Source of the DNA: Desulfobacterales bacterium
GTDB taxonomy: Bacteria > Desulfobacterota > Desulfobacteria > Desulfobacterales > UBA11574
DNA: 32,951 nucleotides
NCBI GenBank assembly: GCA_030145345.1
Contig: JAQYVT010000026.1
Coordinates: 1-32,951 of the forward strand
Direction of reading: 5' to 3'
Of this stretch, positions 1 through 32,951 are shown piece after piece. The position numbers and the translations under genes are program-made. Position 1 is the stretch's first letter, and each line of letters starts with the position of its first letter. The notes beneath the pieces were generated by a model, which was not told where the DNA came from, did no database searches, and saw nothing but the letters and a program-made list of their open reading frames with translations.

Positions 1-1
1 G

Positions 2-214
2 GCGGAAATGGTGGGTGACATCGGGGAACTGGAGGCCATAGAACCGATCAAAAATGTAAGGTTCGGTAATGAAATTATTCAGAAAAAAGTCGACGAATCC
101 GTGCAGAAGATTCATGAACGATATTTTACCCGCGAATGTCCTTTCTGCGCGGAGATAATAAAGAAAAGAGCAAAAATCTGCAAACATTGCGGACAAGATG
201 TGGCCGGGAAGTGA
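2..214 (+). CDS. C-terminal part of a zinc-ribbon protein (5' truncated by window)
   Basis: The frame is open from base 2, so the true start probably lies upstream; an ATG at base 8 may be internal. The visible 68-70 residues end in a C-terminal zinc ribbon of the form C-P-F-C-x12-C-K-H-C-G, a small metal-binding module appended to many bacterial proteins of varied function. The sequence before it is charged and helical-looking and has no recognisable catalytic motif. The gene is convergent with the Nudix-like gene on the other strand. Only the zinc ribbon can be named; the function of the whole protein cannot be judged from this fragment. Confidence 0.6.
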   Translation, partial: AEMVGDIGELEAIEPIKNVRFGNEIIQKKVDESVQKIHERYFTRECPFCAEIIKKRAKICKHCGQDVAGK

Positions 215-262
215 TGGGTATCTCAATGAAGGATTTTTCTCGATCTGCAACTCAATTCGGCC

Positions 263-1093
263 TTATCCGTTTCCGGTCAGATAATTTTCAGCCAGAGATC
301 CGTAGACAACCGGCAGCGATTCAATGGCCGGTGGTTTGAATCCAAAGACGATTTCGAGAAAAACCATTGTGATGCGAAAGGTTGCGCCCCAAAGCACTTC
401 ATGGCCATCCGGATACGTATGGACAAAACAGGGATAGTCTTTCATATTCGGATGGCTGCCGTTTTTGTTCGATATACCGATATGTAATCGATACCGTGCA
501 TAATGAGACGGGTTCAATAGATTCCCTAAGGGAATGTGAACGACCCTTTCCACCTCCCAGTTCGGGAAAAATCGCTTTTGACGGCTGATCCAGCAAACCA
601 TCGGATAGATCACCTTCCGAAACATCACAAGCTGTTGTGACGGAAGCGGTCCTAAAAACCTTACTCCCAGAGGGTTTAAGCGCATTTCTTCAACACCTTC
701 TCTTAAACAGGTGGCAAGCAGTAATGCCAGACTTTGGGCCTCGTATGAATGGTGTTTGTGCCACCGTGTCCAATGCGACCACCGTGTCAATGGAGATCCC
801 GGTACGTATAAAAGCTTTGCAAGGATGGAATCCAGCGGAGAAGATATGCTTCCGCCCGGGCAGCAAAGGTCGCCCGGCTGTTTTACCTTGAGGGACCGTT
901 TGTTCAAAATCAAACAGGGTTTTGGGGCAGATCGTTTTTCTTCGTCATAAAGACCCAGCAAAAACAACACGGCAGAGGATATTGCCGAATCTTTAATCCC
1001 TTCTGAAAAAATGGGATCCTGACGATTTTTTCTATGAAGTGAATGGGTTGTTCGTTCAATAAAGGCAGTGGTGTTTCCGAAAGAATTCATCAT
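263..1093 (-). CDS. Divergent Nudix hydrolase, CoA-pyrophosphatase-like
   Basis: 276 residues. The Nudix signs are a 'GDLCCPGG' segment near residue 73 (compare the 'FPGG' that opens Nudix boxes) and 'LREGVEEM' followed by 'VRFLGPLP', matching the REx2EE metal-binding helix and the strand after it in CoA pyrophosphatase-like Nudix proteins. Two things are unusual: about 50 residues separate PGG from the REx2EE helix, so the normal G-x5-E-x7-RE spacing is lost, and the usual G after EE is replaced. It would hydrolyse a nucleoside-diphosphate-linked substrate if active. ATG at 1091-1093 is followed at once by a second ATG, and neither has a strong Shine-Dalgarno. It stands alone, divergent from aspartate kinase. 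The family call is moderately sure; the substrate is unknown. Confidence 0.65.
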   Translation of the reverse strand: MMNSFGNTTAFIERTTHSLHRKNRQDPIFSEGIKDSAISSAVLFLLGLYDEEKRSAPKPCLILNKRSLKVKQPGDLCCPGGSISSPLDSILAKLLYVPGSPLTRWSHWTRWHKHHSYEAQSLALLLATCLREGVEEMRLNPLGVRFLGPLPSQQLVMFRKVIYPMVCWISRQKRFFPNWEVERVVHIPLGNLLNPSHYARYRLHIGISNKNGSHPNMKDYPCFVHTYPDGHEVLWGATFRITMVFLEIVFGFKPPAIESLPVVYGSLAENYLTGNG

Positions 1094-1251
1094 TTTTATT
1101 CATCCATAATTACTATAAGCTGTTTCAAACCTCCCATTTGGATATTCTGATCTATACCATACGGCCGGCAAAAGATAGATTTATTATTCATTCTTGAACT
1201 TTTTGCAAGTATACGTTAAGTCGCAGGTCAATAAACCACAGGAGAAATATC

Positions 1252-2640
1252 ATGAAGGTCATTAAAATCGGCGGCGGCTGTCTAAAGGGAAGAAAGAACA
1301 TCGGGCGGATCCTTGAACTTGTTGCAAGCCGGGGCCGCGGTCATATTTTTGTAGTTTCTGCGCTCCAAGGGGTCACTGATTTTTTGATCGACAGCATGTC
1401 TTCCGCCCTTGAGGATGAGGGGAATATCCCTTCCATTATCGACCGACTGAACACCAAGCACATGCTCATTGCCCGCCATCTCATGCCCAAGGGTAATATT
1501 CTAAAAAACTTTAGGCGGGATCTCAATAAGTCTTTAAGCAAGCTCGAGCGTCTCTATTACGGGCTCAGCTTTACCCGGGAAATTACACCCAGAATTCTGG
1601 ATATTATTTCCAGTTTTGGTGAACGATTTTCTGCGGTACTCCTTTCCAGTATACTACGCTCCCAGAGCATTCAAGCCACATACCGTATGCCGGATAAAAT
1701 CGGCTTGATCACCGACGGTAAGTTCGGTGATGCCACCGTCAATTTGGTGGAAACGACTAAGAATTTTCAGCAGGACATAAAGCCTCTGATGAAACGGGAC
1801 ATAATTCTTTTTATTCCCGGCTTTTTTGGGGTCAGTGGGGATGGCGAAATCACGACATTCGGTAGAGGCGGCAGTGACTATTCGGCGGCAGTGGTTGCGG
1901 CAGCCATGCAGGCGGAAATCCTGGAGGTCTGGAAAGATGTTGACGGCTATATGAGCGCTGATCCGGATTTTGTTCCGGAGGCACAGCTTATTCCGAGGCT
2001 GTCCTACGATGAAGCCGCTGAGCTTTCCTATTTTGGGGCTAAAATTCTTCACCCGAGGACGGTGGAACCGTTAAGAAGAAGCCGTGTAAATATTGCCGTC
2101 AAAAACATCTTAAACCCCGATGTCACCGGGAGCGTGATTACGGGCAGAAGCCGAAAATCAAAGAACATCATAAAAAGTGTGGCCCATGACGGCGATATCG
2201 GCATCCTCAAGGTTCACGCTTCAGGGGTCGGTGCTCGACTCGGGGTCCTCTCTCTGGTGGCCAAGCAGATCGCCGAAAGCGGTATCAACATCAAATCTGT
2301 GGTCACATCTCAAACCTGCATCAGCCTGCTGCTTGCACTCAAGGATCTCGAGCCCGGCTTCCGTACCCTAAAGTTAATGCATCCTAAACCGTATCGACGG
2401 CTGGAGAAAATTGAGGATGTGGCGCTGGTGAGTATCGTGGGCGGCGGACTCCTCCAAAGCAAAGGGATTGCAGCAAAATGTTTTTCAGCGGTGGCCGAAT
2501 GCGAGGTCAATGTTGAGATGATTTCATTCGGCCCTTCTCCGGTGGCGCTATATTTTCTGGTTCGCAACAAAGATTTGCACTGCGCTGTTAATGCCATCCA
2601 CAATAAATTTTTTTCTAAGAGCCGGCAAACGTTGTTATAG
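1252..2640 (+). CDS. lysC: Aspartate kinase (monofunctional, with C-terminal ACT domains)
   Basis: 462 residues. Phosphorylates L-aspartate to 4-phospho-aspartate, the first committed step toward lysine, diaminopimelate, threonine and methionine; cytoplasmic. The N-terminus has the amino-acid-kinase lysine and glycine loop in an altered form (KIGGGCLKG, where KFGGTS is usual). 'FGRGGSDYSAAVVAAA' and 'WKDVDGYMSADPDFV' are the typical aspartate and ATP site motifs, followed by 'AKILHPRTVEP'. The last 140 or so residues carry two ACT-type regulatory repeats ('GARLGVLSLVAKQIAESGI' and the C-terminal 'NVEMISFGPS'), so feedback inhibition by an amino acid is expected. Start ATG 1252 has 'ACAGGAGA' upstream. 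No fused homoserine dehydrogenase. The loss of the KFGG-T/S motif is notable, but the rest of the enzyme looks intact. Confidence 0.9.
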   Translation: MKVIKIGGGCLKGRKNIGRILELVASRGRGHIFVVSALQGVTDFLIDSMSSALEDEGNIPSIIDRLNTKHMLIARHLMPKGNILKNFRRDLNKSLSKLERLYYGLSFTREITPRILDIISSFGERFSAVLLSSILRSQSIQATYRMPDKIGLITDGKFGDATVNLVETTKNFQQDIKPLMKRDIILFIPGFFGVSGDGEITTFGRGGSDYSAAVVAAAMQAEILEVWKDVDGYMSADPDFVPEAQLIPRLSYDEAAELSYFGAKILHPRTVEPLRRSRVNIAVKNILNPDVTGSVITGRSRKSKNIIKSVAHDGDIGILKVHASGVGARLGVLSLVAKQIAESGINIKSVVTSQTCISLLLALKDLEPGFRTLKLMHPKPYRRLEKIEDVALVSIVGGGLLQSKGIAAKCFSAVAECEVNVEMISFGPSPVALYFLVRNKDLHCAVNAIHNKFFSKSRQTLL

Positions 2641-2714
2641 TTTCTTTTTTTGAAATTTATGCTTAAAGTTCAAAATATTGGCTTGTATTTCAAATAAATA
2701 CGGAGACTTTATGA

Positions 2715-3614
2715 ATGGGTAAACAAACCATGGCCATATTGGGTCCCATGCGGATACCCTTTCTAACATTACCGCCGGCATGTGTTGCTGTAGGGGCAGC
2801 CACTGCATTCTGGTCGGGGATCGAATTAAATCTGCTTTATTTGGCACTCGCTTTTATCGGCGCTCTTTCGTCACACATCAGCGTAAATGCCTTCAACGAA
2901 TATTATGACTTTAATAGCGGACTCGATTTCAATACTCGGCCGACGCCGTTCAGCGGCGGAAGCGGAACGCTTCCCAAAAACCCTGAAAAAGCGCATTATG
3001 CACTGATTACCGCATTTGCTACACTGGCGGCGACACTTTTTATCGGTATTTACTTTTTGTTTATAAAAGGACTGTGGCTTTTACCCTTAGGGATTATCGG
3101 TATTGTTGACATTGTCGTCTATACCCGATGGCTGACTAGAAGTCCTTTGATCTGCTTGATTGCTCCCGGGCTGGGCTTTGGACCTCTCATGGTAATGGGA
3201 ACCGATTTTGTACTTTCAGGATCTTACTCTTGGACCGCTTTTATCGCATCTTTGGTTCCGTTTTTCCTTGTGAGTGATCTGCTGCTTCTAAATCAGTTCC
3301 CAGATGTTGAGGCCGATAAAGGGGTCGGTAGAAAACATCTGCCCATTGTCATCGGGCGAAAGGCGAGCGTGAAGGTTTACGCGTTATTCCTTGCAGGCGC
3401 TTATATGTCCGTCATTTTAGGGTGGTTGACCAGGATCTTGCCGCCTGAAAGCCTCGTGGCCCTTGTCACGATTGTCCTCAGCGTTAACGTTGTTCGAGGA
3501 ATTTCCAGATATGCCGATGATATACCTGCGCTGATTCCATATATGGGCCGGAATGTTATCTTGACCCTATTAACCCCTGTTTTGCTTGCAATGGGGCTCT
3601 TTATCGGCCGCTGA
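2715..3614 (+). CDS. UbiA-family prenyltransferase (MenA-like)
   Basis: 299 residues, about eight or nine hydrophobic segments; an inner-membrane enzyme that joins a polyprenyl chain to an aromatic acceptor. The first Mg-diphosphate motif is seen as 'NEYYDFNSGLD' (family NDxxDxxxD), followed by 'TPFSGGSG'. The second is 'DVEADKGVGRKHLPIVIG', resembling MenA (1,4-dihydroxy-2-naphthoate polyprenyltransferase) more than UbiA. Menaquinone is the expected quinone of a sulfate reducer and the electron donor pool for DsrMKJOP. ATG 2715 is chosen because the ATG at 2711 runs into a stop after three codons; 'CGGAGA' lies upstream. It sits 74 bp after aspartate kinase and 24 bp before the M20 gene. Other prenyl acceptors are possible. 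Confidence 0.8.
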   Translation: MGKQTMAILGPMRIPFLTLPPACVAVGAATAFWSGIELNLLYLALAFIGALSSHISVNAFNEYYDFNSGLDFNTRPTPFSGGSGTLPKNPEKAHYALITAFATLAATLFIGIYFLFIKGLWLLPLGIIGIVDIVVYTRWLTRSPLICLIAPGLGFGPLMVMGTDFVLSGSYSWTAFIASLVPFFLVSDLLLLNQFPDVEADKGVGRKHLPIVIGRKASVKVYALFLAGAYMSVILGWLTRILPPESLVALVTIVLSVNVVRGISRYADDIPALIPYMGRNVILTLLTPVLLAMGLFIGR

Positions 3615-3638
3615 CAGATTCTTATTGGGAGGAATACA

Positions 3639-4817
3639 ATGTCTCAAAAATTGCCGGATAGTTTTTTCAATTGGCTTGTTGATTTGCGTCGCTGGTTTCA
3701 TCGGTTTCCGGAACCGGCTTACAAAGAGGAAAAGACGGCCGCCAAAATTTGTGAAGTGTTAGAAGGGCTTAACGTGCCGTTTCAATCGGGTGTGGGAGGA
3801 ACCGGTGTGGTGGTAAAGCTCCGTGCAAAGCATAAAGGCCCTGTCATCGCTTATCGAGCGGATATGGATGCGCTGCCCCTTGAACAAAAAAATACGGTTC
3901 CTTACAAATCCCAGAATGAAGGATTCATGCATGCCTGCGGGCATGACGGGCATATGACCATTGCACTGGGCATCATTCGCTGGCTGATTGAAAACAGATG
4001 GCCTCAGAACGGCGCCGGTGAAATCATCTTTATATTTCAACCTGCAGAAGAAGGCGGGGCAGGGGCCGTGGCCATGCTTGAAAGCGGTATTTTTGATTCG
4101 GAACCGGTTGAAGCCGCTTTTGCCGGACACATGTATCCTGAATTTCCTGTGGGGCATATCGTAATTGCCCCTGAAATCAGCAATGCGGCCGCAGATACGC
4201 TTATTATCCGTTTAAAAGGCAAGGGCGGGCACGGTGCTTATCCGCATCATTGTAAGGATCCCATTGTTGCCGGTGCGCATCTGGTTGCACAAATTCAGTC
4301 GCTGATCAGTCGGGAACTCCCGCCCCATGAAAGCGCTGTGCTGAGTATCGGCCGTTTCCATGCCGGAACAGCATCAAACATTATCCCCGAGAACGCCGTA
4401 TTGGAAGGAACCCTCCGAACCCTTAACCCTCAAGTTCGTGAACAAATAAAAAAACGCCTCCAAGATGTCGTGCAAAGTGTGGCCCGGTCGTTCAATATTT
4501 CAGCAACCCTTGAAGTGATACAGGGATATCCTGTGCTGGTAAATGATCCAAAGCTCGTGAAACACACTTTGGCTTGCGCCGCGGATGTGCTGGGGCCGGA
4601 TAATGTTCACACCGGGCTCCCCAAAATGGGTGCTGAGGATTTTGCCTACTTTTGTCAGAAGTGGGGGGGTGTAATGGTCGGTCTTGGGTGTCACGATCCG
4701 CGAAAAGGCTTGCAGTACGGTCTACATTCCCCATATTTCGATATTGACGAAAAGGTTCTGGATGTGGGGACCCGGCTTTTCGGGCAGGTTCTCATGCGGT
4801 ATATGGAAAATTGTTAA
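3639..4817 (+). CDS. M20-family metallo-amidohydrolase (N-acyl amino acid / hippurate hydrolase type)
   Basis: 392 residues, normal length for the M20D amidohydrolase family. Metal and catalytic motifs are visible: 'YRADMDALPL', 'MHACGHDGHM' (metal-binding Cys/His), 'FQPAEEGGAGA' (catalytic Glu pair), a central dimerisation domain opening with 'GKGGHGAYPHH', and the C-terminal 'MGAEDFAYF' metal ligand. Enzymes of this family remove acyl groups from N-acyl amino acids, including N-acetyl-diaminopimelate in some bacteria. The nearby aspartate kinase makes a lysine/DAP role thinkable, but the sequence does not decide the substrate. Start ATG 3639 has 'GGGAGG' 7 nt upstream. No signal peptide, so cytoplasmic. 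Likely the last gene of a small lysC-ubiA-M20 run. Confidence 0.85.
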   Translation: MSQKLPDSFFNWLVDLRRWFHRFPEPAYKEEKTAAKICEVLEGLNVPFQSGVGGTGVVVKLRAKHKGPVIAYRADMDALPLEQKNTVPYKSQNEGFMHACGHDGHMTIALGIIRWLIENRWPQNGAGEIIFIFQPAEEGGAGAVAMLESGIFDSEPVEAAFAGHMYPEFPVGHIVIAPEISNAAADTLIIRLKGKGGHGAYPHHCKDPIVAGAHLVAQIQSLISRELPPHESAVLSIGRFHAGTASNIIPENAVLEGTLRTLNPQVREQIKKRLQDVVQSVARSFNISATLEVIQGYPVLVNDPKLVKHTLACAADVLGPDNVHTGLPKMGAEDFAYFCQKWGGVMVGLGCHDPRKGLQYGLHSPYFDIDEKVLDVGTRLFGQVLMRYMENC

Positions 4818-5081
4818 CCTTTCTCAGAATAACATTCCGTTTCAGCCACAAGATAATTCCGCTTCGATCGGCAAGAACTCGCAAATAAAACCGCGTAAAA
4901 GCGAACAGGACCAAGGTGTCAAGATTACACAGCAGGAATATGATACTTATCAATAATTTTGACAACCTCTATTCAGTTCGCTTTAACGCGCTCTAATTTG
5001 CTCAGACAGCGTCCCGATCGAAACGGAATCATCCTGCGGCTTACTAAAATTGTAACAGTAAATTCCAACCGATCCGGAAAC
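4818..5081. other. Gene-free spacer between convergent genes
   Basis: This 264-bp spacer separates the ends of the M20 gene and the PP-loop gene. Short frames here do not look coding. No GC-rich hairpin followed by a T-run was found on either strand, so no intrinsic terminator can be named. Confidence 0.5.
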
Positions 5082-5897
5082 TCAAAAAACATCGCCGAGA
5101 TAATCTTCCTTTTCCATGGCGGTGTAAGAAGAAATGTTCGGGAGGTCAAGTGAATTTATTGCAAAATCAACAAGTTGATCATAGCTAAAGCGCAAGTCCA
5201 TCTTTGCGTAGTATTTTTCTAGAATCCTTTTGGGCCTGAAATCTTTGAATTTGCATGAAATTGAAAGTGTCGGGAGGTTTTCCTGAGTGATCACTTTCAG
5301 TATGTCATCGTTGTTGTATTTAATCAACGGTCTAAAAACCTGATACCCCTCTTTCATCGTTAAAAATGGATAAAAACGCTGACCTGTTTCCTTAAATCTT
5401 TTATTTTTTTCAATCCCTATCCTTTGATCAGGACTCAAAGAAATGTTGTTCAGCAAATTCTCTAAGGAATAGCTGACGATGTCCCATAGAGAGTAACTTA
5501 CAATGATGACAAGGCTGTGCCAGTCCGCTATGGATCGGGTCAGAACGCTTTTAAGTAGTTTTCTCCTTCGTTCTTGACATGGACGACATGGATTTTTGGC
5601 ATTCTTAAGCTCTTCATCCGTCTTGTCCATGTCATGCCAAATTATACGTGCCCCCCGTTTAACCCAATAAGAATCGATCCTTTTTATTTCTTCGTTGGGA
5701 TATCTGTGAACCGGAAAGGCTCCGGTATGCGCCGTAAAATCGAATCCGAATTCTTCCTTGGCCTTAATGAGGAGATCCATAACCACAGACGAGTCTTTGC
5801 CTGCTGAAAACAACAGGACAATATTTTTTTTATAAAAGCTTTCGAGTATTCGTTTATGTTCCGCTCTCCATTGAGTATAATTTAAGTCTGAGTACAT
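5082..5897 (-). CDS. PP-loop ATPase with TtcA-like three-cysteine pattern
   Basis: 271 residues from ATG 5895-5897, which has GAAGG about 6 nt upstream; a TTG at 5909 would add four residues. The PP-loop is 'SAGKDSS' at residues 31-37, which adenylates substrates in ATP pyrophosphatases. 'NPCRPCQERRRKLL' (Cys104, Cys107) occupies the place of the central CxxC in TtcA-type tRNA thiolases, and a single later Cys215 ('SISCKF') fits the third cluster ligand. Three-cysteine [4Fe-4S] PP-loop enzymes insert or remove sulfur. The rest diverges from tRNA-thiolating TtcA, and its place as last gene of a signalling/biosynthetic operon argues for a small-molecule or lipid substrate rather than tRNA, but this is inference. 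PAPS-reductase-like function was considered less likely. Confidence 0.75.
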   Translation of the reverse strand: MYSDLNYTQWRAEHKRILESFYKKNIVLLFSAGKDSSVVMDLLIKAKEEFGFDFTAHTGAFPVHRYPNEEIKRIDSYWVKRGARIIWHDMDKTDEELKNAKNPCRPCQERRRKLLKSVLTRSIADWHSLVIIVSYSLWDIVSYSLENLLNNISLSPDQRIGIEKNKRFKETGQRFYPFLTMKEGYQVFRPLIKYNNDDILKVITQENLPTLSISCKFKDFRPKRILEKYYAKMDLRFSYDQLVDFAINSLDLPNISSYTAMEKEDYLGDVF

Positions 5898-5911
5898 ATT
5901 TGCCTTCAAAG

Positions 5912-7063
5912 CTAAAGGTTTGACGTAGATATAACGGTGGAATTATAACATATATTTTTTAAGTTCCGAGGGTTGACGTTAACGCCCAATCCAGGGCTAT
6001 TCAAAGGCCCCGCTTTTCCTTTTGACTCAAAAGATACATTTTTGGACGTAACGTTTTCCCCAAGCAGAAATTCATCATAAGAACCATCATAGTATACGGC
6101 ATCCCGACATAGAAGACACAGAACCCTGCCTGCAGCGGAAAGAACGCCGGATTCGCCCAACTGACATCCGACCTGAAACGGAACTCCATTCAGCCTTAAA
6201 TAGTCGATCAATTTTAATGAATTTCTAAACCCTCCGCATTTGGACAGCCTTATGTTGATCATTTTATAATAACTTTCTTTGACAATCTTTTCCACATCAT
6301 CGAAGGAACATGCCGACTCATCGGCCATTAGGATTATGCCTGAATTTTGCATTAGACCGGCAAATTCAGCAATGTCCGGATTACCTGGCATCATAGGCTG
6401 TTCAATAGCCTTGACCCTGTATTTTTTAAGGAGAGGTATATGCCTCAAAGCAAGTTTCCTGTCCCAGGCACAATTGATATCCACCCTTAGATCATAATCT
6501 CCAGCAAACATCGAGTGAACTGTATCGAGTATTTCTTTATTTTGTTCAAGATGTTTCCCAAGTTTCAGCCGGAGCGCATTTATTTTTAATGTCTTAATCA
6601 ATCGACACATTTCCATTATTTTTTTTCTATTATCGAGCGGAATTGCGGCGCCGTAATGAATATTGTCGGCAATGAAATCTTTGGAGAAATAGTCCATGAC
6701 GTATCGATCTTGACTTTTGCCCAAGGCATCTAATAGCGCTGTTTCAAGGGCGCAGATCGCAGCATTCTGCTCCCTTCCACGTGTAATATCATCGATGAAA
6801 TACCATATCTGTGAAGCATCGTTCAATTCCTGGGGAAACGTATCTTGCTGTATGAAATGGCGAATGCTTTTGGACGTACTTCCCGGGGACTCACCCGTTA
6901 CGTAGGATCTGGGAGCGCCTTCTCCGAATCCTAGAATTTCCCCCTGTTGGGCGATGATTTCGACAATGATATTATTGACATAAGATCTTTTCCTCAAAGA
7001 ATGAGAAAAATCGAATGAAAATGGGAGCTTTACTTGATGTATGACGACCTTGTCTATTTGCAC
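5912..7063 (-). CDS. Enolase-superfamily enzyme, dipeptide-epimerase-like
   Basis: 383 residues, muconate-lactonizing subgroup. The active-site ladder is visible: 'LRLKLG' (Arg165-x-Lys167, where KxK is usual), Asp195-x-Asn197, Glu221 ('IEQPM'), Asp248 ('ADESA') and Lys275 ('RLSKCGG'). The two facing bases Lys167 and Lys275 and the three Mg2+ ligands are kept, so a 1,1-proton transfer (epimerisation) at an alpha-carbon is feasible. The 'VTGES' lid motif resembles L-Ala-D/L-Glu epimerases. First codon is GTG; the upstream kinase's TAG stop overlaps it by one base, implying translational coupling. The PP-loop gene follows 14 bp later. The real substrate could be a dipeptide or an N-acyl amino acid. 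Confidence 0.8.
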   Translation of the reverse strand: MQIDKVVIHQVKLPFSFDFSHSLRKRSYVNNIIVEIIAQQGEILGFGEGAPRSYVTGESPGSTSKSIRHFIQQDTFPQELNDASQIWYFIDDITRGREQNAAICALETALLDALGKSQDRYVMDYFSKDFIADNIHYGAAIPLDNRKKIMEMCRLIKTLKINALRLKLGKHLEQNKEILDTVHSMFAGDYDLRVDINCAWDRKLALRHIPLLKKYRVKAIEQPMMPGNPDIAEFAGLMQNSGIILMADESACSFDDVEKIVKESYYKMINIRLSKCGGFRNSLKLIDYLRLNGVPFQVGCQLGESGVLSAAGRVLCLLCRDAVYYDGSYDEFLLGENVTSKNVSFESKGKAGPLNSPGLGVNVNPRNLKNICYNSTVISTSNL

Positions 7064-9072
7064 TATTCTTCTATTGTATCCATTGCGTGTGATGATCGAT
7101 CGGAATTGCCGACAGGGAGGGTTAGGGTGAAGACAGATCCCTCGTCAAGATCGCTTTTTACGTCTATGGTTCCGCCATGATCCTGCATATTTTGATGGGC
7201 GATAAAAAGCCCAAGGCCGGTCCCACTATGCATGCTGCTTTTGTGTTTTGTGGTAAAATAAGGATCGAATACATTGTCAATCATGGATTGAGGAATCCCG
7301 GGGCCGTTATCTTTGATTTCGATGCAAACGGTGTCCGGGCGTCCCTTTTTGATACAGTTTTTTGTGGTAAACCCGATCTTACCACCTTCGGAGGTGAATT
7401 CCACTGCATTTGAAAGCAGGTTCAAAATAACCTCCTTCATCTTTTCACTATCCAGCCACACCCGGTGGATGCTGAGATCGAATTGACGGGTAACTTTAAT
7501 TTTTTTGGCGTTGCTCTGGGGCGAAACAAGAAGAATCATTTTATCTATGAGGTCGTGAAGGTTATTTAATTCAAAGTTTGATTCTCTTTTCTTGACCAGA
7601 TCCAAGAGTTCCGTAATGAGGTTGTTGATCCGACCGGTTTCTTCCAGTGCAATATTATGGAAGTTTTCCCGGAATTCTTTATCATCGTATTTTTGCGGCA
7701 TCATCTGGATAAACGTTCCGATGGCGGTCATGGGATTTTTAATTTCATGGGCCAGTCTCGCCGCCAAGTTGCCCAGAAAGGAGAATTTTTGGGACCGGCT
7801 CAAAAGCGCTTGAGATTTTTTCAGTTTCATCATCTGTTCTTGGAGCCTGCTGTAAAGTTTTGCATTTTCTATGGCTATGGCGATTTGCGAAGAAAAAATT
7901 TCCAGTGTTTCCCGGGTTTCTTTGGGCACACCCTTTCCACCAACAGCATCGGTAACAAAAACACCGATCACTTTGGAACGGGTGATGAGGGGTATTACAT
8001 ATACCGAGGTCGGTTTGCCGTGAGTTAACATAATGTTTTCTTTTCTCAAGGTTGAACTTTTTACTTCAGGTACGTATTCCGAACGTCCAGTGTTGGCTAC
8101 CCTGACAAGGATGTTGCTTAAACGATTCAGGGAAACCCTGTAATTCTGGATCATCTCCGGCACTTCACCACCAAAACCAATGCCGTGTATATATTCAAGG
8201 GCCCCCTCATCTTCATTGACGAGCATGATTACGGCGCGGTTGATCTTGCACACATTGGACAGGATGTTCATGATAACGGTCAAGAGTTGTCCCAGATTCA
8301 GGACAGAAAGGATCGCTTTGCCCGTCTCATGTATGGCTTCAAGTTGTTTAACTTTATTATGGAGTTCTACATTGAGTTTGTTGACTTCCTCGTATTTTTG
8401 CTCAATAATTTCCTTGTCCTGTTCCATTTCATCTATCGTTTCTTTGAGGACAGATTTAGATGTGAAAAAACGAGATAATATCTCATGAAAACGGTTCCTA
8501 AAAGGCCATTTATAAAGGTACTCACAATAAGGAGCGCCTTCAAAAAAACAGCATTTCTCTTCAACGACTGAGGGTTTCCCGCCCCAAATCATCGGCAGGT
8601 AAGTATAAGCGCCCTGATTATATAAACAAATGTCTTTGGTTACATCCATCTGGGGATTCCAATAGAGACGGAGAACAGCCGTGCTCCCTTCGATCTTAAC
8701 GAGATCTATCGTCTTACTCTTGTTCCATTTGTCATTTACTATTTGAAGGTTCTTGAGGACTTTCTTAACCGACCAGAACGCCTTGAAGATAATTCTTTGG
8801 GCATAACCCAGAGACGTTTTTTCGATGGCATATCTGGCTATTTTATGGGCCACCATTTCGTCGTTGAGCATCAATTTTGCCCGTTTAAACAATATGGAAA
8901 TCACAGTACAAGAAATCCAGTTGTTAGGATCGCTTAAAAAGCCCTCGGGATCCGGAAGGGCATCGATAGCAGGGTCGAGGTTTTTGAGAAGGCTTGAAAG
9001 GTCACCTTGATAATGTGCCTTCATATAATCAATGATCGCTATAGCATTTATGCAGCTTGTTTCTTTTTTCAT
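7063..9072 (-). CDS. Sensor histidine kinase: V4R-like domain, coiled coil, GAF, HisKA, HATPase
   Basis: 669 residues, no membrane segment, so a cytoplasmic sensor. Residues ~10-190 resemble a V4R-type ligand domain: the end 'CCFFEGAPYCEY' matches the cysteine-containing close of V4R domains in regulators such as XylR/DmpR. A coiled coil (~205-250) is followed by a GAF domain (~250-405). The phosphoacceptor is His442 in 'LAHEIKNP', an NtrB/AtoS-like H-box. The ATPase domain has the N-box (Asn551-Asn555), 'DNGPGIP' (588-594) and 'GTGLGL' (617-622). It lies 11 bp after the radical SAM gene and overlaps the epimerase start. The NtrC-type regulator encoded divergently at 12585 is the obvious partner. 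It senses a soluble, perhaps aromatic or metal-bound, ligand; this is inferred from the V4R fold only. Confidence 0.88.
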   Translation of the reverse strand: MKKETSCINAIAIIDYMKAHYQGDLSSLLKNLDPAIDALPDPEGFLSDPNNWISCTVISILFKRAKLMLNDEMVAHKIARYAIEKTSLGYAQRIIFKAFWSVKKVLKNLQIVNDKWNKSKTIDLVKIEGSTAVLRLYWNPQMDVTKDICLYNQGAYTYLPMIWGGKPSVVEEKCCFFEGAPYCEYLYKWPFRNRFHEILSRFFTSKSVLKETIDEMEQDKEIIEQKYEEVNKLNVELHNKVKQLEAIHETGKAILSVLNLGQLLTVIMNILSNVCKINRAVIMLVNEDEGALEYIHGIGFGGEVPEMIQNYRVSLNRLSNILVRVANTGRSEYVPEVKSSTLRKENIMLTHGKPTSVYVIPLITRSKVIGVFVTDAVGGKGVPKETRETLEIFSSQIAIAIENAKLYSRLQEQMMKLKKSQALLSRSQKFSFLGNLAARLAHEIKNPMTAIGTFIQMMPQKYDDKEFRENFHNIALEETGRINNLITELLDLVKKRESNFELNNLHDLIDKMILLVSPQSNAKKIKVTRQFDLSIHRVWLDSEKMKEVILNLLSNAVEFTSEGGKIGFTTKNCIKKGRPDTVCIEIKDNGPGIPQSMIDNVFDPYFTTKHKSSMHSGTGLGLFIAHQNMQDHGGTIDVKSDLDEGSVFTLTLPVGNSDRSSHAMDTIEE

Positions 9073-9083
9073 TTTAATAAGGA

Positions 9084-10622
9084 TTATAAAGGTAAAATCC
9101 GAGTGCTTCTCTGCCCCGACATCAATTCTTTATATTTGGCGACTAAATCAGGTGTAAGCCCTCTGAATGTTGAAAGACTTTTGCCCTGAACGTTGAATAT
9201 TTCCCTGTGATTGTCTTTAAAGCATTGATCCGGAATCATTTCATCCTGTAACGCCTGAACCGGAAGTCTGAAAAAAGGCATTATCTCTTGAATCATTTTA
9301 TACAGTTTTGGAGTGTGATTGGAAAGGTCAAATATTTCTTTTGTATATGCGAGTATGGTTTCATGGTTCAGGTTTTTGGACGGTTGCCTGACAATATTCT
9401 GCCCAAAAACACCGTCATCATCAAATTCAACATCCGGAAGGGAAAGGGCGAGGTCATATATCTGGGTTCTTGGATATACGTGACATTCTCCGATCTTAAA
9501 AACATGTCCTCCCGGGCCTGTGTTCTTTGACAACCTTTGGGCAAAGGCTAGGCTTTTTTTAAGATCTTCTTCCGTATCACCCGGGTATCCGGCAATCATG
9601 AAGATCATCATCGGAATTTCATTCCGGGCGGCTTCTTTGAATATGGCCATGGTATTTGCCAAATATTTTTCATAGTGGGATTTGTCTTTGACCTTATTCA
9701 TCCGTCTTAATGTGTGGTAGCTGGCCGACTCAAATCCAAGGGCAATTGCGCCGCAAGAATCTGAAATTTCTGATATAATGGATGGATCCAGAATATCGCA
9801 ACGGGTTTCAAAATTAACTTTTAAACCCAAGGATCGAAGCAATGGGAAGATATCAAACGACTTGAAAAGTGCATCGCTGACCAACAGGGTATGGGCGTTG
9901 GTCTGATGTCGTAAATTTTTCAGATCGAGATGGATGATGTCATTGGGGACTGCTCTTCTGTGGGGACGTATGGAGGATTCCATACAAAAATTACAGTTAT
10001 AGGGACATCCCCGGCTGAAAGCATACGGCAGAATATCATATCTGCTCGGATATTTTAATAAACTTGGGTTTAGAAGCGCTTTTTTGCTGAGATAAAACGG
10101 TTTTCCTTTTTGGGTAAGGTGGATTTTGCCGTCTGTTTTCCAAACCAGGTTGGGAATGTTATGGTCAATGGGATTTTCACCGCTTTCTAAGGATTCAACG
10201 ATCTTGAGTGCGGATATTTCACCTTCACCCAACACGATCAAATCGACGGCTGAAGTTCTGGAAAATATTTCTTCGTAATAAAGGGTTGGAAAGTATCCGC
10301 CTAAAAATATAAAAATATCCGGATGGTGGGCCTTGATAAGGTCGCACAGGTTGACGACTTCTTCCGCCTGTGAAATCGCCGTGCATGAGATTCCGACCCC
10401 CTTGGGTTTTATTGTGGACAGATCTTTTAAGAATTCCTTGTATACCTGTTCTTTTCCATCTTTGGTAAGCGGTAAACCATAGTCCATGGGTATGGATGTA
10501 ACTTTAATCTCGACATCGGGGATGTTGGATTTAACAAAGCTTGCGATTTCCATGATGGGTAGGGGATAAGCAGGAACATACATCCCGATATTTTTAGAAA
10601 ACGGTTCAATGAATAAGATCAA
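9084..10622 (-). CDS. B12-binding-domain radical SAM protein
   Basis: 512 residues. The N-terminal ~150 residues form a Rossmann-like cobalamin-binding domain with the 'LGGYFPT' and 'LGEGE' motifs typical of this class. The radical SAM cluster motif follows as Cys206-x3-Cys210-x2-Cys213 ('RGCPYNCNFC'), then 'LGFES' and a TIM-barrel region. Members methylate unactivated carbons, form rings or do other radical chemistry on lipids, peptides and antibiotics; the substrate here cannot be read. The start is TTG 10620-10622, supported by AGGAGG five bases upstream; no better ATG exists nearby. It is the second gene of the five-gene operon, 79 bp after the acyltransferase. Confidence 0.88.
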   Translation of the reverse strand: MILFIEPFSKNIGMYVPAYPLPIMEIASFVKSNIPDVEIKVTSIPMDYGLPLTKDGKEQVYKEFLKDLSTIKPKGVGISCTAISQAEEVVNLCDLIKAHHPDIFIFLGGYFPTLYYEEIFSRTSAVDLIVLGEGEISALKIVESLESGENPIDHNIPNLVWKTDGKIHLTQKGKPFYLSKKALLNPSLLKYPSRYDILPYAFSRGCPYNCNFCMESSIRPHRRAVPNDIIHLDLKNLRHQTNAHTLLVSDALFKSFDIFPLLRSLGLKVNFETRCDILDPSIISEISDSCGAIALGFESASYHTLRRMNKVKDKSHYEKYLANTMAIFKEAARNEIPMMIFMIAGYPGDTEEDLKKSLAFAQRLSKNTGPGGHVFKIGECHVYPRTQIYDLALSLPDVEFDDDGVFGQNIVRQPSKNLNHETILAYTKEIFDLSNHTPKLYKMIQEIMPFFRLPVQALQDEMIPDQCFKDNHREIFNVQGKSLSTFRGLTPDLVAKYKELMSGQRSTRILPL

Positions 10623-10701
10623 TCTAACCTCCTATTTGAAAAATCAACCGGGTTGTAAATGGCTCGAATACAGATGTATTATTTTAATGATTGAATACCT
10701 G

Positions 10702-11679
10702 TCATGAGACGTTTCCAAGAGAGGGTTCCAGCAAAGGAATCGATGCCGGCGATTCAATCTCGGCATGTGAGGGTGAAAACAATGCTAGTGACGGATATTT
10801 TTTCCACTGATACCAGCCTTCAGGGTATTTGTATATATAATGTTCCATAGATTTTAATACCACTGCTCCGATGGACATGTCTATGGATCGCTGGAAATAT
10901 TTTGCCATTTCTTCGTATGACATTGCAATAAATTTATATCGGTGCCGGAAATTTCTGTGCATAACACCAAAAACAATGGCGGCACCGTATCTTTTTGATA
11001 AAATATTGATGGTTTTATCCAGAAAAATCTGTCGACCCAAAAAACATATTTTGTTGCGACGACAGGGCTTCCATTCATCTATCTCATCACACATGGTAAT
11101 TACAATTCGATTTTCCCTAAGGTCATTGCAAACAGCTTTCATGATGTTTGGTGTATGGTCTGCGTCGATGATTTTTATTGAAAAATTATTTGCTTGTTGC
11201 ATTGTCATGTCACGCAGTTTTTTTGTTTTAAATTTTGCGACAATCGATACCGAAAAATTGTTCGCACCGAGAAACGTCGGAATAAACTCAATCCCTCCGT
11301 AATGTCCTGTAATCAATAGTATTCCTTTACCCTTGGAGAGTTCCTGCTTTATGGTGTTTAAGCCCTCATTCTCCATATGTATTTCGAAAAAATTTCGCAA
11401 TGTTTTAGGGGTGTAATAGACATTAATAAATTTTTCGTAATAGTGAGATAAGATCCCTCGGAAAATGCCTTTTGTAATAAATCTTAATTCAGAACTGTTT
11501 TTTCGGCCTTTGAAAACGGTTTTAACAGCCTTTTTGATTTTCCATTTTTCTTTCATGTTAAAGAAAAAGTATAATTTACCCAGCATTCTGATGTAAAAGA
11601 AAGTTATTCTCCCCCCCAACATCCTGCACATAAAAATGTTAAAGGGCCATTGCAGAAAAGCGCTTAAGTTTACCTTCAT
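10702..11679 (-). CDS. LpxL/HtrB-family lysophospholipid-type acyltransferase
   Basis: 325 residues. The catalytic HX4E motif appears as 'HYGGIE' (His126-Glu131) after 'GKGILLITG', as in Kdo2-lipid A lauroyl/myristoyl transferases. Family enzymes move a fatty acyl chain from acyl-ACP to a sugar or lipid hydroxyl at the inner face of the inner membrane. The N-terminal 40 residues are hydrophobic and would attach it to the membrane. Start ATG 11677-11679 has GGAGG 7 nt upstream. It is the first gene of the minus-strand operon. Its place with a kinase, a radical SAM enzyme and an epimerase, instead of with lipid A genes, suggests it acylates the operon's own product. The gene is AT-richer than the downstream dsr and nik genes. 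Confidence 0.8.
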   Translation of the reverse strand: MKVNLSAFLQWPFNIFMCRMLGGRITFFYIRMLGKLYFFFNMKEKWKIKKAVKTVFKGRKNSSELRFITKGIFRGILSHYYEKFINVYYTPKTLRNFFEIHMENEGLNTIKQELSKGKGILLITGHYGGIEFIPTFLGANNFSVSIVAKFKTKKLRDMTMQQANNFSIKIIDADHTPNIMKAVCNDLRENRIVITMCDEIDEWKPCRRNKICFLGRQIFLDKTINILSKRYGAAIVFGVMHRNFRHRYKFIAMSYEEMAKYFQRSIDMSIGAVVLKSMEHYIYKYPEGWYQWKKYPSLALFSPSHAEIESPASIPLLEPSLGNVS

Positions 11680-12040
11680 GATAAGTCCTCCTTTCGTGAT
11701 TGTGGCGTTTCAATACAGCGAGTGAATTGTGAACTCAGGGGCATTGCCCAGTTGGACCCATGGAAATATGGAACTTTGGAAAAAGGGGGCATTAGGGAAA
11801 TTGGCCGATTAATAAAAAATTTTGGTTTATGAACGCTCATTGGACCGGCAATATTCTGCTTTTTATTCCCCCAACAGCCCATATGGCTTTATAAGCAGAT
11901 GGATTAAATATCAAATGGTTAAAAAATTCCGAGACGTTAAATCGGATAAGAATTGACGACATCCACATAGAAATGAAGACACGAAGAGAACGCAACTGGC
12001 AGAATTAAAACGATATTATTTGCGAAATATTCAGACTTAA

Positions 12041-12078
12041 CTGCAACAGCGAGGGTATTTCTCTCGGTTTGCTGCAGG
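12041..12078. repeat. Hairpin module, diverged copy
   Basis: 'CTGCAACAGCGAGGG' here recurs in both 163-bp repeats downstream of the regulator gene (14094-14108 with two changes, 14257-14271 exact). The copy folds with CTGCA pairing to TGCAG and CGAG to CTCG. A following 'TATTTCTC-C-GTTTG-TGCA'-like stretch is also echoed at 14391-14411. Confidence 0.45.
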
Positions 12079-12316
12079 GAACTTCAATATGGGATGTTTA
12101 TCAATCCGTTTGTTTGGTTTTATCCCTCACAAAAAGCGTGCCAAAACCACACAAATGCGTCGGGATTTGAAACAAAACCCGTTTTTTTTAAATGTGCGGT
12201 TGGTATGGCCGGAGATCCTTGATTCATTGGGCATTCTTTTACCTCATGACGGCGTGTGTACCTGCAGCGTGTTCAATGGATTCCATGAAAAGTATTCAAT
12301 TATATCGGTACGGTTT

Positions 12317-12366
12317 AAAAATGCACAGAAAAATGTGCATTCATGCACATTTTTCTGTGCATTTTT
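12317..12366. promoter_or_regulatory. Perfect 24-bp palindrome with two TGCACA-N6-TGTGCA dyads; putative enhancer site
   Basis: Two 24-bp arms pair without mismatch around a 2-bp centre (12341-12342). Each arm itself contains the dyad TGCACA-N6-TGTGCA (12322-12339 and 12344-12361). That resembles the enterobacterial NtrC site TGCAC-N7-GTGCA with one more base in the spacer. It lies about 100-140 bp before the -24 box at 12464, the normal distance for an activator enhancer. It is flanked by A- and T-runs, so it could also act as a bidirectional terminator. Confidence 0.6.
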
Positions 12367-12462
12367 TTATTAAACCCGTTATAATTGACGATGGTTCAAT
12401 TTGGTGTTGATATAAATTTATAGGCTTTTCGCAATTCGATCCGGCCGGAAGCTAAAAAAACA

Positions 12463-12480
12463 TGGCATAAAAATTGCTTT
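12463..12480 (+). promoter_or_regulatory. Sigma54 (-24/-12) promoter of the NtrC-type regulator
   Basis: 'TGGCAT' and 'TTGCTTT' are separated so that GG (12464-12465) and GC (12476-12477) are exactly 10 bases apart, as the RpoN consensus TGGCAC-N5-TTGC requires. A start near 12488-12490 would leave a leader of about 95 bases. It implies that the regulator activates, or is activated with, its own gene. Confidence 0.75.
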
Positions 12481-12523
12481 ATCGTGATATATAGATTCCA
12501 TAGGATTTTGACCGGCAGTCTGT

Positions 12524-12539
12524 TGATGGTTTCGTAAAA
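12524..12539 (+). repeat. Solitary MITE-like end
   Basis: Sixteen bases 'TGATGGTTTCGTAAAA' match the terminal sequence of the full element at 29801-29991 (TGACGGTTTCGTAAAA) with one change. No partner end follows, so this is a remnant or a chance match inside the regulator's leader. Confidence 0.35.
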
Positions 12540-12584
12540 TTTTATTCCCCCCCCATTTTGTGAGTATTTTTTGGATTATTACCT

Positions 12585-13937
12585 ATGAAAAAAAATGATA
12601 CAATTTTAGTCGTTGATGATGAAAATGGCGTCCGCCAATCGTTTAATATGGTTCTCAAAGATAAATACCATGTGCTGCTGGCCGAAACAGGACAAGAAGC
12701 AATGGATATTTTTAGAAAAAATCCAGTTGATCTGATTCTGCTCGACATCCTTTTACCGGATATCGACGGCCTTGATCTTTTGTCAAAACTGGTAGAAACA
12801 GACCCGAATACGGAAATTATCATGGTCACCGCTGTAAATGAAATTCAATCGGCGGTAAAGGCGATTAAGCTGGGGGCTTATGAATATATCATTAAACCTT
12901 TTGTGGTGGATGATGTATTGACCGTGATCCGCCGGGCTTTGGAGAAACGACGCCTTGTAAAGGAAGTTGCCTATCTCAGAAACGAGCTTGAACGGTACCA
13001 CCCATTTGAAAAGATGGTCAGTAAAAACAACAAAATGAGAAAAATTTTTGAGTTGATATCAACGATTGCCATCAGCGACGGGACCGTACTTGTTCAGGGG
13101 GAGAGTGGAACCGGTAAAGAACTGGTGGCCCGAGCCATACATAACCGCAGCAATAGACGCCGACATCCGTTTGTGGTGATTAATTGTGCCGTCATACCGC
13201 CGTCCCTGATGGAGAGCAAAGTCTTCGGGCACAATAGAGGGGCATTTACAGGGGCTATCGGTACGAGTATCGGAAAGCTTGAGCTTGCGGATGGGGGAAC
13301 GGTCTTTCTCGATGATATTGATTCTCTGGATATCAATATGCAGGCAAAACTTTTGAGGATAATCCAGGAAAAGGAATTTGAAAGACTGGGCAGCACAAAA
13401 ATTATCAAGGCCGACGTCAGGTTCGTAGCAGCTTCCAATAAGAACATCAACGATTTGATTTTGCAGGGTGAATTCCGGGAAGATCTTTATTATCGGCTCA
13501 ATGTTTTCCCGATAGTGTTACCCCCGTTGAGAGAGCGGGGAAATGATGTTTTGTTGCTTTTGGATCACGCGTTGGAGTTGAATTCCAAAAAGACCGGTAA
13601 ACCCCCGAAAAGGTTCTCTAAAAGAGCTGTTAAAGTACTTATGGAATACGATTGGCCGGGGAACGTCCGGGAGCTTGAGAATCTCGTGGAAAGATTATTC
13701 ACCATTACCGAAGGTCCGGTGATCCATCTTGAAGATAATGCCTCCTTTAATATCGGTAATAAGGAAATCAAGGGGTTACCTTTAAAAGAAGCGGTGAGTA
13801 TATTTGAAAGAAAATATATTTCTGAAGTGCTTGAAAGCGTTGATGGAAATCGAACAAAAGCCTCGGTAAAACTTGGCATTCATCGTAATACCCTATTGTC
13901 AAAAACCAATGAATTCGGTCTGAATTTGAACAAATAA
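12585..13937 (+). CDS. NtrC-family sigma54-dependent response regulator
   Basis: 450 residues. The receiver domain (1-~120) has the acidic pair Asp11/Asp12, phospho-acceptor Asp54, Thr82 and Lys104. The AAA+ domain has Walker A 'GESGTGKE' (172-179), an intact sigma54-contact loop 'GAFTGA' (219-224) and a Walker B region 'VFLDDID'. A Fis-type helix-turn-helix closes the protein ('NRTKASVKLGIHRNTLL'). It activates RpoN promoters after phosphorylation, most likely by the V4R-GAF kinase of the divergent operon. Its own promoter is sigma54-type with an NtrC-like dyad upstream, which suggests autoactivation. The ATG has only a poor ribosome site. Confidence 0.93.
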   Translation: MKKNDTILVVDDENGVRQSFNMVLKDKYHVLLAETGQEAMDIFRKNPVDLILLDILLPDIDGLDLLSKLVETDPNTEIIMVTAVNEIQSAVKAIKLGAYEYIIKPFVVDDVLTVIRRALEKRRLVKEVAYLRNELERYHPFEKMVSKNNKMRKIFELISTIAISDGTVLVQGESGTGKELVARAIHNRSNRRRHPFVVINCAVIPPSLMESKVFGHNRGAFTGAIGTSIGKLELADGGTVFLDDIDSLDINMQAKLLRIIQEKEFERLGSTKIIKADVRFVAASNKNINDLILQGEFREDLYYRLNVFPIVLPPLRERGNDVLLLLDHALELNSKKTGKPPKRFSKRAVKVLMEYDWPGNVRELENLVERLFTITEGPVIHLEDNASFNIGNKEIKGLPLKEAVSIFERKYISEVLESVDGNRTKASVKLGIHRNTLLSKTNEFGLNLNK

Positions 13938-14036
13938 TGCTTGCAGGGACAGTCCCGTTTCCAACCATAAATTTTCTGCCTGAATTTATTCACACCGATG
14001 TATTAAGCTGGACATAATCCAAAAATCGAGACTACC

Positions 14037-14199
14037 ATGCACATAAATGTGTGCACTGGTGCACATAAAAAATGGCGCTTTCCGTGTTGAGCTGCAACGG
14101 TGAGGGCCTTCCCCGCAGTTTATCGGAAAAAATTTACGGAAAACAATACACCCTTTAATATAAAAATCATCCATTTCGCTGATACATACGGTGGCAACC
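14037..14199. repeat. 163-bp tandem repeat, copy 1
   Basis: Almost identical to the next 163 bp (few substitutions). It opens with the dyad TGCACA-N6-TGTGCA (14038-14055) running into TGCAC-TG-GTGCA. A stem follows at 14098-14123 in which AAC, GTG and GGG on the 5' side face CCC, CGC and GTT on the 3' side, with G-T wobble in the middle. Confidence 0.85.
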
Positions 14200-14362
14200 A
14201 TGCACATAAATGTGTGCACTGGTGCACATAAAAAATGGCGCTTTCCGTGTTGAGCTGCAACAGCGAGGGCCTTCCCCGCAGTTTATCGGAAAAAATTTAC
14301 GGAAAACAATACACCCTTTAATATAAAGATCATCCATTCCGCTGATACATACGGCGGCAACC
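14200..14362. repeat. 163-bp tandem repeat, copy 2
   Basis: Second unit of the duplication, with dyad at 14201-14218. In its stem at 14261-14286, AAC, GCG and GGG pair with CCC, CGC and GTT. Compared with copy 1, GTG is GCG, and pairing is kept in both. Confidence 0.85.
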
Positions 14363-14545
14363 TTATTGATCGCAAATAAAACACGTATGATATTTCTCCC
14401 AGTTTGTTTGCACTCAATTAGGGTGGTATGAAAATACGTATCGAACCCGCGATGATATACGTGTTCGATGGGGTTTGGAACCGGTTTGTCTGGATCCTAA
14501 AATGTTCCTCACTTTATATATTAGACATCTTTTTTTCATTTATCC

Positions 14546-14574
14546 TTGACATGAAAATTTAAAATGTTTATAGG
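14546..14574 (+). promoter_or_regulatory. Sigma70-like promoter for the RsbRD-dsrMKJOP run
   Basis: TTGACA (14546-14551), 17-base spacer, TATAGG (14569-14574). Transcription would begin near 14581, about 110 bases before the RsbRD-domain gene. Confidence 0.5.
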
Positions 14575-14690
14575 ACTTCTCTTAAATGTATCTATCCTTA
14601 TTTTTTCGCCGATACTGCCGATTAAGGAAAAAAATAATATCATTGACCTCTGATTGACACTAGAATTAGGAATTTGGAGCCGTCCTAAAT

Positions 14691-15257
14691 ATGAGGCTGA
14701 ATAATCTACTGGCGCAAGGAAAAACCGCCATTGTAAAAAAGTGGTTCGTCTCGGCGATCGATACGTATCCATCCGACACCGCAAAATTTTTAAAGCGCCA
14801 GAAAGATCCTTTCGCCAATCCGGTCGGCAGAACCATTTATCGCGGACTGGAGGCATTATTTGATCAACTCCTTGAGGATATGGATGATGAAGCCATTACT
14901 TCCTTCCTTGACCCGATCATCAGAATCAGAGCTATTCAGAATTTTTCCCCTTCACAAGCCACCAGTTTCATCTTTTTTTTAAAAGATGTTATCAGAGAAC
15001 ATACACAGAAAGAAGTTTCCGAAGCACGGCTTTTCAACGAACTGCTGTTGTTCGAGTCAAAAATCGATAGGCTCAGCCTGATTGCTTTTAACTTATACAT
15101 GCAATGCAGGGAGAAGATATACGAACTCAAAGCCAATGAGATGAAAAACAGGACATTCAGGGCTTTCGAGCGGGCGGGCTTGGTGAGTGAGATCCCGGCG
15201 GATACGCCGGATCTGGTTAACATTAATATATGTAAAGAGGCTTCTAACGATACATAG
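14691..15257 (+). CDS. RsbRD-type N-terminal domain protein preceding dsrM
   Basis: 188 residues. The sequence, beginning 'LLAQGKTAIVKKWFVSAIDTYP' and passing 'FANPVGRTIYRGLEALFDQLL', resembles the all-helical RsbRD N-terminal domain known from stressosome proteins. No STAS domain follows, so this is a stand-alone sensor-like domain. A gene of this kind is often found just before dsrMKJOP in sulfate reducers, and here it lies 103 bp upstream of dsrM in the same direction. A regulatory or assembly role for the Dsr membrane complex is inferred from the neighbourhood only. ATG 14691 has GGAG about 11 bases upstream. Its 3' end is weakly conserved-looking and polar. Confidence 0.75.
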   Translation: MRLNNLLAQGKTAIVKKWFVSAIDTYPSDTAKFLKRQKDPFANPVGRTIYRGLEALFDQLLEDMDDEAITSFLDPIIRIRAIQNFSPSQATSFIFFLKDVIREHTQKEVSEARLFNELLLFESKIDRLSLIAFNLYMQCREKIYELKANEMKNRTFRAFERAGLVSEIPADTPDLVNINICKEASNDT

Positions 15258-15360
15258 ATTTTTCGTAGAATCGTGATCTGGCTTTTTTATTAAAGCGGCG
15301 TGAACCATTTGAGATAGATTCTATTGTCGTCATGGGGCCATTGAGTGAGGTAATGATATA

Positions 15361-16398
15361 ATGAATATTAGTTACATGTATTCCCTCATAGCGGTCATCG
15401 TTCTATTTCTGCTTGCTTATGTAGGTGTTAATTTCCCGGGGGGTGAGGTATTTTTCGGCATTATCATACCGTATCTGGCGCTCATAATTTTCATTCTGGG
15501 ATTTATCAACCGCGTTATAGACTGGGCGCGTTCTCCGGTGCCTTTCCGAATTCCCACAACGTGCGGACAGCAGAAAACTCTGCCCTGGATTAAATCGGCC
15601 AACATTGACAATCCGACCACCACCGGCGGCGTTGTCGTGCGGATGATCCTCGAGGTTGTCTTTTTGCGGTCGTTGTTCAGAAATACAAAATGTGAGCTAA
15701 AAGAGGGCGACAAAATTTCCTATGAATGGGAAAAGTGGCTGTGGCTTTTTTCGTTGACATTTCACTGGGCGTTTTTCACCGTGCTGTTCAGACATCTGCG
15801 ACTTTTTACCGAACCGGTACCGGCTTGTGTGGAATTGTTGGCAAAACTCGACGGTTTTCTGCAGATCGGCATGCCGGGACTCATGTTGTCCGGCGTCGCC
15901 CTTTTGGCAGCCGTGACATTTCTATTTTTAAGAAGAATACTTATTCCCCAGGTGAAGTATATTTCACTGGGCTCGGACTATTTCCCCCTTTTTCTTATTT
16001 TCGGCATCGCCTTTACCGGCATCCTGATGCGGTATTTTACCAAGGTGGATATTGTGGGCGTCAAAGAATTCACCATGAGCCTGGTGACCCTTAACCCTCA
16101 TGTTATAAAAGGGATCGGCGGCGTTTTTTATGTCCATCTGTTTTTTGTCAGTGTTCTTTTGGCTTATTTCCCGTTTAGCAAACTTATGCACTTGGGGGGA
16201 ATCTTTATGAGCCCCACCAGAAACCTGGCTAACAACAGCCGCGCCAAAAGACATGTCAACCCATGGAATTACCCGGTTAAGATTCATACATACGATGCTT
16301 ATGAAGATGAATTCAGGGAAAAAATGGTAGAAGTAGGTCTCCCTGTGGAAAAAATGATAGCACCGGAAACGCCGGAGGAACCCGAGGAAAAGGAGTAA
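15361..16398 (+). CDS. dsrM: DsrM, cytochrome b subunit of DsrMKJOP
   Basis: 345 residues, about six membrane segments, NarI-like diheme cytochrome b. It exchanges electrons with menaquinone in the inner membrane and passes them to DsrK. Histidines that could ligate heme lie in membrane segments such as 'LTFHWAFFTVLFRHLRLF' and 'FYVHLFFVSVLLAYFPFSKLMH'. The cytoplasmic C-terminus 'SPTRNLANNSRAKRHVNPWN' is typical of the family. Start ATG 15361 has TGAGG upstream. The stop is followed 3 bp later by dsrK. First gene of the five-subunit set that supplies electrons for reduction of the DsrC trisulfide, the final stage of sulfate reduction. Confidence 0.95.
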   Translation: MNISYMYSLIAVIVLFLLAYVGVNFPGGEVFFGIIIPYLALIIFILGFINRVIDWARSPVPFRIPTTCGQQKTLPWIKSANIDNPTTTGGVVVRMILEVVFLRSLFRNTKCELKEGDKISYEWEKWLWLFSLTFHWAFFTVLFRHLRLFTEPVPACVELLAKLDGFLQIGMPGLMLSGVALLAAVTFLFLRRILIPQVKYISLGSDYFPLFLIFGIAFTGILMRYFTKVDIVGVKEFTMSLVTLNPHVIKGIGGVFYVHLFFVSVLLAYFPFSKLMHLGGIFMSPTRNLANNSRAKRHVNPWNYPVKIHTYDAYEDEFREKMVEVGLPVEKMIAPETPEEPEEKE

Positions 16399-16401
16399 AT
16401 A

Positions 16402-18054
16402 ATGTCAGAACTTCCAAAACCGGATGAACTGTTTTCAAAAATAGATCATAGACCTGCACCGAAGGGATGGATGGATACCCCTGTTGATATCAGGAGAGGA
16501 ATTGCTTGCTATGCCTCGAACCCAAAGAGCGTTGAATATGTCGGTCTTCCCTATCCAAGGCAGTGGAGTTGCTTCGACGAAGACTGGCAATTGCCGGAAA
16601 ACTGGAAAGAGATAATTTCCAAAGGATTCAGGGAGCGGCTCGACCGGTTTCGTTCCATAAAAGTATTTATGGACATCTGTGTCCGCTGCGGTGCCTGTGC
16701 AGACAAATGTCACTTTTTTATCGGGTCCGGCGACCCCAAGAACATGCCGGTTTTAAGGGCCGAATTGCTTCGCTCGGTATACAGAAACGATTTTACCACC
16801 GCCGGCAAGATTATCGGGTCCATCGGAAAGACCTTCAAAAAGATTATCGGTGCCAGAGAACTGGATCTTCAAGTCTTGAAAGAATGGTGGTACTACTTAT
16901 TTCAGTGTTCAGAATGCCGGCGCTGCTCGGTTTTTTGCCCTTACGGCATTGATACGGCAGAGATTACCATCATGGGCCGGGAGCTGTTAAATCTAATCGG
17001 CCTAAATATAGACTGGATTGCCACGCCTGCGGCCAACTGTTACAGAACAGGGAACCACCTTGGAATTCAGCCCCATGCGTATAAGGACATGATGGATTTC
17101 TTTGCCGACGACATCGAAGAGATCACCGGTGTAAAGGTGGAACCCAGTTTCAACAAAAAGGGCGCCGATATCCTGTTCATTACTCCCTCGGGTGATGTTT
17201 TTGCCGACCCCGGCACGTTTACCTGTATGGGGTACATGATGCTGTTTCACTATTTGAAAGAGAAATACGGGTTCGACATCACCTGGAGCACCTATGCTTC
17301 CGAGGGGGGTAATTTTGGTTTTTTTACCTCCCATGAAATGATGAAACGGCTCAATGCAAAAATGTACGCCGAAGCCAAAAGATTGGGCGTGAAGTGGATC
17401 CTGGGCGGAGAGTGCGGTCACATGTGGCGGGTCATTCACCAGTATATGGATACCATGAACGGTCCGGCCGACTTCCTGGAAGATCCGGTTTCCCCCATTA
17501 CCGGTACCAAATTCGAAAACGCCAAATCGACCAAAATGGTCCACATTACCGAGTTTACCGCCGATCTTATCAAGCACGATAAACTCGATCTTGATACCAG
17601 CCGCAATGACCATTTGAAGGTTACCTATCACGACTCCTGCAACACGGCCCGGGGCATGGGGCTGCTGGAAGAGCCCCGGTATGTTATTAAAAACGTATGC
17701 AATAACTTCTATGAGATGCCTGCCAATACGATACGGGAACAGACGTTCTGCTGCGGCAGCGGGTCCGGTCTCAATGCCGGCGAAAACATGGAATTGAGGA
17801 TGCAGGGCGGGCTTCCCAGGGCCAATGCGGTCAAATATGTTCATGAAAAACATGGGGTAAATATGCTGTCATGTATTTGCGCCATCGACCGGGCGGCGCT
17901 TCCGGCTTCAATGGAGTACTGGGTCCCTGAAGTGGATGTAACCGGCGTTCACGAACTGGTAGCAAATGCATTGATTCTGCCCGGTGAAGGAAAGAGAACC
18001 ACCGATCTGCGCAGTGAACCCCTGCCGGGAATGGAGGATGATGATGCCGAATAA
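16402..18054 (+). CDS. dsrK: DsrK, heterodisulfide-reductase-like iron-sulfur subunit
   Basis: 550 residues, cytoplasmic catalytic subunit. Two [4Fe-4S] ferredoxin motifs are seen: Cys93-x2-Cys96-x2-Cys99-x3-Cys103 ('CVRCGACADKC') and 'CSECRRCSVFCPYGID' near residues 170-185. Two CCG-type domains follow; the second contains 'YHDSCNTARG' and 'CCGSGSG', the non-cubane cluster site shared with HdrB/HdrD. DsrK reduces the DsrC trisulfide with electrons from DsrM. The gene overlaps the start of dsrJ by 11 bp, showing tight coupling. No truncation or missing cysteine was seen. Confidence 0.96.
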   Translation: MSELPKPDELFSKIDHRPAPKGWMDTPVDIRRGIACYASNPKSVEYVGLPYPRQWSCFDEDWQLPENWKEIISKGFRERLDRFRSIKVFMDICVRCGACADKCHFFIGSGDPKNMPVLRAELLRSVYRNDFTTAGKIIGSIGKTFKKIIGARELDLQVLKEWWYYLFQCSECRRCSVFCPYGIDTAEITIMGRELLNLIGLNIDWIATPAANCYRTGNHLGIQPHAYKDMMDFFADDIEEITGVKVEPSFNKKGADILFITPSGDVFADPGTFTCMGYMMLFHYLKEKYGFDITWSTYASEGGNFGFFTSHEMMKRLNAKMYAEAKRLGVKWILGGECGHMWRVIHQYMDTMNGPADFLEDPVSPITGTKFENAKSTKMVHITEFTADLIKHDKLDLDTSRNDHLKVTYHDSCNTARGMGLLEEPRYVIKNVCNNFYEMPANTIREQTFCCGSGSGLNAGENMELRMQGGLPRANAVKYVHEKHGVNMLSCICAIDRAALPASMEYWVPEVDVTGVHELVANALILPGEGKRTTDLRSEPLPGMEDDDAE

Positions 18055-18448
18055 AAAGCAGATGTATGACAAAGGAAAAGTTGTAATCGGCCTTTGTATT
18101 CTCGTGGCCTTGATGACCTTTCCTTTCTGGTACAACCTTGGAAAGGCAGCTCCGGCGCCCGAACCCAAACTGAGTGAGAAGGCGAAAGCCGCCAAAGAGT
18201 GTGTGATGCCCAAAGCATACATGACCTCGGGACACATGCAGCTTCTGAATGAGTGGCGGGATACGGTTGTACGGGACGCCAAAAGGATCTACACGAATCC
18301 CAGCGGGAAGAAATTTAATATGAGTCTTTCCAATACCTGTTTGGACTGTCACGTAGAAAAGGCTGAATTTTGTGACAAGTGCCACAATTATGCTTCGGTA
18401 ACCCCTTACTGCTGGGATTGCCACATCGATCCGAAGGAGGCAAAGTGA
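18044..18448 (+). CDS. dsrJ: DsrJ, periplasmic triheme cytochrome c
   Basis: 134 residues from ATG 18044, chosen because GGAGG lies 6 bases before it; the ATGs at 18038 and 18041 are possible but too close to that site. An uncleaved membrane anchor spans residues 11-30. Three heme c motifs follow: CLDCH (99-103), CDKCH (110-114) and CWDCH (123-127). Cys53 in 'KECVMP' stands where DsrJ proteins have the cysteine that serves as unusual axial ligand to one heme. It connects the Dsr complex to the periplasm, with a partner not known for certain in the family. It starts inside dsrK and its stop overlaps the start of dsrO. Confidence 0.95.
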   Translation: MPNKKQMYDKGKVVIGLCILVALMTFPFWYNLGKAAPAPEPKLSEKAKAAKECVMPKAYMTSGHMQLLNEWRDTVVRDAKRIYTNPSGKKFNMSLSNTCLDCHVEKAEFCDKCHNYASVTPYCWDCHIDPKEAK

Positions 18449-19227
18449 TGAAAAGCAGTAGAAGACGCTTTTTAAAAATAGCTGGAATTTCAGCGCTGGG
18501 TTTAGGGGCCAAACCGGTCCTCGATGTAATGGCTTCCTCTAGTGAAACGGCAGCACCGAAAACCGCAAAAGGTGAAAATGTCCTTACCGCCAAACGATGG
18601 GCACTGGTCATCGACACCCGGAAATTGCAATCAGAAGAAGATCTCGATCCGATGATCGAGATCTGTGACAAGATTCATAATGTTCCCAAGTTTGAAAATA
18701 AGAATCATGAGATCAAGTGGCTCTGGGCGGAAGAGTTCAAACATGAATTTCCCATGCAGGAACCGGACTTTTTAAATGACAGACTCAAACACATGTCTTT
18801 TTTGACGTTATGCAATCATTGTGAAAAGGCGCCTTGTGTCCGGGTGTGTCCCACCAAGGCAACCTTTAAACGTGAAGACGGCATTGTGCTGATGGATTTT
18901 CACCGATGCATCGGCTGCAGATTTTGCATGGCAGCCTGCCCTTACGGGTCGAGAAGTTTCAACTTTAGAGATCCACGCCCCTTTATCAAGGAGACCAACC
19001 CTGATTTCCCCACAAGAACAAAAGGGGTTGTTGAAAAATGCAATTTCTGTGCGGAAAGGCTGGCGGTTGGGAAACTGCCGGCCTGTGTGGAGGCGTCTAA
19101 CGGTGCACTGACTTTCGGGGACCTGGATGATCCTGAATCAGAAGTTAGAGCGGTTTTAAGAAGCAACTACACAATTCGTCGTAAACCGGCCCTGGGTACG
19201 GGCCCATCAGTTTTCTATATCGTATGA
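18448..19227 (+). CDS. dsrO: DsrO, Tat-exported periplasmic ferredoxin-like subunit
   Basis: 259 residues from ATG 18448, which overlaps the dsrJ stop (TGATG). The twin-arginine signal 'SRRRFLK' is followed by a hydrophobic stretch, so the protein is exported folded with its clusters. Ferredoxin-type cysteine groups are 'CNHCEKAPCVRVCP', 'CIGCRFCMAACP' and 'CNFCAERLAVGKLPAC', as in NrfC/HybA-type electron-transfer subunits. It relays electrons between DsrJ and the membrane subunit DsrP. A frame with an earlier start at 18379 lies wholly inside dsrJ and lacks the Tat logic, so it is not used. The dsrP gene follows 7 bp later. Confidence 0.95.
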   Translation: MKSSRRRFLKIAGISALGLGAKPVLDVMASSSETAAPKTAKGENVLTAKRWALVIDTRKLQSEEDLDPMIEICDKIHNVPKFENKNHEIKWLWAEEFKHEFPMQEPDFLNDRLKHMSFLTLCNHCEKAPCVRVCPTKATFKREDGIVLMDFHRCIGCRFCMAACPYGSRSFNFRDPRPFIKETNPDFPTRTKGVVEKCNFCAERLAVGKLPACVEASNGALTFGDLDDPESEVRAVLRSNYTIRRKPALGTGPSVFYIV

Positions 19228-19234
19228 GGTGGTT

Positions 19235-20398
19235 ATGCTTGAAAAGGCGTTGACAGGAACAAAGAAATACTATGGATGGATAGCGGCGTTGCTGGCCGTT
19301 ATCGGTGTTGGTTTTGCCTGCTACCTGTGGCAGTTTCAATTCGGTCTGGGAATTACCGGCATGAGCCGGGACGTATCCTGGGGATTCTACATTGCCCAGT
19401 TCACATTTCTGGTCGGTGTGGCTGCATCGGCGGTCATGGTCGTTCTCCCTTATTACCTGCATAACTATAAAGCGTTTGGCAGGATTACCATTCTGGGAGA
19501 ATTTCTGGCGGTGGCTTCTGTTACCATGTGTATTCTGTTTATCTTTGTGGACCTCGGCCAGCCGATACGGGTTGTTAATGTCCTTTTGCACCCCACTCCC
19601 AACTCGATCCTTTTTTGGGATATGATTGTGCTGAACGGGTATCTTTTACTGAACATCGTTATCGGCTGGAAAGTACTTGAAGCTGAGCGAAACAATGTTG
19701 CCCCGGCAGGTTGGTTAAAACCGTTGATATATCTTTCGATTCCATGGGCAGTCAGTATTCATACGGTAACAGCCTATCTTTACTGTGGCCTTCCCGGACG
19801 GGGCTTCTGGTTGACCGCCATATTGGCGCCTCGCTTTCTTTCTTCGGCGTTTGCTGCGGGTCCGGCACTTTTAATCCTGCTGTGCATGATTGTTAGAAAG
19901 CTTACTAAATTTGATCCCGGCAAGGAACAGATCCAGTCACTGGCCAAGGTCGTGGCATATGCAATCAGCGTCAATGTATTCTTCTTTCTCTGTGAGGTAT
20001 TTGTTGTATTTTACAGCAACATACCCGAACATGTGGACCATCTAAAGTACCTGTTTGTGGGATTGCATGGACATGGTGTCTTGGTGCCCTGGATGTGGGC
20101 ATCCATGATATTTATGGTGGTATCGATTATTCTGCTGGTGAATCCAGTCACCCGCAAAAACGAGACCGTTCTGGTTGTCGCCTGTATCGCCGTATTTATC
20201 GGCACGTGGATTGACAAGGGGCTTGGATTGATTTCAGGCGGATTTGTACCGAATCCCCTTCATCATGTGAACGAATATGTGCCGACATTACCTGAAGTTC
20301 TTATTGGCCTTGGGATATGGGCCATAGGCTTTCTGGTCCTGACCGCTTTGTTTAAGATCGCGGTAACGATAAAAGAAGAGGTTGCCGGATTGGCATAA
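19235..20398 (+). CDS. dsrP: DsrP, NrfD-family membrane subunit
   Basis: 387 residues, about ten membrane helices, NrfD/PsrC family. It handles menaquinone on the periplasmic side and forms the second membrane module of DsrMKJOP with DsrO. ATG 19235 is preferred over the GTG at 19229 because 'GAGGTGG' lies just upstream of it. Typical features are 'WGFYIAQFTFLVGVAASAVMV' near residue 50 and 'LHGHGVLVPWMWAS' late in the protein. It is the last gene of the operon; a strong terminator begins about 20 bp after its stop. DsrC and DsrAB are not in the window. Confidence 0.95.
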   Translation: MLEKALTGTKKYYGWIAALLAVIGVGFACYLWQFQFGLGITGMSRDVSWGFYIAQFTFLVGVAASAVMVVLPYYLHNYKAFGRITILGEFLAVASVTMCILFIFVDLGQPIRVVNVLLHPTPNSILFWDMIVLNGYLLLNIVIGWKVLEAERNNVAPAGWLKPLIYLSIPWAVSIHTVTAYLYCGLPGRGFWLTAILAPRFLSSAFAAGPALLILLCMIVRKLTKFDPGKEQIQSLAKVVAYAISVNVFFFLCEVFVVFYSNIPEHVDHLKYLFVGLHGHGVLVPWMWASMIFMVVSIILLVNPVTRKNETVLVVACIAVFIGTWIDKGLGLISGGFVPNPLHHVNEYVPTLPEVLIGLGIWAIGFLVLTALFKIAVTIKEEVAGLA

Positions 20399-20418
20399 AC
20401 CAATTCTGACAATTTGGG

Positions 20419-20455
20419 AAAAAGGGGTCATTTGTGAAGATGAACCCCTTTTTTT
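20419..20455 (+). terminator. Rho-independent terminator of the dsr operon
   Basis: AAAGGGGTCAT faces ATGAACCCCTTT (one bulged A) around a short loop, and the 3' arm runs into seven T. It closes the dsrMKJOP transcript. Confidence 0.85.
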
Positions 20456-20503
20456 ATGCAGAATTTACCCCAACGATATGATTTGCCTTATGGGGGATCG
20501 TCC

Positions 20504-20995
20504 ATGAAACACTATCCGGTCACTGCCGCCGTGCGTGCATTGCGGGCCGGCAAGATCGATTTCATACCGCATCTTTATCCCTATGAGGAACATGGTGGGA
20601 CGCATCAAGCTGCGTCAGCGCTCAATGTAACGGAATATGAAGTGATAAAAACACTGGTAATGGAAATCGATTCCCGCCGGCCATTGCTGGTTCTCATGCA
20701 CGGTGATCGTGAGGTTTCAACCAAACGCCTGGCTCGTGAACTCGGAGTAAAACGTGTCAGTCCCTGCGATTCAATATCGGCTGAAAAATGTACCGGCTAT
20801 AAAGTGGGAGGAATCAGCCCCTTTGGAACGAAAAAATCGCTTCCGGTATATGTGGAATCATCGATTATGATGCTTGGCAGAATATTCGTCAACGGTGGCA
20901 AACAAGGGTTTATGGTTGAAATCGATCCCTGTGACCTTGAAAAAGTCCTAGCGGTAAAAAAAGTGAATGTAGCTGTTTGGACAACATCCTTTTAA
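20504..20995 (+). CDS. ybaK: YbaK/EbsC-family aminoacyl-tRNA deacylase (Cys-tRNA(Pro) type)
   Basis: 163 residues from ATG 20504, with a GGGGG-A site 8-9 bases upstream; a longer frame from 20456 would start inside the dsr terminator and is rejected. Family signs are 'VIKTLV' with the conserved lysine, 'KRVSPCDSISAEKCTGYKVGGISPFG' split across the substrate pocket, and 'ESSIMMLGRIFVNGG' near the end. The enzyme hydrolyses mischarged tRNA, classically Cys-tRNA(Pro), as free-standing editing. Length is normal. It stands alone between two terminator-bounded units. Confidence 0.9.
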   Translation: MKHYPVTAAVRALRAGKIDFIPHLYPYEEHGGTHQAASALNVTEYEVIKTLVMEIDSRRPLLVLMHGDREVSTKRLARELGVKRVSPCDSISAEKCTGYKVGGISPFGTKKSLPVYVESSIMMLGRIFVNGGKQGFMVEIDPCDLEKVLAVKKVNVAVWTTSF

Positions 20996-21158
20996 ATAGT
21001 GACTTAAATTCCGAACATTTAAACTCAGGCCAGTGGCATGGCAGGCAAGCTAACACCGAAGATGGATAAAGCCATAATGTCCAGTCTGGCCATAAAAAAG
21101 CTTTTTCCACTTTCAATTTGACTGGCCAAAAAGGCTGTCGGATCGTTGGAGAAAAAAC

Positions 21159-21187
21159 TTGACTTCTCGGAAAGCTTCGAGTATTAG
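21159..21187 (+). promoter_or_regulatory. Sigma70-like promoter of non-coding unit A
   Basis: TTGACT (21159-21164), 17-base spacer, TATTAG (21182-21187); predicted start near 21194. Confidence 0.5.
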
Positions 21188-21193
21188 ATAAAA

Positions 21194-21336
21194 GCTCAAA
21201 TTGTGGCAGAAGCCGCGCTTGTTTGTATTTTAAGACAAAACCCAAGACATAAATTCATCGGAAGCATTAAAAGCTAACCAACAGGCCACGAAGGCTGATC
21301 GCATCAAGAAGATGCGTCGTCTCGTGGCTTTTTTTG
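21194..21336 (+). ncRNA. Putative small RNA, unit A
   Basis: About 142 nt from the predicted start to a terminator at 21285-21335 (GCCACGA/TCGTGGC, inner GCATC/GATGC, T7). A 5' stem GTGGC-AGA-GCCGC lies at ~21202-21216. The core 'TTGTATTTTAAGACAA--CCCAAGACATAA' is shared with unit B. No reading frame with a ribosome site was seen. Function unknown. Confidence 0.5.
21285..21335 (+). terminator. Rho-independent terminator, unit A
   Basis: GCCACGA (21285-21291) pairs with TCGTGGC (21322-21328), with a second inner stem GCATC/GATGC, and seven T follow. Confidence 0.8.
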
Positions 21337-21387
21337 TTTCAGAATGGAAAAGTGTCAGTAAGACAATTTTTGTTTATGATAATGTTG

Positions 21388-21545
21388 AAATTGCAGTAGA
21401 AGCTGCTCATGGTTGTATTTTAAGACAATGCCCAAGACATAAGATTCTTCGCCGGATAGTGGCGGAGATGACAATAGAGTTGAAGTTAGAAAGGCCACGA
21501 AGGTCCATGCTTATAGAAAGGGAAGCGGCCATGTGGCCTTTTTTG
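21388..21545 (+). ncRNA. Putative small RNA, unit B (homologue of unit A)
   Basis: It repeats the core of unit A. The 5' stem has different bases but still pairs (GCAG/CTGC). The terminator at 21491-21545 is AAGGCCAC/GTGGCCTT followed by T. Its promoter is unclear: the segment after terminator A is a degenerate version of the promoter that follows terminator B. The exact 5' end is therefore a guess. Confidence 0.45.
21491..21545 (+). terminator. Rho-independent terminator, unit B
   Basis: AAGGCCAC (21491-21498) pairs with GTGGCCTT (21533-21540), and the 3' arm continues into a T-run. Confidence 0.8.
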
Positions 21546-21547
21546 TT

Positions 21548-21576
21548 TTGAAATGGAAAAGCGCCATAAGGATAAT
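21548..21576 (+). promoter_or_regulatory. Sigma70-like promoter of the porin/nickel operon
   Basis: TTGAAA (21548-21553), 17-base spacer, GATAAT (21571-21576). It lies directly after terminator B, giving a leader of about 47 bases to the porin start. Confidence 0.55.
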
Positions 21577-21629
21577 TTGCTTCAGCCAAAGTCCGCATGC
21601 TCAATCTTAAAAATAGGAGGTTGTGTCAA

Positions 21630-22766
21630 ATGAAGAAAATGATCCTGTTGTTGTCATGTTTGATTCTGGTTTGCGCACAAGCCAGCTCCATTATGGCGCA
21701 AGACTCAATGCCGTCTGAACAGGCAGAGCAAACCACCAAAGTCGGCGGCGTCAAAAGCCTTGAAGATCGAATCAAGCAACTTGAAGACGCTATCAAAAGA
21801 CAACCGGAAAGCGACAAGTGGTACGATCGTATTCAGATCAGCGGGCTCATCGAGGTCGAAGCCAGCCATGGGAAAACCGATTTAAAAGATCCGGCCGAAG
21901 AGGATGAAAAAACCAGCGATTTGGATCTGTCCACCGTTGAACTGGTGGTGGATGCTAAAATTGCAGAACACGTCGACGGACATGTCATGTTCAAATATGA
22001 AGAAGACGATCTTTTTGTGGATGAAGGCTTTATCGCGCTGGTAGGTACGGAAACCTTTCCCGCTTATTTGATCGCCGGGCGGCAGTATATCCCTTTTGGT
22101 AACTTCGACACTCATTTCGTCACCGACCCGAACACCCTGATTTTGGGAGAGACCAACGAGGGGTCAGCCGTGGCTGGTTACCGATTCGGAGGTGAAATGG
22201 TCGATGTTTCGGTGGGTGCCTTTAACGGTAGCGCTAAGGAAAGGGGCAAAGATGACATCATCGACAGTTTTGTCGGGAGCATCGTTGTGACTCCCTTTGA
22301 AAAGCTGATTTTCGGTGCATCGTATACCTCGAATCTGGGCGGTTCGGATACATTTAATACGGTCGTGGTGGATCCGGACAATCTTGATTCGCTGGTCGGC
22401 GGCTGGAGTGCCTTTGTCAGTTTCAAATTTTTAGAGCGCTTTAAGCTGATTGGTGAATATGTCGGCGCACTCGATAATTTCAAAGACGGAGAAATATATG
22501 ATGCCGCCGATCCGAAAGAGCGTAAGCCCTCGGCCTGGAATGCGGAATTAGGTGTGACCATAATTGATAATCTGGAACTGGCGGTTCGCTATGATGGATC
22601 TGATGACGGTGGACCAGACTTTTTACCGGAATCCCAGTATGGCGTAGTGTTGAATTGGGGCTTATTTAAAAACACCAACCTGGCATTTGAATACTTGCAC
22701 GGAGAATTCGAAGATGATGCCCAAGAGACAGATTCTTTTATCGCTCAGCTTGCGATAGAGTTTTAG
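21630..22766 (+). CDS. LbtU-type outer-membrane porin, probably metal-related
   Basis: 378 residues from ATG 21630, with AGGAGG 9 bases upstream; an earlier ATG at 21597 lacks a ribosome site. A signal peptide (to about 'SIMA') is followed by a short coiled coil ('SLEDRIKQLEDAIKRQ'), then a beta-barrel of alternating hydrophobic strands ending in Phe, as outer-membrane proteins do. The arrangement and the 'WYDRIQISGLIEVEAS' and 'YIPFGNFDTHFVTDP' segments resemble LbtU siderophore porins. Its place at the head of a nickel transporter operon suggests it passes a nickel complex through the outer membrane; that substrate is inferred from context, not seen. The acidic loops ('DPAEEDEKTSDLDL') could attract cations. 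Confidence 0.75.
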   Translation: MKKMILLLSCLILVCAQASSIMAQDSMPSEQAEQTTKVGGVKSLEDRIKQLEDAIKRQPESDKWYDRIQISGLIEVEASHGKTDLKDPAEEDEKTSDLDLSTVELVVDAKIAEHVDGHVMFKYEEDDLFVDEGFIALVGTETFPAYLIAGRQYIPFGNFDTHFVTDPNTLILGETNEGSAVAGYRFGGEMVDVSVGAFNGSAKERGKDDIIDSFVGSIVVTPFEKLIFGASYTSNLGGSDTFNTVVVDPDNLDSLVGGWSAFVSFKFLERFKLIGEYVGALDNFKDGEIYDAADPKERKPSAWNAELGVTIIDNLELAVRYDGSDDGGPDFLPESQYGVVLNWGLFKNTNLAFEYLHGEFEDDAQETDSFIAQLAIEF

Positions 22767-22809
22767 CTGTATTGGGTGTGAATATCTTTTTAGAAAGACG
22801 TTATCTAAA

Positions 22810-22862
22810 TTGGTTTCTGACCAAATTTATTCATTGACAGGTTTTTAATCTATGATTAATTG
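22810..22862 (+). promoter_or_regulatory. Weak secondary promoter/operator candidate before nikK
   Basis: A dyad TTGGT-N5-ACCAA (22810-22824) stands just before TTGACA (22834-22839). The -10 at 17-base spacing (TAATTG) is poor, so any promoter here would need an activator. Confidence 0.3.
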
Positions 22863-22887
22863 AACCCAAAAAAAGGAGGCAGGTATT

Positions 22888-23694
22888 ATGCGTACGGTAA
22901 ATTCAATTTTGTCAGTCTTGGTGGCAACAGCTGTGTTGTTGGCTGCTAGTCCGTCGTTGGCCCATTTCGGTACTATCACACCGTCGGATGACATCGTGAC
23001 CCAGAATGATCCCAAAACCTTGAACCTTCAAATTAAGTTCATCCATCCCATGGAGCTGCATTATATGGAAATGGTCAAACCCGAGCAGTTCGGCGTGGTC
23101 CATGATGACAAAAAGACCGATTTGCTTAACAGCCTTCAGGCGACCAAAGGGAAAAGCGCCGACCAAAAAGAAAAATTCACCTTCTGGACCACCGACTATA
23201 AGATCCGCAGGCCGGGAGACTATACCTTCTATGTCGAACCCACGCCTTACTGGGAGCCTGCCGAGGACTTATTCATCGTTCATTACACTAAAGTGTGCGT
23301 AAATGCGTTAGGCTTAGAAAAAGGCTGGGATCATCCGGTTGGCCTCGAGACGGAAATCGTCCCTATGACCCGTCCTTACGGACTATGGACCGGAAACCTC
23401 TTTACCGGACAGGTGCTGCTCAAAGGCAAGCCGGTCCCCTTTGCCGAGGTGGAAATCGAGTATCTGAACGAGTCACCTGGAAATATCAGCCTTGTTATCC
23501 CTCCGGCGGACCCCTACGTGACCCAGGTGGTCAAAGCCGATGCCAACGGCGTTTTTAGTTACGCCATGCCCAGGGCCGGCTGGTGGGGATTTGCGGCACT
23601 TAACGAAGCCGACTGGAAGCTGAAACACGACGGCAAGGAAAAAGGAGTAGAGATCGGCGCCGTCTACTGGGTCCATACCCAGGATATGAAATAG
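22888..23694 (+). CDS. nikK: NikK-like periplasmic DUF4198 protein of nickel ECF transporter
   Basis: 268 residues. The signal peptide ends 'SPSLA', so the mature protein would begin with histidine ('HFGTITP'). The remainder is a DUF4198-type beta-rich domain as found in the extra periplasmic component of nickel/cobalt ECF systems, with the conserved stretch '[20 protein letters not shown]' and a C-terminal Ig-like part ('[22 protein letters not shown]'). Expected to bind or hand over Ni2+ in the periplasm. ATG 22888 has AAGGAGG upstream. A 92-bp gap separates it from the next gene. Nickel rather than cobalt is inferred from the NikK/NikL company. Confidence 0.8.
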
Positions 23695-23786
23695 CGACAG
23701 CTGGTTTTCCGTGACTTCTTTACAAGTTAATAAAAATATTGGAGGTTCACTTTTTTTACGGATAATGATATTAAAAGGATGGTGTT

Positions 23787-24119
23787 ATGAAAACACTTTC
23801 GCATCTTTTCATTCTGGTTGTTGTGACATTACTGCTCAGTGGAACCGCACTGGCGCATAAGGTCAACGTGTTCGCTTATGTCGAAGCAGGGAAGGTTTAT
23901 ACCGAGAGCTATTTTCCAGATGGCAGTCCAGTGGAAGGTGGTAAGGTGTTGGTTTATGACAGTCAAAATAACCTGCTTTTGGAAGGGGTGACCGACAAAA
24001 AGGGACTATTCAACTTTGCCGTACCCAAGGTTGATGATTTGACCATTGTCATTGAAGCAACCATGGGACACAAGAACAGTTTTAAGCTGAAAAAAGCCGA
24101 ATTGGAGGCTGGGAGATGA
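23787..24119 (+). CDS. NikL N-terminal half: exported beta-domain protein
   Basis: 110 residues. The signal peptide ends 'GTALA' and would leave a mature N-terminal histidine ('HKVNVFAYVE'). The rest is a carboxypeptidase-regulatory-like beta-sandwich ('GSPVEGGKVLVYDSQNNLLLEGVTDKKGLF'). In many sulfate reducers this domain is the front part of a ~200-residue NikL/CbiL protein that ends in a membrane helix. Here the frame stops after the beta-domain, and the next gene starts in an ATGA overlap and supplies coiled coil and helix. Ribosome site AAAAGGA. Family assignment rests on recalled features of NikL, so moderate confidence. Confidence 0.7.
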   Translation: MKTLSHLFILVVVTLLLSGTALAHKVNVFAYVEAGKVYTESYFPDGSPVEGGKVLVYDSQNNLLLEGVTDKKGLFNFAVPKVDDLTIVIEATMGHKNSFKLKKAELEAGR

Positions 24120-24409
24120 CGATTATTCAAAGGGGCCTCATGGTTGGCCTCCTGTGGATCTGTCTGGCGGGCTCGCCACGCTCACTTCCTGCGCAGACCC
24201 CTCCGGAGGAGGGCTCTCAGGAGGTCATTACGCTTTTAAATGAACAAAATAGAAAGTTGTCCAACGATCTAAGGCGCATTCACCGGGAAATCGCAGCCCT
24301 GCGCGCGGATCTCGACAAGCCGGGTATCAAAGACGTTTTCGCGGGTATCGGTTACATCTTCGGCCTATTCGGGGTGGCGGCTTTTATCGCTTCGCGGCGT
24401 AAGGAGTAG
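24116..24409 (+). CDS. NikL C-terminal half: exported coiled-coil protein with C-terminal membrane helix
   Basis: 97 residues. A hydrophobic signal-like N-terminus is followed by a predicted coiled coil ('LLNEQNRKLSNDLRRIHREI', residues ~40-65) and a C-terminal membrane segment 'GIGYIFGLFGVAAFIASRRK', which closely resembles the end of NikL/CbiL-type proteins. It overlaps the previous gene by 4 bp and nikM starts 3 bp after it. Having its own signal sequence, it is probably a real separate protein and not a simple frameshift product. A NikN-like helper role is an alternative. Confidence 0.65.
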   Translation: MTIIQRGLMVGLLWICLAGSPRSLPAQTPPEEGSQEVITLLNEQNRKLSNDLRRIHREIAALRADLDKPGIKDVFAGIGYIFGLFGVAAFIASRRKE

Positions 24410-24412
24410 ACC

Positions 24413-25042
24413 ATGCATATTTCCGACGGAGTTCTCCCCATTTCCGTTACGGTCGGCTGTTATGTCGCCAGTGCTGCGCTGGTGGCCTGGAGTGCCCGCC
24501 GCACCCGCAACGAGGAACTGCCCAAGTTGGCAGTAATGACGGCGGCCTTTTTTGTCGCTTCGCTGGTCCATGTGCCTTTTGGACCGACCAGCGTCCATCT
24601 GATCATACCGGGCCTGACGGGGGCATTGCTGGGGCCGTCCGCCTTTCTCTCCATAGGCCTTGGCCTACTGCTGCAAAGCTTACTATTTCAATTTGGCGGT
24701 TTGACTGCGCTGGGCGCCAATGCCTTAATGATGGGGTTGCCCGCTCTGGCGTGCGGTTGGTTCTTCCAGAGATACAAAGGTCGAACTCAGTTGCGGCAGG
24801 CGTTTGTCGGCGGGTTGGCAGGCGCTGCAGGGACAGCGCTGGCAGCAATTATTCTGGCGATACTCCTGGTTGCCGGTGGTGAGGATTTTTTCGGCGTTGC
24901 CAAAATTGCGCTGCTGGCTCATATTCCGGTCATCATCGTTGAGGGCGTAGTGAGCGCATTTACCATCGGCTTTCTGACCCGTGTCAAGCCGGCCCTGTTG
25001 CAAACGTCGTTTCTGCGCCAAACCAAGGCGGCCCATGGCTGA
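24413..25042 (+). CDS. nikM: NikM/CbiM, substrate-binding membrane component of Ni(Co) ECF transporter
   Basis: 209 residues, about six membrane helices. The N-terminus 'MHISDGVL' has the obligatory His2 that, with the free amino terminus, coordinates the metal in NikM/CbiM; a second conserved histidine lies in 'LVHVPFGPTSVHL'. It selects Ni2+ (or Co2+) and delivers it through the module energised by NikQ and NikO. ATG 24413 has AAGGAG 7 bases upstream. It overlaps nikQ by 8 bp. The N component is not seen as a separate canonical gene. The region is clearly richer in G+C than the upstream signalling operon. Confidence 0.88.
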   Translation: MHISDGVLPISVTVGCYVASAALVAWSARRTRNEELPKLAVMTAAFFVASLVHVPFGPTSVHLIIPGLTGALLGPSAFLSIGLGLLLQSLLFQFGGLTALGANALMMGLPALACGWFFQRYKGRTQLRQAFVGGLAGAAGTALAAIILAILLVAGGEDFFGVAKIALLAHIPVIIVEGVVSAFTIGFLTRVKPALLQTSFLRQTKAAHG

Positions 25043-25955
25043 TGTGATCAACATCCAGATGCCTTTATGGCAACTGCTCCTGTTGCTGTTGATACCATTA
25101 GCAGCGATAACGATCATGGTAGTTTGGCTGCGACGCGTTGCTTACAAGCACAGTGCACCTGAGGAGAAACGTGACTGGTCGGTCCCACCCTTGGCCGATG
25201 GAAGCGGTACTTCCTTACTGCACTGCTGGGATGTACGCTGCAAGATCGTGACGATACTGGTTTGCAGTTTTGCCATCGCTTCCCTGAGTCACTTGGAGCC
25301 GGCGCTGGTCGCCATCGGGGTTTCATTGATAATTTTGGTGGTCGCAAGGGTTTCCTTTGCCAAGGTGCTGTTGCGGCTATTGGCGATTACCGGTTTTGTC
25401 TGTATGTTTTTAGTGGTCATGCCCTTTTCAGTCCCCGCACACAATGGTGACACGGTGCTGGTTTTCAACGGGATGGACTGGCTCGGTTTCAACCTGCGCG
25501 GTTTGCGACTGGCTGCGACGATTGCAGCCAAAGCAATTGCTATCGCGGTGTTGATGGAGCCGTTGCTGTCTACCGCACCTCTGCCGGTTACCCTGCACGG
25601 ACTATCCCGGCTCGGTGCGCCGGAGATGGTTGGACAGATGGTATTGCTCAGCTACCGGTATTTGCATGTCTTTCGTCACGAAGCCTGGCGTATGTCTTCC
25701 GGCATGCAAGTACGCGGATTCCGAAAGCGCACTGATCTGGCAACGCTACGTGCAGTGGGCAATTTTATTGGAATGCTTTTTGTTCGCAGCTTCGAACGGA
25801 CCGAGAGGGTTTTCGATGCCATGCGGGCGCGTGGTTACCGGGGACGGTTTCCGGAACCGGCCGAGCTGCGTTTACGGACCAGAGATTTGCTGCTGGCGGC
25901 GGTCTGGCTGACCGCTGGAGCGGCACTGATTGCATATGACCGGATTGCCTGGTAA
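25035..25955 (+). CDS. nikQ: NikQ/CbiQ, transmembrane coupling component
   Basis: 306 residues from ATG 25035, inside the nikM end. About five to six helices. The ATPase-coupling segments near the C-terminus are recognisable: 'SSGMQVRGFR' and 'ERTERVFDAMRARGYRG', both with the Ala/Arg-Gly pattern of EcfT coupling helices. The N-terminal ~45 residues contain an extra membrane segment and are less conserved. A longer frame from 24981 would run deep into nikM without reason. Connects NikM with the NikO ATPase. nikO follows after 12 bp. Confidence 0.88.
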   Translation: MADVINIQMPLWQLLLLLLIPLAAITIMVVWLRRVAYKHSAPEEKRDWSVPPLADGSGTSLLHCWDVRCKIVTILVCSFAIASLSHLEPALVAIGVSLIILVVARVSFAKVLLRLLAITGFVCMFLVVMPFSVPAHNGDTVLVFNGMDWLGFNLRGLRLAATIAAKAIAIAVLMEPLLSTAPLPVTLHGLSRLGAPEMVGQMVLLSYRYLHVFRHEAWRMSSGMQVRGFRKRTDLATLRAVGNFIGMLFVRSFERTERVFDAMRARGYRGRFPEPAELRLRTRDLLLAAVWLTAGAALIAYDRIAW

Positions 25956-25967
25956 GGAGTAAGCATA

Positions 25968-27815
25968 ATGCATGAACCTCTGCGTCCAATTCAGAAACCT
26001 ACCTTGGATGCTTCCCTATTCAGCATGCGCAGGGTGTTTTATCGTTATCCGGATGATATCCAAGCCTTATCCTGTATCGACTTAGACATAGCCGGCGGAG
26101 ATAGAATCGCTTTGGTTGGACAAAACGGGTCCGGTAAGACCACATTGATTAAACAGCTCTGTGGACTATTGCTGCCGACTGCCGGGGAAGTGCTCTACAA
26201 AGGGGAACAGTTGAAAGGGGAGCATCTGGATCGGAACAGGCTGGAGATCGGCCTGCTTTTTCAGGATCCAGACGACCAGCTCTTCAGCCACACGTTGCTG
26301 GATGACACGGCTTTCGGCCCCCGCCATCAGGGTTTGTCTCGGCAAGATGCGGAGCAGACGGCCCGGAAGTCGCTGCAACGCGTCAACCTGCTTGATATGG
26401 CGTACAAAGCGCCGCACAATCTCAGCTTCGGTCAAAAAAAGCGTGCCGCTTTAGCCGGGCTTCTTGCCATGCAGCCGAACGTGCTGCTCCTGGATGAACC
26501 GACCTCAAATTTAGATCCACATCAAGAGGAGGTCTTCCTCAACCTGTTGAGGGATTTCTCCGGCACCCTGATCTGCATCAGCCATAACCTGATATTTCTC
26601 TATGAACTCTGCGACAGGGCTGTGGTCCTCGATCGTGGTCGCATACAGCATGATTACACACTGCGCGAACTGGTCTCTCAACGTCAATCACTGCGTGAGC
26701 ATGGTCTCGATTTTTCCTTTCGTCTGGTTCACACTGCCTCATCATGTGATCTGGCTCAATCAAAACCACTTGATGAGCTCCATCGAACACCCACTTTGCC
26801 TGATGTATCTGAAGGAAAATCGCTTGTGTTCCTGCGCGACTACCATTATCGGTACCCGGACGGAACACTCGCGTTACACGGCATCAATCTGTCCATTCAA
26901 GATGGCGAACGCATTTCAATCGTCGGTGAGAATGGCGCCGGCAAAACCACACTGTTGTCCTGTCTGCTCGGCCTGCGTCAGGGACTCGGAGAGTTTCATT
27001 TTGCAGGTCGGTTGATGACACGCAGATGGCGCAAGACCCTCTGGCGACGGGTCGGAATGGTTTTTCAGGACTGCGCCGACCAACTCTTCTGTCCAAGCGT
27101 CCGAGAAGAAATAACCTTTGGGCTGCATCAACTCGGCTATTCGAGGGACGAATCTCGCAAACGGCTTACGCAGGTCCTGGCTATGGTTTGTTTGGAAGGC
27201 TTCGAAGAGCGTGTTCCCTTGCATTTGTCCGGCGGTGAACGCAAACGTCTGGCGCTGGCCTGTGTTCTTGCCATGGAACCCAAGCTGCTTATATTAGACG
27301 AACCAACGGCCGGACTTGATCCGCAGGGCGAGGAGCTGCTGCTGGATATTCTGTGTAATCTCGACGTGACCCTTTTGCTCGTCAGCCACGATATGTTTTT
27401 CGTCAATAAATTGACCCGCCGTACCCTGGTGATGCACAGGGGTCGAATTCTGGAAGATATGCCAACCCATGCTTTTTTGCAGGATGAACGACTCGGCAAC
27501 CTCAACGAGTTATCCTACACTTACCGTCGCCGTAGTCGCAGCGCTATCCTGACAATGCAGCACGAACACGAGCATAGTCATTTACACCAGCACCTGCATA
27601 CGCACCAGCATCGGCATGGAGAGGTTGAGCACGACCATTTTCACGAACACGTGCACGAACACACTCACCGCTTCGCGCACATCCATCCTGAGGATGAGAA
27701 AAACCATGATCACATGCCGCGCCGTTACCACGACCACGACCATCCGGGGTATGAGGTTGAAGATCACGATCACGATTACCCCGGGCATGAGAATGAAACC
27801 GATGACCACCACTGA
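25968..27815 (+). CDS. nikO: NikO/CbiO double ATPase with histidine-rich tail
   Basis: 615 residues; two ABC ATPase domains fused in one chain. Domain 1 has Walker A 'GQNGSGKTT' (51-59), a signature 'LSFGQKKR' and 'LLLDEPTSNLD'. Domain 2 has 'GENGAGKTT', 'LSGGERKR' and 'LILDEPTAGLD'. Most ECF systems use two separate chains or a homodimer of ~270 residues. Residues ~532-615 form a tail with 29 histidines in 84 positions, many as H-x-H, sure to bind Ni2+/Zn2+ and likely a cytoplasmic nickel store or sensor. The signature of domain 1 deviates from LSGGQ, so the two sites may be unequal. ATG 25968 has AAGGAG upstream. Confidence 0.92.
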   Translation: MHEPLRPIQKPTLDASLFSMRRVFYRYPDDIQALSCIDLDIAGGDRIALVGQNGSGKTTLIKQLCGLLLPTAGEVLYKGEQLKGEHLDRNRLEIGLLFQDPDDQLFSHTLLDDTAFGPRHQGLSRQDAEQTARKSLQRVNLLDMAYKAPHNLSFGQKKRAALAGLLAMQPNVLLLDEPTSNLDPHQEEVFLNLLRDFSGTLICISHNLIFLYELCDRAVVLDRGRIQHDYTLRELVSQRQSLREHGLDFSFRLVHTASSCDLAQSKPLDELHRTPTLPDVSEGKSLVFLRDYHYRYPDGTLALHGINLSIQDGERISIVGENGAGKTTLLSCLLGLRQGLGEFHFAGRLMTRRWRKTLWRRVGMVFQDCADQLFCPSVREEITFGLHQLGYSRDESRKRLTQVLAMVCLEGFEERVPLHLSGGERKRLALACVLAMEPKLLILDEPTAGLDPQGEELLLDILCNLDVTLLLVSHDMFFVNKLTRRTLVMHRGRILEDMPTHAFLQDERLGNLNELSYTYRRRSRSAILTMQHEHEHSHLHQHLHTHQHRHGEVEHDHFHEHVHEHTHRFAHIHPEDEKNHDHMPRRYHDHDHPGYEVEDHDHDYPGHENETDDHH

Positions 27816-27964
27816 ATCCAATACTAAAACCATTTGTTATTTCAACTAATTAGCCGCTTTAAAGGGCGATGACGTTTGCCCAATCTGAACTTTGGAAAGC
27901 GCCTCGAACCAATTGATTCCTTACGTCTTACGGATACAGGTTGTTAATCTTCTGTGGCGGCCAA

Positions 27965-28648
27965 TTAAGATTCGTAAATGATTCGCTTGTTTTCCCGGTG
28001 GTCCACCATATAGAGCAGGGTGCCTTTCTCCTTAATATCCGCTAAAAGAGAGGGAAGTTTTTGTCTGTCGATCTGGTAAATTCTGAAGTAGAAATTTAAA
28101 TGATCGGGAGGCGCATTATCCGATGAACTCACTATACTGGCGGTGCGTGCGCCATATTCGTGGATGAGTTCCCTGACCTCCTTGATGGTGCCCGGCATGT
28201 CTTTGATGCGAATGGCAAACTGGATGCCCTTTTTCCCAAATCCGCTCAAGGATATGATTACTCTGAAAAGATCGCTGCGGGTAATCATCCCGATCAGGCG
28301 ATTGTTTTCATCGATCACCGGAAGACCTGAAATCTTTTTTTCCAGAAGAATGGCTGCCGCTTCTTCCACGGTATAGTCCGGCTGAACCGTATAAACAGGT
28401 TTTTTCATCAAATCCCTTAATTTTATCTTGGAGATGAGAAATAATAGCTCATGCATATCCAGTGTGGTCGCATCAGAAGGGGAGGCTTTTTTCAGATCTC
28501 TGTCGGTTATGATGCCGACAATTTGCCCTTTATCCATAACCGGCAGCTTTTTGATGTTCTGTTCCTGTAGAATATAAATGGCATTCTGCATGGAATCATC
28601 AGCATCTACAGTTACGACCTCTTTGCTCATCCAATTTTTAACCAGCAT
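27965..28648 (-). CDS. CBS-pair plus ACT-domain protein (AcuB-like)
   Basis: 227 residues. Two CBS motifs: residues ~1-60 ('MLVKNWMSKEVVTVDADDSM') and ~75-135 ('VYTVQPDYTVEEAAAILLEK'), with the strand pattern 'GLPVIDENNRLIGMITRSDL'. An ACT-like domain follows (~145-215, 'RIKDMPGTIKEVRELIHEYG'). Such proteins bind adenine nucleotides in the CBS pair and a small ligand in ACT, and act as regulators; AcuB of Bacillus has this layout. Partner unknown. It is divergent from the SPOR gene and convergent with the nickel operon. The ATG has AGGAGG about 6 bases upstream. Confidence 0.85.
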   Translation of the reverse strand: MLVKNWMSKEVVTVDADDSMQNAIYILQEQNIKKLPVMDKGQIVGIITDRDLKKASPSDATTLDMHELLFLISKIKLRDLMKKPVYTVQPDYTVEEAAAILLEKKISGLPVIDENNRLIGMITRSDLFRVIISLSGFGKKGIQFAIRIKDMPGTIKEVRELIHEYGARTASIVSSSDNAPPDHLNFYFRIYQIDRQKLPSLLADIKEKGTLLYMVDHRENKRIIYES

Positions 28649-28804
28649 CTTTGTTCCTCCTGCATTAATTTAGACCACCGATTATTTATGAATAGGTCCT
28701 GATCCCCATCTACAATTTCATGCTTTCAATTATTTACAACCCGATTATCTCATAAAAGGGAAAAAGCTTCAAGTACGCTGAGATAAATTTGCCTTCAAAG
28801 TGTC

Positions 28805-28833
28805 TTGACTTGGAAATGAAAAGTCTTTATGAA
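28805..28833 (+). promoter_or_regulatory. Sigma70-like promoter for the SPOR gene
   Basis: TTGACT (28805-28810), 17-base spacer, TATGAA (28828-28833). The start would be near 28840, leaving a leader of about 100 bases that includes the palindrome at 28876-28911. Confidence 0.45.
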
Positions 28834-28875
28834 TTGAAACCTTTGGAAAAATGAACCATCATGGCAACAAAAAAT

Positions 28876-28911
28876 GGGACAATACTTTAAATTTTTTTAA
28901 AATATTGTCCC
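28876..28911. promoter_or_regulatory. GGGACAATA / TATTGTCCC palindrome in leader of SPOR gene
   Basis: Perfect 9-bp arms with an A/T-rich centre in which TTTAAA can also pair. It lies between the predicted promoter and the start codon at 28938, so it is either a leader hairpin or an operator. Confidence 0.5.
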
Positions 28912-28937
28912 TTCGGGTATATTAACCCAAAAAAATA

Positions 28938-29705
28938 ATGGGAAAAAAAGAAAAGACCTCACCGAAAAAAAAGAAGTCTCCGCCTTCGCCGCCACGCAAG
29001 GGATTGGCCGTATGGATCGGTTTGACATTGTTTGCCTGTGGATGGATGTTCGTACTTGGTATCCTTGTGGGAAGAGAGACGGTGCCGGTAACATTTAATA
29101 TGGAAAAACTTCAGAACGAATTGGCGGCTCTCAAGGAAGCTGTTGTCAAAAAAGAACTGGATCAGTACAAAATAGATTCAAATGCGGACATTGATAAAAC
29201 CAAAATGGGCTTTTACGAGACACTGAAAAAAACCGGCAGTGATGACGGCCTTAAAGCTGACATCCCCAAACTAAAAAGCAAGCCATTGGCTGAAGAAAAG
29301 ACCGAGTCCGGAACCAAAAAAACAAGTCCGCCCAAAAAGATCGAGTCCGAAAAAAGAAAAACAAGCCCGCCCAAAAAGGCCGAGTCAGAAACAAAAAAAA
29401 CACCCCCGCCGAAAAAGCTTGCGACCCCCCAAAAAAAGAATACGGTCAACGTTAAGAAATCGGCTGAGGGCAAAAAAAAATTTACCATTCAGATTGCTTC
29501 ACTAAAGGATTCGGTGGCTGCCGACAAAATGGTGGCCAAGTTAAAAAAAAGGGGATACCCTGCCTATCGAAGTATCGGAAAGATTCCAGATAAGGGCATC
29601 TGGTACAGAGTTCGGGTTGGGTATTTTAAAAACAGAACTGAAGCCCGCGGCACCGTCACACGGTTAAAAAACGAAAAAATAGAAGCGATCATCGTTCAGC
29701 GATAG
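28938..29705 (+). CDS. SPOR-domain membrane protein
   Basis: 255 residues. A short basic cytoplasmic tail and one membrane helix (~23-44) are followed by a periplasmic linker and a C-terminal SPOR domain (~181-255, 'FTIQIASLKDSVAADKMVAKL') that binds denuded peptidoglycan strands at the division septum. The linker holds three 13-residue Lys/Pro repeats (123-135, 136-148, 149-161; pattern ES-x2-KKT-x-PPKK-x), a stiff basic spacer. No Shine-Dalgarno is visible before ATG 28938; the leader is A-rich. Likely a cell-division or wall-associated factor of the FtsN/DedD type. Confidence 0.85.
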   Translation: MGKKEKTSPKKKKSPPSPPRKGLAVWIGLTLFACGWMFVLGILVGRETVPVTFNMEKLQNELAALKEAVVKKELDQYKIDSNADIDKTKMGFYETLKKTGSDDGLKADIPKLKSKPLAEEKTESGTKKTSPPKKIESEKRKTSPPKKAESETKKTPPPKKLATPQKKNTVNVKKSAEGKKKFTIQIASLKDSVAADKMVAKLKKRGYPAYRSIGKIPDKGIWYRVRVGYFKNRTEARGTVTRLKNEKIEAIIVQR

Positions 29706-29749
29706 TTCCCAAAAAATAAATTCTGTGTATTTTATGGCAAAACATATTC

Positions 29750-30020
29750 GCCACCAAGCCACCAAGACACGAAGACGAATTTTAACAAACAGTTTTCCTT
29801 TGACGGTTTCGTAAAAAGTCTTTTGTGAGCGACATCGAGCAATTTTGGAGAAAGATTCATGACGCGTCTGGCGTTAAAAATTGCAAGCTGTTTGAGGGCG
29901 TTAGCCCGAGTTCTTGCAATTTAGCCAGGCGAGTCATGAATCCCAAAATTACTTGCGGAGCGAGCAAAATCAGACTTTTTACGAGTTCATCACCTGTGTG
30001 TCTTTGTGACGTTGTGGCAA
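29750..30020. repeat. Outer inverted repeat interrupted by a MITE
   Basis: The left segment 'GCCACCAAG-CACCAAGACAC' (29751-29770) and the right segment, read on the other strand, 'GCCACAACG-CACAAAGACAC' (~29997-30018) match at most positions. They look like two halves of an older inverted repeat separated by the element at 29801-29991. Confidence 0.45.
29801..29991. mobile_element. MITE-like long inverted-repeat element
   Basis: About 191 bp forming one long imperfect hairpin. The ends are TGACGGTTTCGTAAAAAGTC and, on the other strand, TGATGAACTCGTAAAAAGTC. Further in, AATTTTGG, GATTCATGAC, CTGGC and ATTGCAAG are each matched on the opposite arm, and the tip is GGGC-GTTA-GCCC. No reading frame for a transposase; presumably moved in trans if mobile. 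Confidence 0.7.
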
Positions 30021-30053
30021 TTTCTTCGGGGGGATCCGGGTTAAGGAGATATA

Positions 30054-30341
30054 ATGAAAATAAGCAGAGAAGAAGTGATCCATGTGGCAGATCTTTCCCG
30101 CCTTGACGTGGACACAAAATTGATCGACAAATTTGCCGAACAGCTTGGGACGATTTTAGAGTATGTCGACACGTTGAAAAGTGTTGACACAAAAGGGGTG
30201 ACGCCGACCTCCCATGCCATTTCCATGACCAATGCCTTCCGGGAGGATGATGAACAGCAGAGTTTTAACAGGGACTCGGCCCTTGCCAACGCTCCGGATA
30301 AAGAGGATGGAAATTTTATTGTTCCAAAGGTGGTGGGGTAA
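30054..30341 (+). CDS. gatC: GatC, subunit C of Asp/Glu-tRNA amidotransferase
   Basis: 95 residues, typical size. 'VIHVADLSRLDVD' at the N-terminus, 'LGTILEYVDTL', and the closing 'FIVPKVVG' are family hallmarks. It wraps GatA and GatB and is required for making Gln-tRNA(Gln) and/or Asn-tRNA(Asn) by transamidation. Start ATG 30054 has AAGGAG 6 bases upstream. gatA follows only after 295 bp, a wider gap than usual for this pair, and gatB is not in the window. Confidence 0.93.
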   Translation: MKISREEVIHVADLSRLDVDTKLIDKFAEQLGTILEYVDTLKSVDTKGVTPTSHAISMTNAFREDDEQQSFNRDSALANAPDKEDGNFIVPKVVG

Positions 30342-30636
30342 ACGATTTTGGATTTTGGCCTGGGGAATTTAGATTTAAAAAATATTGCCGCTTCAGGTAT
30401 AATTAAATTTTTACTGAAAAAACTCATGGATAAGGGCTCCTAATGTAAGAACCGGCCCGGGATATTAATAAAGGTTTGCCTTGAAGGGACTGTTTTAGCA
30501 TTAAATCAAATAGATTATGGTTCTTTCATAAAGATCCCTAATCCATTCAGACAGTTTTCAATAAAAAATTAATCACACCTGAAGCTCCTTTGAAATCAGT
30601 TCGTTGCAATAACACAGAATAAAAGGATTAGCAGGT
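30342..30636. other. 295-bp spacer between gatC and gatA
   Basis: A/T-rich, no gene-like frame. No clear terminator or good promoter pair was found; whether gatA is co-transcribed with gatC is open. Confidence 0.4.
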
Positions 30637-32097
30637 ATGAAGCTTTATGAACTGAGCATACAAGAAGCCCACCGGCTTTTAAGAAAAAAAGAGATCTCTT
30701 CACAGGATCTGACTCGAGCAATTCTTGATCGCATAAATACAGTCGATGAAGCCGTGGGTGCATATATCACCGTGGGCTCTGAAACGGCCATGGCGCAGGC
30801 TGAAACCGCCGACAAGTCAATTTCAGAAGGCCGCCTTACCCCCCTCACCGGGATTCCCATCGCCCTCAAGGACCTCATTTGCACAAAAGGCCTCCGGACA
30901 ACCTGCGGTTCGAAGATTCTAGAAAATTTCATTCCCCCATACGATGCCTCGGTGGTCAAGAAATTGAAAAAAGACGGCGCCGTGATCGTTGGAAAGTTGA
31001 ACATGGATGAATTTGCCATGGGATCGTCCACCGAACACTCCGGTTTCAAACTGACCCATAATCCATGGGATCTGACCCGGATTCCCGGCGGTTCAAGCGG
31101 CGGATCGGCGGCGGCTGTTGCATCGGATATGTGTATTGGATCCTTGGGGTCGGATACCGGCGGTTCCATTCGTCAGCCCGCATCTCACTGTGGCGTGGTC
31201 GGGTTGAAGCCCACTTACGGGAGGGTTTCCCGCTTTGGTCTCGTCGCGTTTGCCTCCTCCTTGGACCAGATCGGTCCCTTGACAAAGGATGTCACCGATT
31301 GCGCCCTATTGATGAATTCTATTTCAGGCTATGATCCTGCGGATTCCACATCCGTGCCCGAGCATGTACCGGACTATACGTCCTTTCTTGAAAATGGTTT
31401 AAAAGGCATGGTCGTCGGCATCCCCAGGGAATACAGCACGACCCAGGGGATTGACCCGGACGTCTCTGACGCGGTTGAACGTGCGGTTAAAAAAATCGAA
31501 GCCCTGGGCGCCGAACCCGTTGAAATCTCCCTGCCTCACACAGAATATGGGGTGGCAGCCTATTATGTCATCGCACCTTCTGAAGCCAGCTCGAACCTGG
31601 CCCGGTATGACGGTGTCAAGTATGGATACAGGGACAAAGACAACAACAGTCTTCTGGAAATGTACAAAAGCACCCGGTCTAAAGGGTTCGGTCCCGAGGT
31701 GCAGCGCCGGATTATTCTTGGGACCTATTCCCTTTCGGCAGGATATTACGATGCCTACTACGGCAAGGCATCCCAAGTGAGAACATTGATTGTCAGAGAT
31801 TTTAACAAAGCTTTTGAAACCTGTGATGTGATTTTGGCACCGGTGGCGCCCACACCGGCCTTCAAATTAGGGGCGATGACCGATGATCCGCTGACCATGT
31901 ACTTGTCGGATATCTTTACGCTTTCGGCAAATCTTGCCGGAATACCCGGTATTTCCGTCCCCTGCGGATTTTCATCGGAAGGCCTCCCCATCGGGCTCCA
32001 GATAATGGCAAGACATTTTGAGGAGGGAAAGCTCTTTAAGGTGGCCTACAATTTCGAGCAAGCAACGGGTTTTCATAAGAAAAAACCACATCTATGA
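30637..32097 (+). CDS. gatA: GatA, amidase subunit of Asp/Glu-tRNA amidotransferase
   Basis: 486 residues, full length. The amidase catalytic triad is complete: Lys78 ('GIPIALKD'), the cis-serine Ser153 in '[10 protein letters not shown]' and the nucleophile Ser177 in '[10 protein letters not shown]'. It frees ammonia from glutamine (or asparagine) and channels it to GatB, which amidates Glu-tRNA(Gln) or Asp-tRNA(Asn). ATG 30637 has AAAGGA about 10 bases upstream. Cytoplasmic. The gatC gene is upstream; a small unknown gene and mutL follow. Confidence 0.97.
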
Positions 32098-32212
32098 AAA
32101 TGCGCTGTCGATTGAAATAAAAAGACAAAGGCATGAAACTTAATGGCCGGCCAGATGAGCCGACGATTTGGCCGCGTTAATCAGCGGTTATAAAAAAAAG
32201 GAAAAACAGAAT

Positions 32213-32392
32213 ATGGGTATTCAGCCAACAGGAGAAGATTTAAGAAAAGCCGTCAAATGGGTCTCTGATGAAAGAAAGTACAATCCCGGAAAGGAATTAA
32301 CAGCCGTCATCCAAGAGGCCTGTGTCAAATTCGATCTGTCACCTTTAGATGCGGACTTTTTACTCAGCAAACTGCTCGGACAAGAAAAATAG
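32213..32392 (+). CDS. Small protein of unknown function (59 aa) between gatA and mutL
   Basis: 59 residues from ATG 32213, with AAAGGA 11-16 bases upstream; a TTG at 32168 would give a longer, less convincing start. The sequence ('PTGEDLRKAVKWVSDERKYN', 'DLSPLDADFLLSKLLGQ') is a well-balanced, probably helical cytoplasmic protein without metal-binding or membrane features. No family was recognised with certainty. It ends 13 bp before mutL, so it is probably transcribed with it. Confidence 0.6.
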   Translation: MGIQPTGEDLRKAVKWVSDERKYNPGKELTAVIQEACVKFDLSPLDADFLLSKLLGQEK

Positions 32393-32405
32393 ATAACCAC
32401 CCATT

Positions 32406-32951
32406 ATGTCTAAAATAAAAATACTCCCTGAAATCCTTTCAAACAAAATCGCCGCAGGGGAAGTTGTGGAGCGCCCGTCTTCGGTGGTCAAAGAGCTGGT
32501 CGAAAATGCCCTGGATGCAGACAGCAGTCGAATCATGATCGAAGTGGAAAAAGGGGGGCGGTCTCTGATCCGGGTTTCCGACAACGGTATTGGAATGAAC
32601 CGGGATGATGCCCTTCTGGCACCGGAACGCTATGCAACCAGTAAAATACACAAAGACGAAGATCTGTTTGCAATCCACACCCTTGGATTCAGGGGTGAGG
32701 CCTTGCCGAGCATTGCCGCGGTTTCAAAATTTTTTCTGGTAACCCGGGACCCAACCGCCCAGGCCGGAACCGAAATTATTGTTGAAGGGGGCACCCTGAA
32801 AAAAGTTTCGGAAATCGGCGCACCACTAGGGACCATGGTCACCGTTAAACAGCTTTTCTTTAACACCCCTGCCCGGCGAAAATTCTTAAAGACCGTCAAC
32901 ACGGAGATGGGGCACATTGCAGATGCGGTTTCCAGTACGGCCTTGGGCTGG
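32406..32951 (+). CDS. mutL: MutL, DNA mismatch repair ATPase (3' truncated by window)
   Basis: First 182 codons, open to the last base. GHKL ATPase motifs are present: 'IAAGEVVERP', 'KELVENALDAD' with the catalytic Glu, 'VSDNGIGM', 'ERYATSKI' and 'LGFRGEALPSIAAVS', then 'GTMVTVKQLFFNTPARRKFL'. It links MutS mismatch recognition to strand nicking. The C-terminal half, which would tell whether it carries an endonuclease motif, lies outside the window. ATG 32406 has no strong ribosome site; coupling to the small gene upstream is possible. Confidence 0.97.
   Translation, partial: MSKIKILPEILSNKIAAGEVVERPSSVVKELVENALDADSSRIMIEVEKGGRSLIRVSDNGIGMNRDDALLAPERYATSKIHKDEDLFAIHTLGFRGEALPSIAAVSKFFLVTRDPTAQAGTEIIVEGGTLKKVSEIGAPLGTMVTVKQLFFNTPARRKFLKTVNTEMGHIADAVSSTALGW

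Follow-up and report, generated by a model that had tools for sequence, protein, structure and literature searches.

Two tandem hairpin-terminator units, probably serial transcription attenuators, ahead of a porin-nikKLMQO operon of a Desulfobacterales bacterium

The window, that is, the whole stretch of 32,951 nt that was analysed, carries two tandem homologous units (21159-21576) followed by an operon encoding an LbtU-family porin and the nickel transport proteins NikK, NikL, NikM, NikQ and NikO (Table 1). The structured units are indeed tied to a nickel operon, as the initial annotation had proposed. Upstream of the units lie a gene with a tRNA-editing domain and genes with NrfD and ferredoxin-type matches, the latter being presumably DsrMKJOP. 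We infer that the DUF4198 protein of the operon is NikK. In passages of PMC545781, nikK and nikL are named as components of delta-proteobacterial nickel transport. The C-terminal tail of the NikO-like ATPase is very rich in His and Asp residues and is likely metal-binding.

Table 1. Features of the two units and of the operon that follows them (positions in the window)
Feature	Position	Strand	Remark
Unit 1 promoter-like site TTGACT-17-TATTAG	21159..21187	+	-35 begins 43 nt before P1; by eye
Unit 1 P1 hairpin TGTGGC/GCCGCG, loop AGAA	21202..21217	+	close to the putative transcript 5' end
Unit 1 linker core TTGTATTTTAAGACAA..CCCAAGACATAA	21223..21252	+	lineage-specific; not shared by the wider family
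Unit 1 P2 alternative hairpin GGCC-ACGAA-GGCT	21284..21296	+	mutually exclusive with the terminator
Unit 1 intrinsic terminator, apical loop AAGAA	21284..21335	+	folding
Unit 2 promoter-like site GTGTCA-17-TATGAT	21352..21380	+	9/12; 41 nt before P1
Unit 2 P1 hairpin GCAGT-AGAA-GCTGC	21393..21406	+	U-G closing pair; folding
Unit 2 linker core	21413..21442	+	repeat and genome search
Unit 2 additional linker hairpin	21443..21469	+	resembles L004 and L006; missing in unit 1
Unit 2 P2 alternative hairpin GGCC-ACGAA-GGTC	21493..21505	+	folding
Unit 2 intrinsic terminator	21493..21544	+	folding
Promoter-like site TTGAAA-17-GATAAT beyond unit 2	21548..21576	+	10/12
Shine-Dalgarno-like AGGAGG and start codon	21615..21632	+	ATG at 21630
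LbtU-family porin, first gene after the leader	21630..22766	+	NF033652, E 4.2e-81
NikK-like (DUF4198)	22888..23694	+	profile match
NikL, nickel/cobalt ECF subunit	23787..24119	+	NF058648, 102.3 vs cut-off 100
NikM (CbiM family)	24413..25042	+	profile match
NikQ (CbiQ family)	24981..25955	+	profile match
NikO, 615 aa, two ABC ATPase stretches	25968..27815	+	profile match

The homology of the two units, already noted in the initial annotation, was recovered by the repeat search of the window as three repeat pairs. The first one (21191-21252 and 21381-21442) is 62 nt long, 81% identical and 190 nt apart; the second one (21324-21369 and 21533-21578; 46 nt, 78%) spans the terminator ends and the DNA beyond them; and the third one, AGGCCACGAAGG, is a 12-nt pair with 100% identity between the units. 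With up to 3 mismatches, the 30-nt core TTGTATTTTAAGACAA-NN-CCCAAGACATAA was found only at these two sites in the 3.57-Mb source genome, where the reversed-control core had no match. The bases of the 5' stems differ between the units and still pair around AGAA (TGTGGC/GCCGCG in unit 1, GCAGT/GCTGC in unit 2), and both units end in terminators, as had also been pointed out. The predicted terminator energies are -26.4 kcal/mol for unit 1 and -22.9 kcal/mol for unit 2, more stable than shuffled sequences (z -5.1 and -2.9, respectively). Isolated 5' domains presented no extra stability over shuffles (z -1.25 for unit 1 and +0.45 for unit 2), and the whole-unit folds gave z -2.9 for unit 1 and -1.7 for unit 2, the latter cut ahead of its U-tract. 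No Rfam family was found in the window with gathering or relaxed thresholds; five weak matches (best E 0.14) were far below the gathering scores.

Two features had been missed: a promoter-like site before each P1 (41-43 nt) and the ability of the 5' arm of each terminator to fold into the alternative hairpin P2. The predicted energy of P2 is about -4.1 kcal/mol, against the values given above for the terminators, and its pair probability without the 3' arm is 0.77-0.88 in unit 1 and 0.74-0.93 in unit 2. Since P2 is favoured early but is far weaker than the terminator, it would be expected to fold before the terminator and to give way to it unless something holds it, as in antitermination.

The scanner omitted the promoter-like site of unit 1 on account of its final base. 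That of unit 2 is weaker and homologous to post-terminator DNA. The promoter-like site past the second terminator, on which the initial annotation chiefly based its case against an attenuator, is present in the source contig; however, it decays in L004, L007 and L017, that is, in all three aligned relatives. Homologous DNA follows both units, so the likely origin of the tandem is a duplication, downstream of a single promoter, of the segment that begins at P1 and reaches into the DNA past the terminator; this would have given two attenuators in series. Among the loci examined, the only other tandem (<400 nt) was L007, with L059 taken as the same place. Tandem THI elements with one terminator each, described for Desulfovibrio in part of PMC545781, are likewise two homologous attenuators in series, although they belong to an unrelated RNA family.

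Relatives were searched at several levels. At the DNA level, 16 of 96 related genomes had matches, the source genome counted, and many of these relatives present the identical architecture ahead of a metal gene; no such unit was seen in the stretches examined of others, such as L009, L013-L015 and L020. L004, from the same family, has a single unit-2-like copy with TTGACT-17-TATGAA upstream and the same porin downstream, the distance from unit to porin being 88 nt versus 87 nt in the source contig. The source genome also carries a third, weaker copy (L200; C22:58327-58372, minus strand) ahead of an OprB-like porin, with CC-ACGAA-GG followed by A and, by folding, a P1 loop AAUGAA. In named genomes, the pattern GCCACGAAGGN{18,40}CGTGGCYTTTT matched at least 117 stretches; the 80 titles listed are mostly Desulfobacterota-type and include Nitrospira-type bacteria, Clostridia and a few others. 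Desulfatibacillum alkenivorans DSM 16219 and Desulfosarcina cetonica are among the genomes matched. A 'Stahlbacteria' locus (L079) may come from a misbinned contig, because its first protein resembles that of L146. A slightly looser pattern was present in 127 of the 291 genomes of the order, with the reversed control in 2 (G134 and G255), and in 71 of 395 genomes at the phylum level, where no match of the reversed control was seen. No viral contig matched the exact 30-nt core; the terminator pattern had four matches there, of which the one inspected sits in an opposite-strand ORF and is probably due to chance.

To describe the family, 178 pattern matches were collected, 160 of them distinct; GCCACGAAGG is fixed in the search pattern, so P2 variants fall outside this sample. 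Pair statistics were scripted in place of a covariance model because MAFFT, applied to 30 elements, aligned some of the tetraloop P1 copies wrongly. P1 sites were picked by the loop and the closing pair alone, and were considered strict with at least three further pairs. The P1 motif appeared in 99 and its strict form in 77 of the 155 members with sufficient upstream DNA, compared with a strict background of 157 in 13,816 windows of named loci (1.1%). The first four outer positions of the 106 P1 hits are paired at 0.81-0.86 versus 0.38-0.41 in the background, and hits with at least three pairs show all six standard pair types at each of the first three positions. Among the 64 loop triplets, GAA yields the largest number of upstream hairpins and the best ones. 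The 77 strict loops are AGAA (27), UGAA (16), AAGAA (12), AUGAA (8), ACGAA (8), CGAA (4) and AGGAA (2), and the linker between P1 and P2 has a median of 45 nt (range 21-112) in these members. A strict P1 is missing in 78 of the 155 members, some of them with near variants and others probably chance matches (e.g., L083 and L126); the P1 of unit 2 is also outside the strict set because it closes by a U-G pair.

P2 can be written as GCC-ACGAA-GGY, and the base after GCCACGAAGG is C or T in 157 of the 160 members. Its unconstrained flank pair (-1/+2) is formed in 105 of 159 members versus 81.8 (sd 3.8) in shuffles, and the next one (-2/+3) is weakly above them (66 versus 59.0, sd 3.5). When only the 125 members in which T follows GTGGC were counted, the -1/+2 pair gave 74 versus 60.3 +/- 3.4; in the 34 members with C at that place, G always precedes GCC and the test is uninformative. 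GAA is also found in the terminator apical loop of 74/160 members (raw count), and many leaders therefore display three such loops. Regarding the surroundings of the hairpins, TTGAC lies within -65..-28 before P1 in 60 of the 77 strict members, mostly at 38-47 nt (background 3.6%), and a start codon with a Shine-Dalgarno-like site is located no more than 110 nt past the terminator in 51 of them (background 22%).

The relatives are mostly single-copy, running from promoter to gene start, often that of a metal-uptake gene. First downstream genes were scanned for 129 members, each trimmed at 330 aa; the other 31 of the 160 were left out because the start lay more than 310 nt off, a Shine-Dalgarno-like site or an ORF was missing, the protein start was a duplicate, or the member was the window itself. 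Among the 25 commonest of the 53 families found, the tallies were TonB plug 23, DUF4198 16, DUF3842 8, CbiM 7, FmdE 5, ExbB 5, FecCD 4, Peripla_BP_2 4, methyltransferases 4, MetA-pathway-like 4, DUF6802 4, TonB 3, CbiQ 2 and PDGLE 2. The automatic choice of the first gene was sometimes wrong: the true first gene of L041 is DUF3842 at 6866, and in L024 the element is followed by a CooT-like gene that was missed. The first downstream genes are mostly nickel or metal genes, encoding TonB receptors, NikK (DUF4198), DUF3842-CooT, CbiM, FecCD and LarE. Two clostridial cases point to nickel itself, since L029 has LarE-LarB downstream, both over curated cut-offs, and L025 precedes a nickel-type ABC transporter (permease NF045470 above the cut-off, NikA matches below). 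Other targets are not plainly nickel genes, such as a fumarase-like gene in the Desulfobacter vibrioformis locus L051, a flavin reductase-like gene in L084 and four DUF6802-type proteins.

Altogether, sequence comparison shows a conserved leader family with a promoter, P1 and P2/terminator, mostly tied to metal-uptake genes and present twice in series here. We consider it highly probable that the two units are serial cis-acting transcription attenuators in the porin-nikKLMQO leader and that they belong to a nickel or metal-uptake RNA family of anaerobes. No description of such an element was found in the open-licence papers searched, and the available excerpts of PMC11109978 contain no match for nickel, cobalt, TonB or porin. 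From this layout we infer antitermination through P2, with nickel as the putative signal. RNA polymerase would start just upstream of P1, as suggested by the conserved promoter position; P1 would fold first, and P2 is predicted to fold once GCCACGAAGGY emerges. If P1 and P2 were bound through their NGAA/ANGAA loops, P2 would persist, the terminator would be deprived of its 5' arm and read-through would follow, whereas in the unbound state P2 (about -4 kcal/mol) would give way to the terminator (about -23 to -26 kcal/mol) and transcription would stop. Read-through would be expected when nickel is scarce, because most targets are uptake genes. Two attenuators in series would be expected to make this response steeper, as argued for tandem riboswitches.

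Concerning what binds the loops, a trans-acting protein that reports nickel status is somewhat favoured over direct binding of nickel by the loops. Direct sensing, which we hold possible rather than probable, would mean that the docked NGAA/ANGAA loops recognise Ni2+ or a nickel complex with no protein involved, in the manner of the guanidine-II riboswitch. The loop consensus of guanidine-II (mini-ykkC) is ACGR in both hairpins, and in that system, too, two near-identical tiny hairpins are the entire recognition unit. As a passage of PMC9481103 describes, its pockets are built from the loops of two similar hairpins, and this precedent, the presence of two small hairpins that share a loop motif and are joined by a linker of variable length, and a spread of the element that exceeds any one tested partner gene would suit direct sensing. 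On the other hand, few loop bases are conserved, P1 loops are of 4 or 5 nt, and DUF3842 is strongly associated with the element, although lineage could account for that association. Moreover, ACGR occurs in none of the 77 strict P1 loops, no guanidine-II match came from the Rfam search of the window, and the element differs from guanidine-II in its metal-uptake genes and its terminator overlap. The NiCo riboswitch shares with the element nickel/cobalt genes and transcription termination, but it had no Rfam match in the window, and the targets of the element are mainly uptake genes. In the text available from PMC9481103, the NiCo riboswitch is stated to be found in no tandem arrangement.

If a protein reads the loops, the candidate with the best link by gene association is the DUF3842-CooT pair. 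At the phylum level, DUF3842 was found in 68 of the 71 element genomes versus 71 of 324 others (odds ratio 81, kinship ignored; Fisher p 4e-33, uncorrected for phylogeny, with 18 weak matches excluded). No DUF3842 profile match was obtained in the element genomes G380, G503 and G550. DUF3842 and CooT-like genes were each seen in 13 of the 114 named element loci (~7.2 kb), often in the order element-DUF3842-CooT, which extends to element-DUF3842-CooT-element-CbiM in L058, L090 and L127 and to the same order with a last gene other than CbiM in L068. In the source genome, the DUF3842 gene overlaps that of CooT (L169, 1495-2135), with no clear element directly before DUF3842, unlike L058, L068, L072 and L108.

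Each protein as the sole partner was rejected. CooT, matched in 256 of the 291 genomes of the order, was absent in 7 of the 26 genomes with named pattern matches, and pattern matches were present in 3 of 20 listed CooT-negative genomes (35 in all). DUF3842 was absent in 5 of the 26 genomes and is missing in G380 despite the presence of the element and CooT: compared with G441 (L255), G380 (L254) lacks DUF3842 at the place that the gene has in G441 and retains CooT, the element and CbiM. This contrast between G380 and G441 is a natural test of the role of DUF3842. Conversely, G295, G296 and G300 have DUF3842 and no CooT match, and no CooT-like ORF was seen by eye next to DUF3842 in the stretches examined of three CooT-less Clostridia. 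Since G380 lacks DUF3842 and some Clostridia lack CooT, the pair may be members of the regulon instead of its sensor. Another nickel link is seen in L249 (G300), where DUF3842 adjoins a gene that, by eye, looks like LarB because it resembles the one in L029.

In the structural models, neither fold indicates RNA-binding. The DUF3842 model (pLDDT 78) has Rossmann-like neighbours and a borderline Foldseek match to FtsZ (E 1.5e-3), with nothing significant against solved structures, and the CooT model (pLDDT 92.9) matches solved CooT and then, at low Z, F1-epsilon and RimM-type barrels. CooT carries the COG label of a predicted RNA-binding protein. In part of PMC6006190, CooT is described as an all-beta, nickel-binding dimer of 7 kDa with an unclear role in the maturation of CO-dehydrogenase.

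The initial annotation read the units as duplicated genes for a trans-acting small RNA and not as an attenuator. Each unit does have a promoter-like site and a terminator, and short terminated RNAs are predicted. However, this reading is very improbable: the relatives are mostly single cis leaders of genes, mainly metal genes, L004 has just one unit, and the P2 alternative is conserved, which the post-unit promoter is not in the three aligned relatives. A terminator arm with a conserved alternative hairpin is what an attenuator is expected to present. As short terminated RNAs would be expected from an attenuator also with the operon off, a Northern band alone cannot separate both readings. There is a similarly slight chance that the units are ordinary terminators with a favoured stem sequence and no regulation; the search motif does sit in the terminator stem, but P1 enrichment, promoter spacing, P2 flank pairing and gene context would be left unexplained.

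The layout is identical to that of the targets of ANTAR proteins, where P1 is followed by a P2 overlapping the terminator (PMC8934654, in part). As in the dual-hexaloop targets of EutV, NasR and AmiR, two small hairpins share a loop, the second one overlaps the 5' arm of the terminator, and several copies are found per genome. Nevertheless, the element has loops of 4-5 nt, NGAA (47) or ANGAA (30) in strict P1 and ACGAA in P2, and not hexaloops with A1 and G4, its regulon is one of nickel and metals, and its shortest linker (21 nt in the 77 members) exceeds the 5-12 nt given for E. faecalis eut in an excerpt of PMC3369931. An AANGAA-like P1 loop is a possible reading for a few members outside the strict set (L047, L136 and L200), and that of L200 carries A1 and G4. 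ANTAR proteins (PF03861) were matched in 13 of the 26 genomes with pattern matches and not in the other 13, among them the isolate Desulfobacter vibrioformis; the source genome has one such match. Classic dual-hexaloop antitermination is the least credible reading, and an ANTAR protein as the general partner was rejected by loops, linker and host gene absence. The element would work like the ANTAR or guanidine-II dual-hairpin systems, although the tests applied place it in neither.

Two further regulators were considered. CsrA/Rsm proteins recognise GGA in a hairpin loop, and this triplet was present in 2 of the 77 strict P1 loops and is not contained in ACGAA. NikR represses nikMQO and nikK in delta-proteobacteria, according to passages of PMC545781, so its target operon is of the same type, but it is a repressor at the DNA level. 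The only NikR box match in the window had 3 mismatches, lies at 7905, away from the units, and is at chance level.

Finally, we put forward tentatively, with a little less than even confidence, a hitherto unrecognised multi-phylum nickel regulon at the RNA level, whose dual-hairpin NGAA/ANGAA attenuator would be read by a nickel-status protein of the DUF3842-CooT pair or by nickel held directly between the two loops. NikR is the regulator described in the available part of PMC545781 for the delta-proteobacteria studied earlier. If the proposal is true, nickel control would gain an RNA layer in sulfate reducers, in Nitrospira-type bacteria and in some Clostridia, through a compact antitermination layout with only partial resemblance to ANTAR and guanidine-II systems. 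It would also join genes whose role is unclear (DUF3842, FmdE, DUF4198, porins and TonB receptors) in one metal regulon, and would give CooT and DUF3842 a testable job.
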